From Pedobacter faecalis (GTDB lineage: Bacteria; Bacteroidota; Bacteroidia; Sphingobacteriales; Sphingobacteriaceae): a stretch of 64,000 nucleotides of DNA. Every line of letters begins with the position of its first letter. Positions within the stretch are counted from its first letter, which is position 1. Below are positions 1-64,000 of the stretch, piece by piece. Below the pieces are notes generated by a model. It saw only the letters and a program-made list of their open reading frames with translations, searched no databases and had not been told where the DNA came from. The DNA is taken from the NCBI RefSeq assembly GCF_030182585.1, contig NZ_JARXOW010000001.1, positions 620,001 to 684,000 of the forward strand, given 5' to 3'. A program made the position numbers and the translations under genes.

Positions 1-121
1 CGCGAGTTCCTGAGGCGGGCGATTCCAGCTCCGGCTCAGCTACGTCTGGCTTTCTGCAAGCCGCAATGCTGCTGACTGTCACCGTCAGCAGCGCAAACTT
101 TAGCCAGGCGCAAAATTTCAT
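1..121 (-). CDS. Lipoprotein, N-terminal part (cut by window start)
   Basis: Only the first 40 codons lie in the window. The reverse strand reads from an ATG at 121-119 into a clear lipoprotein signal: a short basic start, a hydrophobic stretch, and a lipobox ending in Ser-Ile-Ala-Ala-Cys with the cysteine at residue 22. A proline- and glutamate-rich segment follows. The start lies one base after the stop of the neighbouring HmuY-like gene, so it is almost certainly the next gene of that operon and may be a sixth HmuY-like paralog. The body of the protein is not visible, so the family cannot be assigned. Confidence 0.75.
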   Translation of the reverse strand, partial: MKFCAWLKFALLTVTVSSIAACRKPDVAEPELESPASGTR

Positions 122-122
122 G

Positions 123-851
123 CTATTTCGTAGTCAGGTCCTTACTGCCTGCCTTACTAATGAAGTACCTGAACGAACAATACCCCAGCTTGTCGGCAAT
201 ATGATCAGCAGCAGTCGGATTGGTCAGTCCCCCTTTATAATTACTCTGATACTGAAGTTTAGCATAGCGTCCATCCGTCAATTTAATGATCAGGGTCTTG
301 TTAGGATAAGGCACACTATGCGTAGCAAAGCCTTTTTCATCGTACATATAATTGGCCCAAAAGAAAGGCTCTTCCGGCGCTCCCGAGCTTCGTATACCAA
401 AAGCAAGCTTACCGGTCTGGTCAAACTGATCGTCGGCCGGAGGTGCCGTAACATCATCGAAATTTTGCGTTACAAAAGCAATAACTGCCCGGCCAGCACC
501 CTGATAATATGGTGCATCCGTGTTGGTTGTCTGTCCTGTGTTCGCATAAATGTTCGCTGCGTTTGCAAGCGTGAATGCGATGTCCCATTCATTGGTCTTC
601 ACCTTTTCCGCATCGATGATCTTCATCCCCTCCAGCGAGAAATACACAAAAGTCCTTCTGCTGCTTTCTATTTTAAGATCCTTCACGTTAACGATCTTCT
701 TTTTGTCGATCGTTACCCATTCGTTCACAATAACCTCTTTAGGCTCAGGTTCGGGGGCAGGCTTTTCAGGCGCCACGTCGTCGTCTTTACACGCGTTCAG
801 GCAAAATAACAATAGTACAGATGATAGCAGGGTGTAGTGGTTAAATTTCAT
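123..851 (-). CDS. HmuY-like heme-binding lipoprotein (paralog 1)
   Basis: A 242-residue lipoprotein with the lipobox cysteine at residue 21, followed by Lys-Asp-Asp-Asp. That resembles the Bacteroidetes signal for export to the outer surface. The fold marks of the HmuY family are present: a YFSLEG strand near residue 71, WDIAFT near 89, YAKLQ with a YKG turn in the last third, and a C-terminal FRYFISKAGSKDLTTK segment. HmuY proteins of Porphyromonas capture heme and pass it to a TonB receptor. The cargo here is inferred from the family and from the receptor, heme oxygenase and hmuTUV genes nearby. It is the last complete member of a run of five such genes on this strand. The heme-ligating residues cannot be assigned by eye. 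Confidence 0.85.
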   Translation of the reverse strand: MKFNHYTLLSSVLLLFCLNACKDDDVAPEKPAPEPEPKEVIVNEWVTIDKKKIVNVKDLKIESSRRTFVYFSLEGMKIIDAEKVKTNEWDIAFTLANAANIYANTGQTTNTDAPYYQGAGRAVIAFVTQNFDDVTAPPADDQFDQTGKLAFGIRSSGAPEEPFFWANYMYDEKGFATHSVPYPNKTLIIKLTDGRYAKLQYQSNYKGGLTNPTAADHIADKLGYCSFRYFISKAGSKDLTTK

Positions 852-923
852 GTTTAAAGAATATTTATATGAAAAACTTTATTCAGCAAGTGCTTCGTTA
901 GCCGCTGTTAATTAAGATTTAAG

Positions 924-1634
924 TTAAATTGGTGTATACCTAAACTTATAGTAAGGGAAATCCGTAGCCATGATCGGCGAATCAGGCGTTCCATCCTGAT
1001 AGATGCTCTGAATTTCGATTTTGAAATAGTCGCTGCCGCTCTTATAAATCAGCGTACGGCCGCTTAATGGAGACACAATGTGAACGGCAAAGTTGTAATT
1101 GTACCAACCCGGACCAGTGTACCGCGTGGTTGGAGGTACCGGGTAATTGATCGTGTTTTCCTTACCTATCACAGATTGTACACTATCGGCATGAAAATCA
1201 GAACGCGTTACGCTGCAATAGGCCTTATTGATATAAGCCAGCTCACCATCAGGTCCTGCCGAAATGTCTCCATTAGCCGTACCGGTAAAGCGCAGATCGT
1301 AGAGGGATGACGTACCCCCTTTGTTATCAAACAGGTTAAAGTAGTAGGTTGTTGCCCGGTCGTGCGGATCGGAAGGTGTAGGGTTCACCGTTCCCTGGAA
1401 AAAATTAAGAACGTGGTACGACTGGCATTCCACATTATTCGCATCACGCGAAATGGTGCCCCCACCATCGGTAATGCTAACCGGGCTGGCGCCTGGCGTT
1501 ATGGTTACCGCCTGCGCACCTCTGAGTTTCAGTTTAGCGCTTTCGGGAGCATCCGCAGATTCCTTTTTGCAGGATGACAAGACAAGAAGGCCAGCCACAA
1601 CAAGCATGCTGCCTTTAAAATAGTTTTTTTTCAT
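924..1634 (-). CDS. HmuY-like lipoprotein (paralog 2, divergent)
   Basis: A 236-residue lipoprotein with the lipobox LVLSSC (Cys22) followed by Lys-Lys-Glu. It is the most divergent member of the array. The N-terminal half has lost the usual YFSLE...WDIAF pair and has instead a YYFNLFDNKG strand and a long threonine- and glycine-rich stretch. The C-terminal half still matches the family: YFKIEIQSIYQDGTPDSP followed by a YYKFRYT end. Binding of heme is therefore less certain than for its neighbours, and another porphyrin or a structural role is possible. It sits in the same run of minus-strand genes, 72 bases before paralog 1 and 80 bases after paralog 3, with a stem-loop in the second gap. 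Confidence 0.75.
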   Translation of the reverse strand: MKKNYFKGSMLVVAGLLVLSSCKKESADAPESAKLKLRGAQAVTITPGASPVSITDGGGTISRDANNVECQSYHVLNFFQGTVNPTPSDPHDRATTYYFNLFDNKGGTSSLYDLRFTGTANGDISAGPDGELAYINKAYCSVTRSDFHADSVQSVIGKENTINYPVPPTTRYTGPGWYNYNFAVHIVSPLSGRTLIYKSGSDYFKIEIQSIYQDGTPDSPIMATDFPYYKFRYTPI

Positions 1635-1656
1635 AATTTTGTGTTTTTACTGGTCC

Positions 1657-1693
1657 TGGCAGCGTGTAGACCTGAGAAATTTAGACGCTGCCA
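1657..1693 (-). other. Intercistronic stem-loop
   Basis: Perfect 9-base arms (TGGCAGCGT at 1657-1665, ACGCTGCCA at 1685-1693) enclose 19 bases between two HmuY-like genes. There is no T-run on the minus strand after it. It is more likely an mRNA-stabilising or partial-termination structure than a full intrinsic terminator. Confidence 0.5.
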
Positions 1694-1714
1694 TACCAAA
1701 TCATTAATAAGGGA

Positions 1715-2485
1715 TTAATTGGTGGATATATTCCGGCTGCCCGGCGTTTGCTGAATAAAGTATCTGAAATTGAGGAAGGGCGCCAGCGTCTTCGCATTAG
1801 GGTCTTCCCACCAGGGAGGCGTTCCCGGATTATCTTTGTACAGGTTCACCAATTGCATTTTTACATATCGGTTATCCCTGAGTTTAAATACCAGCGTATT
1901 GTCCTTATGCGGATATAAGGCGTGCGTACCCAGCCTGTAGAAGCCCCAGCTCAGAATTGGCGAGAACTCGTCCAGTGAAACCGGTATCAAACTTCTGATG
2001 AAAGCTTCGGCAGGTGCTTCTTTAAGCGCATCAAAAGCAGTAGCCACTACTTTGATCTTGCCCTCGCCCTCCTGCCAGTCAACCGTCGTAGCGTTCGAGT
2101 GTACAGACGAATTATACATGTCATCAAAATACACATGCCAGTTTTGGGCCGACGACCAGGTATAGCGTACATCCACAGCGCCGTTATGGTTGTCGCCTAA
2201 AATGGCCGAGCGTGTGTCAAAGTTAAAACCTATAGGCCGGTGCCCGTCTGAGGCGCCCTTGCCAACATCCGGGGCCGGAAGGTTCACTACATACACCACC
2301 TGGTATTTCTCGTCCAGGTATACATAGTCAGATATCTTCTTAACCCTTGCAGGCACCCAGTTCGTGCCCGCAAGCTTGGCCGTATCGGGAACCTGAGGAC
2401 CCTCCGGATCATCATTATTCTTTGCGCAGGATACCATAAGCGTCACTGCCAATATCGCCACCAGGGCAACCCTAATCTTGTTCAT
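1715..2485 (-). CDS. HmuY-like lipoprotein (paralog 3)
   Basis: A 256-residue lipoprotein, cysteine at residue 20 in TLMVSC, followed by Ala-Lys-Asn-Asn-Asp-Asp. The C-terminal signature is well kept: RYVKMQLVNLYKDNPGTPP, then FLNFRYFIQQTPGSRNIST. The middle is longer than in paralogs 1 and 5, with a YTWSSAQNWHVYF segment near residue 110 in place of the plain WDIAF strand. It starts only three bases after the stop of paralog 4, so the two are very likely translated from one message. The proposed role is a surface heme-binding protein feeding the receptor encoded at the head of the operon, inferred from family and context. Confidence 0.8.
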   Translation of the reverse strand: MNKIRVALVAILAVTLMVSCAKNNDDPEGPQVPDTAKLAGTNWVPARVKKISDYVYLDEKYQVVYVVNLPAPDVGKGASDGHRPIGFNFDTRSAILGDNHNGAVDVRYTWSSAQNWHVYFDDMYNSSVHSNATTVDWQEGEGKIKVVATAFDALKEAPAEAFIRSLIPVSLDEFSPILSWGFYRLGTHALYPHKDNTLVFKLRDNRYVKMQLVNLYKDNPGTPPWWEDPNAKTLAPFLNFRYFIQQTPGSRNISTN

Positions 2486-2488
2486 GGT

Positions 2489-3295
2489 TTATTTAATTTT
2501 TGTGAAGTCTTTCAACCCGTCTTTCAGGATCGTGTATTTAAATGTGATGTACGGCGCTTCAGACTGCAGTGTCGGACTCGTCGGACTGCCTTTATAAAAA
2601 CTGTAAATAATCAGTTTGGCATAGTTACCCTTGGCCGTTTTCACGATAATGGGCCGTGGCAAATTGTATACAATGTGCGCCCGCTCCTTATCACCCGGAA
2701 ACATTGCGCCGTAAAAGTCGTAGAAAGCATAACCATTGCCGCTGCCAAGGAAGTGGTCCAGGCTCAGGTAGCCTGCGCTGAGCAACTGATTGTCGGCCAC
2801 CGGTACTGTCTTCACATTATCGTAAGCCTCATCAAGCAGTGACTTGTCGATCGGCACCTGCTTAGGCTGATGCTTTTCCTGGTCGTAATATCGGGCTTCA
2901 ACGGAGGGGTCAATGATCAGGTACAAGCCTCCCCGTGCAGGACTGCCAAAGCCAGGACCCTTAGTCCCGTTCTCAAAAGCAACCTCGCCATGATTGGCCC
3001 ACATGCTGCTGTTATATATACTGGTGAAAGCAATATCCCACTTGTCGGTAGCCGCATAAGCCTCCGGCACCGGCCTGCCATCCTCCAGACTGTAGTACAC
3101 CGGCTTAAAAACACCATCGCCAGTGCTCATGCTGGCTTCCGTGTCTCCAATCAGCGTCGCCGTATACTCGCCGCTGGCGGTCACGGTAGCTGCTGGCAGC
3201 GGAGGCAATTCTTTTTCAGGCGCGGGGTCGTCCCCCTTGCTGCATGACAGCAAACCCATCATTAGCCAGCAATAAAAAGCGTTAGATATTTTCAT
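2489..3295 (-). CDS. HmuY-like lipoprotein (paralog 4)
   Basis: A 268-residue lipoprotein, the longest of the array. The lipobox is GLLSC (Cys18) followed by Ser-Lys-Gly-Asp-Asp, an acidic surface-export-like signal. The HmuY marks are clear: PVYYSLEDGRPV near residue 65, KWDIAFTSIYNSS near 84, NYAKLIIYSFYKGSPTSP in the last quarter, and an YITFKYTILKDGLKDFT end. It is three bases upstream of paralog 3. The 107-base gap before it carries a CATATTTG octamer on the coding strand that also occurs in front of the heme receptor gene, so an extra internal promoter is possible. Confidence 0.85.
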   Translation of the reverse strand: MKISNAFYCWLMMGLLSCSKGDDPAPEKELPPLPAATVTASGEYTATLIGDTEASMSTGDGVFKPVYYSLEDGRPVPEAYAATDKWDIAFTSIYNSSMWANHGEVAFENGTKGPGFGSPARGGLYLIIDPSVEARYYDQEKHQPKQVPIDKSLLDEAYDNVKTVPVADNQLLSAGYLSLDHFLGSGNGYAFYDFYGAMFPGDKERAHIVYNLPRPIIVKTAKGNYAKLIIYSFYKGSPTSPTLQSEAPYITFKYTILKDGLKDFTKIK

Positions 3296-3324
3296 GTTTT
3301 ATTTAGAATGATTTTAAATAATAG

Positions 3325-3332
3325 CAAATATG
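3325..3332 (-). promoter_or_regulatory. Possible internal -7 element, CATATTTG
   Basis: The minus strand reads CATATTTG 30 bases upstream of the paralog 4 start, one mismatch from the Bacteroidetes TAnnTTTG element. The same octamer precedes the heme receptor gene. I see no TTG at the right distance, so this is a weak call. Confidence 0.3.
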
Positions 3333-3402
3333 ACAACTATCTTCCACATAAGCCCTGATAAAGGCTTACCATTTCGGGATTATAAATGGCGATTATGGGA
3401 TT

Positions 3403-4065
3403 CTATTTGGTACTCAGATCGCGGCTCCCATCTGCCTGCACATAATATCTGAAAGTAAAGTAAGGCGCAGGCCAGTTCAGGTCGCTCACCGTCGCAGGTG
3501 CCCCTTTATACATACTTACCATTTCAAGCTTTGCAAACTTACCTGACGCGGTTCGCAGCACAAACGTTCGGTTTTTCACAGGTACCGCTATGTGGGTCTT
3601 CAGGTCATAAAAAAACCAGCCTATCCCATTTCCAGAATCCCAGCCAAAGCTGGGAATCCCCTTTGTCTCAAAATCAGCATCGGCCGGAGCCTGCGATACT
3701 TCTGCATAAGGCTGCTCAACAATCAATATTTTGCCCCTGGCCGCGCCATCAAAACCCGGGGTTCCTTCGTGCAGACCGTTGTTGATCACGATAAGCGAGT
3801 TATACTGCTCCGTAAAAGCAATATCCCAGTCGGCCGTTTTAACTTTAGACCCGTCCACCTTCAGGCCTTGCTCCAGCGAGAAGTAAAATGGCTCAAAAGG
3901 TTTACCGCTGCTTACGGTGTTGCCCACATCTCCGGGCAGATCTTTAATCACCGTACTCTTCGTATCTGCCAGTTCCGGTTTTTCATCCTTCTTCGTGCAG
4001 GCGGCCATCAGCCCGGCCAGGGCCAACGAGCACACCGTCAAAGCCATATATCTTTTCATCATCAT
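3403..4065 (-). CDS. HmuY-like lipoprotein (paralog 5)
   Basis: A 220-residue lipoprotein with the lipobox GLMAAC (Cys23) followed by Thr-Lys-Lys-Asp-Glu. It is the most typical HmuY of the set: FEPFYFSLEQGLKV near residue 57, ADWDIAFTEQYNS near 83, GIGWFFYDL in the middle, KFAKLEMVSMYKGAP near 180, and an YFTFRYYVQADGSRDLSTK end. It begins six bases after the AraC-type gene and is the first lipoprotein of the array in transcription order. The likely task is capture of heme at the cell surface for the TonB receptor of the same operon. Heme binding itself is inferred from the family. Confidence 0.87.
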   Translation of the reverse strand: MMMKRYMALTVCSLALAGLMAACTKKDEKPELADTKSTVIKDLPGDVGNTVSSGKPFEPFYFSLEQGLKVDGSKVKTADWDIAFTEQYNSLIVINNGLHEGTPGFDGAARGKILIVEQPYAEVSQAPADADFETKGIPSFGWDSGNGIGWFFYDLKTHIAVPVKNRTFVLRTASGKFAKLEMVSMYKGAPATVSDLNWPAPYFTFRYYVQADGSRDLSTK

Positions 4066-4071
4066 TGTAAA

Positions 4072-5097
4072 TTATTGTTGTAGCATCATTTGCTGATCTT
4101 CATCAGCCTTCATTTCGCTGGGCAGCAAACCAAAATACCGCTTAAACGCATCCGTAAAGTGGCTCGGATGGTTAAAACCGACTGCGGCCGACACCTGCCC
4201 AACGTTTTTCTTTTCCGAAACCATCAATCTGCGCGCCTCCTCCATCCTAAGCCTGGTCACGTACCCATAAATCGTTGTGCCATAATACTCTTTAAAGCCC
4301 CGCTTCAACTTAAATTCGTTCAAAGAGATCTGTTTAGACAGCTCAATGATCGTTGGTGGGTAACTATAAGTGGCGTCCAGAATCTCTCGGGCATGCTCTA
4401 TCTTCTTCAAATCATCCGGCTTCACCATATACTTGTCTACCTCGGCTATGCCCGACTGCATTTGCTCCAGCTGAAGCATAAGGAGCTCCAGGATGCGCGA
4501 TTCGGTATGAAGCCGCTTCAATTCGCCCGTCCGCCTGCAGTCGCGGATATCCTTAATCACCCGCTTCATCTCGGTGGTCACCGAAAGATCCTTCGCTGCA
4601 TAAGAAGTATACCGGCCCTTTAAAATCTCCTTTACAAAATCGCTGTGCAAAAGCGAGTGCTGATCAATCAGGTGAAAATAATAGGGTTTAGACAGCACGA
4701 GTAGAAAGTATTCGTATTCCACGCCGGCAGTCATCGGATACTTCCCCTTTATAGAAGGTATATACCTGATGTTGTGCCTGCTGCCCGTCCGCCTGGTCGC
4801 TTTGTCTGACTTTTCCGCCTTACCAGTTTCCGGCCTGGTGCCATAGAAAATGAACTGCGAAGTGATCGCCTCGCCCTCGATCTCCGAGAGCACTTTTACG
4901 TTTTCCGAGAACTGCATGGTGGAGTGCACCAGGAATAAACCACCCGTACTCAACTGATAGTTCACCAGCTTTTGCGCAGAGAGGCTCTTAATGTTTACCT
5001 GCTTCTCGCAAAGCTGTGTACTTGGTGCGTATAGCTCCGGAATCTCTTCCATGAACAGCCAGTCGTCGGCCCCCTCTATCTTCGATTTAATCTTCAT
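4072..5097 (-). CDS. AraC-family transcription regulator (PchR-like)
   Basis: A 341-residue cytosolic regulator. The first 230 residues form a poorly conserved sensor domain. The last 100 carry two helix-turn-helix units typical of AraC proteins: TIIELSKQISLNEFKLKRGFKEYYGTTIYGYV near residue 255 and KNVGQVSAAVGFNHPSHFTDAFKRYFGLLPSEM near 300. The architecture and the REYYGTTIYGYV-type linker resemble PchR-like regulators that activate iron or siderophore uptake genes. It lies inside the heme operon, 31 bases after the heme oxygenase gene and six bases before the first HmuY-like gene. It probably controls its own operon, with heme or a heme product as a possible effector. Effector and operator cannot be read from the sequence. 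Confidence 0.88.
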   Translation of the reverse strand: MKIKSKIEGADDWLFMEEIPELYAPSTQLCEKQVNIKSLSAQKLVNYQLSTGGLFLVHSTMQFSENVKVLSEIEGEAITSQFIFYGTRPETGKAEKSDKATRRTGSRHNIRYIPSIKGKYPMTAGVEYEYFLLVLSKPYYFHLIDQHSLLHSDFVKEILKGRYTSYAAKDLSVTTEMKRVIKDIRDCRRTGELKRLHTESRILELLMLQLEQMQSGIAEVDKYMVKPDDLKKIEHAREILDATYSYPPTIIELSKQISLNEFKLKRGFKEYYGTTIYGYVTRLRMEEARRLMVSEKKNVGQVSAAVGFNHPSHFTDAFKRYFGLLPSEMKADEDQQMMLQQ

Positions 5098-5128
5098 TTG
5101 TCAACAATTATGGGACAACTCCGCTGCC

Positions 5129-5689
5129 TTAGGCCACGGTAACGGCATCAAACACATCACCAAAGCGCTCAAAAGTTTCATTGGCCTTGCGCACAGCCAG
5201 TTCCTCATGCTCCGCGGTCTGCGCATGCGCGTTCAACACGGCCACAAAACGGCTCCACATCTCACCTGTTGCCTCCCCATATCCCGAAAAGAAGGAAAAA
5301 CCTCTGCTCAAACCATGTTTGGTAAGCATCTGCACAATGATTGGTCCGCCCATAATGGAGCCCTCCATCACATAGAGGGCAGCCAGGGCCTCCTGAACAT
5401 TAGTAATCGAGGGAGCAGTTGCTGGCGGAAGCTGCTCCAGCGAGCCACCCAGTTCCTCAATGTCCGCTTTCAGGTAAGCCGAATTCCGTCGCTCCGCGTA
5501 ATCGGGCAGAACCTCAGCGGTAATATAGGGCGCTATAGCCCGTTCAACTTCGCTAAAATAGGCGTAGAAGTTTTTGAGCATTTCCGCATAATCCGCCTCG
5601 CTGCGAATGGCCTTCATTTTCAAAACCACTTTTTTTTCCAGTTCCTGATGTGCTACACGTGTAGCCTCTTTAATTTTAGTGCTTAACAT
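5129..5689 (-). CDS. Heme oxygenase (HemO/BphO family)
   Basis: A 186-residue cytosolic protein of the biliverdin-producing heme oxygenase family, which opens heme to release iron, CO and biliverdin. The proximal histidine is His14 in VAHQELEK. The conserved distal helix appears as ALYVMEGSIMGG near residue 107, with the glycines that contact heme. It is translated 11 bases after the TonB receptor stop and directly before the AraC gene, so it belongs to the heme operon and should serve iron release from imported heme. A second family member at 51487 sits beside a bacteriophytochrome and probably supplies chromophore instead. Confidence 0.9.
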   Translation of the reverse strand: MLSTKIKEATRVAHQELEKKVVLKMKAIRSEADYAEMLKNFYAYFSEVERAIAPYITAEVLPDYAERRNSAYLKADIEELGGSLEQLPPATAPSITNVQEALAALYVMEGSIMGGPIIVQMLTKHGLSRGFSFFSGYGEATGEMWSRFVAVLNAHAQTAEHEELAVRKANETFERFGDVFDAVTVA

Positions 5690-5700
5690 AGTGTTTCCTT

Positions 5701-8079
5701 TTATTCGTCTTTAAAAAATCTCCAGCTCAGGCCGGCCAATACCGCCCTGCCCTGCTGTGCCGGCATCAACTGATCCCGGTAGTCCATAATATTATCCGCA
5801 GTCAGCTGCAACTGCAGATGCTTACCATAAAATGTCTTCTGCACAGATACATTGAACAGAAAATAACCAGCCACAAACCGGTCCCAGCGGTCCAGGAAGT
5901 TATTTGCCCGGTTGTCCTCCATAAAACCATATCTGCTCCGATAGCTCAAACGGACAGCGCCTGTAAGCCCCAGTCGGTCATAAATGTAAGTCGCCTTCAG
6001 GTTGGCCATGTGCCGACTGCGATTGTTCATACCCACGTAATCACTTCTGCGCGAAGCACGCATGCGGTTGCTCAATACATCGTATGTTTGTCCGTATAGT
6101 CCAGTGCCGTTCCTTATCGAGTCTACCACCCCGCGGTCTACCGCGTATAGCAGCTGATAACCCGCCGAAAGGCTCAGCGAGCGCGAAGCTCTCCAGTTCC
6201 CACCCAGTTCCGCCCCGGCCGTATATGCTTTAGCGATATTCATATACGAATAGATCTGCTGACCGCTCGTCTTCAGGGCCACCTGTTCGTAGTTAATAAA
6301 ATTCCGCATATCATTGTAAAACAGGTTGATGTATAAGCCCAACGAAGCTAAAGGTTTATATTCAAACCCGCCGCTGTACGACACCGATCGCTCAGGTTTC
6401 AACTGGCCCACACGCTGCGCCATGGGAAACACGCTCATGATTTGTCCCCCCTCTTGCAGCCTTCCCATCTCGCGCCAAAACTCCTCGGCACCAAACACCG
6501 AATAGCCCGTCTGGATGTTTGTGAACACCATATACAACTGCTGGAAATTGGGCGTTTTAAAACCTGTGCCAATGGCCGCTTTTACGTTCATGTTATGGCC
6601 TGCCGCAAAACGCAAACCGAGACTCGGGTTCAGTTTGCTTCCATATTTGTCATGATAGTCGTACCTCGCCCCAGCGGTTACCGACAAGCGTTCAGCGGCC
6701 TGCCATTGCGCCTGTCCGTACACAAAATAATTTGACATACTTTTATTTCCCTGATAGAAATCATTATCCAGCAACTCATAGGCCGCACCGGCACCGCCAG
6801 TCAGGCCCAGTACTGCGGTCAACTGCCGGTCCGCCTGCAGCTCTGCGCGATGCAAATACTGCCTAAAATCACTGCCCGGCATCACCAGGCCGCTTTCCAG
6901 GTCGGTTACACCCTGTTTATTCTCGTACCGGGTCAGATAATACTGCGATTTTAAGCGCAAACCGTTGCTGAAATTGTTGTTCAGCGCTATCGAACCATTC
7001 AAATCGAACTCATTAAGCACATCCACACTCGGTTTCACACCCTGGTAAGCCAAACGGTTCTCCGAATGCCTGGTCACCAGTCGCCCGTTCAGGTTAACGG
7101 AACTCACATCACTCAGCACATACCTCATCCTTCCCTGTGCCGAATAACTGTTAAAAGGTGGTGCGGTCTTTCCCTCAGATAAATAAGGGTTCGAGTTAAA
7201 ACCATCCGTCCGGTAATAGTTGGCCGACAAATACGCGGATCCTTTTTTGTCCGCAAAGGGACTTTCCCCTTCCAGCGTCAGGTCGGTCATGTTAAAACTG
7301 CCATACTTCAGGGCGGCCATAGCCTGGGGCCGACTAATATGCTTGCGGGTAACGATGTTTACCACCCCCGCAAGCGCCTCACTGCCGAACAAGCAGGAAG
7401 ATGCTCCTTTAATGATTTCAATCCGTTCAATATTAGATACCGTGACCCTTGAGAGGTCGAAGTTGCCGTTATTCCGGCCAACCATAGGCTGCCCGTCAAT
7501 CATCACCATAGTATAGCCGCTATCAAAACCCTGCATTTGCAGGCCTACAGCGCGACTGCCCGAACCGATGTCGTTAACGATCGCCAACCCGGTCTGCTCT
7601 TTCAATACCTCGTCCAAGCGCCTGCTGCCCATCATTTCGATCTCTTCTCGACTAATCACCTTAGAAGGCATAGCCGTTTTGGTCATATCGATGAAATTAT
7701 CCGGATTACCATGCACACCCGCCACCTTCACTTCGCTAAGCTGCCGGCTGCTTGTCCGCAAACTCATTTTAACCTCGTTAGGCCGTCCCGCCCCAATACT
7801 TATCGTAATCTGTTCAGGCTCAAACCCCAACGCCGAAGCCGTCAAGGTGTAATCGCCCTCATACAAAGCCTTTATCAAAAACCTGCCTCGCGCATCAGTA
7901 ATTGCCCGCCTGTTGTCCGGTTGTAAAGTCACGCCCGCTTTCTCAATTGCCTTGCCGTGCTCGTCGCATATCAGTCCCCGAAGCTGCTGTTTGTCCTGCG
8001 CCTTCAGTGAGGGTACTGAAGGTTGGGCAAGGGCAAACAAGCAGCATAAGAGGAATTTATGGGGGATTCGGACAGACAT
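5701..8079 (-). CDS. TonB-dependent heme receptor
   Basis: An outer-membrane receptor of 792 residues if started at the ATG at 8079. That start gives a proper signal peptide (basic start, LLCCLFALA core, cleavage after LKAQ), whereas the longer reading from 8133 would add 18 unlikely residues. A carboxypeptidase-like regulatory domain follows at about residues 30-105, then the plug with SREEIEMMGSRRLDEVLKEQTG and IERIEIIKGASSCLFGSEALAGVVNIVTRK, and the 22-strand barrel ending in LAGLSWRFF. Receptors of this layout (HmuR, BtuB-like) import heme or similar ligands. The heme call comes from the downstream heme oxygenase and HmuY genes and from divergent hmuTUV. It is the first gene of the minus-strand operon. 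Confidence 0.88.
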   Translation of the reverse strand: MSVRIPHKFLLCCLFALAQPSVPSLKAQDKQQLRGLICDEHGKAIEKAGVTLQPDNRRAITDARGRFLIKALYEGDYTLTASALGFEPEQITISIGAGRPNEVKMSLRTSSRQLSEVKVAGVHGNPDNFIDMTKTAMPSKVISREEIEMMGSRRLDEVLKEQTGLAIVNDIGSGSRAVGLQMQGFDSGYTMVMIDGQPMVGRNNGNFDLSRVTVSNIERIEIIKGASSCLFGSEALAGVVNIVTRKHISRPQAMAALKYGSFNMTDLTLEGESPFADKKGSAYLSANYYRTDGFNSNPYLSEGKTAPPFNSYSAQGRMRYVLSDVSSVNLNGRLVTRHSENRLAYQGVKPSVDVLNEFDLNGSIALNNNFSNGLRLKSQYYLTRYENKQGVTDLESGLVMPGSDFRQYLHRAELQADRQLTAVLGLTGGAGAAYELLDNDFYQGNKSMSNYFVYGQAQWQAAERLSVTAGARYDYHDKYGSKLNPSLGLRFAAGHNMNVKAAIGTGFKTPNFQQLYMVFTNIQTGYSVFGAEEFWREMGRLQEGGQIMSVFPMAQRVGQLKPERSVSYSGGFEYKPLASLGLYINLFYNDMRNFINYEQVALKTSGQQIYSYMNIAKAYTAGAELGGNWRASRSLSLSAGYQLLYAVDRGVVDSIRNGTGLYGQTYDVLSNRMRASRRSDYVGMNNRSRHMANLKATYIYDRLGLTGAVRLSYRSRYGFMEDNRANNFLDRWDRFVAGYFLFNVSVQKTFYGKHLQLQLTADNIMDYRDQLMPAQQGRAVLAGLSWRFFKDE

Positions 8080-8120
8080 TGCAATAGGCGTATTATTTTT
8101 AATTAATCTAAATAACACCG

Positions 8121-8153
8121 CAAATATGTACACTATTGCGCTAAAGAAAGCAA
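8121..8153 (-). promoter_or_regulatory. Candidate promoter of the heme receptor operon
   Basis: The minus strand has TTG at 8153-8151, a 22-base spacer, and CATATTTG at 8128-8121, about 42 bases before the proposed ATG at 8079. This fits the Bacteroidetes -33/-7 pattern with one mismatch. Its position between the divergent receptor and hmuT genes supports it. No clear Fur-type operator was recognised. Confidence 0.4.
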
Positions 8154-8364
8154 CGGCAAAAGGATTATTTTTAGCGATTTCGGGATAGAATTTACCTAAT
8201 ACGGAGCGGTAGGCTCAAGATCCAAACACACAAACCGAGCTTAAATAGCATTTCAGTGGTCATTTTTGACATCATCAAGGGTCCTCGTCCTCAAAATACC
8301 GATACCGCTATATCCCTTCCCGCTATTTGGAATCATTTTAATTAACTCGTCCTTTGCAGTCACA

Positions 8365-9192
8365 ATGAACAAATTATATACTGCCCTATTGCTTGCTTTG
8401 CTGACAATCCAATCGGCATTTGCAGCACCTAAAAGGATCATCAGCTTAAGTGGTCCGATTACCGAAACCGTAGATGCACTGGGATACGGCGCGCAAATTG
8501 TTGCTGCCGACGTCACCAGCGCCTACCCCGTGTACATCAACAAAGTACCGAAAGTAAGTAATGACAGGGCAGTCTCTGCAGAAGGTATTATTTCGTTCTC
8601 GCCCGATCTGGTGCTTGCACCAGTCGGGCTTATTTCCAAACAAACAGAAGCCCAGCTTAAGTCGGCCGGCGTAAAACTCATCGTCATCAATCAGGAGTAC
8701 AGCCCCAAAGGCGCCGTGAACTTCATCAGGCAGGTAGCGCAAGCGCTTGGCAACCCTGCAAAAGGCGAAGAACTCATCAAAAGAACTACAATAGAGGTCA
8801 ACAAGGCCCTCGAAACAGTAAAGCGCAATCCCAAATCACCGAAAGTCCTGTTCCTCTACGCCAGGGGCACCGGCGTTATGATGGTCGCCGGCAAAGAAAC
8901 CAGCATAGATGCCATTATCAAACTGGCCGGAGCGAAAAACGCAGCAAGCAATTTCAGCAAATATAAACCCTATACTACAGAAGCCCTGGTAGCCGCCAAT
9001 CCCGATATCATCCTGATGTTCGATTTCGGCCATAAAAGTCTGGGCGGAGCGGCCGGAATCCTTAAAATGCCTGGAGTGAACCTCACCAATGCTGGCAAGA
9101 ACAAACGTATTATAGAAATGGACAGCGAGTTGCTGACAAATTTCTCCGTAAGGCTCGGACAAGCCATCACCGCTTTGAACGCCAAATGGTAA
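8365..9192 (+). CDS. hmuT: Heme ABC transporter, periplasmic binding protein
   Basis: A 275-residue periplasmic protein of the class III (helical backbone) metal-chelate binding family. The ATG at 8365 gives a normal signal peptide (MNKLYTALLLALLTIQSAFA), while an upstream reading from 8266 adds 33 residues with no signal function, so 8365 is chosen. Typical motifs are PKRIISLSGPITETVDALGYG at the mature N-terminus, SPDLVLAP near residue 85, and NPDIILMFDFG near 210. The family picks up heme in the periplasm and delivers it to the permease. It is the first gene of a tight three-gene unit and overlaps hmuU by seven bases. Confidence 0.92.
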   Translation: MNKLYTALLLALLTIQSAFAAPKRIISLSGPITETVDALGYGAQIVAADVTSAYPVYINKVPKVSNDRAVSAEGIISFSPDLVLAPVGLISKQTEAQLKSAGVKLIVINQEYSPKGAVNFIRQVAQALGNPAKGEELIKRTTIEVNKALETVKRNPKSPKVLFLYARGTGVMMVAGKETSIDAIIKLAGAKNAASNFSKYKPYTTEALVAANPDIILMFDFGHKSLGGAAGILKMPGVNLTNAGKNKRIIEMDSELLTNFSVRLGQAITALNAKW

Positions 9193-10229
9193 AAAAACTT
9201 AGCCTTTATACCTTCCTGATCGTTACCCTGGTCCTCTCAGCGCTCGTCTCTATGAGCCTTGGCGCCGTTAAAATCGGGTTGTCCGACATACTGCTCATCC
9301 TGGCACAAAAAACCGGTATCTTCGCAAACCAAGATATCCCCGAGCAATACACCGGCGTTATCAGCATGATCCGTTTGCCGCGTGTTATTCTCGGCATCCT
9401 CGTCGGCGCTGCCCTGGGCATCTCCGGCACGGCCGTACAAGGCATTTTCCGCAACCCCCTTGCCGAACCCGGACTCATCGGCATCTCCGCAGGCGCGTCC
9501 CTCTTCGCCGTCATCATTATCGTGCTCGAAGCCACACTCCTGGCAAGTCTGAGCAGCCTCTTCGGCTATTATTTACTTGCCTTTGGCGCCTTTGCAGGAG
9601 CCGGGCTCGCTGCTATGGCCGTTTACCAGATCTCACGAAACGATGGAAAGTCTAACATCGCCACCATGCTGCTGGCCGGCATTGCCATCAATGCCCTGGC
9701 AGGTGCACTCACGGGGCTAATCACCTTTGCGGCCGATGATCAGCAATTGCGCAACATCACCTTCTGGATGCTCGGCAGCTTAGCCGGCGCCACTTGGGAG
9801 ACCGTTGCCGCCCTCTTTCCCTTTGTCCTCATTCCGCTGTTGCTTTTACCAGGCATGAGCAAAGCCCTCAATGCCTTTGCCCTTGGTGAAACCCAGGCCG
9901 CACAGCTTGGGCTTAAAACCCATGTCATTAAAAGAAACGTTGTTATTCTGGCTACCATGGCCGTTGGCGCAGCAGTCGCCGTCTCGGGCATCATCAGCTT
10001 TGTGGGTTTGCTCGTGCCGCATACGGTGCGGCTGGCCATCGGGGTCGACAATAAGCATGTCCTGCCCGCCTCTGCCCTGCTTGGCGCAGTCATGCTCACA
10101 TTGGCCGATATGATCAGTCGCACCATTATAGCACCCATAGAGCTACCCATCGGTGTGGTTACTGCATTACTCGGCACGCCGCTCTTTCTGCATATACTTA
10201 TTAAGGACAAGAAAAAACTCATTGTATAA
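9186..10229 (+). CDS. hmuU: Heme ABC transporter, permease
   Basis: A 347-residue inner-membrane permease of the FecCD/BtuC family with about nine or ten hydrophobic segments. Family motifs are visible: RLPRVILGILVGAALGISGTAVQGIFRNPLAEPGLIGISAGAS near residues 63-107 and SGIISFVGLLVPHTVRL near 265-281, the second being the coupling region that meets the ATPase. The start codon lies inside the end of hmuT (ATGGTAA overlap) and the stop shares a base with the hmuV start (TAATG), so the three genes are translationally coupled. Substrate heme is inferred from the island. Confidence 0.94.
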   Translation: MVKKLSLYTFLIVTLVLSALVSMSLGAVKIGLSDILLILAQKTGIFANQDIPEQYTGVISMIRLPRVILGILVGAALGISGTAVQGIFRNPLAEPGLIGISAGASLFAVIIIVLEATLLASLSSLFGYYLLAFGAFAGAGLAAMAVYQISRNDGKSNIATMLLAGIAINALAGALTGLITFAADDQQLRNITFWMLGSLAGATWETVAALFPFVLIPLLLLPGMSKALNAFALGETQAAQLGLKTHVIKRNVVILATMAVGAAVAVSGIISFVGLLVPHTVRLAIGVDNKHVLPASALLGAVMLTLADMISRTIIAPIELPIGVVTALLGTPLFLHILIKDKKKLIV

Positions 10230-11023
10230 TGCTTACTGCACAAGCACTCAGTTATTATATTGGCAAGCGTCCACTTCTCAGGAACGTGTCCTTCAGCCTG
10301 CGCAGCGGCGAACTGCTCGCCATCCTGGGCGCAAACGGTGCCGGGAAGTCGACTTTGCTCAAAATGCTCAGCGGAGAAAAAACACCCAGCGAAGGTCAGA
10401 TCACACTCCATGAAAAAAACCTTGCCGAATACAAGTCCGTCGAGCTGGCCCGCAACAAGGCTGTGCTCAACCAGCAAAATATCGTGAGTATGGCCTTTAC
10501 GGCCGAAGAGATCGTCAGCATGGGCCGCTATCCGCACCGCGGACAAACGACCGTCGCGCAGGACCGAAAGATTTGCAGCCAGGTCATGGAACTCACCGGA
10601 ACTACAGTGCTGGCAGAGCGATCTTATCTCACACTATCCGGCGGAGAGCAGCAGCGCGTGCAACTGGCCCGGGTGCTGGCGCAGATCTGGGATGTACCCG
10701 GCGCACTGCTTATCATGGACGAACCCGTGGCCAGTCTCGACCTCCAGTACCAGCAGCAAACCCTCGCCATCGCCAAAATGCTCAGTCGAAAAGGATATAT
10801 GGTGATCACTGTGCTCCACGATATTAACCTGGCCGCACAATATGCCGACCGGATCCTGATGCTAAAAAACGGAAGAAAATGGTATGACGGTTCGGCGGCT
10901 GAAATACTCTCCAGTAAGAACATTTATGAAGTATTCGAAATCAGTGCAGACATTATCACGCAGCCAAGTACACTGCGGCCGGTGTTTTTGCCTCACGAAG
11001 TCCTTATAGAACTAGGGCAATAA
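10229..11023 (+). CDS. hmuV: Heme ABC transporter, ATP-binding protein
   Basis: A 264-residue ATPase with all ABC motifs: Walker A GANGAGKST at residues 34-42, Q-loop at LNQQNIVSMAF, signature LSGGEQQRVQLAR near 133, Walker B LLIMDEPVASLD near 160, and the switch histidine in VLHDIN. It powers HmuU in importing heme across the inner membrane. It begins on the last base of the hmuU stop codon. No terminator hairpin follows, but a new promoter-like TACTTTTG lies 21 bases later for the small downstream gene. Confidence 0.94.
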   Translation: MLTAQALSYYIGKRPLLRNVSFSLRSGELLAILGANGAGKSTLLKMLSGEKTPSEGQITLHEKNLAEYKSVELARNKAVLNQQNIVSMAFTAEEIVSMGRYPHRGQTTVAQDRKICSQVMELTGTTVLAERSYLTLSGGEQQRVQLARVLAQIWDVPGALLIMDEPVASLDLQYQQQTLAIAKMLSRKGYMVITVLHDINLAAQYADRILMLKNGRKWYDGSAAEILSSKNIYEVFEISADIITQPSTLRPVFLPHEVLIELGQ

Positions 11024-11043
11024 CATCAAACCCAAAAATTACT

Positions 11044-11051
11044 TACTTTTG
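11044..11051 (+). promoter_or_regulatory. -7 element TACTTTTG for the 44-residue gene
   Basis: A perfect TAnnTTTG match 22 bases before the ATG at 11074. No TTG at the expected -33 distance. It suggests the small gene can be expressed apart from hmuTUV. Confidence 0.45.
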
Positions 11052-11073
11052 TAAACAGCAGACCAATAATAAG

Positions 11074-11208
11074 ATGAATACGCAACCAAGTACCGATAGA
11101 AAGGCAGCCATCATGAAGTGGCTGAAAAAAGTGGGCTTCTGGGGCTTCATGTTTTTCCTGATCAAAGGACTCGTTTGGCTGGCCCTGGGCTACTGGGTAT
11201 TTAAATAA
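11074..11208 (+). CDS. Small single-span membrane protein (44 aa)
   Basis: A 44-codon frame too short for usual gene calls. It encodes a polar start with a basic segment (KWLKKVG), then one hydrophobic span from about residue 22 to 43 (FWGFMFFLIKGLVWLALGYW) and a Phe-Lys end. That is the layout of a small inner-membrane protein with its N-terminus inside. Support comes from the perfect -7 element 22 bases upstream and from the frame ending just before a terminator hairpin that serves the converging gene. Similar tiny KWLKK...LIKGLxWL proteins are, to my memory, common in Bacteroidetes. The function is unknown. It could act on the neighbouring transporter, but nothing shows this. Confidence 0.65.
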   Translation: MNTQPSTDRKAAIMKWLKKVGFWGFMFFLIKGLVWLALGYWVFK

Positions 11209-11244
11209 AAAAAAAATGCGGCCAGGCCCACGCCCAGCCGCATT
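11206..11244 (-). terminator. Intrinsic terminator of the DUF6266 gene
   Basis: Arms AATGCGGC (11215-11222) and GCCGCATT (11237-11244), with an inner GGC/GCC pair, form a strong hairpin. On the minus strand it is followed by a T-run (the A-run at 11206-11216). It lies directly after the stop of the minus-strand gene that ends at 11248. Confidence 0.85.
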
Positions 11245-11247
11245 CCA

Positions 11248-11895
11248 TTACGCAACAATCTCAATCTCCCCGAGATACACCGTGTTGCTGGCCATTTTAC
11301 GATCAGCCGAAACAAAGCTCATCCATACATGAACCAAATCCCCGCCAAAATTAGCGGGCATCGCCATCGTGTACTGCAAAGCAGAGCGCAGCGCAGCATC
11401 CGCCTGCATCACAAACCTGTCCTTTACAGGATTGTAAACCAGCAGCGTGGCCTTGTCGGTACCCGAGCCAATAGACGTGTTAGGAACCGCGTCCCAGGAA
11501 AAATCCAGCTGCTCCGCAGTATCCGCAACCACCGAAGCACTGTCGGAATTGCCGAGCATACCAACACTGTACATGAACTTAGGATAATCAACTTCCCAGT
11601 TCGGATACATGCCAGTTACCGCATTCTCGAAATTGTACCTGAAGGCAGCGTTAAACGGCGTTTGCTTCGGCTTGCCAGCATGCTGAAAGCCAACTTTGAT
11701 CAACGGGCTGATCCACTTCATAAAAGTGACCACCAGTTTAAACATCGCCCTAACGCTCAGCTGCGCCTCGGTAGGCGGTCGCTCACTCTCGTGAGGAAGC
11801 TGACTGATCACGTTCTGGCCATTCACCCGGCGGCCAACCAGGTTGCCCGCCTTCTTTCGGAAGCCACCAAAGGCTCCCCATTTTTGAATTCCCAT
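11248..11895 (-). CDS. DUF6266 family protein
   Basis: A 215-residue protein without signal peptide or membrane span. The start MGIQKWGAFGGFRKKAGNLVGRRV has the family's opening (MG...G.GGF.GK.G.VVG), followed by a central helical part (FKLVVTFMKWISPLIKVGF near residue 53) and a C-terminal beta-rich part ending in MSFVSADRKMASNTVYLGEIEIV. DUF6266 proteins are frequent in Bacteroidetes and have no known function. The two-part build recalls structural or tail-associated proteins, but that is speculation. A second member sits at 38642 in this window. The gene is monocistronic, with its own promoter and a strong terminator. Confidence 0.8.
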   Translation of the reverse strand: MGIQKWGAFGGFRKKAGNLVGRRVNGQNVISQLPHESERPPTEAQLSVRAMFKLVVTFMKWISPLIKVGFQHAGKPKQTPFNAAFRYNFENAVTGMYPNWEVDYPKFMYSVGMLGNSDSASVVADTAEQLDFSWDAVPNTSIGSGTDKATLLVYNPVKDRFVMQADAALRSALQYTMAMPANFGGDLVHVWMSFVSADRKMASNTVYLGEIEIVA

Positions 11896-11934
11896 GATTT
11901 CATCATTTAGGAGTTAAACATTTAATTAATTAAT

Positions 11935-11965
11935 CAAACTTAACTCGCTGAAAAACAAACCACAA
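11935..11965 (-). promoter_or_regulatory. Promoter of the DUF6266 gene
   Basis: The minus strand has TTG (11965-11963), a 20-base spacer, and TAAGTTTG (11942-11935), a full match to the Bacteroidetes promoter pattern, 39 bases before the ATG at 11895. Confidence 0.6.
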
Positions 11966-12021
11966 GAAAGCGGCAACATGTGATATCAACTGATAGGAAA
12001 CAGCAACAATCGCCTGCTTAA

Positions 12022-12795
12022 TTAAAACATCCCATACTCATATACATACTTAGTCACCGTCGCGGTATTGTTTACCGAGTTCACAGACGAACTCGATAAA
12101 GTCGTCGGAAAGCCATTGGCGTCAAAAGTATAGGTGTTTGTTGTCGTTGTAGTTATGGGACTTAACGTGTTACTCACTTTCACCGTCAGCTCATTATGTT
12201 TACTGTAAGGTCCACCAGGCAATCCCATAATCATCGGGTACGCCAGCAGGGTATGATAATGAATCGTCTTTTTATCATCGTAAGTATATTCTGTTCTATA
12301 TTCGGGTTTATCACCTTTAGTGTTATCGATACTCGTCTTTTTACTTACATTATCCCCGTTATATTCAAAAAGAATGTCTTCCCAGGCCAGCGGACCAGCA
12401 TCACGCCGGGCAACCGCTGTTAGCTTGCCATCAGTATAGAAATGATAATACCTGAACTCAGAGCCCTGAGCCTGCGTATAGTCGATACGACCATTTTTGT
12501 AAGAAATGTCCGTAACCGTACGCCTCGAGCCATCAACCAGCTCAGTCCAGGTCAGCAAATCACCCCCATAAAAATAAGACGTTTTAGCATTACCCGAAGT
12601 AGAAGAAATCAGCCGGTTCCTATCGTCATAAGCATAGGTGGTAACAGTTACCGATCCATTCGATGACGTCCGGGTCATCTTAGTCAGCAACTGGATCTTT
12701 TCACGGTTTTCCGGTTCTCCAGGATTAGAATCATCTTTACACGAGAGTGCCAGCAGAGAGAGCCCCCAAAGCAGCGCAGCGTACTTAATTTTCAT
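12022..12795 (-). CDS. Lipoprotein with YD-repeat-like strands
   Basis: A 257-residue lipoprotein with the lipobox LLALSC (Cys19) followed by Lys-Asp-Asp, a likely surface-export signal. The rest is a run of beta-hairpins of the YD/RHS type: TTYAYDDRNRLISST near residue 50, FYTDGKLTAVAR, FEYNGDNVSKKT, TEYTYDDKK, and NTYTFDANGFPTTL. Each unit has an aromatic-Tyr-Asp turn. Such short YD-repeat lipoproteins are common in Bacteroidetes and have no assigned function. The repeats could bind glycans or form a small beta-solenoid on the surface. Neighbours do not suggest a pathway. Confidence 0.75.
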   Translation of the reverse strand: MKIKYAALLWGLSLLALSCKDDSNPGEPENREKIQLLTKMTRTSSNGSVTVTTYAYDDRNRLISSTSGNAKTSYFYGGDLLTWTELVDGSRRTVTDISYKNGRIDYTQAQGSEFRYYHFYTDGKLTAVARRDAGPLAWEDILFEYNGDNVSKKTSIDNTKGDKPEYRTEYTYDDKKTIHYHTLLAYPMIMGLPGGPYSKHNELTVKVSNTLSPITTTTTNTYTFDANGFPTTLSSSSVNSVNNTATVTKYVYEYGMF

Positions 12796-12856
12796 GGGTT
12801 TATAAATTGGTTAAATAAAATTACCCAATTAAAGTACAAATCCAAATAAATTTTCG

Positions 12857-13051
12857 TTACCCCTTCTCCAAACGCTTCATCACATACTCGATATCCAACC
12901 GGTTATACATACAGTAATCCATAACCGACACCGGCTGATACTTGCTCAGGCCAAAATGGGCCCTCACCCTGGCAAGCCTGCGCTGCGCAGCACTTGCAGA
13001 AAGTTCAGTAAGAACCTGAACATTTTTGATAGACATAAAAAGAGACGCCAT
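12857..13051 (-). CDS. Small conserved protein (64 aa), possible DNA-binding
   Basis: A 64-residue basic protein. The second methionine (ATG at 13036) is an equally good start and gives MSIKNVQVLTELSASAAQRRLARVRAHFG, a helix-turn-helix-like segment rich in arginine, followed by a LSKYQPVSVMDYCMYNRLDIEYVMKRLEKG tail. Proteins of this type recur in Sphingobacteriaceae as far as I recall, and the tail looks like a short interaction helix. It is not followed by a related gene. The role is unknown; a small regulator is the best guess. Confidence 0.55.
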   Translation of the reverse strand: MASLFMSIKNVQVLTELSASAAQRRLARVRAHFGLSKYQPVSVMDYCMYNRLDIEYVMKRLEKG

Positions 13052-13151
13052 GATAAGATAGTTTAATCATACAAAAAGGTTTGTATCCTGAATTTAACCA
13101 TCCCGCCAAGCGAAGCCAATTAAAAAAATTTAATACCATATCTTTACAACT

Positions 13152-14156
13152 ATGCACCGCCGCCACTTCATCAAACTCTCAGCCATCGGGGTACTCACGC
13201 TCAACACTAAAGAACTGCAGGTCATGACCGTCTGGGGACCCGTAAGCCCGTTCCGCCTGGGCAAAGTGCTGGCACACGAACACATCTTTACCGACTTCAG
13301 CGGGGCCGGGCAAGAAACACCACAGTATAACCGCGAAGAAGCCTTTCAGTTCGCCCTGCCCTATCTCAAAAAAATAAAAGCCAGCGGAATAGGCACCATT
13401 ATAGAATGCACACCTGCATACATCGGTCGCGATGTCATCCTGCTCAAACAACTCTCCGAAGCAAGCCGCCTGCACATCATCACCAACACCGGTTACTACG
13501 CCGCCGTTAACCAAAAGTACCTGCCTCCACACGCACATACCGAAAGCGCACAACAACTCGCCCAGCGCTGGATCAACGAATACAAAAACGGCATAGAAGG
13601 AACCGGCATCAAGCCCGGCTTCATCAAACTCGGCGTGGGCAACGCACCCCTAACACCCGTAGAGCGCAAACTTATCCAGGCCGCAGCCATTACACACAAA
13701 CAAACCGGGCTAAAAATTTTCATACACACCGGCAATGGCGAAGCCGCAACAGCAGAAGCAGATCTCCTGCAAAACGAAGGCATAGACCTCGAAGCCATGA
13801 TCTGGGTGCATGCGCAAAACGACCAAAGCGGCAACTACCATCTGCAACTAGCCAAACGCGGCTGCTGGATCAGTCTCGACGGATACAGTCCGGCCGAAAC
13901 CGAAAAGTACATCACCTTCCTGCAAAACCTAAAGCAACAAAATCTGCTCAATAAAGTCATCCTCTCGCACGACGATGGATTTGCCGTGGTAAACAATCAA
14001 GGGAAAATAAGTTTTGAAGCCTACCGTAAAAACAACGATACCATATACACCAGCATACAAACCACACTGCAGCCAGCACTGATAAAAGCCGGGTTCAGCG
14101 AAAAGGATCTCACCACCCTTATGCACAACAACCCGCCCGGTGTACTTATAATATAA
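13152..14156 (+). CDS. Phosphotriesterase-family metal hydrolase
   Basis: A 334-residue TIM-barrel hydrolase of the phosphotriesterase-related group (amidohydrolase superfamily). The complete binuclear metal set is readable: His42 and His44 in LAHEHIF, bridging lysine Lys159 in FIKLGVG, His192 in IFIHTGNG, His220 in WVHAQN, and Asp274 in LSHDDGF. Relatives act as lactonases, or on phosphoesters or amides; the substrate cannot be told. The N-terminus (HRRHFIK then a modest hydrophobic stretch) resembles a twin-arginine signal, so export in folded form is possible though the hydrophobic part is short. The gene stands alone and ends just before a large palindrome. Confidence 0.88.
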   Translation: MHRRHFIKLSAIGVLTLNTKELQVMTVWGPVSPFRLGKVLAHEHIFTDFSGAGQETPQYNREEAFQFALPYLKKIKASGIGTIIECTPAYIGRDVILLKQLSEASRLHIITNTGYYAAVNQKYLPPHAHTESAQQLAQRWINEYKNGIEGTGIKPGFIKLGVGNAPLTPVERKLIQAAAITHKQTGLKIFIHTGNGEAATAEADLLQNEGIDLEAMIWVHAQNDQSGNYHLQLAKRGCWISLDGYSPAETEKYITFLQNLKQQNLLNKVILSHDDGFAVVNNQGKISFEAYRKNNDTIYTSIQTTLQPALIKAGFSEKDLTTLMHNNPPGVLII

Positions 14157-14170
14157 CTTAATTTTATTTA

Positions 14171-14202
14171 CCTGTGATAGTATCATATGATACTATCACA
14201 GG
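14171..14202. repeat. Perfect 32-base palindrome
   Basis: CCTGTGATAGTATCAT (14171-14186) is followed without a loop by its exact reverse complement (14187-14202). It begins 15 bases after the phosphotriesterase stop. No T-run follows on either strand, so it is not a classic intrinsic terminator. It may be a protein binding site or a cruciform-forming element. Confidence 0.8.
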
Positions 14203-14255
14203 TCATACAACAAGCTTAAGCACATTACTAAATGCGCGAGCTTTGCATCAACCTT

Positions 14256-14319
14256 AAATCCCATAATACCATAATAATTCGGGATTTAAATCCTATATTA
14301 TCATAATATTAGAGGATTT
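14256..14319. repeat. Two adjacent 32-base inverted repeats with AAATCC/GGATTT ends
   Basis: Unit 1 (14256-14287) has arms AAATCCC and GGGATTT. Unit 2 (14288-14319) has ends AAATCC and GGATTT and an inner near-perfect ATATTAT-C-ATAATAT. Each unit is 32 bases, the same length as the palindrome 53 bases upstream. They lie in the gap between two converging genes, where they may act as bidirectional terminators or as binding sites. Confidence 0.6.
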
Positions 14320-14394
14320 GGTTCAGTAATGATTATTAGAAATTTAAAACAAACTATAGAGAATAGACACTCGTTCACAATGACCAGTGGCATT

Positions 14395-15597
14395 CTATAC
14401 GATGTTTTTATCAAATAAAAGCTCTCTTAAGGCACCAACCAAAACATCAACCTCTTCTTCAGTATTATAGTAATGAATAGAGGCGCGTACAATACCTTGA
14501 AGCTGATTGTTTTCCATATAGATGGGCGTGGCTTGTGCCCCACCAAAAGACACATTGATTCCCTTTTCAGTCAACCTATTTTTGACCAACATGCTGTCGA
14601 AACCGCTAACTGAAAAGGTAACGATGCCACACTTCACAGCACCGCTGTCATGAACCGTTACACCAGGCACAGTTGTCAGAACGGTTCTCGCATAATCAGC
14701 CAGGTGCTGAACGCGTTGCCAAATTCGATCCACACCAATCGCTAAGGCATAATCTACCGCCTTTCCAAGACCAATGGCAAGCGCCCGGCTTTTCTCATAT
14801 AATTCGAAACGGCGTGCATCATCTCGCAAGATATACCCGTCCAGACTAACATTACCAGCGGCCAGAAAATCGGTTAACACTGGTGTCAACTTATTCTGCA
14901 CCTCCCTTTTAACAAACAAGAAGCCTGTTCCCCTCGGCGCGCGCATGTATTTCCGTCCAGTCGCCGAAAGGATATCACACCCGATAGCCTTAACATCAAT
15001 AGGGTACTGGCCAGCCGTCTGACAAGCATCTACCATGTACAATACCCCATGTTTAACGGCAATTTTTCCGATATCATTTATAGGGAGAACACCGCCTCCA
15101 GATGAAGGAATATGCGTTACAGCGATAAGCTTCGTTTTCGCGCTAATCGAAGCGTCTAGCTGTTGTAAGGGAAAATTGCCTTCCGCATCATTGTCTATTA
15201 CAATAATTTTAACACCCTTCTTTCGGATATCAGCCAAAGCTATCAGGTTAGAGACATATTCCAACTCCGATGTTATAATTTCATCGCCAGCCTCAAGTGC
15301 GATCCCTTTGAATGCCGTTTGCCAGGCCGCACTTGCATTCTCAAACAAAGCTACCTCATCCCTATCCGCACCTATCAGTTCCGCTACCAGGCTATATACC
15401 TCGTTGAGCCTACCGGAATATTTCGATTCAGTTTCATAACCACCAAATAACGCTTCTTCCTTCAAATATTCCACAACCGCATCAGTAACGCAGTCAGGAG
15501 GTAGCGAAGCACCAGCATTATTAAAATGCACCACTCCGGAGCAGCCAGCAGTCTGGCTACGAAATCTGGTCAACTCTTCGTTAGTAATATTAGTCAT
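14395..15597 (-). CDS. Class V aminotransferase (cysteine desulfurase-like fold)
   Basis: A 400-residue PLP enzyme. The ATG at 15597 is preferred; the longer reading starts at a TTG four codons upstream. The N-terminal VHFNNAGASLPP, the central VDACQTAGQYPIDV and the PLP-lysine region SATGRKYMRAPRGTGFLFV (near residue 215) are typical of the class V group that includes selenocysteine lyases, cysteine desulfurases and EgtE-type C-S lyases. The RKYMRAPRGTGFL variant is closer to the EgtE/isopenicillin-epimerase-like branch than to IscS. The substrate is not evident. It follows the Crp-like gene by 51 bases on the same strand and may be co-transcribed with the utilisation locus. Confidence 0.85.
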   Translation of the reverse strand: MTNITNEELTRFRSQTAGCSGVVHFNNAGASLPPDCVTDAVVEYLKEEALFGGYETESKYSGRLNEVYSLVAELIGADRDEVALFENASAAWQTAFKGIALEAGDEIITSELEYVSNLIALADIRKKGVKIIVIDNDAEGNFPLQQLDASISAKTKLIAVTHIPSSGGGVLPINDIGKIAVKHGVLYMVDACQTAGQYPIDVKAIGCDILSATGRKYMRAPRGTGFLFVKREVQNKLTPVLTDFLAAGNVSLDGYILRDDARRFELYEKSRALAIGLGKAVDYALAIGVDRIWQRVQHLADYARTVLTTVPGVTVHDSGAVKCGIVTFSVSGFDSMLVKNRLTEKGINVSFGGAQATPIYMENNQLQGIVRASIHYYNTEEEVDVLVGALRELLFDKNIV

Positions 15598-15648
15598 ATT
15601 TATGAACAACTATTTTCGTTTGTAGCAAATGTAAACTATTTACATCAG

Positions 15649-16266
15649 CTAAAACAACTTAGGCACATTACTAAAATGCACCTCCGTCATCCCGAAGAAA
15701 TCCGCCAGCTGCTTCTGGGCAAAATACTGCATCACCCCTATCCCATATAACTCCACCAAAGCACGTAGCTTCGCATCCCCCCTAAGCTTCATCATATTCA
15801 GCTTAGCCATCATAAAGTCCGAATTCTCCGCCAAGATGCAGGTAGCCAGTTTATCCACCCCAGTCTCAGTTAAGCCAAGCACATCAAAAGCCTCCCGTGT
15901 AAAAGGAATCGAAACAGCACCCTTCGCCACAAACATGTCCGCCTTTGTAGCCTTGCCATTAAAGAAACCATCACTATGCAGCATGATCATCTTCGGCGGA
16001 AAAATATCCGTCACATGCGTCACCGGCAAACCCTCCCGATCAAGCCCAGCTTCAGTCATATAACTATAGCCCTCATCAATCCAGTATGCAGTAAGCAGAA
16101 CGCCGTCAGTCTTCGCGCTGCGGTATAGCTTATCATGTTTGGTAGATTCCAGCATCGGTATGATGCTGGAATCAAAGGTGTCACTTAGTTTACACTTTGA
16201 GTGGAGGTAAGTTAGAAGGTTTTCCACCGGCGTGCCGGTATAGGGAGATAGATTAGATTTCGTCAT
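15649..16266 (-). CDS. Crp/Fnr-like regulator with a poorly kept DNA-binding end
   Basis: A 205-residue protein with the build of Bacteroidetes Crp/Fnr regulators: N-terminal LLTYLHSKCKLSD, a cyclic-nucleotide-binding-like beta-roll, a long dimer helix near residue 145-170, and a final QKQLADFFGMTEVHFSNV segment that resembles a winged-helix recognition unit but stops right after it. The usual phosphate-binding cassette glycines and arginine are not recognisable. It lies five bases after the GH2 stop on its upstream side and 51 bases before the aminotransferase gene. It may sense something other than cAMP, or be partly degenerate. Confidence 0.65.
   Translation of the reverse strand: MTKSNLSPYTGTPVENLLTYLHSKCKLSDTFDSSIIPMLESTKHDKLYRSAKTDGVLLTAYWIDEGYSYMTEAGLDREGLPVTHVTDIFPPKMIMLHSDGFFNGKATKADMFVAKGAVSIPFTREAFDVLGLTETGVDKLATCILAENSDFMMAKLNMMKLRGDAKLRALVELYGIGVMQYFAQKQLADFFGMTEVHFSNVPKLF
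16145..16173. repeat. Inverted repeat with 12-base perfect arms inside the Crp-like gene
   Basis: GATTCCAGCATC (16145-16156) and GATGCTGGAATC (16162-16173) around a five-base loop. It falls within the N-terminal coding part of the Crp-like gene and is kept in frame, so a strong mRNA hairpin forms about 100 bases after the start codon. Confidence 0.7.
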
Positions 16267-16271
16267 AAACT

Positions 16272-18896
16272 TTACTTCACTTGTTTAGTTACCTCCCAGG
16301 TCGGAATACCCTTTTTCATTTTTTCTAGTGTTTTTACAATTTCATCCCGGTTCCTAGATAATATAACTGCTTTAGTTTCCCACTTAATCGCTTCTCCCAC
16401 GCGCCCTGCTTTATAAAGTAGATTTGCATAAGTATCGATTTCTTCAAAGTCATTCGATGCAAACGTCTTAACGCCATTCTCCATAACAGAGATTGCGATG
16501 TTAATCGCTTCTCGATCAGCTATGTGCTCAAAAATCGACCAAGCCATATTGTTAATATTATATTCACTGCGGGAATGGGCGACCGAATAATATTTCTTGA
16601 ATGAGACGCTAAACGTCTTCCAGTCTGCTTTTTCCCATGCCCATATCATCCTTGCACCGTTATATTTTTCCACGCCAATATCACCATACCGTGTTTTAAG
16701 CTTTTTTGATATGTCGATCCACTTGGGCTCGAAATCTTTATTTGCCATCAAATGATCAAGCTCATTCTGTCCGATAATTCTTCTTAATATTCGTTCCGAT
16801 ACATCATTTCCAAAACGTTTGTTTATTTCTTCGCGGTTGTTCATGAGAAACCTGAATCCGATGCTTTCGGTTCTTCGAGTAGTCGTGACGATGAATCTAA
16901 AGTTGTCCCGGGCAAACAAGTTTCTAACAACATTCAAATAAGCATTCGCATACTTCATTACAGATATATCGTCTCGCTTGCGCATTGCGATGAGGGTCAG
17001 TCTTCTTAAAAAAACGCTATCCCGTTTTCCTGTCTCAAATTGGGTTTGAAATTCTGTGTATCGATTATCGTTATCTTCTTTATCGACAACACCTGCGTCT
17101 ACATCTTCTTTATAGGCTAAACTGTCTACGCCTACAAGCTGACTATGTATTTCTCTGAGCCGAGAAATTGGTATTTTAAGAACCCTGCGGTCATATGTCA
17201 TAAGACCGTTTTCCTCACCTTCAACATCAAACGGCTGAGTATAAATACTAGCAGATAGCCCCTGAGCTTCCAGTTCTTTTAGATTGTTAACCATCGTATC
17301 ATAAATGCTATCCAGTTCCTTCGCCGTTACTTCCACATATCCCCAGCTCGATAAATCATCCCATTGATGCCCCGGCACCGAAACTCCTATTCCCCCGAAT
17401 TCACCACAGACCAATGCTTTACCCGTTTGTCTTTCTGGCAACCTCGGGTTGGGATAACTATGCACGTCGGTAATGTCGGCATTCACATAAGCATTTGAAC
17501 TAGGGCTTCTTAGTTGATCATTTACATAAAGGTACTCGCCGCTGTGTCCATTTACTAGTCTGGTCGGATCTTGCGCTTTAAGCCAGTTAGTAAGACGCTC
17601 TTGGTCATACTGCCCCCATTTTTCATTGAATAGTACCCAAACAGTTATACTTGGATAATTATATAACTGTTTAACGATCTCTCGGCTTTCAGTTTCAAAC
17701 TCTTCCTTTGATCCGGCTGGTAACCCTTGGTTTGGATTAACCAAGTCTTGCCAAACCATAACCCCCAACTTATCAGCATAGTAGTACCATCTTGCAGGTT
17801 CCACTTTAATGTGCTTCCTAACTGTATTAAAGCCCATGGCTTTGATCGTTTTAAGATCGAATTGCAATGCATCGTCATTGGGCGCTGTATAAAGGCCGTC
17901 AGGCCAAAAGCCTTGGTCCAACGCTCCAAGGTTATATATATACTTATTATTCAAGAGTATGCGATCAAAACCTTTGGCATCTTTGCCAATACTTATTTTA
18001 CGCATACCGAAGTAGCTTTTTACCTGATCACTCCCCATCGTTATTTGGAGATCGTACAAATATGGGCTTTCGGGCGACCATAGTCGAACATCATCTATTG
18101 GAACACTGAGTGTAGTGTTAGTGATACCAATCATTTCCTTTCCTGCTACGCGCACCGTAACCGGCGCGTCACATTGTGAATTGACCTTAATGCGAACCAA
18201 CGATTCGTCAATATCCGGTGTTATTACTAGGTCTTCTATAAAATTTTCGGGGACAGTTTCTAACCACACGGTCTGCCAAATGCCACTACTTGAAGTATAA
18301 TAAATATTCGCTGGGTTTAAAGCTTGCTTCCCGTGCGGTCCTACACCTTGATCGGTTGGATCGTATACTTTAACTTTTAGCTCGTTGATACCCTCATCGA
18401 GAAAATCCGTAATGTCAAAAGTAAAAGCCGTATAGCCACCTTTATGTATACCGACTTGCCTATCATTAATATATACCGTTGCCTGCCAGTCTACGGCACC
18501 GAAATGGAGTAAAATTTTGTCACCATGGTTAACTTGTGGTTTGACAATATTCCTCTTATACCATAAATTTTGATTTGGAAAGAGTGACTGAGCAACACCA
18601 GAAAGACTAGACTCGACTGGATAAGGAACCAGTATGTCACCCTGGTATTCCGATGGCTCTTTTGAACCTATCTCGGTGATTGCATATTTCCATAATCCAT
18701 TAAGATTTGTCCATTTTTTTCTTTCCAACAAGGGTCGTGGATAGGCAGCCGAGACCCTAATCGCGCTAACGCTATCTGCCCATTTAGTCTGTAAGCGAGC
18801 TGGACGAATTGTCCATTGACAGGGGGCGCTTGACATTAGAAATACAAGCATTATAGCCAGAAATAGGAGTCGGTATAACTTTGATTTATTTTTCAT
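16272..18896 (-). CDS. Glycoside hydrolase family 2 with C-terminal extension
   Basis: A secreted 874-residue enzyme (ATG at 18896; the longer reading starts at a TTG). After a signal peptide comes a sugar-binding jelly roll (about 50-215, with LWYKRNIV and GGYTAFTFDIT), an immunoglobulin-like domain (220-300), and the GH2 barrel (from 315). The acid/base is about Glu425 in LFNEKWGQ and the nucleophile about Glu499 in CGEFGG. The substrate could be a beta-galactoside, glucuronide or mannoside; it cannot be told. Residues from about 620 on are not GH2: this helical, TPR-like region resembles the tail found after the thioredoxin domain in secreted Bacteroidetes thioredoxin-family proteins (compare YANLLYKAGRVGEAIKWETKAV). 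It lies in the SusCD locus after the S9 peptidase gene. Confidence 0.85.
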   Translation of the reverse strand: MKNKSKLYRLLFLAIMLVFLMSSAPCQWTIRPARLQTKWADSVSAIRVSAAYPRPLLERKKWTNLNGLWKYAITEIGSKEPSEYQGDILVPYPVESSLSGVAQSLFPNQNLWYKRNIVKPQVNHGDKILLHFGAVDWQATVYINDRQVGIHKGGYTAFTFDITDFLDEGINELKVKVYDPTDQGVGPHGKQALNPANIYYTSSSGIWQTVWLETVPENFIEDLVITPDIDESLVRIKVNSQCDAPVTVRVAGKEMIGITNTTLSVPIDDVRLWSPESPYLYDLQITMGSDQVKSYFGMRKISIGKDAKGFDRILLNNKYIYNLGALDQGFWPDGLYTAPNDDALQFDLKTIKAMGFNTVRKHIKVEPARWYYYADKLGVMVWQDLVNPNQGLPAGSKEEFETESREIVKQLYNYPSITVWVLFNEKWGQYDQERLTNWLKAQDPTRLVNGHSGEYLYVNDQLRSPSSNAYVNADITDVHSYPNPRLPERQTGKALVCGEFGGIGVSVPGHQWDDLSSWGYVEVTAKELDSIYDTMVNNLKELEAQGLSASIYTQPFDVEGEENGLMTYDRRVLKIPISRLREIHSQLVGVDSLAYKEDVDAGVVDKEDNDNRYTEFQTQFETGKRDSVFLRRLTLIAMRKRDDISVMKYANAYLNVVRNLFARDNFRFIVTTTRRTESIGFRFLMNNREEINKRFGNDVSERILRRIIGQNELDHLMANKDFEPKWIDISKKLKTRYGDIGVEKYNGARMIWAWEKADWKTFSVSFKKYYSVAHSRSEYNINNMAWSIFEHIADREAINIAISVMENGVKTFASNDFEEIDTYANLLYKAGRVGEAIKWETKAVILSRNRDEIVKTLEKMKKGIPTWEVTKQVK

Positions 18897-18958
18897 TATA
18901 CATTTCAAAATTTTGATTGGTCTGTTATTGTTATAATAAAGTGCAATTCACTTTTATA

Positions 18959-21655
18959 TTAATATTCACTTCTAGTGAGCCCTAAGCCTGGTGTTTTCCC
19001 AGATGAATCAAGCTCCAAGCCTAAATCAATACGTTTTAAGTTGGCAGGAATTCCTTGTAGCATCCACCTTGGGCAAGGTTTACCTTTCAAATAATGATCA
19101 AAAAATTGATGCATTCTAATTGCGAAGTCTTTCGCTGAATTTCCCTCAACCCCATGGTTTCCATCGTTATATTCTAACAGCCAGGCTTTTTTACCAAGAC
19201 GGCGAAGTGCAGTAAATAGTTCAATTGCTTGGGTAAAAGGACATACTCCGTCAACCGAAGTATGAAACATTAATAACGGCGTAGAAACTTGATTGACCTT
19301 GAAAATCGGAGAATTATTTATATACCATTCGGGTTTTTCCCATGGAGTAAAGCCCATCCGCCAAAATGTAGATTCGTACATATTTTGAAGCACAGACCCA
19401 TCGCCGGCTAAACTACCATAGCCGCTAATGAAATTTGAAATTCCCGAAGCAGAGCATGCTGCAGAAAATAGATTTGTGTGTGTGACCAGGTAATTAGTCT
19501 CAAACCCGCCAAAACTACATCCTTGGATTCCCAACCTTGCAGAGTCCACATATGGAAGCTTAGCCAAATATTTGGCTGCGGAGACAACATATTTTCGGGT
19601 GCTTTCGCCGGGTTCACCAACTTGAAAATATATGTCCGGGACAAATACTAAATATTCACTGCTAACATAGGTCGGGATATTTATTGAGCATCCGTTCGAA
19701 AGATCCTCAGGTGTTAAATAAGCGTTCAAGCCATCCGATTTTCTCTCATAGTAGGTCAGAATAACGGGATACCTTTTCTTGGGATCAAAATTCTCTGGCT
19801 TATAAAGAACCCCTTTCGACATGATACTATCCTCTAACCCAAATGTATGTAACTCGGTTCGGTACCAGTTGTATTGTTTTTGAGGACACAAAAACGTAAG
19901 CTGACGAAAGTTCTTGAAATCTCTTGTAAAGAATAGATTAGGAAACTCACTTGCACTCATTCGTCGAACAACGAACGCATCATTATTCAACGATTTTCGA
20001 ACGGAAAAGTTAACACCGTCAGGTATATATGGGTTGCTTTTGATATCAAAAATAAATGGCCCCATAACTAAACGTTCAGGATCTCGGTCGCTATTCAGTA
20101 CCATCGAGTAGAAACCATTATGCTTATTATTCTGGTTGAACGCGGCCAGCAAGGACGGTTTTATTGTATCGATTTGCCCCTCGCTCTCACTAGCGAAGCG
20201 CAGAACCGTCTTTGTCTTTTGTCCATAGCCGTTTGTTAGGTTTCTTGGAGGGCGAATACCAGAGGGATCCAGTTGCCAGATATCGAACTCATCATATATC
20301 AGCAAAGCTTTATCGTCCGAATACCAACCTGCTAGATTGTATAATCCAAAAGGTTTCCCAGGTTTATCGCTGCTGTACCATTTTGTATTCAATCCTTTCG
20401 TAATATTCGTTAGGCGTTGATTTTCGAATTCATAACTGAAATATGAGCTTTCGTCTGGATCATAGTAAATGGCAAAATGGCCTCCTGGCGATATTCTATA
20501 TTTGAAGTCTGTGTTCCTTTTTATCAGCCTTCTACTGCCCTCAGGCAAGTTAAGAATGTAGTAGTCTTTCTTTCCGGCGATATTCCAGTCAGCCTCTCCA
20601 GAGCCCACGTTCCCGTTGTAATGTGTTATCAGAAAAGCTTGTTGGTTCATATTGAAGTCCTGAATGAAATCATTTCTGCCCTCTAGTCTCAACATTTTCC
20701 TATCCTTTATATCGAAGACAAATCTGTAACTGCGAATTTCAGGTTCAGTCAATTGTTGACTCTGGAGCTTTTCATCAGAATAACTCCACACATTTAAACT
20801 TACATCCGAAGGTTGTTTCGTAATTTCTACTGTTCGCTCTCTCATCAATAGAAAAAGAAAACGCCCTTCATTATTTAAACCCTCAATACGTTCAATCTCC
20901 ATGTCCTGAAAATCTCGAAGAATTACGGCGCTGCTCGTTATACATCTTGCGGCAGTATCACCAAGTGTAAATAGCCAAAAGCTATGAAACTCGTCCTGCT
21001 TATTCTTGGCCTGAATGGCGATTCTTTTTTGATCACCGCTCCAAGTCATGGTAAGAATCTCATCTCCCGTCCAGACCCGTTGGCTCTTTCCGGTAGTTAA
21101 GCTTAAGAGCATTAATGACGTTTTATTGGATCCCTCTTCATCTTTAATTTTTATCAACACCATATTACCGTTGTCACAAAATTGGTAGTCCAAAACCGAG
21201 TGCATTCTGACCTTTGAGTTCGACTTTAAGTTCAATAGCGTCAAAGTTGTGTGCTCCCTTTCAGTGTAGCCGATGACTGAGGTGCTGCTAGAAACTTTAA
21301 CATCCTTTATGCCTCTGATATACTGTATGCTTTTGTTTCGAGTGTTCAACACGCATAGACTATCACTAGAAACACGTAATATGAAGAAGCGACTATCATT
21401 AGTAAAGATTGGTTCACCGGCATCCGCATTAGTATATATTTTAATTGCCCAATCATTGGTAGTAGAATTTATAGAAACGGATTTTTTATTATCGTTGCCC
21501 TCTTTTATCTCGTAACTAACGTATTCGCCGTCATTAGAAATTGATTTAAAATTTAGGGAAGGCCAGGATTTGTAAGCCGCCTGGTCAAGTGAGGGTTTTT
21601 GCGCATATCCATGACAATAAAAGATCAACAGAAGCAATCGAACGAGGTATCTCAT
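18959..21655 (-). CDS. Secreted S9-family peptidase (prolyl oligopeptidase type)
   Basis: An 898-residue exported enzyme with signal peptide MRYLVRLLLLIFYCHGYAQ. A long beta-propeller-like region fills the first two thirds. The alpha/beta hydrolase follows: nucleophile Ser714 in GCSFGG, Asp802 in HTSVDGVCPF, His834 in DGNHGVEG. The nucleophile elbow has Cys before Ser instead of the more usual Trp or Tyr. Relatives are aminopeptidases of the S9 clan that remove dipeptides or acyl-peptides in the periplasm. It lies 47 bases after susD and 62 bases before the GH2 gene, so the locus couples a peptidase with a glycosidase and may target glycopeptides or peptidoglycan-like material. That target is inference. 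Confidence 0.85.
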   Translation of the reverse strand: MRYLVRLLLLIFYCHGYAQKPSLDQAAYKSWPSLNFKSISNDGEYVSYEIKEGNDNKKSVSINSTTNDWAIKIYTNADAGEPIFTNDSRFFILRVSSDSLCVLNTRNKSIQYIRGIKDVKVSSSTSVIGYTEREHTTLTLLNLKSNSKVRMHSVLDYQFCDNGNMVLIKIKDEEGSNKTSLMLLSLTTGKSQRVWTGDEILTMTWSGDQKRIAIQAKNKQDEFHSFWLFTLGDTAARCITSSAVILRDFQDMEIERIEGLNNEGRFLFLLMRERTVEITKQPSDVSLNVWSYSDEKLQSQQLTEPEIRSYRFVFDIKDRKMLRLEGRNDFIQDFNMNQQAFLITHYNGNVGSGEADWNIAGKKDYYILNLPEGSRRLIKRNTDFKYRISPGGHFAIYYDPDESSYFSYEFENQRLTNITKGLNTKWYSSDKPGKPFGLYNLAGWYSDDKALLIYDEFDIWQLDPSGIRPPRNLTNGYGQKTKTVLRFASESEGQIDTIKPSLLAAFNQNNKHNGFYSMVLNSDRDPERLVMGPFIFDIKSNPYIPDGVNFSVRKSLNNDAFVVRRMSASEFPNLFFTRDFKNFRQLTFLCPQKQYNWYRTELHTFGLEDSIMSKGVLYKPENFDPKKRYPVILTYYERKSDGLNAYLTPEDLSNGCSINIPTYVSSEYLVFVPDIYFQVGEPGESTRKYVVSAAKYLAKLPYVDSARLGIQGCSFGGFETNYLVTHTNLFSAACSASGISNFISGYGSLAGDGSVLQNMYESTFWRMGFTPWEKPEWYINNSPIFKVNQVSTPLLMFHTSVDGVCPFTQAIELFTALRRLGKKAWLLEYNDGNHGVEGNSAKDFAIRMHQFFDHYLKGKPCPRWMLQGIPANLKRIDLGLELDSSGKTPGLGLTRSEY

Positions 21656-21702
21656 CAGCTGGATTATAAAGGTGTTAAAAACTTAATTGGACCAAAATTG
21701 CT

Positions 21703-23133
21703 CTAGTAGCCTGGGTTTTGATTTCCCACCAAGCCTGGATTTCTTCTCATATCATTCTCTGGAATTGGATACAATTCATCAGTTGACTGCCATGTCGAAC
21801 CTTTTCGCGCATGTAAGATGTCATTTACAAGGCCAAGCCGTTTCAGGTCGAGCCATCTATGCCCCCACTCTGAAAACAGCTCCTTCCTTCGCTCGGCTGA
21901 AATGGCTTGAAGTAGTTCCTCTTTGGAAGTAAAGATCATACCCGGCAAACCCGCACGCTTACGAACAACATTTAAATCGCGCACGGCGTCTTCGTTCCTA
22001 TCTAGATATAGATTTGCCTCAGCACGGATAAGATATTGCTCAGCAACACGCAATACTATTGAATATTCATTTACGGCGGCGAATGGATCCTTAATTTTAT
22101 ATTTGTACGGATAGAAATACTCCGCCATACCGACCTGCGCGCGGCCAACCCAATTAATTAATCTTCTGTCAATTGTACTGAAGTCTTCGACTAAATCCCT
22201 ATTCAAATAGACCGGATTATCCAATGCACTTGGGCCCTGTGAAGGTAAAATAAACAGTCTTCCTTCCGATGTGTTGCTGATAAAATTATCTACAGGTTGT
22301 AAGGACCAAATTGTCTCCTTAGTGTTTTTAAGAAAAACAGATTTTACATCAACTGTATCGTATGTTGTTTTATTATTTATCAATTCAGAGGCATATTTCT
22401 CCGCTTGCACATAATCTTCAACATAAATAGAAACTCTCGCTAGTAATGCTTGTGCAGAACCCTTATTGGGACGAGTCCTGTCCGATACAGGTTTTTGCTG
22501 TGCGTTGAGGTAATCCGTACTTAACTTCGATTCTGCATCTTTCAAATCTAATACGACTTGGCGATAAACAGTTTCCTGGGCAACCCGTGGTGCGTTGCTG
22601 TTTAACTTATAGTCGGTTGACAATATTAGGGGAACGTCCCCGTATAAATTTGTAAGGTAGAAATACAAGAATGCACGCATGAATTTTGCCTCCCCAATTA
22701 GTTGTTGCTTTACTAGCGGGCTCAATGACAAGCTCGATTCGAGCCCCTCTATCGCTGCGTTGATGTTAAAAATTAGCGGGTAGGTATTGAGCCAAACATC
22801 CGAATTAGAGGTGTTTATACTAGTAAGTTCGTTTTTATAGTAGGCTAGTAGAGAAACGTCCGTCACCCCGTTAAATAATATTAATTCATCAGCTGAAAGT
22901 CCACATAAGAAAGATAGCCCAGTGACACCTACTCTGGCGCCAGCTTGACTCATTTTTGTGTAGATACCTGTTATAGACGCCGTCGCACTTGCATCATTTG
23001 CATACACTATGCTTGAGTTAGTACTCGTTGAGGGTGCATTTACTTCAACAAACTTCTTACAGCTAACTACTAGTAAGCCTGATAGCGTAAACAACAATAT
23101 CCATTTTTTTATAACGATCAATTTTGTTCTCAT
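21703..23133 (-). CDS. SusD/RagB-type outer-membrane lipoprotein
   Basis: A 476-residue lipoprotein with cysteine at residue 25 in LLVVSC, followed by Lys-Lys. SusD marks are present: helical TPR-like core with FMRAFLYFYLTNLYGDVPLILS near residue 149, ALLARVSIYVEDYVQAEKYASELI near 229, RVAEQYLIRAEANLYLDRNEDAVRDLNVVRKRAGL near 359, and a C-terminal ERRKELFSEWGHRWLDLKRLG. SusD proteins sit as a lid on the SusC channel and bind the ligand first. It starts ten bases after the SusC stop. The ligand is not predictable, but the neighbouring S9 peptidase suggests peptides or glycopeptides. Confidence 0.93.
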   Translation of the reverse strand: MRTKLIVIKKWILLFTLSGLLVVSCKKFVEVNAPSTSTNSSIVYANDASATASITGIYTKMSQAGARVGVTGLSFLCGLSADELILFNGVTDVSLLAYYKNELTSINTSNSDVWLNTYPLIFNINAAIEGLESSLSLSPLVKQQLIGEAKFMRAFLYFYLTNLYGDVPLILSTDYKLNSNAPRVAQETVYRQVVLDLKDAESKLSTDYLNAQQKPVSDRTRPNKGSAQALLARVSIYVEDYVQAEKYASELINNKTTYDTVDVKSVFLKNTKETIWSLQPVDNFISNTSEGRLFILPSQGPSALDNPVYLNRDLVEDFSTIDRRLINWVGRAQVGMAEYFYPYKYKIKDPFAAVNEYSIVLRVAEQYLIRAEANLYLDRNEDAVRDLNVVRKRAGLPGMIFTSKEELLQAISAERRKELFSEWGHRWLDLKRLGLVNDILHARKGSTWQSTDELYPIPENDMRRNPGLVGNQNPGY

Positions 23134-23143
23134 GGCGGTTGGA

Positions 23144-26100
23144 TTAAAAGGTAACCTGGATTCCGGTGGAGATTACCCTTAATGGAGGTAAAGTAAGGCT
23201 TGATTTAGTTTCCGGGTCCAGACCTTGGTAATTTGTAATGGTTAATAAATTTTGTCCTTGTACAAACACTTTCCCATAACGCATCTTTAGCTTTGAAATA
23301 ACTTGTTGTGGAATTGCCCAGGATAATGACAGGTTTTTCAACCTTATATAGGATGCGTCAGCCCATACCGCGTTACTGCTATAGATTGCGAATGCGGGAG
23401 TTAATACATCGAAATCGCCGCTTGAATACTTTTGAACGCGCGCGTTACTATTAGAGGCATTCCAAGCATTCAAAACTGTCCTTGGCTGATTTACGGGACT
23501 GAACGCTCCGGGGAAGCCATTTCCATAAAAGTAATTCTGCCCCATTTGTCTTACAAATTGAAACAAGAAATCAAGTGCGAAACTTCGATAACTAAATGAA
23601 TTATTTATGCCACCATAAAGAGTCTGTGATGTATTTACAAACCTTGTTAGGTTTTCGGAGCTGACAGTTGGGTCATTAATTAGGTTTCCATCTTTATCCC
23701 GATATTCATATAAACCCGTACTTTGGTTTACCCCAACAAAATCATATAGGCGATTGAAGGTAATTGGTTCCCCGACCTTATAGTCAGCATAAAAGATTGA
23801 AGATTCAAGATTTTCAAACTCAATTAATTTATTTCTAGGGACAGTGAGGTTAGCACCCGTTTTCCAACTAAATACTTTAGAATTAAGAACAGTAGAATTT
23901 ATTGTGAATTCAAATCCGTTATTCTGCACCTTAGCTGGTAAATTAATCGTCAACGAATGCACACCAGCCGTGGATGGAAGTGCTGTCGCGAGTAATTGGT
24001 TCGAAGACCTGTTCCGATAGTAGTTCGTCTCTAATAGCAACCGGTCATTAAATAATGCAACGTCAATTCCGAAGGATAATTTTCTGGTTTCTTCCCATTG
24101 CAAATATGGGTTAGCAATACTGTTTGCAATAAGGCTCGGCCCTCCACTGTATGAAATAGGAGGATTGATGTTATCATATAGGCTGAGATATTGATAGTTT
24201 CCTATTTGATCGTTACCTGTCACTCCATAACTAAATTTCAGTTTTCCAAAACTGATAAAAGGTAGCAGTTCCTTTGAAAAGGATTCGTTACTGAATACCC
24301 AAGCCGCTCCCATTGCTCCAAAAGCATGGAAGCTGTTCGCACCGCCGAACCTCGAAGAACCGTCATACCTCCCGGTAAAGTTAATGATGTACTTGTTTTC
24401 CCAGTTGTAATTTAGCTTTCCGAAAACAGCATGATATTTATAGACAGAGTTTATAGTGGAGCCCAACGGCGTGGAAATAGATGTTGCGGAGTTGATATTA
24501 TCAAGGACTTCATCACTACTATAGCCTGAGCCATTCAATTGTTGAGCAATACTATTAACTTGTTGAAAGGTCGTTCCAAGTAGTGAAGTCAAAACACCTT
24601 TTGATATAACATGTCGGTAATCAATTTGTGGTTCTACAATCCATGATCGGATATTGTTATCTCGATATGTTGCTCGCCTCGTACTCGTAGCCCTATTTTC
24701 TGGAGCAATCGCAGAAAGCGGGTTCGAGACTAACTCATCTGATCTGAGGTTTGTATAGCCAAAATTGCTTTTGATTCGAAGATTTCGCGTAATTTGGTAA
24801 GAAATATCACTACTTGTGATTAAATTAACAGTTTTATTATCGTAACGATTATTTAAAAGCGCAAGTGGCTGGAAAAAATCCAGCGAAGAAATGCCCTCAG
24901 AGTTAGGCGCCCAATTTAACGACCCATCATTATTTTTCAAACTTGGGGTATTAGGAGCTAATGTCATGGCGTACTCGGTCAAATCGTATCTAGTTAATCT
25001 ATTATCATCAGAGACATAAGTACCAGAAAAGCTAAATTTAAATTTTTGATTTTTAGAACTATTAGCCATGTTGAAGTGGACAGAGCCCTTTTTGTCTGAA
25101 AAGTTTCCGGGGAAAACTGTAGTCTCCCTGTGGTAGCCGGCACTAAAGAGATATTGAATCTGGTCTGTTCCTCCAGATAAAGAGATTTTTTGATCTTGAT
25201 ATTCTGCATTACGACCTATCAATTCCTTTTGCCAATCAATATCTCTCGTTTGATCCCACATTGTTAGGTCATAATTCGAAACGTCCGACCCATCTAGAGC
25301 AGTTGGAACACTTAGGTTGTCATTTAAATAGGCTGATTTTCTCAGACTTAGATACTCGTTAATATTAAGTAATTCCATTTTTCGCGGGACCCTGCCAAAT
25401 CCTAACTGCGAACTGACGTCCACTGTCATTCCACTTTCTTTTCCTCTTTTCGTTGTAATAAGAACGGCTCCATTCGCCGCCCGGCTGCCGTATATCGCAG
25501 TCGCATCCGCGTCTTTCAGAATGTCGATACTTTCGATATCACTAGGGTTAATGAAACTCAACGGATTTCCAAAATTCGATTCTGAAGCGCCTGCTGATTG
25601 CGAAACTCCAAGGACATTTCCAGAGTTCGGTAACAGTTGTGAGACGTAGGGAACACCGTCAATTACAAAAAAAGGATCATTCCCCTTTCCAATACTGTTT
25701 TGCCCTTGAATAAGAATTCTAACACCACTGCCAGAGAACCCACTTGCTTGAGAGACTATTAATCCTGGTACACGACCGGACAGAGCCAATAAAGGATTAT
25801 TTACCGGTTGCTTTGAAATATCCACCGCCTTTACTGATGAGGTATTGCCAGTATTAAGTCGTCTGGATGTAACACCATATGCTTGTATCAAGACCTCATC
25901 TAACTTACTTGTACTCAATCGCATCGTCACCGTCATAGTCCCTGTGTGCACAGCCACTTCCTTCGTCACATACCCTAAATAACTGACTACCAATACAGCA
26001 CCTTCATCCACGTTCTTTAATTGAAAATTTCCTCCGGCATCGGTAGATGTAGAGCCTTTGCCGTTTTTCACGCTTACGGTGGCGCCGGGCAGGCCGTTGC

Positions 26101-26533
26101 CTAGGGAGTCCACCACTTTGCCTCGTACATCAATCGCTTGAAATCGGGCGATTACTCTGTCGAGTATGGAAGGGGTTTTTTCTTTGATGACGATGACCTT
26201 GTCTTCAATGGTGTAAGCCAGGTCGCTGCCTTTGGTCAACTGGTCCATTACGTCCGTCAGGGCGGTATTTCTGAAGTTTACTTTTATGCCTTTCTCGGTG
26301 TCTACCTTACTTGTTGATACGAGTACGCCGTAGCCGGTTTGTTTCTGGATCTCGTTAAATATACGTTCCAGTTTTACGTTGTTGCCAATCAGGGTAAGGC
26401 GCTGCCCAAAGCTGGCGGCGCTCACCTGCATAAGCGATATGATTAATATGAGTGTGGTTAACTTCATAATTAATATCCATTTATGTATGTAGCCTGGTGG
26501 CATACATAAGTTTCTAGTATAATTTTTATACAT
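23144..26533 (-). CDS. SusC/RagA-type TonB-dependent transporter with STN domain
   Basis: An 1129-residue outer-membrane transporter. The long N-terminus before the hydrophobic [16 protein letters not shown] is usual for this group. Then come an STN domain (about 45-120, [32 protein letters not shown]), a carboxypeptidase-like domain (135-215, [23 protein letters not shown]), the plug with [32 protein letters not shown], and the barrel. The STN domain passes a signal to a FecR anti-sigma factor, which is encoded just upstream, so this locus should be induced by its own substrate through the ECF sigma factor at 29674. It pairs with the SusD gene ten bases downstream. Confidence 0.94.
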   Translation of the reverse strand: [1129 protein letters not shown]

Positions 26534-26628
26534 TTACTTTGTCTGTTATGGGTGTTGCTTGTTTTCAAGAATGTGGCAACCACCCGGTTCACGAAATAAT
26601 TGTTTAATTGTTTCTGAAGCAGCATTAC

Positions 26629-26661
26629 ACGGACTCCGACGGCCATCGGTGTCCGTTTTTT
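26629..26661 (+). terminator. Plus-strand terminator-like hairpin between fecR and susC
   Basis: ACGGAC-T-CCGA (26629-26639) pairs with TCGG-T-GTCCGT (26646-26656) around a CGGCCA loop and is followed by six T on the plus strand. No plus-strand gene ends here: both flanking genes run on the minus strand. It lies about 100 bases upstream of the susC start codon, that is, opposite the susC leader. Confidence 0.65.
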
Positions 26662-26799
26662 ATTTTGCTTGCTTTCTGCAAATTATACTATGGAATGTGC
26701 TCTTGATCTCTCATGACTTGGTTGGTTTAGGTTTACAGATTGGTTGATTCAGGAGATGATTTATTTTATTTGGTTATATAATATGATCTTTTCTATCGG

Positions 26800-28062
26800 T
26801 TATTTCTTATCGATAATGACCTTGTTTCCGGTAATTTCAAACTTCACTACTCCCGTTCGTTCCAGGGTTTTCAGGGTGGTCGATAGCTTATCAAACCTGC
26901 TGAACTTGCCGTAGAAGGTTTCCTGCTTCACGCTGTTGTCTTTATACTCCAGTTGCACATTATACCATCTCGCTATTTTATTCATAGCGCTTTCCAGGTT
27001 TTCATGATCGAACATAAAGTTTCCTTCTTTCCAGGCCACGGCATTTTCTGCATCTACGTTCTGTATCTTGATCTGGTTGGTAAATACCGATTGCTGGTTG
27101 GGTTTCAGAAGTTGAGGTTGCCGCGTCGTTCCTCCTCGCAATGACGAAACGGAAACACTTCCTTCAAGCAGGGTTGTTTTAATTGCGCCGTCCTCACCGT
27201 AGGCATTAATGTTAAAGTGCGTACCCAAAACCTCCACCCGCTGGTATTGTCCGTTCCTCAAATTTTTGGTGTTCACCACAAACGGTTGAGCTTTATCTCT
27301 AAATACTTCAAAGTAGGCTTCGCCACTCACTATTACTTCCCGCTTGACTAACCCTTTGAATGATATCGGAAATTCTATTTTAGAAGCAGCGTTAAGCCAT
27401 ACTTTTGTTCCATCTGGTAATGTAAAGGCGTAGGTTTGTCCATTGGCGGTCGCAGCCGTTATCCTTGCCTCCGTCATCTCGAGGGAACCGAGAGACCTCC
27501 TGTCCCTCAAGAGATCTCTCCCTTCGGTTCGAGATGACCCCACCTCACTCCCATCTTCGTACCTCAACTCCGCTCCAACAACCACACCCTTTTTCTCACT
27601 ATCCAATACGATCGTTTTTCCATCAGCCAAGGTAATTGTTGCACCATAATTACCCGGTGCAACGTCACTGGCATAGTCTATGAGATTCCTCCTGTCGTCG
27701 GAATGACGGCCCGATTGGTCATTAAAGAACCATAACCCGAATACGATAGTCGCCACAGCGGCAGCCACAGCTACAATCCGCGGCCATAGTTTATAAGGCT
27801 GTTTATCCTTGAGTCCATTGCCATCCCTGTCAATTTCTGTGCTCTCCCCTCGGGCCTCTGCAAGCATCCCCGCAAGCACCTTATTCAACATCCGGCTTTT
27901 TACCACATCCGGTCCGCCGGAGCTGTCGGGCAATAACAGCAAATCATCCAGCATACTTTCATCCCAGTTACGCAGATATTCCCATTCCTGGTCGGTCAAC
28001 TGCCCCTTTTTCCATTTGCAAGCCAGTTCCTGCAAATATGCCCTATCAAAATTGCCGTTCAT
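26800..28062 (-). CDS. FecR-family anti-sigma factor with in-frame repeat insertions
   Basis: A 420-residue inner-membrane anti-sigma factor. The N-terminal cytosolic part (1-95) holds the sigma factor; one membrane span follows (RIVAVAAAVATIVFGLWFF, about 95-113); the periplasmic part carries the FecR core (FTLPDGTKVWLNAASKIEFP, REVIVSGEAYFEVF, VEVLGTHFNINAY) and a C-terminal secretin/TonB-like domain (FDKLSTTLKTLERTGVVKFEITGNKVII). It is longer than usual because three repeat elements are read in frame, adding arginine-rich loops near residues 118-128, 176-198 and 308-322. It should relay the STN signal of SusC to the ECF sigma factor, whose gene has been moved 1.6 kb away by a toxin-antitoxin pair. 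Confidence 0.9.
   Translation of the reverse strand: MNGNFDRAYLQELACKWKKGQLTDQEWEYLRNWDESMLDDLLLLPDSSGGPDVVKSRMLNKVLAGMLAEARGESTEIDRDGNGLKDKQPYKLWPRIVAVAAAVATIVFGLWFFNDQSGRHSDDRRNLIDYASDVAPGNYGATITLADGKTIVLDSEKKGVVVGAELRYEDGSEVGSSRTEGRDLLRDRRSLGSLEMTEARITAATANGQTYAFTLPDGTKVWLNAASKIEFPISFKGLVKREVIVSGEAYFEVFRDKAQPFVVNTKNLRNGQYQRVEVLGTHFNINAYGEDGAIKTTLLEGSVSVSSLRGGTTRQPQLLKPNQQSVFTNQIKIQNVDAENAVAWKEGNFMFDHENLESAMNKIARWYNVQLEYKDNSVKQETFYGKFSRFDKLSTTLKTLERTGVVKFEITGNKVIIDKK
27114..27146 (-). repeat. Interspersed repeat element inside fecR (type GTCATTGCGAGGAG)
   Basis: The minus strand reads CGTCATTGCGAGGAGG followed by AACGACGCGGCAACCTC, the known sort of CGTCATTGCGAGGAG...CGACG...GCAATCTC element scattered in Bacteroidetes genomes. 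Here it is translated as part of FecR (SSLRGGTTRQP). Confidence 0.6.
27473..27538 (-). repeat. 66-base palindromic repeat element inside fecR (type GTCATCTCGA)
   Basis: Arms GTCATCTCGA (27473-27482) and TCGAGATGAC (27529-27538), with nested GAACCG/CGGTTC and AGAGA/TCTCT pairs, make a long hairpin. The length is exactly 22 codons. It resembles the dispersed GTCATCTCGA...GAGAGATCT...TCGAGATGAC hairpins of Bacteroidetes, and it is read in frame in FecR. Confidence 0.7.
27682..27709 (-). repeat. Interspersed repeat element inside fecR (type GTCATTCCGAC)
   Basis: The minus strand reads CCGTCATTCCGACGACAGG then AGGAATCTC, a form of the dispersed CGTCATTCCGA...AGGAATCTC element. It is translated in FecR just after the membrane span (GRHSDDRRNL). 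Confidence 0.6.
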
Positions 28063-28167
28063 TTAAATTGCCTTTCCTATATAGACGGCAAAAAATAACG
28101 CAACCCTAGGTCCCGCAGAAAAAAATTATCATGAAGCACCGTAAAATTGAGATTTAAAAAATATTAA

Positions 28168-28187
28168 ATTCAACGACAAAGTTGAAT
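28168..28187. promoter_or_regulatory. Candidate operator of the toxin-antitoxin pair
   Basis: ATTCAAC-GACAAA-GTTGAAT is an inverted repeat with seven-base arms, 24 bases upstream of the -33 element of the toxin-antitoxin promoter. A half copy (ATTCAA) follows at 28197-28202. MqsA-type antitoxins repress their own promoters through such palindromes; binding here is inference. Confidence 0.4.
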
Positions 28188-28210
28188 ATATAATAAAATT
28201 CAATTAATAG

Positions 28211-28241
28211 TTGCACGTATAAGTTTACCATTCTATCTTTG
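28211..28241 (+). promoter_or_regulatory. Promoter of the toxin-antitoxin pair
   Basis: TTG (28211-28213), a 20-base spacer, and TATCTTTG (28234-28241): a full match to the Bacteroidetes -33/-7 pattern, 36 bases before the TTG start of the toxin gene. Confidence 0.65.
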
Positions 28242-28277
28242 CAAAAAGAATACTACAACTAATTAACTGATCTCGCA

Positions 28278-28625
28278 TTGAGTAGCAAAGATGAAGTGAA
28301 TTTCTTTCTTCAGGAATTTAAAGTAAAGGCTGGTATATTTCAAATTGTGTTTAGAAATGATCGTTTCAAAAACACCCAAACCTTATTAGACCTGGAGATC
28401 AGCCCTGCAAAGAGAAAAGAAATTGTTTTGGGACTTGTAGTTACAGACTATGTCCAGGGCCCGGTTGACGACCGGCTTTATGGCTTGGCAAGCTTATGGG
28501 TGTTCGGTAAATTAGTAAAGGGTGTAGAGATTTATATTAAAATATCAATGGGAGTTAAAAACAATCCGGTAATTTGCATTTCTTTTCACCCGGCAGAATA
28601 CCCCTTAAAATATCCTTTGAAATAG
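28278..28625 (+). CDS. MqsR-like toxin of a type II toxin-antitoxin pair
   Basis: A 115-residue cytosolic protein. TTG is the only possible start upstream of the conserved region, because a stop lies six codons earlier. The pattern FFLQEFKVKAGIFQIVFRNDR, then AKRKEIVLGLVVTDYVQGP, WVFGKLVKGVEIYIKIS and VICISFHPAE follows the MqsR-type toxins of Bacteroidetes as I know them; E. coli MqsR, an mRNA-cleaving enzyme, ends in a comparable VYLKI...LIVSF core. The toxin-first order and the MqsA-like partner seven bases downstream agree with this. The ribonuclease activity itself is not shown by any single residue here. Confidence 0.7.
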   Translation: MSSKDEVNFFLQEFKVKAGIFQIVFRNDRFKNTQTLLDLEISPAKRKEIVLGLVVTDYVQGPVDDRLYGLASLWVFGKLVKGVEIYIKISMGVKNNPVICISFHPAEYPLKYPLK

Positions 28626-28632
28626 ACAAAAT

Positions 28633-29634
28633 ATGAAAAGTCCGATCACTAGCAAAGTAATGCCTGTCTTAAACAAAAAAGCTGATTTGTATTTCAGAAA
28701 AGAAGCATTTACGATCAACTTCCATTATTATTATTGTGAAGATTCAGATGAGGAGTTTACAGATGATAAATTGGATGGCATTAATCAGACCCAGGTTTAT
28801 AATATGTACAGGGAGAAATATGGGATTCCCTTTCCCGACGAAATTAGCTCAATACGGGAGCAATACGGACTTTCATCTACAAAAATGTCATTGGTTCTTG
28901 GATTGGGCAGCAATGCCTATCGCCTCTACGAGGCAGGAGAGATGCCCTCTGTTGCGAACGGTCGCCTTGTTTTATCTGTTAAGCAGCCGGAAGCATTCAT
29001 CCGGCAAATAGAAGCAAGCAGCCATCTTTTAACTGGTAAAGAGCAGCAAAAGCTTACAGACAGAGCTAGGAAATTGCAGGAAGAACAGAAGCATGATCAA
29101 TGGAATAACCTGCTTTATCGACACATTTTTGGCGATCCCTGCCCGTCCGAGTTCAATGGGTATCAAACGCCAAGGTTAGATAAAATCGCAGCACTTATCA
29201 GTTTTTTCAGCCCTAAGATCGATTTATATAAGACCAAGATGAATAAAATATTATTCTATTGCGACTTTGTAATGTTCAAAAGCACTGCGCATTCTATGAC
29301 GGGAATAGCTTATAGAGCCATACCATACGGGCCTGTGCCTGTAGAATACGATAAACTATATATGAAACTATGTGATGATGGCAGCATCAGTATTGTTCCC
29401 AAGTTACTGAAAGATGGGAACTACGGCGAGATCATCCAGTCCGAAGCCAATGGAACGTACACCTTTACTGATGTCGAGCAGCAGGTTTTGAACAAAGTGT
29501 TAAACAAGTTTAAAGGCAAAACCACACAGCAGATCGTAGACATCAGTCATGAGGAGCTAGGTTGGCTAGAAAATGAAAATAATAAAGGCATAATAAGCTA
29601 TCAAAAATATGCTTTTAACCTAAAAGCAATTTAA
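28633..29634 (+). CDS. MqsA/YgiT-type antitoxin fused to a DUF4065 (SocA/Panacea) domain
   Basis: A 333-residue two-domain protein. Residues 1-125 resemble MqsA/YgiT: a former zinc-binding start that has lost its cysteine pairs (one Cys remains in YYYCEDSDEEF), followed by an XRE helix-turn-helix (IREQYGLSSTKMSLVLGLGSNAYRLYEAGEMPS). Residues 180-325 are a DUF4065 domain (RLDKIAALISFF, KTKMNKILFYCDFVMF, GIAYRAIPYGPVPVEYDKLY), known from the SocA antitoxin and from Panacea-type antitoxins that neutralise many toxins. It should bind the toxin encoded just upstream and repress their promoter. The pair sits between an ECF sigma gene and its anti-sigma gene on the opposite strand. Confidence 0.85.
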   Translation: MKSPITSKVMPVLNKKADLYFRKEAFTINFHYYYCEDSDEEFTDDKLDGINQTQVYNMYREKYGIPFPDEISSIREQYGLSSTKMSLVLGLGSNAYRLYEAGEMPSVANGRLVLSVKQPEAFIRQIEASSHLLTGKEQQKLTDRARKLQEEQKHDQWNNLLYRHIFGDPCPSEFNGYQTPRLDKIAALISFFSPKIDLYKTKMNKILFYCDFVMFKSTAHSMTGIAYRAIPYGPVPVEYDKLYMKLCDDGSISIVPKLLKDGNYGEIIQSEANGTYTFTDVEQQVLNKVLNKFKGKTTQQIVDISHEELGWLENENNKGIISYQKYAFNLKAI

Positions 29635-29673
29635 AGGGCAATTGCTAAAATGGTTAAGCGAAGAAGTTCATAG

Positions 29674-30270
29674 TTATACTGCGCCGCCCAATACCAACAC
29701 AGCAATCGGCACCGCCACCGCTAAATTGTTTCTGATTCCTTTAAAAGCCCTCGACATATGTGCTTCGACCGCCTTCTCCGAAATATTTAATTCCTCGGCG
29801 ATCTGCTTGTTCGTCAGGCCCTGTTCCCGGCTCATACGATATACGATGCGGCACTTCTCGGGCAACTGCCGCACAGATGCTTCGATCTGTTCCAGAAGTT
29901 CCTTCTCCAGCAATTGCGCATCGGCCGATAACTCATCGCTCAACCCGCTTTCTGCCTCCGTAAGCTCCCCGGTAGCATGCTTTTGTTTATAGTATTGCCC
30001 CGCAAGTAAGTCATACACCCGGTACCGCACCGCTGCCGCCAGATAGGTAGCGAGTGTATATTTCAGTTCGAGTTTATCCCTCAGCTTCCACAATTTCAGA
30101 AACACATCCTGCACACATTCTTCAGCCTCCTCCAGATGCTCCAGACGATTCAGCGCCACAGCCAGCAGCTTATCCCAATACCGTTCGTAAAGTTCGGTCA
30201 TAGCACTAGCATCGCCCTGCTTCAGCAAAGCCACCAGTTCCAGATCAGTATAAGCACGTCGAGCAGACAT
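29674..30270 (-). CDS. ECF RNA polymerase sigma factor (FecI-like)
   Basis: A 198-residue sigma factor of the Bacteroidetes FecI-like group. Region 2 is seen in AMTELYERYWDKLLAVALNRLEHLEEAEECVQDVFLKLWK (residues 20-62) and region 4 in LPEKCRIVYRMSREQGLTNKQIAEELNISEKAVEAHMSRAFKGIR (about 138-182). A hydrophobic tail (AVAVPIAVLVLGG) ends the protein; such tails are known in this group. In most loci it directly precedes fecR, and here it is still on the same strand and upstream, but the two are separated by the plus-strand toxin-antitoxin pair, so it can no longer share one message with fecR. Confidence 0.92.
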   Translation of the reverse strand: MSARRAYTDLELVALLKQGDASAMTELYERYWDKLLAVALNRLEHLEEAEECVQDVFLKLWKLRDKLELKYTLATYLAAAVRYRVYDLLAGQYYKQKHATGELTEAESGLSDELSADAQLLEKELLEQIEASVRQLPEKCRIVYRMSREQGLTNKQIAEELNISEKAVEAHMSRAFKGIRNNLAVAVPIAVLVLGGAV

Positions 30271-30536
30271 TTAATTAGCGTTTTCCCTTTACGGGTGTCC
30301 CTTTATAAATTTAACTAAAGTTTCGCAATAGTAAACTTTTTTCAGGACATAATGTTAAGAGCGGCCATGGTTCTAAAGACGGTGCTAAGATGTTATTCTT
30401 CAAAATACCTCAATAGAATTCATTTTATTTAGCTGTAAATCAATACTTTAATATAACACATTTCCTTGGAAATGTTGGGTTGAATTACATGTTATACTTA
30501 ACTTTGCTTATGGGACATACGTACAGTAAAATCGCG

Positions 30537-30544
30537 TATATTTG
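30537..30544 (+). promoter_or_regulatory. -7 element TATATTTG ahead of a short antitoxin-like gene
   Basis: A perfect TAnnTTTG element only five bases before the ATG at 30549, which would give an almost leaderless message. No TTG at the right distance was seen. It supports 30549 as the start over the longer reading from 30480. Confidence 0.4.
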
Positions 30545-30548
30545 TTAT

Positions 30549-30794
30549 ATGCAAAAACTTATTGTTCAGCCAAGAGATAAAAGGCAACTTTCACAAGTTA
30601 AAAGCGCACTAAAGGCCTTAGGCGTTCCTTTTACCCAAGAAGAGGTTGAACCTTATGATCGGGACTTTGTTAAAAAGGTCGAATCTAGTTTGGCAGAATT
30701 CGAGGCCGGAAAAACCACAAAAGTAAAATCTGAAGATCTTAAAAAATTTCTTGGCCTTTCAAACTACAATACTCTAGATTTCAGTCTTCAGTAG
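30549..30794 (+). CDS. Antitoxin-like small protein (DUF2683-like), orphan
   Basis: An 81-residue protein. MQKLIVQPRDKRQLSQVKSALKALGVPFTQEE is typical of short Bacteroidetes antitoxin-like proteins: a beta strand, then a helix, then an acidic partner-binding tail (DFVKKVESSLAEFEAGKTTKVKSEDLKKFLGL). Relatives usually end near that last leucine and are followed by a RelE-type toxin. Here the frame runs 11 residues further and overlaps the converging DinB-like gene by 14 bases, and no toxin gene follows. It may be a surviving antitoxin of a broken pair, or a solitary regulator. Confidence 0.55.
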   Translation: MQKLIVQPRDKRQLSQVKSALKALGVPFTQEEVEPYDRDFVKKVESSLAEFEAGKTTKVKSEDLKKFLGLSNYNTLDFSLQ

Positions 30795-31359
30795 AGCCCT
30801 TCGGATTCAGAACCTCATCAGTAAAGTGCCCGCGATGCCTTTCCTGCGCAAATTTATCGGCATTGAACGCCGCTGAATTTCCCTTTGGAATAGATAAAGA
30901 CTGCCAGTTAGAAGACAGCATCTTGCCGATATAAACGATTTGCCCGACATGATAAGGATAATGTGCCAGTTGCCGGTTAATTGCTTCCATCACCGTGTGG
31001 CCCTCGTTACGGATATAGACAATTTTGCTAAGGTCATCATCGAATAGCGAGCGAAGGCTATCCAGTAAAACCTTCCAGCCCTGCTCCCATAATTTCAGCA
31101 TCTCTTGCTTTGAACCCAGATCATTCTCAAACTCAGCGTCACGGTTGCGCCAGGGCTTTTCTCCGTCGGTCGTTAACAAATCTGTCCAGCGGCTAAGCAT
31201 ATTACCCGCCATATGCTTAACGATCGTCGCGATGCTGTTGCTGTCCGGATTATGCTGCATAAACAACTGTTCTTCTGTAAGCTGATCAAAGGTTCTATCG
31301 CCCAGCATTTTGTAGTACAAAAACTGCTTTAATACGCTTTCCAGATACTCATTTTTCAT
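30781..31359 (-). CDS. DinB/DUF1572-like four-helix protein
   Basis: A 192-residue cytosolic protein when started at the ATG at 31359; a longer reading from 31458 adds 33 residues without family support, and a -7 element lies at 31380-31387, inside that extension. It belongs to the DinB-like superfamily: helix bundle with metal-ligand histidines in IVKHMAGNMLSRW near residue 49 and HYPYHVGQIVYIGKML near 133. DinB-type proteins include thiol-dependent metalloenzymes such as bacillithiol transferases; for the DUF1572 branch the reaction is unknown. Its end overlaps the convergent small gene. Confidence 0.8.
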   Translation of the reverse strand: MKNEYLESVLKQFLYYKMLGDRTFDQLTEEQLFMQHNPDSNSIATIVKHMAGNMLSRWTDLLTTDGEKPWRNRDAEFENDLGSKQEMLKLWEQGWKVLLDSLRSLFDDDLSKIVYIRNEGHTVMEAINRQLAHYPYHVGQIVYIGKMLSSNWQSLSIPKGNSAAFNADKFAQERHRGHFTDEVLNPKGSTED

Positions 31360-31379
31360 AACAACGATTTGTTGATTAA

Positions 31380-31387
31380 CAAATATA
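31380..31387 (-). promoter_or_regulatory. -7 element TATATTTG of the DinB-like gene
   Basis: A perfect TAnnTTTG match on the minus strand, 20 bases before the ATG at 31359. No well-spaced TTG. It also decides between the two possible starts. Confidence 0.45.
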
Positions 31388-31504
31388 CTCAAACGTGAAT
31401 TCAATTGTGCGTGAGTTATTGGGTCAATCGCGATGGCGATAAATTTAACCATTCTCATAGCGGTATCTCACCTCCTCGCTCCACATCAATATAATAAGCT
31501 GACC

Positions 31505-32308
31505 ATCAATATTTTGTGTAAATAATTATTATTTTGAAACTTGGCTTTTCTGCACAGATCTGCATAGGTTTGCTGAAATAATTCTTATGCCAATTACATC
31601 CAGATTCCTCGACCCGCTTACCGACTTTGGTTTCAAACGCCTCTTCGGGAGCGAACCCGACAAAGACATCATGATCGATTTTCTAAACGTTCTCTTTGAG
31701 GGCGAGAAAGTCATTGCCGACATCAGTTACAGTCCGACCGAAATAAACGGAGCTAGTTCAAAAGAGAAAAAAGTGCTTCTCGACCTCACCTGCACTGGTG
31801 TCGATGGAGAAAAGTTTATTATTGAAATGCAGCGCACCGATCAGGAGTTCTTCAGCGACCGCTGCGTGTTTTATATGTCAAGATTGATCAGCTCCCAACT
31901 GACCAAAGACAGTTCCAACTGGTCTTCAGCCCTCAGTGAGGTCTATTTAATCGGGATCATGGAGTTTTCTTTCAGGGAATCCGATGGCGACTATCTGCAT
32001 AATATCAAGTTGGCAAATCTTAAGACCGGCAAGGTTTTTCACAATGGCATGGGTTATAAATTCCTGGAATTGCCTAACTTTGATAAGAGCGAAGCGGAAT
32101 TGCAGACCGACCTGGACAAATGGTTTTATGTTTTAAAAAACCTGAGCAGTCTGGACAAGATACCTGCAATCCTCGACAAAAGAGTTTTTCAAAAGATCTT
32201 TAAAATTGCGGAGGTAAGCAAAATGACTAAAGAAGAACAAGAACTTTACGATTCAGATCTCAAAGCCAAATCTGACTGGAACGCAGGGATTGAGTGGGCT
32301 AAGAAGCA
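31505..32308 (+). repeat. 804-base direct repeat, copy 1 (Rpn gene body and leader)
   Basis: Starts at ATCAATATTTTGTGTA, 82 bases before the Rpn start codon, and runs to AAGAAGCA near codon 241. It matches 34452-35255 with few mismatches and no gaps that I can see. Similarity ends sharply inside the coding region, after which the two genes have different 3' ends. Confidence 0.85.
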
Positions 32309-32429
32309 GGCCGATCACGAAGCAACATTGAGGATAGCTCTTAACTTCCTCAAACGTGGCTTTACCGCGGAGCAAGTTTCTGCAGGAACTGGCTTGTCAT
32401 TGGAAGAAGTGCACAAACTTCAGAGTTAG
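31587..32429 (+). CDS. Rpn-family PD-(D/E)XK nuclease (copy 1)
   Basis: A 280-residue member of the Rpn (recombination-promoting nuclease, 'putative transposase') family. The opening DPLTDFGFKRLFGSEPDKDIMIDFLNVLF is the family hallmark. The nuclease core is VLLDLTCTGVDGEKFIIEMQRTDQEFFSDRCVFYMSRL (residues 62-99), with Asp66 and the Glu-Met-Gln of IIEMQ as active-site candidates. The last 40 residues (ADHEATLRIALNFLKRGFTAEQVSAGTGLSLEEVHKL) form a small helix-turn-helix-like end that differs from copy 2. Rpn proteins cut DNA, and in E. coli some defend against phage while being held by a small protein made from inside the same gene. An internal start with a good Shine-Dalgarno site is present here too. 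Confidence 0.88.
   Translation: MPITSRFLDPLTDFGFKRLFGSEPDKDIMIDFLNVLFEGEKVIADISYSPTEINGASSKEKKVLLDLTCTGVDGEKFIIEMQRTDQEFFSDRCVFYMSRLISSQLTKDSSNWSSALSEVYLIGIMEFSFRESDGDYLHNIKLANLKTGKVFHNGMGYKFLELPNFDKSEAELQTDLDKWFYVLKNLSSLDKIPAILDKRVFQKIFKIAEVSKMTKEEQELYDSDLKAKSDWNAGIEWAKKQADHEATLRIALNFLKRGFTAEQVSAGTGLSLEEVHKLQS
32210..32225 (+). promoter_or_regulatory. Internal Shine-Dalgarno site plus ATG in Rpn copy 1
   Basis: GGAGG at 32210-32214, an eight-base spacer, and an in-frame ATG at 32223. Strong Shine-Dalgarno sites are rare in this window, so its position at the border between nuclease core and variable end is notable. Confidence 0.5.
32223..32429 (+). CDS. Possible intragenic C-terminal protein of Rpn copy 1 (68 aa)
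   Basis: In-frame product that would start at Met213 of the nuclease (MTKEEQELYDSDLKAKSDW) and end at the same stop. It would consist of the linker helix and the variable helix-turn-helix-like tail. In E. coli, short forms of this kind made from inside rpn genes bind and inhibit the full nuclease. Whether this one is made is unknown; the evidence is the GGAGG-N8-ATG and the parallel site in copy 2. Confidence 0.35.
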   Translation: MTKEEQELYDSDLKAKSDWNAGIEWAKKQADHEATLRIALNFLKRGFTAEQVSAGTGLSLEEVHKLQS

Positions 32430-32439
32430 GCAGACAACA

Positions 32440-32489
32440 AAAATGACTAAAGAAGAACAGGAACTTTACGATTCAGATCTCAAAGTCAA
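32440..32489 (+). repeat. Fragment of a third Rpn 3' segment
   Basis: Fifty bases just after the copy 1 stop match 32220-32269 (48 of 50 by eye). They begin at the same ATG-ACT-AAA codons as the internal start and end within the following codons. It has no GGAGG before it and runs into a stop after 22 codons. It looks like the stump of a replaced 3' end. Confidence 0.8.
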
Positions 32490-32492
32490 GCC

Positions 32493-33026
32493 CTACCTTA
32501 AGATATCATAACGCAGCGATACCAAACCCGTTTCATAAGTCTTACTTTCCAGCAAAGTAAGCTGCGAACGATGGTCCTGTCCGGTAAACAATGGCCTTCC
32601 GCTGCCAAGCAATATCGGGTGTACCGATAACCACAACTCATCCACTAGCCCAGCCTTCATCATGGCCTCATTCAGAGAGGCACCACCGAACAACCAAATG
32701 TCTTTGCCCGGCATTTCCTTCAGGCGCTGGGCCTCGATCATACTATCGCCCGAAACCAACACCGCGCCCTCCTTCACCTCTTGTAGTGTATTCGAAAACA
32801 CATATTCTTGAAGCGGAGGCATGCCGGGAACAGCTTCACCCCCATGCTCAGCCACATGCTTTTGCAAAGTTTCATAGCTTTTCCGCCCGATAAACATCGC
32901 ATCGATCCGCTCATAAAATTCATTCAGACCATAATCCTGGTCCGTGAAGCACCAATCATATTCACCGTTTGGACCTTCGATATAACCGTCAAGCGTAACG
33001 GCCAATCCTAAAATTAGTTTCCTCAT
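32493..33026 (-). CDS. Dihydrofolate reductase-like (RibD C-terminal) protein
   Basis: A 177-residue cytosolic protein of the RibD-C/DHFR-like fold. MRKLILGLAVTLDGYIEGPNGEYDW at the start, DAMFIGRKSYETL near residue 42, DIWLFGGASLNEAMMKAGLVDELWLSVHPILLGSGRPLF near 109-147 are typical of YwjB/YyaP-like reductases that bind NADPH. The substrate is unknown; these stand-alone forms are not part of riboflavin operons. It has its own promoter and converges on the Rpn gene, with only the 50-base Rpn fragment between them. Confidence 0.87.
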   Translation of the reverse strand: MRKLILGLAVTLDGYIEGPNGEYDWCFTDQDYGLNEFYERIDAMFIGRKSYETLQKHVAEHGGEAVPGMPPLQEYVFSNTLQEVKEGAVLVSGDSMIEAQRLKEMPGKDIWLFGGASLNEAMMKAGLVDELWLSVHPILLGSGRPLFTGQDHRSQLTLLESKTYETGLVSLRYDILR

Positions 33027-33045
33027 CTCTGTTTAATTTAAAGCT

Positions 33046-33074
33046 CAAAGGTAGGGCAACGAAAGCATGGCAAA
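33046..33074 (-). promoter_or_regulatory. Promoter of the DHFR-like gene
   Basis: The minus strand has TTTG (33074-33071), a 17-base spacer and TACCTTTG (33053-33046), 19 bases before the ATG at 33026. Good match to the Bacteroidetes pattern, spacer at the short end. Confidence 0.5.
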
Positions 33075-33090
33075 TTGTACAAAACGGACA

Positions 33091-33873
33091 TCAATACAAA
33101 ATATGATCCGAGCGCACCAATACACCCGGCGTACTCCCTGTAAATTCCTTATAATCCCTTATAAAATGTGCCTGATCATAATACCCAGATCTATGAGCGA
33201 GCTCAGTAAGCGAATGATTCGGATAGTATTTTAATTGCTGTAGAGAGTAAATGAACCGGGTGACCCGCAAGTACTCCTTCGGCGGTAAACCCAGGTTATG
33301 ACCAAACTTTCTGGAAAGCTGGCGCTGACTCAATCCGGAGAGACCACTGATGTCACCCGCGGAAAGATTACCCTTTGCATGTTCAATATGCTTCATACAA
33401 TATACAAAGACAGCATCCGTTTTGCTGCCCATAAGCTGTGCAATGAGATAGTTCTGCAAGATATTAACTTTCTCCAGCGCTGAACTACTGAGTTCCAGTT
33501 GCTCTTCCAGAATACCCGAACTCGACTTCCAAAGATCAGAAAGCGGCGTAGTGGTATTGGCTAGTTCACTCATCGGGATCTTGAAAAAACGCTGTGCCAT
33601 TCCGGGATAAAAGCACAGGGCGACACAACCGGATCCTTTTCGCATTCGAACATCCGCATACCGGTTCATCCTGAATGTTACGATGCTTCGCGTGTACAAT
33701 CGCTCATCAATCACCGCCACAGGCGAACTTGTATAGTTGAGAAAAATTTCCACACAAGCGTCTGGCAAAACACGGACATGGCTCGTATCTGCATCCTTAT
33801 CGCATTCCATGGTACAAATCGACTTTACGTAAGGCGCAAGCTTTGGCTTGATGTTATATAACTGCAGTTGCAT
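33091..33873 (-). CDS. AraC-family regulator with DUF6597-type sensor domain
   Basis: A 260-residue regulator. The N-terminal half (PKLAPYVKSICTMEC, RVLPDACVEIFLNY, ALCFYPGMAQRFFKIPMSELANTTTPLSDLW) is the DUF6597 sensor common in Bacteroidetes AraC proteins. The C-terminal half has the two helix-turn-helix units (AGDISGLSGLSQRQLSRKFGHNLGLPPKEYLRVTRF and SLTELAHRSGYYDQAHFIRDYKEFTGSTPGVL). It probably regulates neighbouring genes, perhaps the DHFR-like gene 65 bases downstream on the same strand. Effector unknown. Confidence 0.87.
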   Translation of the reverse strand: MQLQLYNIKPKLAPYVKSICTMECDKDADTSHVRVLPDACVEIFLNYTSSPVAVIDERLYTRSIVTFRMNRYADVRMRKGSGCVALCFYPGMAQRFFKIPMSELANTTTPLSDLWKSSSGILEEQLELSSSALEKVNILQNYLIAQLMGSKTDAVFVYCMKHIEHAKGNLSAGDISGLSGLSQRQLSRKFGHNLGLPPKEYLRVTRFIYSLQQLKYYPNHSLTELAHRSGYYDQAHFIRDYKEFTGSTPGVLVRSDHILY

Positions 33874-34004
33874 AATTTCGAACTGGGTTTACAGTTTAAG
33901 GCGTTTGCTGCGGCATAAAGTTAGTGATATTCCGACAGTCTTTGCCGGCGACAGAACGGGAAAGTCATTCGGGACAGGAAATCCGTACCCTCCCTTATCC
34001 ACCA

Positions 34005-34298
34005 GTCGTCGTGAAACTGGGAGAAAAGATGGCTGACACGGCATTGAAGAGTCTGGACGGTACAGTGCATACCTTGTCAGACTTTAAAGGCAAATATTTA
34101 CTTATCGATTTCTGGAGCATGGTCGTGGCCCATGCATCTGACCGATGGCAAAGGAATGTCCGGGCTGGCCGCCAGGTATGGCGTAAGTGGAATACCACAT
34201 TATATTATCATAAGTCCGGACGGTGTACTGATAGATTCATGGGTGGTTACTCCCAGGGCCTTCTCACTAAAAAACTGGAAGAGCTACTCAAAATTTAA
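34005..34298 (+). pseudogene. Broken TlpA/thioredoxin-like gene
   Basis: The first frame reads VVVKLGEKMADTALKSLDG then LSDFKGKYLLIDFWS, the typical start of a TlpA or AhpC/TSA-type thioredoxin fold. The expected Cys-x-x-Cys and about 60 residues are missing. The homology then goes on in another frame (GMSGLAARYGVSGIPHYIII, then SPDGVLIDSW, from about 34155) and returns to the first frame for LLTKKLEELLKI up to the stop at 34298. So it has an internal deletion and two frameshifts and cannot make a working oxidoreductase. It lies between the two Rpn repeats. Confidence 0.8.
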
Positions 34299-34451
34299 GG
34301 CTTTACTTCGATACATTATTATTATCTTTTTCCTGGAAGATTGATTAGCACGGAAAGGTCTGAAATAGAAGTTACCGGCGTTGGTAAGTCGTAAGGAAGA
34401 CCAATTCAAATTACACAAACACGCTATATAAAGCAGTATACAGCATTGTTT

Positions 34452-35255
34452 ATCAATATTTTGTGTAGATAATTATTATTTTGAAACTTGGCTTTTCTGC
34501 ACAGATCTGCATAGGTTTGCTGAAATAATTCTTATGCCAATTACATCCAGATTCCTCGACCCGCTTACCGACTTTGGTTTCAAACGCCTCTTCGGGAGCG
34601 AACCCGACAAAGACATTATGATCGACTTTCTAAACGTTCTCTTTGAGGGCGAGAAAGTCATTGCCGACATCAGTTACAGTCCGACCGAAATAAACGGAGC
34701 TAGTTCAAAAGAGAAAAAAGTGCTTTTCGACCTCACCTGCACCGGCGCCGACGGTGAAAAGTTTATCATCGAAATGCAACGTACCGATCAGGAGTTCTTC
34801 AGCGACCGCTGCGTGTTCTATATGTCAAGATTGATCAGCTCCCAACTGGCCAAAGACAGCTCCAATTGGTCCTCAGCTCTCAGTGAGGTATATCTGATCG
34901 GCATTATGGAGTTTTCTTTCAAGGAATCCGACGGCGACTACTTGCATAACATCAAACTGGCAAATCTTAAGACCGGCAAGGTTTTTCACAATGGCATGGG
35001 TTATAAATTCCTGGAATTGCCTAACTTTGATAAGAGCGAAGCGGAATTGCAGACCGACCTGGACAAATGGTTTTACATATTGAAGAACCTGAGCAGTCTG
35101 GACAAAATCCCTGCAATCCTAGACAAAAGGGTTTTTCAAAAGATCTTTAAAATTGCGGAGGTAAGCAAAATGACTAAAGAAGAACAAGAACTTTACGATT
35201 CAGATCTCAAAGCCAAATCTGATTGGAACGCAGGTATTGAGTGGGCTAAGAAGCA
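34452..35255 (+). repeat. 804-base direct repeat, copy 2 (Rpn gene body and leader)
   Basis: Matches 31505-32308 from 82 bases before the start codon to codon 241. Most differences are silent third-position changes. The two copies are 2947 bases apart, so recombination between them would delete the DHFR-like, AraC and TlpA-like genes. Confidence 0.85.
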
Positions 35256-35427
35256 AGCTGCGCAGGAAGCATATGACGAAGCATCTAGAGAAGCAGAAGA
35301 ACGCATATTGCAGATCGCCCATGACCTTAAAATGCAGATCGCCCGAAAACTCAAACAGAAAGGAGCCAGTGACGCTGAAATCTCGGAACTCACTGGGCTT
35401 TCCCTCGAGGAAATCAAAGCGCTGTAG
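34534..35427 (+). CDS. Rpn-family PD-(D/E)XK nuclease (copy 2)
   Basis: A 297-residue protein almost identical to copy 1 over its first 241 residues, including DPLTDFGFKRLFGSEPD and the VLFDLTCTGADGEKFIIEMQRTDQEFF core. The end is different: an Ala/Glu-rich coiled-coil-like helix (QEAYDEASREAEERILQIAHDLKMQIARKLKQKG) and a short helix-turn-helix-like finish (ASDAEISELTGLSLEEIKAL). Both copies thus end with a 'TGLSLEEI/V' unit preceded by a variable helix. The intact, mostly silently diverged body indicates that both copies are kept under selection, or are recently duplicated. The GGAGG plus internal ATG is conserved. Confidence 0.88.
   Translation: MPITSRFLDPLTDFGFKRLFGSEPDKDIMIDFLNVLFEGEKVIADISYSPTEINGASSKEKKVLFDLTCTGADGEKFIIEMQRTDQEFFSDRCVFYMSRLISSQLAKDSSNWSSALSEVYLIGIMEFSFKESDGDYLHNIKLANLKTGKVFHNGMGYKFLELPNFDKSEAELQTDLDKWFYILKNLSSLDKIPAILDKRVFQKIFKIAEVSKMTKEEQELYDSDLKAKSDWNAGIEWAKKQAAQEAYDEASREAEERILQIAHDLKMQIARKLKQKGASDAEISELTGLSLEEIKAL
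35157..35172 (+). promoter_or_regulatory. Internal Shine-Dalgarno site plus ATG in Rpn copy 2
   Basis: GGAGG at 35157-35161, eight-base spacer, ATG at 35170, the same arrangement as in copy 1. Confidence 0.5.
35170..35427 (+). CDS. Possible intragenic C-terminal protein of Rpn copy 2 (85 aa)
   Basis: In-frame product from Met213 of copy 2 to the shared stop. It would contain the common MTKEEQELYDSDLKAKSDW helix and the copy-specific coiled-coil and helix-turn-helix-like tail. The tail could give self-pairing that is specific to its own full-length nuclease. Expression is not proven; see the matching entry in copy 1. Confidence 0.35.
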   Translation: MTKEEQELYDSDLKAKSDWNAGIEWAKKQAAQEAYDEASREAEERILQIAHDLKMQIARKLKQKGASDAEISELTGLSLEEIKAL

Positions 35428-35557
35428 GTAAAGCGCATTAATTTTTCGTCAAAAGTTCATGCAAGCCGTTTGTCTTTAACAGCTTACTTTGCAGAAACTT
35501 CTATCAAGCGAATGAGAGATGAGCTCGATCAGAAAATCAATTTTAAGGCTAAAACCT

Positions 35558-35565
35558 TATATTTG
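35558..35565 (+). promoter_or_regulatory. -7 element TATATTTG ahead of the beta-barrel gene
   Basis: A perfect TAnnTTTG 18 bases before the TTG start at 35583. No clear TTG at the -33 distance. Confidence 0.45.
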
Positions 35566-35582
35566 TTTCATAACCATTTGTT

Positions 35583-38429
35583 TTGAAACGCTCTCCTGCT
35601 CTTCGGTTCATCGTCACGCTTCTTATTTTTTTCGGAAGTCTGAGTCTCCACGCCCAACAAAGCCGAAAGGTCTCCGGCAGCATAACCGATACCGCTAAAA
35701 CGGCCATATCTGGCGCCACAGTGCTGCTGATCTCCGAAAAAGATACGCTTAAAAGCATAACCGATTCCGAAGGCTATTTCAGCTTTTCAAAAATAACCGT
35801 CAATAAGTTTTCGCTGGAGATCAGCAGTGTTGCCTATCAAAAAGTCAGCTTTGAGCATAGCTTTACAGAAAAAGAACGACATAAGCGGCTCGAGCCTATC
35901 GAACTGAAGCCGTCCAACCAAATGCTTAAAGAAGTGGTCATCAAAGGCAAACCCAACCCGGTCAGGTTCATGCAAGACACAGTGGAGTTCAATGCCGAAG
36001 CCTTTCAGGTGCTTGAGGGCGATAACGTAGCAGATCTGATCAAGCAGTTTCCAGGCATGGAGGTCGACGACCAGTACAACGTGAAGTCCATGGGCAAGCA
36101 GATGGTTAAGTTGAGGGTAAACGGTGAAGATTTCTTTACTGGCGACGTCAATGAGTTCATCCGGCGCCTGCCTGCCGGTATCGTATCTAAAATTCAGGTC
36201 ATCGACGATTTTGGGGATGAGGCGAACTTTACGGGTATTAAGGTGGGCGAACCCAGAAAGTTGCTGAACATTGTCACCAAACCGGGTATGGACAACGGCA
36301 CCTTCGGCAACGCATCTGCAAATGCGGGATCCAACGACATGATCGGAAGCGGCCTCAGCGGCAATCTCTGGAAGGGCGGAAAGCAGACCTCCGCTCAGGG
36401 CAATATCGGAACCCAAAACAACGGAGCCGGAACAAGCAGAAACATTACCGGAGGGTTCAGTCATAACGACAAGTTCGGTAAATATACCCGCGGCGGCTTT
36501 GGATACAATTTCGGAAATAACAGCAACGCCTTCTCTCAGGAGCAGGTTATGGAATCTGTATATCCAGAGGGAACTTTTGTGAACAATTCCAGAAGTGCTG
36601 GCGACAATGGCGGAAGCCGTCACCACTTGAACGGTAACCTGCATTTTAATAACAAGAAGCTCTTCTTCACCGCTAACTTCAACGGTGCTTTAAACCGCTC
36701 CGATGCGGCAAACAGCTCGGCGACCAATCAATTCGGCCTCGTCCGGCAAGATTTGCGCAACAGCACACAGTCGAAGAACTCGACACCCAACCTGAACGCT
36801 TCTTTCTCAGCTGCCCGCAAGCCTTCAAAATCACCGCACCGCATCACGTTCAGCGGTGGCGTTTCCACATCAGGAAATAACGGCACACAGCAGATCAATA
36901 CGAATACATTGTACTACAACAAAGCCACAGGCGCCCTCGAAAAAGATTCGGTGCTTAATCGCGACCTCCTTAACCGGTCGGACAACCGAGGTTTTAATGC
37001 GGGGTTTAACTATAGCTTTGGGTTTAAAAAACCTAAAGACAGTCTGGTAAACCGTCACCTTACCTTGGGTTACAGCGGCAGTATCAACCTGTCATCCAGC
37101 CAGGTATCAACTTTTGTGAACGACAATATCACAGGCCGCGTCGCGCTGGTCGACTCGCTCAGCCAGTCGTTCCGGTCAACCAGCCTGAGCCAATCACTCA
37201 ACCTCAACTACAACTATAGCCGCAAAAATTTCCGGTACAACTTCGGAATCAATGCGCGGCCCAACATGCTCAGCAACGAGGACCTGAAACTGAAGCAAAA
37301 ATTTGTAAACAACACTTTCAATTATGCTCCAAGCGCCAGTCTAGGCAAAACCTTTGCGAAAAACAAGACTATTTCCGCCAGTTATAACGGCTCCAACAAC
37401 AATCCCTCCATCCATCAACTTCAGCCGATCCGCAATACCCAAAACCTGCAAAATATCGTTGTTGGCAACCCCGACCTGAAAGCGTCCTTCAATCATAGTA
37501 TGAGCCTGAGCTTTAACTACAATCATGCAAAGACTGGCTTTTCCGTGCAAACAGGCCTGAATGCCAGCGTTACGCAGCGCGAAATTGTGGATCATGTAAT
37601 CCTCATACCCGACACGCTCGACAGCTACCGGCAGATCACCCGCTATGAGAACGTAAACGGCAATTACGGAGTCAACGCGAATTATTACGCCAATTTCCCG
37701 TTCCTGAAAAACAAGCTTTTTTTCGGTCTCTCCGGCAATATTGGTCGCTCTAACCGGGCAATCCTGTTTAACAATCAGCGGGCCTTCGGTTCGGGGCTCA
37801 ACTTTGCGCAGAGGCTCAACGGGCGCTATAACTTCAAGAAGTTCAATGTAAGCATGAACCTGAATTACTCGGTTACAAACAACAATGATGCAGGTTCGCT
37901 CCTACGCACAGCCTATATGCAGCAGCCTATGGGTTTGGGCATGATCAGCGCACCTGCCTTCTTCCGAAGCAATGCGCTCCAGATGAACGTAAGCGGCAGC
38001 ATGCGACTAAAAACGCTCTCGCTCTCGGCGGGCGGAAACTATGCAAATACCAGGAGTGGCACCGGGGTCGATTCTACCTTGCGTGATGTGTCGAACATCA
38101 ACTTAAACATGCAGGCGGAACTTACGGTTAAGAAATCTTACCACATCAGATTTGACGCATATAAGCGCATCAACTATGGTTATGCCCTTCAGGAGGCCAA
38201 CCCAATGATCATCAACATGGCCTTAAGCAAAGGCTTTTTAAAAAATACGCTTAGGTTTAACCTGAGCGGGAACGATCTGCTTGCCCAAGGCAATAACATT
38301 TCACGTGTGCTGTCGGGCAACACGATCATCGACAGCCGGACTAAACAACAAACCCGGGTGTTTACCCTCGGCCTCAGCTACGATTTATCTAAGTTTGGTG
38401 GCAGGGTGTTCCGTGTTGATGCCGACTAG
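35583..38429 (+). CDS. Outer-membrane beta-barrel protein, TonB-receptor-like
   Basis: A 948-residue outer-membrane protein. The start is TTG: a stop lies four codons upstream and no ATG is near, and TTG gives a proper signal peptide (MKRSPALRFIVTLLIFFGSLSLHAQQ). A carboxypeptidase-like domain (about 27-110, VSGSITDTAKTAISGATVLLISEKDTLKSITDSEGYF) is followed by a plug-like region (VADLIKQFPGMEVDDQYNVKSMGKQMVKLRVNGEDFFTGD) and a long Asn/Ser/Gly-rich barrel. This is the large Bacteroidetes family of TonB-receptor-like proteins without a SusD partner; known members can act as peptide or metal transporters or as export-related barrels. The function is not predictable. It stands alone. Confidence 0.88.
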   Translation: MKRSPALRFIVTLLIFFGSLSLHAQQSRKVSGSITDTAKTAISGATVLLISEKDTLKSITDSEGYFSFSKITVNKFSLEISSVAYQKVSFEHSFTEKERHKRLEPIELKPSNQMLKEVVIKGKPNPVRFMQDTVEFNAEAFQVLEGDNVADLIKQFPGMEVDDQYNVKSMGKQMVKLRVNGEDFFTGDVNEFIRRLPAGIVSKIQVIDDFGDEANFTGIKVGEPRKLLNIVTKPGMDNGTFGNASANAGSNDMIGSGLSGNLWKGGKQTSAQGNIGTQNNGAGTSRNITGGFSHNDKFGKYTRGGFGYNFGNNSNAFSQEQVMESVYPEGTFVNNSRSAGDNGGSRHHLNGNLHFNNKKLFFTANFNGALNRSDAANSSATNQFGLVRQDLRNSTQSKNSTPNLNASFSAARKPSKSPHRITFSGGVSTSGNNGTQQINTNTLYYNKATGALEKDSVLNRDLLNRSDNRGFNAGFNYSFGFKKPKDSLVNRHLTLGYSGSINLSSSQVSTFVNDNITGRVALVDSLSQSFRSTSLSQSLNLNYNYSRKNFRYNFGINARPNMLSNEDLKLKQKFVNNTFNYAPSASLGKTFAKNKTISASYNGSNNNPSIHQLQPIRNTQNLQNIVVGNPDLKASFNHSMSLSFNYNHAKTGFSVQTGLNASVTQREIVDHVILIPDTLDSYRQITRYENVNGNYGVNANYYANFPFLKNKLFFGLSGNIGRSNRAILFNNQRAFGSGLNFAQRLNGRYNFKKFNVSMNLNYSVTNNNDAGSLLRTAYMQQPMGLGMISAPAFFRSNALQMNVSGSMRLKTLSLSAGGNYANTRSGTGVDSTLRDVSNINLNMQAELTVKKSYHIRFDAYKRINYGYALQEANPMIINMALSKGFLKNTLRFNLSGNDLLAQGNNISRVLSGNTIIDSRTKQQTRVFTLGLSYDLSKFGGRVFRVDAD

Positions 38430-38461
38430 GGCACAAGCTAGTGATAAGCCTGATTCTCCAG

Positions 38462-38505
38462 TTGTTATCCACCTGTTATCCACTTGTCGTCCACTTGTCA
38501 TTCAC
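38462..38505 (+). repeat. Four tandem 11-base DnaA-box-like repeats
   Basis: TTGTTATCCAC, CTGTTATCCAC, TTGTCGTCCAC and TTGTCATTCAC follow each other without gaps at 38462, 38473, 38484 and 38495. The first two contain TTATCCAC, the core of the DnaA box TTATCCACA. The 11-base spacing puts the sites on about the same face of the helix. Confidence 0.75.
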
Positions 38506-38641
38506 ACAACTTTGGCCGACCCGGCGATCGATATTGTAGTCAAAACATATCATTTCATAGCGCATATGCTTGGCAAATGGTGTGGTATGTTAACTTTAAG
38601 CTGTCGGGCAATGTAGCCTGATCAATAAAATCTATCGTATT

Positions 38642-39283
38642 ATGGGTGTGGCTAGGTACGGACCATTGGGTCCTTTTAAAGGCAAAATCGGGCCGATCTT
38701 CGGTTATGTTAAACAAGGCAAACTCATTTTAAGGGCTGCGCCTCAGGTAGTACCGCCCCGTTCGGAAAAACAAAAAGCGGTACTGCAGCGGATGCCGGTG
38801 CTGGGTACCTTCTTTCAATTCATCAAGCCATATCTCGCCATCGGATTTGAGCTTTCCGCACTGCGCAATGGCAACAGCGCGAATAATTCGGCGAAATCGT
38901 ATAACCTAAAGCATGCCATTGGTGGGGTGTACCCAAATCAGTTTCTCGAGTATGATAAGGTGCGCCTTACCGAAGGTGAGCTGGCTGTTGCCGAAAACGC
39001 CGTCGTAATGGCAGTAGCTGATGGTTTCCGGTTTTACTGGGACTATGATGAGCACGATCCGCATGCCGGAGCGCAAGACAAGACCATGCTGATGGCATTT
39101 TTCCCGGATAAATCTAATCCGGTGTACCTGATAAGTGGTGTAGAGCGTAAAGCGCAGACACAATTGCTGGAAGTTCCAGCCCCTTTGAAGGGGCTGACGG
39201 CGCATACCTATATCTCGTTTGTAAGAGACGACCGCCGGGCGATTTCCAACAGCGTGTATACCGGGGCTATTGTGTTTAGTTGA
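38642..39283 (+). CDS. DUF6266 family protein (second copy in window)
   Basis: A 213-residue protein with the family start MGVARYGPLGPFKGKIGPIFGYVKQGKLILR, a central FFQFIKPYLAIGFELS segment, an IGGVYPNQFLEYDKVRLTEG middle and a THTYISFVRDDRRAISNSVYTG end. It aligns along its whole length with the protein encoded at 11248 although overall identity is low, so the two are old paralogs. It follows the DnaA-box-like repeats and overlaps the convergent metallophosphoesterase gene by eight bases. No function is known for the family. Confidence 0.8.
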   Translation: MGVARYGPLGPFKGKIGPIFGYVKQGKLILRAAPQVVPPRSEKQKAVLQRMPVLGTFFQFIKPYLAIGFELSALRNGNSANNSAKSYNLKHAIGGVYPNQFLEYDKVRLTEGELAVAENAVVMAVADGFRFYWDYDEHDPHAGAQDKTMLMAFFPDKSNPVYLISGVERKAQTQLLEVPAPLKGLTAHTYISFVRDDRRAISNSVYTGAIVFS

Positions 39284-40403
39284 TGCGGATCTCGAAACTG
39301 TCTTCCGGCTCTTTCGGTGCTTCCGTACCGTTCTTGGCACGCACGGCAAAATATCCTCCGCTGAGCAACAGACCACTTTCAGTCCGCTCCAGGTGTACCT
39401 TTAAAAAGCCATGCCGGTCGTCGCAGTAGTTGACGAGCCGCACACCCTCAAACTCCGGCAGCGCGGCAGTGAAGTACGGATCGTCTTTACGGGCTATGGG
39501 GTGCAGCTCATCGTAACCCCCGCCCCCGGCTACAATATAATTTACTACGCCACCGTCGGGATAGTGTTTCTCAAAATGCTGGTAGTTGTGCACGTGTCCG
39601 CTGAAAACAGCGTGCGGCCTCACGCCTGCCTCGACGTAGGCGCTCTCCAGCATCTCGATCATGGGCATGCTAGAACCATGGTTGATGTCGCCCGAATACG
39701 GTGAATGGTGAATGCAGACAAACAAGGCCTTGTCAGCATGTTCGCTTTTGGCCCATTCAAGTTCTTTGATGAACCAACTGCGCTGCTCCGGTGTCACTAC
39801 CCCAAATTTTGGGACATTGGAGGCTAGTCCGATGAAATTCGCCAGCGGTGTTTCCATAGTCCAGTATACATTTGGCTGCACACCGCTTTTTCTTGCATTG
39901 CCGCCGCTAAACTCCACTTCGCTGGGTGTTTCCGAACAGAAGACCCTTACAAAGGTATCCAGACTGTTGTAAGGAACCTTACTAAGGGGATTGACATCGC
40001 TGTCGTGGTTCCCGGGTATGGCAAACACAGGCGCCGGATAACCATTAAACGGGTCAAAAAACTGACGCTGGTATTCGTGGGCTTCGCCATGGTTGTACAC
40101 GATATCACCCAGGTGATACAGAAATTCCGGTTTGTCGCCGTATTCGTCCACATCGTCAAACTGGCTTAGCATCTGCCTGGAAACCAGCTTCAGGAAGTCC
40201 GGGTTGCGCATACTGCCTGTATCGCCTACCATCTGGAAGGTCATTTTATCGCGGCGAATGCCGGGAATAACTTTGGAAATATCTAAGTGATAAGGATAAG
40301 CGCCCGTAGGCCGGGGCAACGGCAGGTATTTGTAGGTGTCGTCGGGTTGTCCTTTTTTAAAAACTGGTGTTGTGTGTATGGGGTCGTCTTCAGAAATTGT
40401 CAT
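39276..40403 (-). CDS. Calcineurin-like metallophosphoesterase
   Basis: A 375-residue enzyme with the complete dimetal motif set: FQMVGDTGS near residue 57, YHLGDIVYN near 97, IPGNHDSD near 128, CIHHSPYSGD near 231, and FSGHVHNYQHFE near 268. The residue spacing is that of purple-acid-phosphatase-like and phosphodiesterase-like members. There is no signal peptide, so it is probably cytosolic. The substrate is unknown. The gene has its own -7 element 7 bases upstream and converges with the DUF6266 gene. Confidence 0.9.
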   Translation of the reverse strand: MTISEDDPIHTTPVFKKGQPDDTYKYLPLPRPTGAYPYHLDISKVIPGIRRDKMTFQMVGDTGSMRNPDFLKLVSRQMLSQFDDVDEYGDKPEFLYHLGDIVYNHGEAHEYQRQFFDPFNGYPAPVFAIPGNHDSDVNPLSKVPYNSLDTFVRVFCSETPSEVEFSGGNARKSGVQPNVYWTMETPLANFIGLASNVPKFGVVTPEQRSWFIKELEWAKSEHADKALFVCIHHSPYSGDINHGSSMPMIEMLESAYVEAGVRPHAVFSGHVHNYQHFEKHYPDGGVVNYIVAGGGGYDELHPIARKDDPYFTAALPEFEGVRLVNYCDDRHGFLKVHLERTESGLLLSGGYFAVRAKNGTEAPKEPEDSFEIRIN

Positions 40404-40409
40404 GTGTTA

Positions 40410-40417
40410 CAAAAATA
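40410..40417 (-). promoter_or_regulatory. -7 element TATTTTTG of the metallophosphoesterase gene
   Basis: Perfect TAnnTTTG on the minus strand, six bases before the ATG at 40403; a TTG at 40444-40442 lies 24 bases further up. The message would be close to leaderless. Confidence 0.4.
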
Positions 40418-40465
40418 CCCTTTCTCATATTAAGGGATTGTCAAATTCGGTGATAAAATGCGGTA

Positions 40466-40498
40466 ATAAAAAAAGGATGCCTGTTGCCAGACATCCTT
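40466..40498 (-). terminator. Intrinsic terminator of the Spy-like gene
   Basis: AAGGATG (40473-40479) and CATCCTT (40492-40498) plus inner CTG/CAG pairs form a hairpin with loop TTGC. On the minus strand it is followed by a run of seven T. It lies 45 bases after the stop at 40543. Confidence 0.88.
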
Positions 40499-40542
40499 CC
40501 AAACCAATTTATCCCTATAATAATCAGCTTGTTGTCGTTTGG

Positions 40543-40935
40543 TTAAGCGCCTCTCTTCTTTTTCACCCTATCCTTCATCGCTTCCATCCGTTTTGCTTTT
40601 AATTCTTTGTAGGTTGCCTTTTGCTGATCGGTCAGTATACTGTTGATCTGGTTCTCATGCGCCTCCCTGGCTGCTTTGAACGCCGCTCTGTCGGCCTTAG
40701 CTTTCTTTACACCTTTTACATGAGCCTCTTTGGCTTTTTTAGCTGCCTCAAGGTTCAGCGCGTAAATCTTCGACTGCTGGTCGGCCGTAAGTGAAAGGTC
40801 TTTGTTTAAACGTTCGGTCATTTTCTTTGCGCGCTCTTCAGGTGTTCTTACCTGTCCTTTATCCCTTCCATCCTGTGCAAATGCCATTGTGCTTAGTCCG
40901 ACAAGTACAGCGGCGGTAAAAATTAACTTTCTCAT
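40543..40935 (-). CDS. Spy/CpxP-like periplasmic protein
   Basis: A 130-residue exported protein with signal peptide MRKLIFTAAVLVGLSTMAFA. The mature part is wholly helical, basic, rich in Ala, Lys and Glu, with the LTADQQSKIYALNLEAAKKAK and ILTDQQKATYKELKAKRME repeats that are the Bacteroidetes counterpart of the LTxxQ motifs of Spy and CpxP. Such proteins act as ATP-independent chaperones or stress sensors in the periplasm. It is a single gene with a strong terminator. Confidence 0.82.
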   Translation of the reverse strand: MRKLIFTAAVLVGLSTMAFAQDGRDKGQVRTPEERAKKMTERLNKDLSLTADQQSKIYALNLEAAKKAKEAHVKGVKKAKADRAAFKAAREAHENQINSILTDQQKATYKELKAKRMEAMKDRVKKKRGA

Positions 40936-41016
40936 CTTCAGTTCCTCGTGTTTTATGGATATAGAGGGCTAAAGGGGCAAATAGTTTAAATGCTGAAATG
41001 TTAAGAAATGTTAAAA

Positions 41017-41259
41017 TCAGGGCAGGTTGTTTTCGAGCAGCAGAATGTCGGCGCCGATTTCGTCGACCAGGCGCTGACTGATCTCGTCGTCGGTACGCCA
41101 CTCGAGTTTGGTGTCGCCCTGCACGGTATATAAATGTCCGCTGCGTTCTCCGTTGATATATACAATATAATCGCCTTCCTGTGGTACCTCCACGCGTATG
41201 GCATGTGGTTCTCCATCTATGTCGATGGTGAATTCGTATGGGTTCAGATCTTTTTCCAT
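41017..41259 (-). CDS. Small conserved acidic protein (80 aa)
   Basis: An 80-residue soluble protein with no signal or membrane span. It reads as two beta-hairpins (YEFTIDIDGEPHAIRVEVP and DYIVYINGERSGHLY) followed by an acidic helix (TDDEISQRLVDEIGADILLLE). Short proteins with this layout are, to my memory, common in Sphingobacteriaceae, but I know no function. It stands between the Spy-like gene and a divergent small gene. Confidence 0.6.
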   Translation of the reverse strand: MEKDLNPYEFTIDIDGEPHAIRVEVPQEGDYIVYINGERSGHLYTVQGDTKLEWRTDDEISQRLVDEIGADILLLENNLP

Positions 41260-41355
41260 GGCCTTGTATGATTTGTTTCAGGAAAAACAGTGAACAAAGG
41301 AGATTGTTTTTTGTTACCCTTTAAAACCAGTATTCACCCTAAAAACGGAGGCATT

Positions 41356-41559
41356 ATGGAAAATGAACATGAAAAGCCGCTGGGTTCAAACCTGACGGGC
41401 ACCGCTGTTCCGGCCAAGCCGGGACACGATCGCGATATTAAACCTGAGGCTTACGTACCGGAAACTGATCCGGAAGAGAGCAATCCGGACAAAGCGCAAA
41501 ATACAGACGCCCTGCTGGGCGATGTATCCCACGACGATACGGAAGAGCTGACGGATTGA
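41356..41559 (+). CDS. Small acidic disordered protein (67 aa)
   Basis: A 67-residue, strongly acidic protein (MENEHEKPLGSNLTGTAVPA, then many Asp, Glu, Asn and Pro) with no hydrophobic core, so probably disordered. The ATG at 41356 is chosen because GGAGG lies four bases before it, and because the longer reading from 41290 adds an unrelated hydrophobic start. It converges with alaS; a hairpin lies between the stops. Function unknown. Confidence 0.55.
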   Translation: MENEHEKPLGSNLTGTAVPAKPGHDRDIKPEAYVPETDPEESNPDKAQNTDALLGDVSHDDTEELTD

Positions 41560-41585
41560 TGTGGTTTAATTACGGTTTAGTTAAG

Positions 41586-41609
41586 GAGGCGCTAAGCAAT
41601 TAGCGCCTC
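41586..41609. terminator. Bidirectional hairpin spanning the alaS stop codon
   Basis: Perfect arms GAGGCGCTAA (41586-41595) and TTAGCGCCTC (41600-41609) with a GCAA loop. The right arm and loop are the last codons of alaS, and the left arm includes its stop codon. The plus strand has a short TTTT after it. It probably ends transcription from both sides. Confidence 0.55.
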
Positions 41610-44291
41610 TGCTTTTGTAAGTACATTAGCCAGTCCGTCTTTGTTTTTACCGCCTGCAGTGGCGTAAAAAGGCTGACCACCGCCTCCGCCCTGAATCTCT
41701 TTAGCCAGTTCGCGCACAATGTTGGAGGCGTTCAGGCCTTTATCTTTCACGAGGTTTTCCGAAAGCATTACGGTGATACCCGGCTTATCGTCGATCAGTG
41801 TGGTAAGTACCAGGAACAGGTCGTCTACCAGGTCCTTCACCGCAAAAGCCAGGTTTTTGACGGCATCGGCCGAGGGCAGGTCGACATGCGTTGCGATCAT
41901 ATTGATGCCGTTATGGGTCTTCATATGATGAACGATCTCATGCTTAAGGTTGGCCGACTGCTCTATCAGTGCTTTCTCTGCATCTTTCTTCAGTTTGTTG
42001 TTTTCTTCGATGAGTGCCAGCACACTTCCTTTCAGGTCTTTGCTGTTCTTAAGCAATGCCCTGAGCTCGTTAAGCTCACGGTTCTGATCGAGGATAAAAG
42101 CTTCAGCTTTGTCGGCCGTAATCGCCTCGATACGTCTTACGCCTGCGGCAACGGCACTCTCGGCGGTTATCTTGAAGTATCCGATATCGCCTGTAGCCTT
42201 GGCATGCGTACCGCCGCAGAGTTCTTTTGAGTAATGATCGTCGAAAGTGATGATACGTACCAGGTCGCCATACTTCTCGCCAAACAAAGCCGTAACTCCA
42301 CTTGAAATTGCCTGATCGTAAGGCACATAACGCTGCTCTTTTAAAGGAATGTTTTCCCTGACTTTCTGGTTTACGAGGTGCTCGATCTCGGCGAGCTGCT
42401 CATCGGTTACCTTGGCAAAATGGGAGAAGTCGAACCGCAGGTAATCCGCGTTTACAAGGGAACCTTTTTGGTTGACATGGCTGCCCAGCACACGCTTTAA
42501 TGCAGCGTGAAGCAGGTGTGTAGCAGTGTGGTTAGCCTGGGTAAGCAGACGCTTGTCCTCATCTATGACGGCGTAAAACTTACCCTCCGGATCTTCAGGA
42601 AGCGCATCGCTGTAATGTACCGTGATGCCGTTTTCCTTACGTGTATCGGTGATCTCCACGGAAAACATTCGGCTGTGATCTTCCAGTCGACCAGTATCGC
42701 CTACCTGTCCACCGCCTTCTGCATAGAAAGGTGTTTTGCTCAATACGATCTGGTATTGCTCTTTACCTTTAGACAAAACCTTACGGTATTTGATGATCTG
42801 GGTTTCAGCTTCTACTTCATCGTAACCGGTAAACTCCGTCTCCAGATCTTCATTGATATTCACCCAATCGCCCGTATCTATCGAAGTAGCCGCGCGTGAA
42901 CGCTCCTTTTGTCGCAGTAAAGCAGCATTATATTCCTCCATGTCGACCTGCCAGTTTTTCTCCCTGGCCATCAGTTCGGTCAGGTCGATCGGAAAACCAT
43001 AGGTATCGTTCAGTTCGAAAGCGAACTCGCCCGAAATCACCATCTGATCTTTCAGTATGCTGTACACCCATGGGTCTTCAAAGGCCTTTTCAGGCTCTAT
43101 GGCGTTTTCAGACATCAGGTGATCTGCCTGTTTTTTGATATAGCTTTCAAAGCGCTGTATACCCGTAGCCAGGGTGCGCAGGAAGGAAAGTTCTTCTTCC
43201 AGGATCACCTTCTGCACGAAATCCTGCTGCAAGGCAAGCTCTTCAAATACACCCTCAAACTGCTGCGCCAATACCGGCACCAGCTGGTTCAGGAAAGGCT
43301 CTTTAAGGTTGAGGAAGGTATACGCATAACGTACGGCGCGACGAAGGATGCGGCGGATCACGTAACCCGCTTTATTATTGGATGGCAATTGTCCGTCGGC
43401 AATCACAAAGGAAATCGCCCGGATGTGGTCGGCCATCACACGCATCGCAATATCTGTTTTTTCATCAGCCCCGTAAACCACACCGGCGTGCGCAGCGATG
43501 TGCTGAATGAGTGGCTGAAATACGTCGGTATCATAATTGGACTGCTTCTGCTGAAGTACGCGAACTAAGCGCTCAAAACCCATACCCGTATCTACATGTT
43601 GTGCAGGTAGAGGCTGTAACGAGCCGTCTTTCAACCGGTTAAACTGCATGAATACGTTATTCCAGATCTCTATGACCTGAGGATGGTCGGCGTTGACCAG
43701 CGACTTGCCTTCTACCTGCGCACGCTCTTCGGCAGAGCGGCAGTCGACATGAATCTCCGAGCATGGCCCGCATGGTCCTGTATCGCCCATTTCCCAGAAA
43801 TTGTCTTTTTTATTTCCCAGGATGATGCGGTCTTCCGGAACAAACTGTTTCCATAATTCGTAAGCTTCGGTATCCCGTGGCAGGCCTTCCTTCTCATCGC
43901 CCTCGAAAATAGAGACGTACAGCTGATCTTTAGGAATCTTATACACCTCGGTCAGCAATTCCCAGCTCCAGGCAATGGCTTCTTTCTTGAAATAATCGCC
44001 AAAGCTCCAATTGCCCAGCATTTCAAACATCGTATGGTGATAGGTATCGATACCAACCTCTTCGAGGTCGTTATGCTTTCCTGAAACACGCAGACAACGC
44101 TGCGTATCGGCCACACGCGGGTATTTGATTGCGGCTTCGCCAAGGAACAGGTCTTTAAACTGGTTCATCCCCGCGTTGGTGAACATTAACGTGGGATCGT
44201 TTTTTATAACAATCGGCGCCGAAGGCACGATATTGTGCTGCTTCGATTTAAAAAACTCCAAAAATGCCTGTCTGATTTCCTTAGCTGTCAT
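41592..44291 (-). CDS. alaS: Alanyl-tRNA synthetase
   Basis: An 899-residue cytosolic enzyme that charges tRNA-Ala and clears mischarged Ser or Gly. N-terminal catalytic part ([41 protein letters not shown]), motif 2 with [23 protein letters not shown], then the tRNA domain, the editing domain with zinc ligands in [16 protein letters not shown] and [15 protein letters not shown], and a C-terminal oligomerisation domain with [14 protein letters not shown]. Length is near the family norm of about 875. It is divergent from the MerR-type gene and has its own -7 element. It is a good housekeeping anchor for the chromosomal nature of this part. Confidence 0.98.
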
Positions 44292-44311
44292 GTAATAAGA
44301 TTTGAATAGGG

Positions 44312-44319
44312 CAAAATTA
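44312..44319 (-). promoter_or_regulatory. -7 element TAATTTTG of alaS
   Basis: Perfect TAnnTTTG on the minus strand, 20 bases before the alaS ATG at 44291. No TTG at the standard distance. Confidence 0.45.
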
Positions 44320-44389
44320 GCATAATTCCGCTAAGGTAAAGGGCGAAAAAAATTTCCGGTGGTTCTATGGTTTGTTGCTAAACTTTATC

Positions 44390-44397
44390 TAAGTTTG
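44390..44397 (+). promoter_or_regulatory. -7 element TAAGTTTG of the MerR-type gene
   Basis: Perfect TAnnTTTG 45 bases before the ATG at 44443. A TTTG lies 15 bases upstream, too close for the usual spacing. Confidence 0.45.
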
Positions 44398-44442
44398 ACA
44401 ACTTCAAATAAAAGCTGTAAATCGTTAATAATCAATACCGGG

Positions 44443-44778
44443 ATGCCTTACAAAGAACGGGAAATCAATAAAATGTACTACACCATGGGTGAAGTAACCG
44501 AGATGTTTGGTGTAAACGCTTCGCAGATCAGATTTTATGAAAAGGAGTTTGACGTACTGCAGCCTAAGAAGAATAAAAAGGGCAACAGGCTCTTTACGCC
44601 AGAGGATATCGAAAATTTGAAAATCATCTTTCACCTGGTAGATGATAAGGGTTTCACGCTTAAAGGTGCCAAGGAGCACATGAAAAACAATAGCGGTGAG
44701 GTGAAAGAAAATCAGAAGATCATCGCCTCCCTGGAACGTCTGAAAGATTTCCTGCTCAAACTTAACGAGGAAATTTAA
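44443..44778 (+). CDS. MerR-family regulator
   Basis: A 111-residue regulator from the ATG at 44443; a reading from 44359 would add 28 residues lying upstream of the promoter-like element. It has the MerR winged helix (YTMGEVTEMFGVNASQIRFYEKEFDVLQPKKNKKGNRLFTPEDIENLKIIFHLVDDKGFTLKGAKEHM, residues 14-80) followed by a short coiled coil. It lacks a C-terminal ligand domain and metal cysteines. This short type is widespread and highly conserved in Bacteroidetes. The effector is unknown. Confidence 0.88.
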   Translation: MPYKEREINKMYYTMGEVTEMFGVNASQIRFYEKEFDVLQPKKNKKGNRLFTPEDIENLKIIFHLVDDKGFTLKGAKEHMKNNSGEVKENQKIIASLERLKDFLLKLNEEI

Positions 44779-44875
44779 ATCCGCTTCAAAATATCTGGCT
44801 GATATTCAGGTGTGTTTTAATTTAACCGGTTATCCATTTTGCTTTAAGGAAAAATAATGGCTGATTTGACGGCGT

Positions 44876-46903
44876 ATGTCTACCGTCAGATTATTTCTAT
44901 GCGTGTTTTTGTGGCCCGGCGCTTTTGGGTTAACGGCTTTGCGTGCCGGCGCACAGGAAACGGATGTTATTAAAGATATCATTGAACAGCTTTCGGAGAC
45001 GGCGCCGGAGGATACGGACTGGTCTGAATTGACGGAACGACTTATTTATCTGCGTAAACACCCTCTTGACCTGAACCGGGCCGACGCCGGGCAACTGAAA
45101 GAATTGTTGTTTCTTTCACCTCTGCAAATTGCAAACCTGCTGAACCATATTAAGGCCAACGGTGCGCTGCAGGATTTTGTGGAACTGCAGGTGGTTGAGG
45201 GCTTCGACGAGCTGACGCTCTCGATACTGAGTCCTTTCGTGTATGTGGGCAACGCGGGTACTGGGTTTTCGGGGACTGGGGTGGCCATCGAAGGCAAACA
45301 TGACCTGATGCTGAGGTATGGCCGGCTGCTGGAACAACAGAAGGGTTTCAAGGATTTGTCTGGCAGCAGGTATCTGGGCGGCCCCGACAAGGTGCTGATG
45401 CGGTATAAGTATACGGTCGACAAGCGTTTCTCGGCTGCCTTAATAGCTGAAAAAGACGCTGGAGAATCCTGGCTTAACAAGTATAGTCCCGATCACCTCT
45501 CCTTTCACGTAGCACTGTATAATCGCGGCCGACTGAAACGCCTGGTACTCGGCGATTACAGTCTGCAGTTCGGCCAGGGTCTCACCTTATGGTCCGGGTT
45601 TGCTTATGGCAAGGGACCGGATGTGACCAGTGTGGCGGCCAATGAGACCGGACTTAAAGCTTATCACTCGGCCAACGAGCTCTCCTTTTTCCGGGGCTCT
45701 GCAGCAAGTATTCGTCTGACGCAGCACCTTGACCTGACAGCTTTTGTTTCAAGGCGCCGCCTGGATGCAAGTTTGAAACAAACGGAGGACGGATTTACCC
45801 TACAGAATATCGGGTCGACCGGCCTGCACCGCACTGCTACCGAGCGAAAGAACCAGCATAGTCTGTCCCACACCCTGTACGGTACAGCCCTGCAATATCA
45901 CCGTTCAGATCTGAGTGTGGGGCTGGTCGCCCATCATTCCGGCTTCGGACATCGCTTCGTGACTGGCAATCAGCTGTACAACATGTACAGCTTTGAGGGC
46001 AGAGAACTCAGCAATGCGGGTTTTCATTACAGCTATACCTGGAAGAATACCTATATATACGGCGAGGCGGCCAATAGTATCGGCTCCGGCTGGGCTTTTG
46101 TAAATGGTATGCTAAGCAGCTTATCGCCGCGACTCTCATGGGTAATCTTGTACCGGCGCTACGACCGCGACTATCATAACTTCTTTAGTCGCGCCCCCGG
46201 CGAAGGCACAGAAACCAGCAATGAACGAGGCTTTTACACTGGGTTCAATTACAGCATCAGAAAAAAATGGCTGTTTTCTGTGTATGGCGACTATTTTCGC
46301 TTTCCGTGGCTCAAATATCGCGTTGATGCGCCTTCGTCGGGTTATGAGACACTCGGACAGGCGACCTACACGCCTAATAAGCAGAGCAGATTTTTACTGA
46401 GGTATAAGGTAGAACGTAAGCAGCAAAATGCCGATGGCGGAGGCGAAGGTGTGGTTCCCGTCGTGAAGCAAACGCTTCGAATGGACGGGAGCTGGAAGTG
46501 GGGACCGCGGATTGCGCTTCATCACCGTACGGAGCTTAGCGGGTATGAGAAGGCTGCGATCAAAGAAACAGGTTGGGCCGTGATGCAGGATGCGGACTAT
46601 AAGCCGCTTCGTGGCCGGATGTCGTTTAATGTCCGTCTGGCTTATTTTTGCACACCTTCCTACAACAGCCGGATTTATGCCTATGAGGATGATGTACTCT
46701 ATGGTGGCGCTTCGGCGGCATACAGCGGTAAGGGCCTAAGGTTTTATCAGAACGTTCGGGTGCGCTTGTGGCGGTCGGGCGACCTCTGGCTGAGGTATGC
46801 TATATACTGGTATTCGGACCGGGAGACTATTGGGACCGGCCTCGACGAGATACAGGGCAACCAGAAATCAGACTTCAAAATACAGTTTAGATATCAGTTT
46901 TGA
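44876..46903 (+). CDS. Helix-hairpin-helix protein with outer-membrane beta-barrel
   Basis: A 675-residue exported protein (signal peptide up to about ALRAGAQ). Residues 45-125 hold helix-hairpin-helix units of the ComEA type: PLDLNRADAGQLKELLFLSPLQIANLLNHI and LQDFVELQVVEGFDELTLSILSPFV. The rest (about 130-675) is rich in alternating aromatic strands (YSLQFGQGLTLWSGFAYG, FRYQF at the end), i.e. an outer-membrane barrel with a C-terminal aromatic residue. The next gene, comEC, starts inside its stop codon. A DNA-binding domain joined to an outer-membrane barrel and coupled to the DNA channel gene suggests a part in DNA uptake. The barrel function is inference. Confidence 0.82.
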   Translation: MSTVRLFLCVFLWPGAFGLTALRAGAQETDVIKDIIEQLSETAPEDTDWSELTERLIYLRKHPLDLNRADAGQLKELLFLSPLQIANLLNHIKANGALQDFVELQVVEGFDELTLSILSPFVYVGNAGTGFSGTGVAIEGKHDLMLRYGRLLEQQKGFKDLSGSRYLGGPDKVLMRYKYTVDKRFSAALIAEKDAGESWLNKYSPDHLSFHVALYNRGRLKRLVLGDYSLQFGQGLTLWSGFAYGKGPDVTSVAANETGLKAYHSANELSFFRGSAASIRLTQHLDLTAFVSRRRLDASLKQTEDGFTLQNIGSTGLHRTATERKNQHSLSHTLYGTALQYHRSDLSVGLVAHHSGFGHRFVTGNQLYNMYSFEGRELSNAGFHYSYTWKNTYIYGEAANSIGSGWAFVNGMLSSLSPRLSWVILYRRYDRDYHNFFSRAPGEGTETSNERGFYTGFNYSIRKKWLFSVYGDYFRFPWLKYRVDAPSSGYETLGQATYTPNKQSRFLLRYKVERKQQNADGGGEGVVPVVKQTLRMDGSWKWGPRIALHHRTELSGYEKAAIKETGWAVMQDADYKPLRGRMSFNVRLAYFCTPSYNSRIYAYEDDVLYGGASAAYSGKGLRFYQNVRVRLWRSGDLWLRYAIYWYSDRETIGTGLDEIQGNQKSDFKIQFRYQF

Positions 46904-48696
46904 AACATTTGAAAAACAATGGTTTGTCGGACATTACACTGGCGCGAATTACCTTACCTTATGTGCTTGGTTTATGTGCATTTTATGCCTTGCGGCATAG
47001 TAGCCTGCTTAGCTTGTTGGTCGCCCTAAGCAGTATACTATTTATCTGCTTATGTGTGGCAAACATGCTGTATGCCCGGGCGAGGATGTACCGCTACAAG
47101 CTAATTATCGGTGCACTACTTTATCTGCTGCTTTTCTTGCTGGGCGGCATATGCTGCCTGCTTCACCGGCAGTCTGACCGACCCCAGCACTTTTCCCACC
47201 TGCCCCGGAGCGGCTACCTGCGCATCAGGGTAGATACGGAACCACATGATAAGCCAGGTTCGGTCGCCTTTACGGCTGATGTGACCGCCTGGGGATCGGA
47301 TACCCTGCGGAGTACCCTGGGCAGGTTGCAGGTATACCTGAGGCTCGATAGTCCCGCCGCCTTGCCTAAGTTGCGTTACGGTGATGAATTGTTGATCCCG
47401 GCAAAATATCGCGAGCCGAAAGCACCGCAACATGAGGGGCAGTTTGATTATCGGGCATGGCTGGCTGCGAAGAATGTGTATCACCAGGCTTTCCTGGAAG
47501 AAAGTAAGGTTAGGCTGCTTGCGAGGGATAAGGGAAACCCGGTTCAGGCTTTTGCCTTTAAATTGCGGGCGCAGCAGGTATCGTATTACCGGAAGGTGAT
47601 TTCAAAAGCGGATCATCAGGCGCTGCTCTCGGCGCTGATATTAGGTTATAAAGCTGAATTGGATCAGCATACGCTGACGATGTATGCGGGCACGGGAATC
47701 ATTCATGCCCTTTCGGTATCCGGCATGCATGTGGGAATGATCTACATGGTGCTTACCTGGCTGCTCAGGTTCATGGATGGCGGGCGTTTGCTCAGGACGA
47801 TCCGAACGATGCTGATGTTGCTTTTGATCTGGGGGTATGCGGTGCTGACCGGCCTCTCGCCTTCTGCCCTGCGGGCAGCCGTGATGATCAGCGTTTTAAT
47901 ATTATCGCGAGCCGCTTCAAGGCCGGTCAATAACTACAACGTACTTGCATTTACAGCGCTCGTGATGCTGGTAGCTGATCCGTTTCTGGTATGGGATGCA
48001 GGATTTCAGCTCTCTTTCCTGGCGGTGTTTGGTTTGATGTGGCTGCAGCCAAAGTTCGAGGGAATATACCGCCCGCCTAACCGCGTTGTTGCTTTTTTCT
48101 GGAGTTCGACATGCATGTCGATTGCCGCGCAACTGGCTACTTTCCCGCTAAGCATCTACTATTTTCATCAGTTTCCAGTCTGCTTTCTGGTCAGCAACCT
48201 GTTTGTACTGCTGCCGCTTACGATGATCATGTACCTGGGTATTGCGCTGCTTTTGTTGCGGGCCGGTTTTCTGGCTGGCGTACTGGAATATTTGATAGAC
48301 CTGATGCACCGGGGATTGAATGCGATTGCAGGTATGCCGGGTTCGACCATTTCGGGTATTTGGGTTGACCGGACGGAACTTGTGCTGATCACACTTAGTG
48401 GTGTATTATTGGTGTTTGCTTTTTCGCACGGCAAAAAGCAACTGTTGATCGCTGCCCTGTGCTGTGGCTTGTGCACGCAGCTTTATCATACAATGGGGCT
48501 GTTTAGTTCACTGTCCCAACGTAAGTCTATCCGCTTTGATCTTCCGCAGGGTAAAATAATGGCTTTTTTATCCGGCAGGCATGCTGTGCTGGTAGCACTG
48601 AGGCAGCCCGACAAGGAAAAATTTCGTTATTTGATTAAGCCGGTGCTGGATAAACATAGGGTTGCGGGTGAGCAATGGCTTTTTATTTCTAAATAA
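46900..48696 (+). CDS. comEC: ComEC/Rec2-type DNA channel protein
   Basis: A 598-residue inner-membrane protein with about ten spans. The N-terminal DUF4131/OB-like region (about 30-190) is followed by the competence core: LLSALILGYKAELDQHTLTMYAGTGIIHALSVSGMHVGMIY (residues 246-290), GLSPSALRAAVMISVLILSR, and WDAGFQLSFLAVFGL. The C-terminal metallo-beta-lactamase domain of longer ComEC proteins is absent, as is usual in Bacteroidetes. ComEC carries single-stranded DNA across the inner membrane. It starts with TTG overlapping the TGA of the preceding gene, so the two are translationally coupled. Confidence 0.92.
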   Translation: MKHLKNNGLSDITLARITLPYVLGLCAFYALRHSSLLSLLVALSSILFICLCVANMLYARARMYRYKLIIGALLYLLLFLLGGICCLLHRQSDRPQHFSHLPRSGYLRIRVDTEPHDKPGSVAFTADVTAWGSDTLRSTLGRLQVYLRLDSPAALPKLRYGDELLIPAKYREPKAPQHEGQFDYRAWLAAKNVYHQAFLEESKVRLLARDKGNPVQAFAFKLRAQQVSYYRKVISKADHQALLSALILGYKAELDQHTLTMYAGTGIIHALSVSGMHVGMIYMVLTWLLRFMDGGRLLRTIRTMLMLLLIWGYAVLTGLSPSALRAAVMISVLILSRAASRPVNNYNVLAFTALVMLVADPFLVWDAGFQLSFLAVFGLMWLQPKFEGIYRPPNRVVAFFWSSTCMSIAAQLATFPLSIYYFHQFPVCFLVSNLFVLLPLTMIMYLGIALLLLRAGFLAGVLEYLIDLMHRGLNAIAGMPGSTISGIWVDRTELVLITLSGVLLVFAFSHGKKQLLIAALCCGLCTQLYHTMGLFSSLSQRKSIRFDLPQGKIMAFLSGRHAVLVALRQPDKEKFRYLIKPVLDKHRVAGEQWLFISK

Positions 48697-48777
48697 AAAA
48701 TCAAACAAATACTCCTGATGGTTGTTAACACTCCTTTACATTTTAAGGGTCGCTCTTTTAATTGTTCAAATTTCTGA

Positions 48778-48785
48778 TATTTTTG
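48778..48785 (+). promoter_or_regulatory. -7 element TATTTTTG of the phytochrome operon
   Basis: Perfect TAnnTTTG 33 bases before the bphP ATG; the expected leader would be about 25 bases. No well-spaced TTG. Confidence 0.5.
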
Positions 48786-48818
48786 TGCGATATCCTTATC
48801 ATACACGACTAACATTAC

Positions 48819-51053
48819 ATGAATAACATTACCGTTGACCTGACGAATTGTGACAGAGAGCCAATACATATTCCAGGAAAAGTCCAATCGCACGGGTGCC
48901 TGATTGCGGTAGATGGCGAAAGCCATTTGATTACCTATGCAAGCGAAAATGTGCAAACCTATCTGAACGTGAGTGCAAAGGATTTGCTGGGCAAGCATAT
49001 CGGCGAGCTGTCGGGCAGCTTTAGCCAGGGATCACAGGAAGTCGATTTCCCTGCCCTTATTAAAATTGGCAGGACCCAGCAGAGTTTTGATGCGGTAAAC
49101 CCGTACCGACTGCTTGTTAACGGAGAGGCTGCTTACCTTGTGATACATCAGTCGGCCACCGACTTTGTGCTGGAGTTTGAGCCGGCTACGCTGGAGTATG
49201 ATATTCAGAATGTGATCGGAAGGTCGGTTTCGGAGATCCTGGCCAACAAAACGCTGGCAGGTTTGCTTCATAATGCGGCCAGGGAGGTTAAAAACATTAT
49301 TGAGTACGACCGTGTGATGATCTATAAGTTCCAGGAAGACGGTCATGGTGAGGTGGTAGCGGAAGTCAAGAATGATGACCTTGAGCCGTTCTTCGGGCTC
49401 CACTATCCTGCTTCTGACATCCCTAAACAGGCCAGGGAGCTTTATAAGCTGAACTATACCCGGATCATCGCTGACGTTAATGCGGAGGCTTCGCCTATTC
49501 TTACTTTCGAGCCTAACAAACCGCTTGATCTGACGCACTCTTGTCTGCGTGCTGTTTCGCCTGTACATATTCAGTATCTTAAGAATATGGGCGTGGCGTC
49601 GAGTTTTAGTATTTCACTGATCAGCAATGGGGAGTTATGGGGACTGATCGCCTGCCATAGCTACAGTCCGAAATTTATTGACTACAAAGCCAGAGAGGGT
49701 GCTAAACTGATTGGTCAGATCTTGTCCTCGGCCTTAGAATACCGCGAGATGGAGGAAGAAACAGAGCGCGATAATGTGCTTAAGGAGGCCGTTCAGGAAA
49801 TCGGCAGCTACCTGGAAAAGGATGCCGATCTGATTGCTGCGCTAACTAAGTATAAGTATAACCTTCAGCAGGTTACTCATGCGTCTGGCGTGGCCATCTT
49901 GTTTGAGGATGAAATGCACACCCTGGGTGAGACACCCTCGGAAGAGGATTTAAAGGACATCTTCAAGTGGCTGAAAAGGAATATGTCGGAGTCCATTTAC
50001 CATACCAGCCAGTTTCCGGAGGTATACACTCCTGCGAAGAAGTATGCAGACACAGCAAGCGGTATTTTTGCATGCATGCTTTCGCGTGAACTGGGTGAAC
50101 TGATTGTTTGGTTTAAACCGGAACAGATCAGAACGATAAACTGGGCCGGAAATCCGGAGAAGCCTATGGAGCCCGCGCAGGATACGGATCCGAACGCTCC
50201 TGCGGGACTCATGATGCTTTCTCCGAGAAATTCGTTTGAGAGCTGGGCGCAGATCGTGAAGAACACTTCGGCTCGGTGGTCGCAAATTGAAATATCGACG
50301 GTGCTTAAACTACGTGAAAGGATCATTACGACCATCAACCAGCGGGCCAACGAGATCAGGCAGCTCAATGAACGACTTAAACTGGCGTATGATGAACTGG
50401 ACACCTTCAGTTATACAATTTCGCATGATCTGCGTACGCCGCTGACCTCGATAAAAAGTTATACGGAATTATTTCTGGCACAGCATAAGGACCTCGACGA
50501 GCGGGGGAAAAGTTTACTCAATCGTGTGGTTGCTGGGGCAGATAAGATGGGATTTCTGATCAACGAGATTTTAAAGCTGGCCAGAGTGGGCCGTTCGGAA
50601 ATTGATTTTGTGCAGATCGATATGCCTAAACTGCTTTCAGAAATCAGTACAGAGGTGATTTCGGCACTGAAAGCGGAGCATGTTAAGATTGAGTTTGGCG
50701 ACTGTCCGGACCTGGAGGGCGACCATACGCTGATCTCTCAGGTGTTTTCCAACCTGATCGGAAATGCGGTAAAATACAGTCAGCGTTCTGAAGCTCCGGT
50801 GGTACGCGTTGAGGCGCAAACGGATAAGGATCAAATTGTTTACAACATTAAGGATAATGGCATCGGTATTGATGTGAACTATCATGATAAAGTATTTGAG
50901 CTCTTTAAAAGAATGGAAAATGTAAGAGATTATGAGGGTACCGGGGTTGGCCTGGCCATCGTAAAAAGAATTATCGAAAAGCACAACGGACGTATTTGGT
51001 TCGAGAGTGAATTGGGTGTTGGGACAACTTTTTATGTAGCATTTAAGAAATAG
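48819..51053 (+). CDS. bphP: Bacteriophytochrome histidine kinase
   Basis: A 744-residue red/far-red light receptor kinase. The biliverdin-binding cysteine is Cys11 in NCDREPIHIPGKVQSHG; a PAS domain follows (about 20-120), then GAF (135-305) with the chromophore-pocket motif PASDIP at 197-202 and WGLIACHSYSPKF, then PHY (320-505), HisKA with phospho-acceptor His536 in ISHDLRTPL, and HATPase (NLIGNAVKYSQ, DNGIGID, GTGVGLAIVKRI). All key residues are present, so it should bind biliverdin and signal. The response regulator and heme oxygenase genes follow at once, giving a complete light-sensing unit. What it controls is unknown. Confidence 0.96.
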   Translation: MNNITVDLTNCDREPIHIPGKVQSHGCLIAVDGESHLITYASENVQTYLNVSAKDLLGKHIGELSGSFSQGSQEVDFPALIKIGRTQQSFDAVNPYRLLVNGEAAYLVIHQSATDFVLEFEPATLEYDIQNVIGRSVSEILANKTLAGLLHNAAREVKNIIEYDRVMIYKFQEDGHGEVVAEVKNDDLEPFFGLHYPASDIPKQARELYKLNYTRIIADVNAEASPILTFEPNKPLDLTHSCLRAVSPVHIQYLKNMGVASSFSISLISNGELWGLIACHSYSPKFIDYKAREGAKLIGQILSSALEYREMEEETERDNVLKEAVQEIGSYLEKDADLIAALTKYKYNLQQVTHASGVAILFEDEMHTLGETPSEEDLKDIFKWLKRNMSESIYHTSQFPEVYTPAKKYADTASGIFACMLSRELGELIVWFKPEQIRTINWAGNPEKPMEPAQDTDPNAPAGLMMLSPRNSFESWAQIVKNTSARWSQIEISTVLKLRERIITTINQRANEIRQLNERLKLAYDELDTFSYTISHDLRTPLTSIKSYTELFLAQHKDLDERGKSLLNRVVAGADKMGFLINEILKLARVGRSEIDFVQIDMPKLLSEISTEVISALKAEHVKIEFGDCPDLEGDHTLISQVFSNLIGNAVKYSQRSEAPVVRVEAQTDKDQIVYNIKDNGIGIDVNYHDKVFELFKRMENVRDYEGTGVGLAIVKRIIEKHNGRIWFESELGVGTTFYVAFKK

Positions 51054-51057
51054 GGAT

Positions 51058-51477
51058 ATGGCTTCGCCGGATATATTTTATGTAGAGGATGACCAGGATT
51101 TTGCTTTTATCCTGGAGCACGCGGTTAAGGAAGTTCGGGACGACCTGACTGTAAGTGTTGTGGAAGACGGAAGGGACGCTATTGCGCAACTGGAGCAGTT
51201 TGTGCTGCACAGGAAGCGACCGAAGCTGATCTTGCTGGATTTGAACCTTCCGGGTTTATCGGGCCTGGACTTGCTGAAAAGGATCAAAGAGATCCCTTTT
51301 CTAAGGTACACGCCGGTTATCCTTTTTTCCACTTCAGACGACCCGCTCGATGTGAGGGCTTCGTACGAATTCGGGGCAAACGCTTATATTACCAAACCTT
51401 CGGGATATAACAACCTGATCTCCTGTGTTAAGTCTATGCATGAGTTTTGGTTTAAGCAAAACCGCTCGATCAATTAA
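51058..51477 (+). CDS. Single-domain response regulator (Rcp1-like)
   Basis: A 139-residue receiver domain with no output domain. Acidic pocket EDD at residues 10-12, phospho-acceptor Asp61 in LILLDLNLPG, Ser in FSTSDDP and Lys in ITKPSGY. Phytochrome operons often hold such a stand-alone receiver (Rcp1 type). It starts four bases after bphP stops and ends nine bases before bphO, so it is very likely the phosphate acceptor of BphP. Confidence 0.93.
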   Translation: MASPDIFYVEDDQDFAFILEHAVKEVRDDLTVSVVEDGRDAIAQLEQFVLHRKRPKLILLDLNLPGLSGLDLLKRIKEIPFLRYTPVILFSTSDDPLDVRASYEFGANAYITKPSGYNNLISCVKSMHEFWFKQNRSIN

Positions 51478-51486
51478 ACCTTTTAA

Positions 51487-52077
51487 ATGCTTCAGGAAAA
51501 ATTAAAGCACGACACGCTGTTGCAGCATGAGCGACTGGAATCGCTGATGTTTGTAGACAACATCATGGGCAAAACGTTGAACCCTGATCAATACAAAAAA
51601 ATATTACTAACAAATTACATAGCGCACAAAGCGTACGAAGAGGCTATTTTCGGTGCCATTGGCCCGGATTTAGCAGCTCGTCTGGATCTGAACGCGAGAC
51701 GTAAGCTTGCTGCGCTGGAAAGGGATGTGGAAGAGGCTGGTTTGGACGAGCAGCTGTTTAAGGCTGAACTGATCGTAAAAGGCCTGAAGCCGCTTCATTT
51801 TAACGAGGCGGCCGCACTAGGTGCCTTATATGTGATGGAAGGTGCTACGCTGGGCGGAAGTGTGATATTAAAACAGCTGAAGCTTAATCCTTCATTTGCC
51901 GGCAAGGGTCTGAATTTTTATTATTACGGGGTGTATGGCGGGGCGCTGATGGCGAACTGGAAATCGTTCGTGGATGTGCTTAACGCATTCCCGGAAGGTA
52001 ATGAGGACGAGGTGGTTGAAGGAGCCAAACAAATGTTTGACGCGATTTCCGCCATAGCCGAAATTGCCTATATTTGA
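51487..52077 (+). CDS. bphO: Heme oxygenase supplying biliverdin to the phytochrome
   Basis: A 196-residue heme oxygenase-like protein. The proximal His14 lies in LLQHERLES, at the same position as in the enzyme encoded at 5129, and the distal helix reads ALYVMEGATLGGSVIL near residue 118. Place in the operon directly after bphP and its response regulator fits BphO, which makes the biliverdin chromophore. The stop is three bases before the next gene, so the transcript continues into the enoyl-CoA hydratase. Confidence 0.92.
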   Translation: MLQEKLKHDTLLQHERLESLMFVDNIMGKTLNPDQYKKILLTNYIAHKAYEEAIFGAIGPDLAARLDLNARRKLAALERDVEEAGLDEQLFKAELIVKGLKPLHFNEAAALGALYVMEGATLGGSVILKQLKLNPSFAGKGLNFYYYGVYGGALMANWKSFVDVLNAFPEGNEDEVVEGAKQMFDAISAIAEIAYI

Positions 52078-52080
52078 GGA

Positions 52081-52860
52081 ATGAATGAACCACTGGTTTT
52101 ATACAGCGTTACGGACCGGATCGCTAGTATTACCATCAACAGGGTTGAAAAGCGAAACGCGCTGAACCCGGAACTTGTGGCTTTGCTTACGGAATCGCTT
52201 TTAAGGGCATCGGAAGATGATGAGGTGAAAGTGATCGTGCTGAAGGCCAACGGAAAAGTATTCAGCGCAGGGGCCGATCTGGCTTACCTGCAGCAACTGC
52301 AGCAAAATAGTTACGAGGAAAATCTGGCCGATTCTGAAAATCTGAAGCGTTTATTTACGACCATATATTATCTCCCTAAAATTGTGATCGCACAGGTGGA
52401 AGGCCATGCTATTGCGGGAGGATGCGGCCTGGCTACGGTATGCGATTTTGTGTTTGCGGTGCCGGAAGCAAATTTTGGATACACGGAGGTAAAGCTTGGC
52501 TTTGTGCCGGCCATTGTGTCCTGCTTCCTGGTAAACAAGACTTCTGAAACGATCGCCAAGCGGATTTTGCTTACAGGCGAGCTGTTTTCTGCCAGGCAGG
52601 CGCTTGAATTCGGCCTGATCACAGAGGTTGTTGAAGGCCATGAAATCGCCGGCCGTGTACTGGAACTTGCCCAAAAGCTTTGTACAGAGACATCCGCGAA
52701 TTCGCTGATGGTGACCAAGCAACTGATCGGGCAGACCAACAATCCTTTGCTGGAAAAGAACCTGGCTTTTGCGGTGCAGATCAACGCACGTGTGCGTGAC
52801 AGCGAAGATTTTAAGCGTGGCGTGGCTTCTTTTATTAAAAAGGTGCAGATCAAATGGTAA
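52081..52860 (+). CDS. Enoyl-CoA hydratase/isomerase family protein
   Basis: A 259-residue crotonase-fold enzyme. The oxyanion-hole segments are GKVFSAGADLAYLQQL near residue 57 and EGHAIAGGCGLATVCDFVFA near 104; the C-terminal AVQINARVRDSEDFKRGVASFIKK is also typical. In relatives of this type (methylglutaconyl-CoA hydratase-like) the enzyme adds water to enoyl-CoA in leucine or fatty acid breakdown; the exact substrate is open. It begins three bases after bphO and its end overlaps the next gene by seven bases. Confidence 0.9.
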   Translation: MNEPLVLYSVTDRIASITINRVEKRNALNPELVALLTESLLRASEDDEVKVIVLKANGKVFSAGADLAYLQQLQQNSYEENLADSENLKRLFTTIYYLPKIVIAQVEGHAIAGGCGLATVCDFVFAVPEANFGYTEVKLGFVPAIVSCFLVNKTSETIAKRILLTGELFSARQALEFGLITEVVEGHEIAGRVLELAQKLCTETSANSLMVTKQLIGQTNNPLLEKNLAFAVQINARVRDSEDFKRGVASFIKKVQIKW

Positions 52861-54716
52861 ACAGCCTGGCATTTTTTGCCAGATTCTTCCTGTTCTGGCT
52901 CTTGTTTTTTGTGGTGGACCGCCTCAGCTTTCTGTTGATCAATATGGCTGCTGTTAGTCAGTTTCCCTTTTCGGAAACCGCCTCGGTGTTTGTGCATGCG
53001 CTGGCGCTCGACTTATCGATGTGCGGTTATATCCTGGTCATACCCCTTCTTGTCTTTTCTTTTGCCCTGCTTAGCGGCAGAAAGGAATTGGGGCTGCGCT
53101 GGCTTTCGTTTTACGATGGCTTTCTGGTAGTTATCTTCAGCATTATTTCCGTTGCAAACTTTAATATTTACCGGGAATGGGGCACCAAGATGAATGCAAA
53201 GGCGATTGATTTCGCTTTCGGTTCCCCGGGCGAGGCGCTGGCGTCGAGTGCCTCCTCCCCTGTGTTTCTGACGCTGTTTACGCTTGCCGTGCTGATCGCT
53301 TTTGGATTGGTGCTGCAAAGATTTGTGATGCCGTCAAAACTGAGGTTTGGCCGGATTGCGCTTGCACCTCGCATTCTGGTGGTGCTGGCTTTATTTTTTG
53401 GTACGTTCGTCATGATCAGAGGTGGGCTTAAAGGTTCGCCTATGAAACAGAGTATGGCGTATTTCTCGAAAGAGCAGATCTTAAACCACGCTGCCGTGAA
53501 TACGCCTTGGAATTTGCTTTCGAGCGTACTGTCGTCGGGCAAAATAACCAAAAATCCATATGTGTACCTGAAGCCTGAACAGGCCTCTGCTTATGTGGAC
53601 AGCATATATCGGGTGAGTAAGGATACAACGGTGTCGATCCTGAAGAATAAGCGCCCGAATGTGGTTCTGATCATTATAGAAAGTTTTGGGGCCGACCTGA
53701 CCATGACCCTGGGAAATGAACCGGGCATTACGCCGAACTTTGATGCTATGATCCGAGAGGGCGTGTTGTTTAGCCGCATCTATGCCTCGGGAAGTCGCAC
53801 AGACAAAGGAATTATCGCTACGCTGGCAGGTTTCCCTACTCTGGCCGCCAGCAGTATGATGAAGTGGCCCGACAAGATGCAGAAGCTCCCGGCGATCTCT
53901 CAATCGCTTTTTAAGCAGGGCTACCAGACTTCTTTCTATTATGGTGGGGAATCGGAATTTGATAATTATAAGGCCTTTATTTTAAGCCATCATTACAGCA
54001 GGCTTGTCGACCGCAACAACTTTGACACTCCGGGCAAATCGACCTGGGGCCAGTTTGACGAGGCGGTTTTCAGCAAGCAGATTGCCGAACTGCGATCGGA
54101 GAAACAGCCTTTCTTTTCTACCCTGCTTACGCTCACGAACCATGAACCTTATGTGGTTCCTGGCAAACCTAAATTTGGTTCGGCTGATAATAAAGCGAAG
54201 TTTAAAAGCACGGCTTTTTATACGGATTCCTGCATTCAGGCTTATATTGCAGAGGCCAAAAAACAGCCTTGGTATAGCAACACGCTATTTGTATTTGTGG
54301 CCGACCATGCCCATGCCTATCCTAAGGACCGCTTTGATGTGGCTGTCCCGGAACGTTATCACATCCCGATGCTTTTCTACGGGGAGGTGATTGATAAGGC
54401 CTACAGGGGAAAGCAATTTGACGTAACGGGAAGTCAGACAGACCTTGCTGCTACCCTGCTCGCCCAGCTTGCCCTGCCAGCTAAAGATTTCAGGTGGAGC
54501 AAGAACCTGTTGAACCCGAGTGTAAAACCTTCGGCATTTTTTAGCTGGGACAATGGTTCGGGCTTTATCTATAACAAACATTATGTTACTTTTGATCATG
54601 TAGGTCAGTCGGTTTTGCATAACAGCGATGAGGGTGACAAACCGGGCAGTGCTGAGGTGTTAAATATGAACAAGGCTTACCTGCAAATGGTATATCAGGA
54701 ATTTACTGATCTTTAA
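52854..54716 (+). CDS. LTA-synthase-like sulfatase-fold membrane enzyme
   Basis: A 620-residue inner-membrane protein. About five membrane spans (residues 5-200) precede an extracytoplasmic alkaline-phosphatase/sulfatase domain: NVVLIIIESFGAD near 266 with the first metal ligand Glu, the nucleophile threonine in YASGSRTDKGIIATLAGFPTL near 310, and VFVADHAHAYP near 482 for the second metal site. The family includes lipoteichoic acid synthases and phosphoglycerol or phosphoethanolamine transferases. In a Gram-negative cell the last two, or decoration of periplasmic glycans, are more likely. It overlaps the enoyl-CoA hydratase gene (ATGGTAA). Confidence 0.9.
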   Translation: MVNSLAFFARFFLFWLLFFVVDRLSFLLINMAAVSQFPFSETASVFVHALALDLSMCGYILVIPLLVFSFALLSGRKELGLRWLSFYDGFLVVIFSIISVANFNIYREWGTKMNAKAIDFAFGSPGEALASSASSPVFLTLFTLAVLIAFGLVLQRFVMPSKLRFGRIALAPRILVVLALFFGTFVMIRGGLKGSPMKQSMAYFSKEQILNHAAVNTPWNLLSSVLSSGKITKNPYVYLKPEQASAYVDSIYRVSKDTTVSILKNKRPNVVLIIIESFGADLTMTLGNEPGITPNFDAMIREGVLFSRIYASGSRTDKGIIATLAGFPTLAASSMMKWPDKMQKLPAISQSLFKQGYQTSFYYGGESEFDNYKAFILSHHYSRLVDRNNFDTPGKSTWGQFDEAVFSKQIAELRSEKQPFFSTLLTLTNHEPYVVPGKPKFGSADNKAKFKSTAFYTDSCIQAYIAEAKKQPWYSNTLFVFVADHAHAYPKDRFDVAVPERYHIPMLFYGEVIDKAYRGKQFDVTGSQTDLAATLLAQLALPAKDFRWSKNLLNPSVKPSAFFSWDNGSGFIYNKHYVTFDHVGQSVLHNSDEGDKPGSAEVLNMNKAYLQMVYQEFTDL

Positions 54717-54719
54717 AAT

Positions 54720-56876
54720 ATGAGATATAAACATTTTGTGTTTGCGTTAACCGCAGTCGTTTTTTCTTTCTTTAGCGCTGCTGCGCAGGACATCAAGTGG
54801 AAAGATGGCAGTTCGTATTATGAAATTTCTAACGGGGAGCTTGTTTCGATTACCCTGCCGGGGGGCGACCGCAAAGTGATCGTGGGGCGCAGCCTGTTGT
54901 ATGGCAACCAGAACAGCGGTCTGACGAACTTCAAAGACTTCGCGTTTTCTGCGGATGGCTCGAAGGTGCTTTTGTATGCCAACGCGAAAAAGGTTTGGCG
55001 CTACGAGACCCGGGGCGACTATTTTGTGGCCGATCTGAAAAGCAACCGCATCACCAAACTGGGTAAGGATAAGCCGGCTTCGTCGCTGATGTTTGCGAAG
55101 TTTTCGCCGGACGGCAATAAGGTAGCTTATGTGAGTAAGCACAATCTGTATGTGGAGGATCTGACGAGCGGAACGATAACGGCATTGACGAGCGACGGGA
55201 CGGACCGACTGATTAACGGTACGTTTGACTGGGCGTATGAAGAGGAATTTGACTGCCGGGACGGTTTCCGCTGGAGCCCGGACGGCAAATCCATTGCTTA
55301 CTGGCAGATCGATGCGACGCGGATCAAGAATTTCCTGATGATCAACAACACGGATTCGATCTATGCCTATACCATTCCGGTTGAATACCCGAAGGTGGGC
55401 GAAAACCCTTCCTCCTGCCGCATTGGCGTGGTTAGCGTAAACGGCGGTGCCACAAGCTGGCTGCAGGTGCCGGGCGACATGGTTCAGCATTATATTCCGC
55501 GTATGGACTGGATCCCGAACAGCAATGAGATCATCTTGCAGCAGTTGAACCGCGAACAGAATGTAAGCAAGCTGTTCGTGGCTAGCGGGTCGACCGGCAG
55601 CGTGAACAATATTTTTACAGAAACAGATAAGGCCTGGGTAGATGCCGGAAAACCATGGCACTGGCTGGATGAAGGCAAAAGCTTTATCTGGACCAGCGAA
55701 AAGGACGGATGGCGTCATTTGTACAGGATCAGTCGCGACGGCCGCAAGCAAACGCTGATCACCGTTGGGAATTACGATGTGATAGAGACTTCGCTGGTGG
55801 ATGAAGAGAACGGTTTGGTCTACTTTATGGCATCACCAACGAATGCCACGCAGCGGTATCTTTATAAAACGAAGTTGAACGGCTCGGGAAAGGCTGAAAT
55901 GGTGACACCTTCTATCATGCCGGGAACACACAGCTACGACATCTCTCCGGGTGCCTTGTTTGCCCGACATAGTTATCAGAATGCCAGCGTTCCTCCGCTC
56001 ACGGAATGGATGCGCATGACGAGTTTAAATCCGCTTACCATGGAAGGTAGTATTACCAATCAGCTGGGCCGCATTAAGCCACCTAAAAATAAGGTGGAGT
56101 TTTTTAAGGTGACGACTGCCGACGGCGTGGAGATGGATGGCTGGATGAAAAAGCCGGATAATTTCGATCAGACAAAAAAATACCCTGTGGTGTTCTACGT
56201 GTATGGCGAGCCTGCAGGGCAGACGGTTACCGACACTTACGGTGCAGGAAGAAACTGGCTGTATGCCGGTGATATGGCGCAGGACGGATATATCTACATC
56301 TCGGTGGAGAACCGGGGTGCACCGGCACCTAAGGGCAGGGAATGGCGCAAAAGTATTTTCCAGAAGATCGGTACACTTAACGTGCGCGACCAGGCGATGG
56401 CTGCCCAGGAGATTCTGAAATGGAATTTTGTGGATAAAGACCGGGTAGCGGTTTGGGGCTGGAGCGGCGGCGGTTCTTCTACCTTGAACCTCTTGTTCCA
56501 ATATCCGGAAATATATAAGACCGGCATCGCGATAGCGGCTGTGGGCAATCAACTGACTTACGACAACATCTATCAGGAACGCTATATGGGGTCGCCGTTA
56601 AAGTCGACCGAGGCCTATGTGAAAGGATCACCTGTAACTCATGCCAAAAACCTGAAAGGGAATCTGCTTTATATACATGGTACGGGCGACGACAACGTGC
56701 ACTATCAGAATGCGGAGATGCTGATCAATGAACTGGTAAGGCACAGGAAGATTTTCCAGCTGATGGCCTACCCGAACCGCACACACAGCATCAACGAAGG
56801 TGATGGTACTTCGGAACATTTGGCGCTGACTTACACGAGGTTCCTTCAAACGTATTGTCCGCCCGGAGGTAAATAG
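54720..56876 (+). CDS. Dipeptidyl peptidase IV-like S9 peptidase
   Basis: A 718-residue exported serine peptidase (signal peptide MRYKHFVFALTAVVFSFFSAAAQ). The eight-bladed propeller of DPP-IV is seen up to about residue 460, including the DPP-IV mark DWAYEEEF near 170, where two Glu residues hold the substrate amino end. The hydrolase domain has Ser582 in GWSGGG, Asp657 in GTGDDNVHYQ and His689 in NRTHSI. It should remove X-Pro or X-Ala dipeptides in the periplasm. It begins three bases after the previous stop, the last gene of the run that starts with bphP. Confidence 0.93.
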   Translation: MRYKHFVFALTAVVFSFFSAAAQDIKWKDGSSYYEISNGELVSITLPGGDRKVIVGRSLLYGNQNSGLTNFKDFAFSADGSKVLLYANAKKVWRYETRGDYFVADLKSNRITKLGKDKPASSLMFAKFSPDGNKVAYVSKHNLYVEDLTSGTITALTSDGTDRLINGTFDWAYEEEFDCRDGFRWSPDGKSIAYWQIDATRIKNFLMINNTDSIYAYTIPVEYPKVGENPSSCRIGVVSVNGGATSWLQVPGDMVQHYIPRMDWIPNSNEIILQQLNREQNVSKLFVASGSTGSVNNIFTETDKAWVDAGKPWHWLDEGKSFIWTSEKDGWRHLYRISRDGRKQTLITVGNYDVIETSLVDEENGLVYFMASPTNATQRYLYKTKLNGSGKAEMVTPSIMPGTHSYDISPGALFARHSYQNASVPPLTEWMRMTSLNPLTMEGSITNQLGRIKPPKNKVEFFKVTTADGVEMDGWMKKPDNFDQTKKYPVVFYVYGEPAGQTVTDTYGAGRNWLYAGDMAQDGYIYISVENRGAPAPKGREWRKSIFQKIGTLNVRDQAMAAQEILKWNFVDKDRVAVWGWSGGGSSTLNLLFQYPEIYKTGIAIAAVGNQLTYDNIYQERYMGSPLKSTEAYVKGSPVTHAKNLKGNLLYIHGTGDDNVHYQNAEMLINELVRHRKIFQLMAYPNRTHSINEGDGTSEHLALTYTRFLQTYCPPGGK

Positions 56877-56887
56877 CCAAAAGTGTT

Positions 56888-56895
56888 TACCTTTG
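56888..56895 (+). promoter_or_regulatory. -7 element TACCTTTG of the Mla-type operon
   Basis: Perfect TAnnTTTG 47 bases before the mlaE ATG and just after the peptidase stop. No well-spaced TTG. Confidence 0.5.
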
Positions 56896-56942
56896 CCATT
56901 TATGGCGCATAGTTTGATAGTGATGTGCATACCGTATTTTGA

Positions 56943-57698
56943 ATGAATTTTAGAAATATATTTATCACCCTTTATGATGTATTTCAGTTTATAGGGCGTT
57001 TTTTTAAAGAGGCTTTTCTGCCGCCCTATGAGGGCAAGGAATTGCTGAAGCAGTGTTATGATATTGGTTATAAGTCGCTCGCCCTTATTTCGCTAACCGG
57101 GTTCATCACCGGAATCGTTTTTACCAAGCAGTCGAGGCCTTCCCTGGCTGAGTTTGGCGCGACATCCTGGCTCCCTTCGCTGGTGGGTATTGCGCTGTTG
57201 CGTACCCTCGCTCCGCTCCTGACCTCGCTCATTGCGGCTGGGAAGGTTGGTTCGAGCATTGGCGCCGAACTGGGATCGATGCGGGTAACTGAACAAATTG
57301 ATGCGATGGAAGTGTCGGCGACGAATCCTTTTAAATTCCTGGTGAGCACCCGAGTGCTTGCGGCGACGATAACTATCCCCATCCTGACCTTTTATACGGC
57401 TTTGGTAGGTATGCTGGGTGCATTGCTGAATGTGTCGCTTAGTGAGGGTACAAGCGCTAAACTGTTTTTTCAAGCTTCACTGGAGTCGATCACCTTTCTG
57501 GATATTACCGCTTCTACGATCAAGGCAGTGATCTTTGGTTTCACGATAGGTATTGTAGGCTGCTATCAGGGTTATAATTCGGCAAAGGGAACCGAAGGTG
57601 TAGGTAGAGCGGCGAATGCCTCGGTGGTGATCGGAATGTTCCTGATCTTTATTGAGGAAGTCGTTTCCGTTCAGTTCTTTGGTTTATTCAGAAGTTGA
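56943..57698 (+). CDS. mlaE: Mla-type lipid ABC transporter permease
   Basis: A 251-residue inner-membrane protein of the MlaE family with five to six hydrophobic segments. GIVFTKQSRPSLAEFGATSWLPSLVGIALLRTLAPLLTSLIAAGKVGSSIGAELGSMRVTEQIDAMEV (residues 58-121) is the family core, followed by ATRVLA-type and GCYQGYNSAKGTEGVGRAANASVV near 210. MlaE works with the ATPase MlaF and the MCE protein MlaD to move phospholipids between inner and outer membranes. The next gene overlaps or follows its stop directly. Confidence 0.94.
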   Translation: MNFRNIFITLYDVFQFIGRFFKEAFLPPYEGKELLKQCYDIGYKSLALISLTGFITGIVFTKQSRPSLAEFGATSWLPSLVGIALLRTLAPLLTSLIAAGKVGSSIGAELGSMRVTEQIDAMEVSATNPFKFLVSTRVLAATITIPILTFYTALVGMLGALLNVSLSEGTSAKLFFQASLESITFLDITASTIKAVIFGFTIGIVGCYQGYNSAKGTEGVGRAANASVVIGMFLIFIEEVVSVQFFGLFRS

Positions 57699-57700
57699 CC

Positions 57701-58471
57701 ATGATGGAAAGACAAAGCGGGGAAAAACCGGAAAGCGTTATTGAAATACGGGATTTGTATAAGTCGTTTGGCGACTACCATGTTCTAAGGGGCGTCGACC
57801 TTGATCTGTATAAGGGCGAGAACCTTGTGGTGCTGGGTAAGTCGGGAACGGGTAAGTCGGTGCTGATCAAGATTGTGGTGGGTTTGCTTAAGCCCGATCG
57901 TGGGCGGGTAAGCGTATTGAACAGCCTCATTGATCAGATCACGTATAAAGAGTTGCTCGAACTGAGACTTAAGGTGGGGTTTTCATTCCAGAACAGTGCG
58001 CTGTACGACAGTATGACCGTGCGGGAGAACCTGGAATTTCCGTTGGTACGCAACCGTCGAAAGCTGACAAAACAAGAGGTGAGCCTGGCTGTGGAAGAGA
58101 TGCTGGATGCGGTGGGTTTGCTGCAAACGATTAATCAGATGCCTTCGGAATTGTCGGGCGGTCAGCGTAAACGGATCGGTATTGCACGCACGCTGATCCT
58201 TAAACCGGAGATTATGCTCTATGATGAGCCAACGGCGGGACTGGATCCAATTACCTGCCTGGAAATAAATAGTTTAATTAATGAGGTGCAGGAACGGTTT
58301 CACACCAGTTCTATCATTATTACGCACGACCTTACCTGTGCTAAGGCGGTGGGCGATCGCGTAGCCATGCTCCTGGACGGGAAATTTGAGCGCCAGGGTA
58401 CCTTTGAGGAGGTATTTGATACTACGGATCCTCGTGTGAAACCATTTTACGATTATAATTTTATACAATAG
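57701..58471 (+). CDS. mlaF: Mla-type lipid ABC transporter ATPase
   Basis: A 256-residue ABC ATPase. The ATG at 57701 (or 57704) is preferred over a TTG at 57695. Walker A GKSGTGKSV near residue 47, signature LSGGQRKRIGIAR near 148, Walker B IMLYDEPTAGLD near 169, switch histidine in IIITHD near 204. The LYDSMTVRENLEFPL segment is characteristic of MlaF. It powers the MlaE permease encoded directly before it, and the mlaD gene follows after three bases. Confidence 0.95.
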   Translation: MMERQSGEKPESVIEIRDLYKSFGDYHVLRGVDLDLYKGENLVVLGKSGTGKSVLIKIVVGLLKPDRGRVSVLNSLIDQITYKELLELRLKVGFSFQNSALYDSMTVRENLEFPLVRNRRKLTKQEVSLAVEEMLDAVGLLQTINQMPSELSGGQRKRIGIARTLILKPEIMLYDEPTAGLDPITCLEINSLINEVQERFHTSSIIITHDLTCAKAVGDRVAMLLDGKFERQGTFEEVFDTTDPRVKPFYDYNFIQ

Positions 58472-58474
58472 AAT

Positions 58475-59458
58475 ATGCAGGCTACAGAGAATCGCAGGAA
58501 GATTACAGTGGGGATTTTTATTTTATTAGGACTGGTCATTTTTGTGGTGGGAATATTTACGCTCGGCTCGCAGAAAAAGGCTTTTGTGAAGAGCTTTACT
58601 GTGGACGTAGTGTTCGACGACATTCAGGGTTTGAAGGCCGGAAATAACGTTTGGTTCTCGGGCGTGAAGATCGGTACGATTAAGAAGATCCAGTTTTACG
58701 GAACATCGCAGGTGCAGGTTTTCCTGAATATTGAGGAGGAGGCCCATAAATACATCCACAAAGATGCTACGGCCAGCATCAGTTCAGATGGACTGATTGG
58801 CAACAAGATCATTGTGGTGACCGGGGGAAGTCCGAAGTTTCCTTTTGTGGAAGACGGCGACCGGTTGAGGGCAAGTACAACCTTGTCGACCGACGACATC
58901 ATGCAGACTTTCCAGGTGAACAATAAAAACCTGGTGGATGTGACGGCTGACTTTAAGGTATTGGCACGGAGCCTCGTGGAAGGTAAGGGAACGGCGGGAA
59001 CGCTTTTATCGGACGAGGAAGTGGCGTCGAATTTTAAACAGATTGTTGCGAACCTGAAAACGACAACGGCTTCGGCCGACAGGATGGCGCGTGAGCTCGA
59101 TGCTTTCTCGAAAAGATTGAATACTAAGGGCGGGCTTGCCGACAAGCTGCTTACGGATACCGCCGTGTTTGCCCAGTTGGAATCGTCGGTTAACGAACTG
59201 CGCAAGACTGCCGCTTCGGCCGCTACCCTTACGGAAAATCTGAACACGGCATCTGGCAAACTGAACCAAACGGACAATGCGCTGGGTGTTTTACTGAACG
59301 ACGAGGCGACTGCAGAACAGCTGAAGGGAATTGTGAGGAATATGGAGACCAGCAGCAAAAAGCTTGATGAGAATCTGGAGGCGCTGCAGCACAATTTCCT
59401 GTTGCGCGGCTTCTTTAAAAAGCGTGCGAGGGAACAGGCTGAAGCACAAAAACCATAA
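58475..59458 (+). CDS. mlaD: MlaD/MCE-family lipid-binding protein
   Basis: A 327-residue protein anchored by one N-terminal span (ITVGIFILLGLVIFVVGIFTLG, residues 8-30). The single MCE domain follows (FTVDVVFDDIQGLKAGNNVWFSGVKIGTIKKIQF, SSDGLIGNKIIVVTGGSP, about 41-125). Residues 150-315 form a long helical part that could make a coiled coil in the periplasm. MCE domains form hexameric rings that carry lipids to or from the ABC transporter. It is the third gene of the mlaEFD operon. Confidence 0.93.
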   Translation: MQATENRRKITVGIFILLGLVIFVVGIFTLGSQKKAFVKSFTVDVVFDDIQGLKAGNNVWFSGVKIGTIKKIQFYGTSQVQVFLNIEEEAHKYIHKDATASISSDGLIGNKIIVVTGGSPKFPFVEDGDRLRASTTLSTDDIMQTFQVNNKNLVDVTADFKVLARSLVEGKGTAGTLLSDEEVASNFKQIVANLKTTTASADRMARELDAFSKRLNTKGGLADKLLTDTAVFAQLESSVNELRKTAASAATLTENLNTASGKLNQTDNALGVLLNDEATAEQLKGIVRNMETSSKKLDENLEALQHNFLLRGFFKKRAREQAEAQKP

Positions 59459-59461
59459 CGG

Positions 59462-60331
59462 ATGAATATGATTATTCTGGAAAACGATATTCTTAAGGTA
59501 TGCATCGCAGAAAAGGGTGCCGAATTACAAAGCCTGGTGAACAAGCAAACCGGGAAGGAATATATGTGGAGCGGTAACCCCGACTTTTGGGGTAAGTTTA
59601 GTCCTGTTCTATTCCCTATTGTTGGCGGGTTGAAGGATAACCGTTATACCGTTGGCCGCAGTGAATATAGCTTGCCGCGACATGGCTTTGCGCGCGACCA
59701 GGTTTTTCAGTTAAAGGAGGAAGGAGATTCATATGCTACGTTTACGCTTGGCCACAGCGATCAAACGCTTAAGGTGTATCCCTTTGCATTTACGCTGAAC
59801 ATCAAATATACATTAGACGGCGCTGCTGTGGTGTGCAGCTATGAGGTTGTTAATCCTGGTGACGAGCAGCTTTGGTTTTCTATCGGGGCACATCCTGCAT
59901 TTGCGATAGACACCTCTGTGGCTAACTTTTCGGACTATTATCTGGAGTTTAACCGGGACAATGAACTTGTGAGGCATTTGCTTAGGAAGGATCTGATTTC
60001 TGAGGAGACTGAGACGATTCCATTGGACAACAAGACTTTACAACTTTCGCACAAATTGTTTCAGGAAGACGCGCTGGTCATGAAGTCGATGAAGAGCGAC
60101 CGGATCAGGCTTGGCAATGTTAAAAACGGAAATGGTATCGATTTCAGTTTTAAGGACTTCCCATTCTTCGGTATCTGGTCGGCCCCCAACGCTGATTTTG
60201 TTTGCCTGGAACCCTGGTGTGGCATAGCTGATGAGGTGGGTCATAATCAGCGCCTGGAAGAAAAAACCGGCATCATGTCACTCGCGGCCGGGGCGACATG
60301 GCAAAGAAGCTGGTCGGTAACTACTTTTTAA
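59462..60331 (+). CDS. Aldose 1-epimerase family protein
   Basis: A 289-residue cytosolic protein of the galactose mutarotase-like fold, LacX/YeaD-type branch. GAELQSLVNKQTGKEYMWSGNPDFWGKFSPVLFPIVG at the start, LPRHGFARDQVF near residue 73, SIGAHPAF near 140 with the catalytic histidine, and FVCLEPWCGIAD near 241 with the acidic partner are visible. It turns alpha- into beta-aldose forms; the sugar is unknown. It follows mlaD by three bases and overlaps the convergent histidine kinase gene by 11 bases. Confidence 0.9.
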   Translation: MNMIILENDILKVCIAEKGAELQSLVNKQTGKEYMWSGNPDFWGKFSPVLFPIVGGLKDNRYTVGRSEYSLPRHGFARDQVFQLKEEGDSYATFTLGHSDQTLKVYPFAFTLNIKYTLDGAAVVCSYEVVNPGDEQLWFSIGAHPAFAIDTSVANFSDYYLEFNRDNELVRHLLRKDLISEETETIPLDNKTLQLSHKLFQEDALVMKSMKSDRIRLGNVKNGNGIDFSFKDFPFFGIWSAPNADFVCLEPWCGIADEVGHNQRLEEKTGIMSLAAGATWQRSWSVTTF

Positions 60332-61520
60332 GGTCTGCAGGCAGCGACATATTAAATATGGCGCCTTTACCTTTTCCTTCGCTTTCTGCCCAGATCCTGC
60401 CGCCGTGCGCCTCAACCATCGCTTTAACGATGGACAGGCCGAGACCGGTAGACCTTTCCCCTCCTGTGGGCTGGGCACTTAGACGCGTAAAACGCTGAAA
60501 TAGGTTTGATTTATCTTCTTCGGTAAGTCCCTGTCCCTGATCGGCCACAGAAACGATGACCTGACCGTTGCTGCCGGTACGTATGGTTACGGTTATACGT
60601 GTGTGCTGCGGCGAATATTTGATGGCATTGTTGAGCAGATTGTCAATTACCTCGGAGAGCTTGCTCTCGTCGGCCCGTATATAGATGTCGTCCGGATTTA
60701 TAAACTCTATAACCTGATTTTTGCGGTCGGCCAGCGGCTGGTTCATTGCAATAACGTTGGCGATGAGCGCTGATGCGTTAAGCTTGACGAGCAACAGTCT
60801 GGTCTTGCCCGCCTCGACGGCTCCGGAGTCCAGCAGCTCGTCGATGATATGCACGATATTTAACACCGAAGCTTTGATCTGGTCGCACATTTTGTCGACC
60901 ATTTCCGGATCGCCTTTCTTGAGTTTGATCAGATCCGCGCGGACCGGAATGGTGGTAAGCGGATTCTTAAGATCGTGTGCAGTGGTATGCAAAAGCTGTC
61001 TGTTGCCCACCGAGGCTAGTTCTGATGTATATCTGAGCTCAATCTGCTCCATAACCAGGTCCCGGAAATCAATCAGTGTGTCAATATCTTCCGGCGAAAG
61101 TGAACGCGGCTGCACGTCCATGATGCAAAAGGTACCAAGATTAAACCCTTCTTTTGTTTTTAGGGGCGCAGCGGCATAGAACTGTAGTCCGTGAGCCTGA
61201 ACGAGCGGACTGGAAACAGCCTCTGCATGAAGCAGCGCGTTTTCGATCACATATACATCGTCATACATAATCGCAGTTCCGCAGAGTCCATCCGCCCTGT
61301 TTATTTGTTCTGCCTGAAAGCCATATTTTGATTTGAACCAAATACGTCCCTCGTCTACGATACTGATAAATACCAAAGGAACGTTAAAATGTCTGGCGGC
61401 GAGTCGGGTTAGTTTGTCATAGCATGGCTCTGAAACCGTATCTAAAATCCGGTATTTATACAGAGCCTTAACCCTTAACGCTTCGTTTGAAGCTATGTTT
61501 GAAACAGGTTGCATGCCCAT
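60321..61520 (-). CDS. GAF-domain sensor histidine kinase
   Basis: A 399-residue soluble kinase. A GAF domain (about 22-160, LTRLAARHFNVPLVFISIVDEGRIWFKSKYGF and FCGTAIM-type CGTAIMYDD) is followed by HisKA with the phospho-acceptor histidine in TTAHDLKNPLTTIP (near residue 180) and HATPase (NLLNNAIKYSPQ, DQGQGLTEED, STGLGLSIVKAMVEAHGG). No membrane span, so the signal is sensed inside the cell. No response regulator lies beside it: an orphan kinase. The GAF type is similar to those found after phytochrome-like proteins, but chromophore residues are missing. Confidence 0.93.
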   Translation of the reverse strand: MGMQPVSNIASNEALRVKALYKYRILDTVSEPCYDKLTRLAARHFNVPLVFISIVDEGRIWFKSKYGFQAEQINRADGLCGTAIMYDDVYVIENALLHAEAVSSPLVQAHGLQFYAAAPLKTKEGFNLGTFCIMDVQPRSLSPEDIDTLIDFRDLVMEQIELRYTSELASVGNRQLLHTTAHDLKNPLTTIPVRADLIKLKKGDPEMVDKMCDQIKASVLNIVHIIDELLDSGAVEAGKTRLLLVKLNASALIANVIAMNQPLADRKNQVIEFINPDDIYIRADESKLSEVIDNLLNNAIKYSPQHTRITVTIRTGSNGQVIVSVADQGQGLTEEDKSNLFQRFTRLSAQPTGGERSTGLGLSIVKAMVEAHGGRIWAESEGKGKGAIFNMSLPADLKK

Positions 61521-61647
61521 CTAACTTTATTTATCTTGACAATAGGTAAGCTAATATAGTCTTCTCTTCCCTGATTTCAAAATTTAACTTTGACTTACAG
61601 TAGTTTAAGCACCGATGTACGATTCTTAGCGTATTCTAGCGGTATTT

Positions 61648-62433
61648 TTACTGGATTACCGCATTTCTCCTGCTTGAGGTATGCGCATTAAAAACACCTA
61701 ATGCGCCGTTATTAAAGTTTGAGGGCGGATTTGCCGGCGAAACGGGAGGCCCGCCACCACCTGTGATCTGCTCCAGGCTGAAGAAGTATTTGTACACGTC
61801 GCGGTTGATGGACTGAAGTTCGACTTCCAGCGTGTCCCCTGTTTTTAGTTTGTCTAACTCATGATACAAGACGTTAGAAATGACGTTGCCGTTGTTAAAC
61901 CGGTCGTCACTAACATCGTCTTCTTCAACTTTATCTTTTACGGTTAAAAGATAACGGTAATTGTTCTGCGCATTAGCCGGGTCGTTAAAGTTGGCCGCTA
62001 CATAGGTATTTTCCTCGCCAAAGAAACTCAGCCGTTTGAAGGAGAGTGAGTCGAGATAGACCTTTTCGGGCATGTAAGAGGTGGAGGAGTAGGTTACGCC
62101 GTCGACCGTAACATTCAAGGTGTAGCCTGTGCCGGGCATCCCCCGCATCCGCGGCGTACGGTAAACGCCTTTCTCTACTTCACGAAGGTTCACATCCTGT
62201 CCGGGGATAGACAGCACCACTTTAGCGCCTGCAACACCATTGAAGCTATTGGGTTCGGTGAAGCTGTAGGTGCGTGATACACGGACGAAATGATGCTGAT
62301 AGTTGTCATTCAGACTCGCATCGATCACAATTTTAGGTTCGGCGTTGTCCAGATCAAGATCGACGACCTTTTCGCAGGCGGCCGCCGCAATTGCCACTAA
62401 AAGTAAACCAATAAAAATTCTTATCCTGCCCAT
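61648..62433 (-). CDS. DUF4249 family lipoprotein
   Basis: A 261-residue lipoprotein with the lipobox IAAAAC (Cys20) followed by EKVVDLDLDNAEPKIVIDASL, the family's signature start. An immunoglobulin-like region (AKVVLSIPGQDVNLREVEKGVYRTPRM) and a C-terminal part with EVELQSINRDVYKYFFSLEQ follow. DUF4249 lipoproteins are encoded beside TonB-dependent receptors in Bacteroidetes and probably act as their surface partner, in analogy to SusD. Here it starts four bases after the receptor stop. The substrate is unknown. Confidence 0.9.
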   Translation of the reverse strand: MGRIRIFIGLLLVAIAAAACEKVVDLDLDNAEPKIVIDASLNDNYQHHFVRVSRTYSFTEPNSFNGVAGAKVVLSIPGQDVNLREVEKGVYRTPRMRGMPGTGYTLNVTVDGVTYSSTSYMPEKVYLDSLSFKRLSFFGEENTYVAANFNDPANAQNNYRYLLTVKDKVEEDDVSDDRFNNGNVISNVLYHELDKLKTGDTLEVELQSINRDVYKYFFSLEQITGGGGPPVSPANPPSNFNNGALGVFNAHTSSRRNAVIQ

Positions 62434-62437
62434 CTGC

Positions 62438-64000
62438 TTAAAATTTAAAGTTCCACGTTACCGAAGGTATTATACCAAATAAGGTGGTTTGAACGGCCTG
62501 AGTCCTTTCAGGATCGTCGGGATTATCTTCGAAGTCGATTGAAAAAGCGTTATGGCGGTTGTAAAGGTTGTAGATCCCGAACGACCAGTTGGACTGTATT
62601 TTGCGTCCCGGCTTGCCTTCTAAAGTCGCGGATACATCCAGACGGTGGTAGTCGGGTGTCCGGTACCCGTTCTTTTCGGTGTAATAGAATACTGTGCGAC
62701 CGTTGATCTGGTATTTACCGCTTGGAAAAGTAACCGCATTTCCGGTGTTATAAACGAACACGGACGAGAAGGTCCAGCGTTTGCCCGGCTTGTAAATTCC
62801 GACGAGCGAAAGATCGTGCGTCCTGTCCTGACGGGCGTAAAACCAACGGCCATCATCTATGGCATCAAACTGCCGCTGGGTGCGCGACCAGGTATAGCCC
62901 AGCCATCCGTTAAGCTTTCCGAAACGCTTCTTAAAAAACAGCTCTATACCGTAGGCCCGGCCATCGCCATACAGTAGATCGGCTTCAACATTGGCATTGC
63001 CACGAAGATCGGTACCGGTACGGTATTCGATCTGATTCTGCATCCATTTATAGTATACCTCGGCAGAAAATTCGTACTTGTTATCGCTGAAATTCCGAAA
63101 GTATCCTGAAGCGATCTGATCAGCGATCTCCGGCTTCACGTTGTTGCTATTCATGATGTACAGGTCGGTAGGCGACGTTGAGGTAGAATTGGACATCAGG
63201 TGTATATGCTGTGTGTTCCGTGTATAGGCTGCTTTAATGGAGGAGCTCGTGTTGAGCTGATAGCTGGCTGATACCCGTGGCTCCAGGTTGAAGTAGTTAC
63301 TGACCAGTTCGCCATTTCCGTAAGCGGTGGTTGTGAGCGTGTTGCCATCTTCATCGTAGGTGCGGAAATTGCCTGGGCCGAGCAGGGAGAAATTGCTGAG
63401 ACGTAGCCCATATACCAGGTTAAACCGCTCTGCCGGACTCCATTCGTTAGAGATGTAACCAGCCAGCTCTATGCCTTTGCGATCTTCATAGTTGGTGTTG
63501 TTTACACTGGATTGAGGGCCTGATTCAAGATTTCCCGGTGCTATGGTATGATGGATGGCGTTAACACCAAATTTGAGCCGGTTATTGTTGCCAATGCTGT
63601 ACTCAAAATCCTGCTTAAGGTTAAAGTCTTTGATGGCGGACTTGATCTTGAAGCTGTTCTCAGCGATCTGGTTTTCGATAACGTAATTGTAATTGCTGTA
63701 TATCAGTGAAGTATTGGAGAACAGGCGATTACTGAACAGGTGGTTCCAGCGCAGGGTAAGTGTCGAATTTCCCCAATCGAACCCAAAAGTTTCTGAAATC
63801 CCGAGATTGTCGCGGCCAAAATAACCCGACAGGAAGATGGTGTTCCGGTCGTTGATCTGATAGTTGGCTTTGGCATTCAAGTCGTAAAAATAGAGTGTGT
63901 TCCCTCTTACTGAGCTGTCGGGCGACAAGGCCAGGAAGGCGTCGAGATAGGTGCGCCTGCCGCTAATCATGAAAGAACCTTTGTCTTTCGAGAGTGGCCC
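62438..64000 (-). CDS. TonB-dependent receptor, C-terminal part (cut by window end)
   Basis: At least 520 codons of the barrel are in the window, and the frame stays open to the last base: before the first methionine at 63970 it reads GPLSKDKGSF, then MISGRRTYLDAF, a motif normal in the middle of these receptors. So the gene starts beyond the window. Barrel motifs include YGIELFFKKRFGKLNGWLGYTWSRTQRQF near the middle, RTHDLSLVGIYKPGKRW, and a final IIPSVTWNFKF. The N-terminal signal, carboxypeptidase-like domain and plug are expected outside. It pairs with the DUF4249 lipoprotein that follows. Confidence 0.93.
   Translation of the reverse strand, partial: GPLSKDKGSFMISGRRTYLDAFLALSPDSSVRGNTLYFYDLNAKANYQINDRNTIFLSGYFGRDNLGISETFGFDWGNSTLTLRWNHLFSNRLFSNTSLIYSNYNYVIENQIAENSFKIKSAIKDFNLKQDFEYSIGNNNRLKFGVNAIHHTIAPGNLESGPQSSVNNTNYEDRKGIELAGYISNEWSPAERFNLVYGLRLSNFSLLGPGNFRTYDEDGNTLTTTAYGNGELVSNYFNLEPRVSASYQLNTSSSIKAAYTRNTQHIHLMSNSTSTSPTDLYIMNSNNVKPEIADQIASGYFRNFSDNKYEFSAEVYYKWMQNQIEYRTGTDLRGNANVEADLLYGDGRAYGIELFFKKRFGKLNGWLGYTWSRTQRQFDAIDDGRWFYARQDRTHDLSLVGIYKPGKRWTFSSVFVYNTGNAVTFPSGKYQINGRTVFYYTEKNGYRTPDYHRLDVSATLEGKPGRKIQSNWSFGIYNLYNRHNAFSIDFEDNPDDPERTQAVQTTLFGIIPSVTWNFKF

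Follow-up and report, generated by a model that had tools for sequence, protein, structure and literature searches.

The window, a 64,000-nucleotide stretch of the Pedobacter faecalis genome (contig NZ_JARXOW010000001.1, positions 620,001 to 684,000), contains two copies of an rpn gene, the features of which are collected in Table 1. The encoded proteins are 97% identical across the core, and their tails diverge from about residue 246. Four rpn copies from the window and Pedobacter deserti give dN/dS values of 0.009-0.067. The two window genes arose by one recent duplication and therefore do not provide independent evidence, so that the first-pass annotation must be corrected in this respect.

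Table 1. Coordinates of the rpn copies and associated features within the window.
Feature	Position	Strand	Basis
rpn copy 1, full-length nuclease, RpnL-like, 280 aa	31587..32429	+	ORF; PF12784 + TIGR01784
rpn copy 2, full-length nuclease, 297 aa	34534..35427	+	ORF; PF12784 + TIGR01784; AlphaFold2 model
Copy 1 internal GGAGG-N8-ATG, ATG 32223 = M213	32210..32225	+	Sequence scan
Copy 2 internal GGAGG-N8-ATG, ATG 35170 = M213	35157..35172	+	Sequence scan
Proposed short form 1, RpnS-like, 68 aa	32223..32429	+	Inferred; member of profile A2
Proposed short form 2, RpnS-like, 85 aa	35170..35427	+	Inferred; member of profile A2
Copy 1 leader, co-duplicated with the gene; main start without SD	31505..31586	+	
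Copy 2 leader, near-identical to copy 1 leader; main start without SD	34452..34533	+	
Relic of free-standing tail gene, 22 codons + stop; likeness to copy 1 begins 3 nt before ATG	32443..32511	+	

By sequence profile, both proteins are Rpn family nucleases in the sense of TIGR01784 and COG5464, as had been proposed from the sequence alone, and are not members of PF04754. They match PF12784 at E values of 1.5e-75 and 1.2e-75 (254 bits against a cut-off of 27.4) and score 110.5 and 110.0 bits with the Rpn family profile TIGR01784, for which the curated cut-off is 52.1, and PF04754, the E. coli YhgA-like Rpn core, gave no row in the window proteins at E up to 1. In a 56-row alignment of window copy 2 with 55 proteins from a listing of 120 out of 574, D66 and E80 are invariant and Q82 is present in at least 90%; both window copies carry all three residues. 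We take D...ExQ at these positions to be the conserved acidic nuclease motif. PADLOC returned no match in the two rpn proteins or in 10 neighbouring proteins, a result that is silent on activity.

Each copy carries GGAGGTAAGCAAAATG, in which the ATG is in frame and is codon 213. This site, and products of 68 and 85 residues that might start from it, had been pointed out in the first-pass annotation, and the sequence scan and translation from M213 bear out both. The Pfam match spans residues 10-236 and so still includes M213 near its end, and the predicted structure places it in a loop that precedes a long helix (residues 215-275); the AlphaFold2 model of copy 2 has a pLDDT of 86.8. Pairing with the Shine-Dalgarno (SD) sequence is predicted at -10.9 kcal/mol at each M213 site. 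For this and the other hinge pairing energies the sequence of the anti-SD tail was assumed. The window contains six occurrences of GGAGG-N8-ATG against 1.4 expected, two of the six being duplicates of one another, and 94 occurrences of GGAGG as a word against 91.2 expected, which is chance level. Before ordinary host starts, which in each long ORF were set at its first ATG (338 genes), GGAG or GAGG is found in 17/338 genes versus 16/338 in a control stretch, and is therefore at background. Hence, the earlier statement that clear GGAGG sites are uncommon holds for GGAGG as a start signal but not for GGAGG as a word. An in-frame internal GGAGG-(4-10)-ATG is present in 23/338 host genes and, therefore, the M213 site taken alone is not significant. 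Furthermore, GGAGG at M213 was found in the window and P. deserti only; the sister clade retains the ATG without GGAGG and carries GGAAATGAGTAAAATG, GGAGATGAGTAAAATG or close variants at this site. The signal usual for the family at the hinge, which sits 6 or 7 codons downstream of the M213 site, is missing from the window genes.

Homologues were drawn from 145 matching ORFs, 114 of which passed as full-length (110 of the window's family and four from G036; L024 and L049, the same gene, are both counted), with L001, L002, L006 and L043 omitted as repeats of the window loci. At the hinge, GGAGG precedes an in-frame ATG in 34/54 homologue clusters, mostly of the window family, and is missing in 20/54. 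Synonymous shuffling gives 5.6±2.1 such clusters, and 0/2000 shuffles reach 34. Elsewhere in the same genes GGAGG precedes 0/265 ATGs, no SD was found among 110 homologue main starts (main starts were set automatically in 110 of the 114), and no SD use was detected at ordinary starts in the three genomes tested. Among the 46 clusters that have a hinge ATG, 34 show a predicted pairing of the hinge SD with the assumed anti-SD of between -9.3 and -16.3 kcal/mol. The signal is weak once homologues are clustered at 50%, with 2/7 groups positive and 6/500 shuffles as high. A further 31 homologues, four of them of the same family, have GGAG or GAGG before the hinge ATG in four cases, two from the same family. 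In a second Rpn subfamily AGGAG is retained in a different codon frame and with a different hinge peptide, and two rows there have GTG in place of ATG. The GGAG/GAGG rule used for the 31 further homologues and for 24 rows of the second subfamily is looser than the GGAGG of the 54-cluster count, and both counts are restricted to rows passing length and coverage. On a tree of the registers, to which 11 loci were added by choice, the hinge ATG repeatedly moved from one of two registers to the other; L007, L008, L149 and L011, which are the nearest outgroups, have GGAGG-ATG at neither site. These sequences show selection on codon usage at the hinge start site, which lies in different registers by clade and in two codon frames in the two subfamilies.

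Standalone tail genes occur downstream of rpn genes in some family members. In P. deserti, an intact 77-aa tail gene (L146:2857-3087) begins at the M213 ATG and occupies the same place as the relic in the window. The start of the tail is present a third time in the window, as a truncated copy at 32440-32489 that lies 13 nt past the stop codon of copy 1, and is absent from the first-pass annotation. We counted 16 standalone tails, excluding L049 (a duplicate) and L056, L095 and L148 (partial or unclear), and compiled 16 distances from the same listing with L026 left out. Of the three tails at L026 one is truncated, as is the tail at L094, and the tails at L111 and L097 extend beyond the available sequence. 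The ATGs of the standalone tails read were picked by eye, indicating the presence of an ATG and not the best start; at L024 the standalone ATG is two codons off that of its parent. GGAGG before the ATG is kept only at L033 and L054 among the tails read, most being without it. In the sister clade tails L189, L192 and L216 the likeness continues upstream, and therefore the ATG is not marked as a start.

Profile A2, which includes the window tails, matches RpnA-S (7th0) at E=0.0045, ranking 14th of 18 behind repeat proteins. A fold search with the predicted tail, a three-helix module, returned the same RpnA-S structure as its first row, within one Z unit of the unrelated 4y66 (5.2, rmsd 8.0), with helix-turn-helix proteins such as TrpR among the lower matches. 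The fold comparison places residues 244-289 of RpnA-S against residues 31-76 of the 77-aa tail. Going by sequence together with predicted fold, the C-terminal module is homologous to RpnS. The tails of L148, L150 and L147 differ by 0, 8 and 16 residues, in GKLE-type units; the two window tails differ by 19 residues, no multiple of four.

The earlier proposal of an internal start giving an RpnS-like tail thus gains from the standalone gene that opens at M213, from selection on the hinge SD-ATG and from the likeness to RpnA-S, but loses in that GGAGG at M213 is limited to the window and P. deserti and is not the usual signal of the family. Conceivably, the window site is a coincidence, with M213 a mere hinge residue, no short protein made, and the tail serving the full-length nuclease in dimerisation or DNA contact. 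This would agree with the frequency of in-frame GGAGG-ATG in host genes, with the background level of SD before ordinary starts and with GGAGG at M213 having been seen in a single species. Nevertheless, it is unlikely, given that the P. deserti gene and the window relic both open with the M213 ATG and that codon choice preserves an SD-ATG at the hinge of relatives with two distinct hinge peptides. A site of recombination or cleavage at which tails are exchanged or displaced, and whose likeness to a start signal is incidental, would explain why free-standing tails begin at the hinge, why copies have common cores and differing tails, and why most standalone tails did not carry the SD along. However, what is conserved is an SD and a start codon at a fitting distance, the ATG has moved between registers, and the signal recurs with a different peptide in a second codon frame, where GTG replaces ATG in two rows, making this explanation very improbable.

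The internal start could also be real and its product a stoichiometric nuclease subunit or a DNA-binding regulator and not an inhibitor, which we regard as unlikely. The three-helix tail with its helix-turn-helix fold matches would suit such a role, and Zhong et al. cite Cas11d as an internally encoded product of complementary function (PMC10327210). However, the top row of the fold search is RpnA-S, experimentally an antitoxin (PMC10327210). L005 and L122, in which the core is lost or broken and the hinge and tail are retained, also point to an inhibitor, but weakly, because pieces without a tail exist too.

We consider it likely, from sequence and by analogy, that the window genes are nuclease/intragenic-antitoxin pairs, a variant of the published Rpn system. 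Each gene would encode a PD-(D/E)XK-type Rpn nuclease (RpnL), and translation from the internal ATG at codon 213 would yield its own C-terminal helical module (RpnS). By analogy, RpnS, which shares the tail of its RpnL, most likely pairs through the long tail helix and blocks RpnL. Because the tails of the duplicated copies differ in length, a short form is likely to fit no nuclease but its own. A further free-standing tail gene formerly stood behind copy 1. To the observed gene structure, conserved start sites, standalone genes and tail likeness to RpnA-S, this reading adds translation from the internal start, inhibition, cognate pairing and action against phages as steps that we infer.

In E. 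coli, the intragenic antitoxin RpnS was demonstrated by experiment, with RpnA-S blocking RpnA, and a short form was observed from a C. difficile rpn gene cloned in E. coli; the study also names Bacteroides fragilis among the species having the repeats (PMC10327210). Similar to these systems (E. coli RpnA-E and RpnP2, and C. difficile rpn), the window family combines a nuclease core with a C-terminal helical module resembling RpnA-S in sequence and predicted fold, an internal ATG with an SD-type sequence (here read from the DNA only), free-standing rpnS-like copies downstream and, in relatives, tail lengths in four-residue units (PMC10327210). Unlike E. coli RpnA, a PF04754 protein, the window core matches PF12784, and the internal start lies further upstream, by about 30 residues in the 77-aa tail and by an estimated ~20 in the shortest tails. 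In the window pair, it is seven codons upstream of the usual hinge site of the family. The comparative evidence would extend the intragenic Rpn antitoxin from E. coli to PF12784-type nucleases of Bacteroidota.

A further difference from the known RpnS systems is that the host is without SD at ordinary starts, yet most clusters have a strong hinge SD. According to published work, the ribosomes of Bacteroidia hide the anti-SD in the rRNA tail and fail to recognise SD sequences (PMC9976891); therefore a strong SD here is no evidence of E. coli-like strong initiation. This leaves the puzzle of why strong SDs lie inside many rpn genes when ordinary genes lack them and the matching rRNA tail is reportedly hidden. 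A parallel is Bacteroidia rpsU (encoding bS21), which has a strong SD despite the hidden anti-SD and is reportedly read by ribosomes lacking bS21 (PMC9976891). It is tempting, if improbable, to suggest that the Sphingobacteriaceae antitoxin is wired to this special ribosome state, the gene-within-gene acting as a sensor of translational takeover by phages. The nuclease, with a start without SD, would be made by ordinary ribosomes, and the antitoxin, behind a strong SD, would be best read by ribosomes lacking bS21; filling or replacement of bS21, above all by the bS21 proteins that Bacteroidia phages reportedly encode, would then lower the antitoxin and free the nuclease. In the Pedobacter host genome, the rpsU SD precedes the whole gene and has a predicted pairing of -17.3 kcal/mol, whereas the hinge SD is internal and its pairing weaker.

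The two rpn genes of the window, a stretch of Pedobacter DNA, have a leader of about 82 nt in common, their cores are 97% identical over 246 residues, and both proteins match PF12784 and TIGR01784 in profile searches. Together with the corresponding copies of P. deserti, whose genome is assigned to the same species, they are under purifying selection (dN/dS 0.009-0.067 for the six pairs among these four copies). The GGAGG-N8-ATG that the first-pass annotation placed in frame at codon 213 (M213) is present in both copies. By itself this site is not above chance, since an in-frame GGAGG 4-10 nt 5' of an ATG occurs in 23 of 338 genes surveyed in 21 host stretches (464 kb), and the two copies represent one duplication. 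The evidence must come from relatives. Between the copies lies what we take, from its sequence, to be a decayed thioredoxin-like gene, and P. deserti has matching sequence between its own rpn copies. PADLOC models matched none of 10 neighboring proteins.

Features of the window and of other DNA stretches examined (L; G000, the window's own genome; G032, a further genome)
Feature	Location	Remark
SocA/Panacea-domain gene (antitoxin-type domain)	window 28633-29634	just upstream of rpn pair; with DUF2683 gene, directly precedes it
DUF2683 gene	window 30489-30794	directly precedes rpn pair with SocA/Panacea-domain gene
rpn copy 1	window 31587-32429	
Presumed decayed thioredoxin-like gene	window 33924-34298	between rpn copies
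rpn copy 2	window 34534-35427	
Second rpn pair, one gene	L239:1648-2604 (G000 contig 1, 2126648)	tail length differs from other gene
Second rpn pair, other gene	L239:7020-8027 (G000 contig 1, 2132020)	
Hinge plus Rpn tail	L005:1567-1875 (G000 contig 1, about 2020830)	most of nuclease core missing
Consecutive free-standing tails	L026:2340-3014	behind one rpn gene
Decayed tandem rpn copies	L122 (G032 contig 1, 326500-333900)	
rpsU SD	L218, upstream of ATG at 1492, reverse strand	

We assembled 114 full-length PF12784 homologues, which form 54 clusters at 80% identity. Sphingobacteriaceae, the family of the window, contributes 110 of them, and a single genome outside that family the other 4. Within 12 codons around M213, at the hinge between nuclease core and tail, an ATG with GGAGG 4-10 nt upstream is found in 71 of the 114 genes and 34 of the 54 clusters. 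Shuffling synonymous codons within each gene gave 5.6±2.1 clusters and reached 34 in none of 2000 trials. GGAGG precedes 34 of 47 in-frame ATGs inside the hinge versus 0 of 265 outside it. The signal persists with coarser clustering (21/34 at 70% and 11/20 at 60%, with 0/500 shuffles as high in each case) and is weak at 50%, where 2 of 7 groups carry it and 6 of 500 shuffles are as high. The commonest hinge site, site B, is AAG GAG GAA nnn (nnn) ATG, encoding K-E-E-x-(x)-M, with its ATG 6 or 7 codons downstream of the M213 column. Its Lys-Glu pair is coded AAG-GAG in 25 of 28 clusters, compared with 21 of 127 Lys-Glu pairs elsewhere in the same rpn genes; for host genes the figure is 103 of 493. 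Only 4 of 31 further PF12784 homologues have a GGAG/GAGG-type hinge site (4 of the 31 are from the same family and account for 2 of the 4 sites), indicating that the signal is largely confined to Sphingobacteriaceae.

The host does not otherwise use such Shine-Dalgarno (SD) signals. Counting GGAG/GAGG 5-18 nt upstream of starts from a simple ORF caller, with a control stretch alongside, we found 17 of 338 in the host genome (control 16), 4 of 121 in one further Sphingobacteriaceae genome (control 8) and 1 of 129 in another (control 3). The same caller on 50 kb of E. coli gave 15 of 34 (control 1), and annotated E. coli starts gave 33 of 55 (control 1). The main start of rpn genes has GGAG/GAGG in 0 of 110. 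The rpsU gene of this genome has a strong SD (-17.3 kcal/mol with an assumed anti-SD tail), in agreement with the pattern reported for nearly all Sphingobacteriales (PMC9976891).

The second rpn pair of the genome, with cores 95% identical over 291 residues, belongs to another subfamily; a Pfam search returned no match for it, and its TIGR01784 scores of 57.5 and 42.6 fall one above and one below the cut-off of 52.1. The hinge of this subfamily reads GAA/GGA-AGG-AGT/AGC-nnn-nnn-ATG, in a codon frame that differs from that of the PF12784 genes, and the pair itself carries AAAGGAG-N7-ATG in this other frame. GGAG/GAGG precedes the hinge ATG in 15 of 24 rows, which are unclustered and include two near-identical copies from this genome (shuffles 4.5±1.8, with 15 reached in 0/1000). 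Two further rows keep AGGAG with GTG instead of ATG.

At site B the window pair reads AAA GAA GAA CAA GAA CTT, with neither SD nor ATG, and its own signal, site A, is GCG GAG GTA AGC AAA ATG at M213. In the tree, the clade of the pair sits among site B genes, and its nearest outgroups lack both sites. Nine rows with M213 form a clade (support 93/77, not starred), and three unrelated rows have M213 but lack GGAGG; among tree rows, only the window and P. deserti have GGAGG before it, the sister sequences reading GGAAATGAGTAAAATG, GGAGATGAGTAAAATG or close variants. The clade thus conserves the M213 ATG, and the strong signal before it is new.

Hinge-plus-tail sequence is repeated no more than 700 nt downstream in 20 of 115 entries, of which 16 are distinct and clear. 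An in-frame ATG occupies the position of the parent's internal ATG in 15 of these 16 tails (registers 0, +3, +5, +6 or +7), and likeness starts 0-28 nt upstream of it in 14 of the 16 computed distances, those for stretches L024 and L035 differing; in the sister-clade tails L189, L192 and L216 likeness extends further upstream. P. deserti has an intact 77-residue tail gene (P0121, named hypothetical protein) that starts at the M213 ATG, 13 nt after the copy 1 stop, and is closer to copy 2 than to copy 1. At the same place in the window 50 nt of likeness remain and the remainder of the tail gene is gone. Most standalone tails, that of P. deserti included, have no GGAGG upstream of the ATG, and therefore an A-rich leader may suffice there.

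The proposal of Rpn nucleases with internally encoded antitoxins is probably right in kind, although the original reasons were too weak and comparative evidence now carries it. The arrangement varies on a system already described (PMC10327210), the puzzling and testable difference being the way in which antitoxin synthesis would start. By analogy with that system, the full-length protein would be a DNA nuclease restrained by the short form via the shared tail, and differing tail lengths would make the pairs specific; we infer every step from translation of the short form onwards. The nuclease start lacks an SD, whereas a strong one often stands at the antitoxin start, so that on a bolder reading the nuclease/antitoxin ratio could track ribosome composition. 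According to PMC9976891, strong-SD reporters give more output once bS21 is lost, bS21 genes are carried by many aquatic phages, and the main hosts of bS21-encoding myoviruses seem to be Bacteroidia; phage bS21 could tip the ratio. SD conservation in these genomes is the sole direct support for such control by ribosome composition, against which the SD is not conserved within the window's own clade and is missing from most standalone tails.

Two standalone tails and several full-length Rpn proteins (P0121, P0123, P0002 and others) have a precomputed assignment to Pfam PF27070, which is absent from results of the Pfam copy searched here. One of the three tails in L026 is shortened by a frame change, and both free-standing tails of L033 keep AAAGGAGG. 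The full-length gene L003 precedes the L005 tail copy by about 3 kb, and the last part of the tail differs in the L005 copy. The three decayed copies in L122 retain open C-terminal parts with differing tail ends, and separate N-terminal pieces are seen for two of them.
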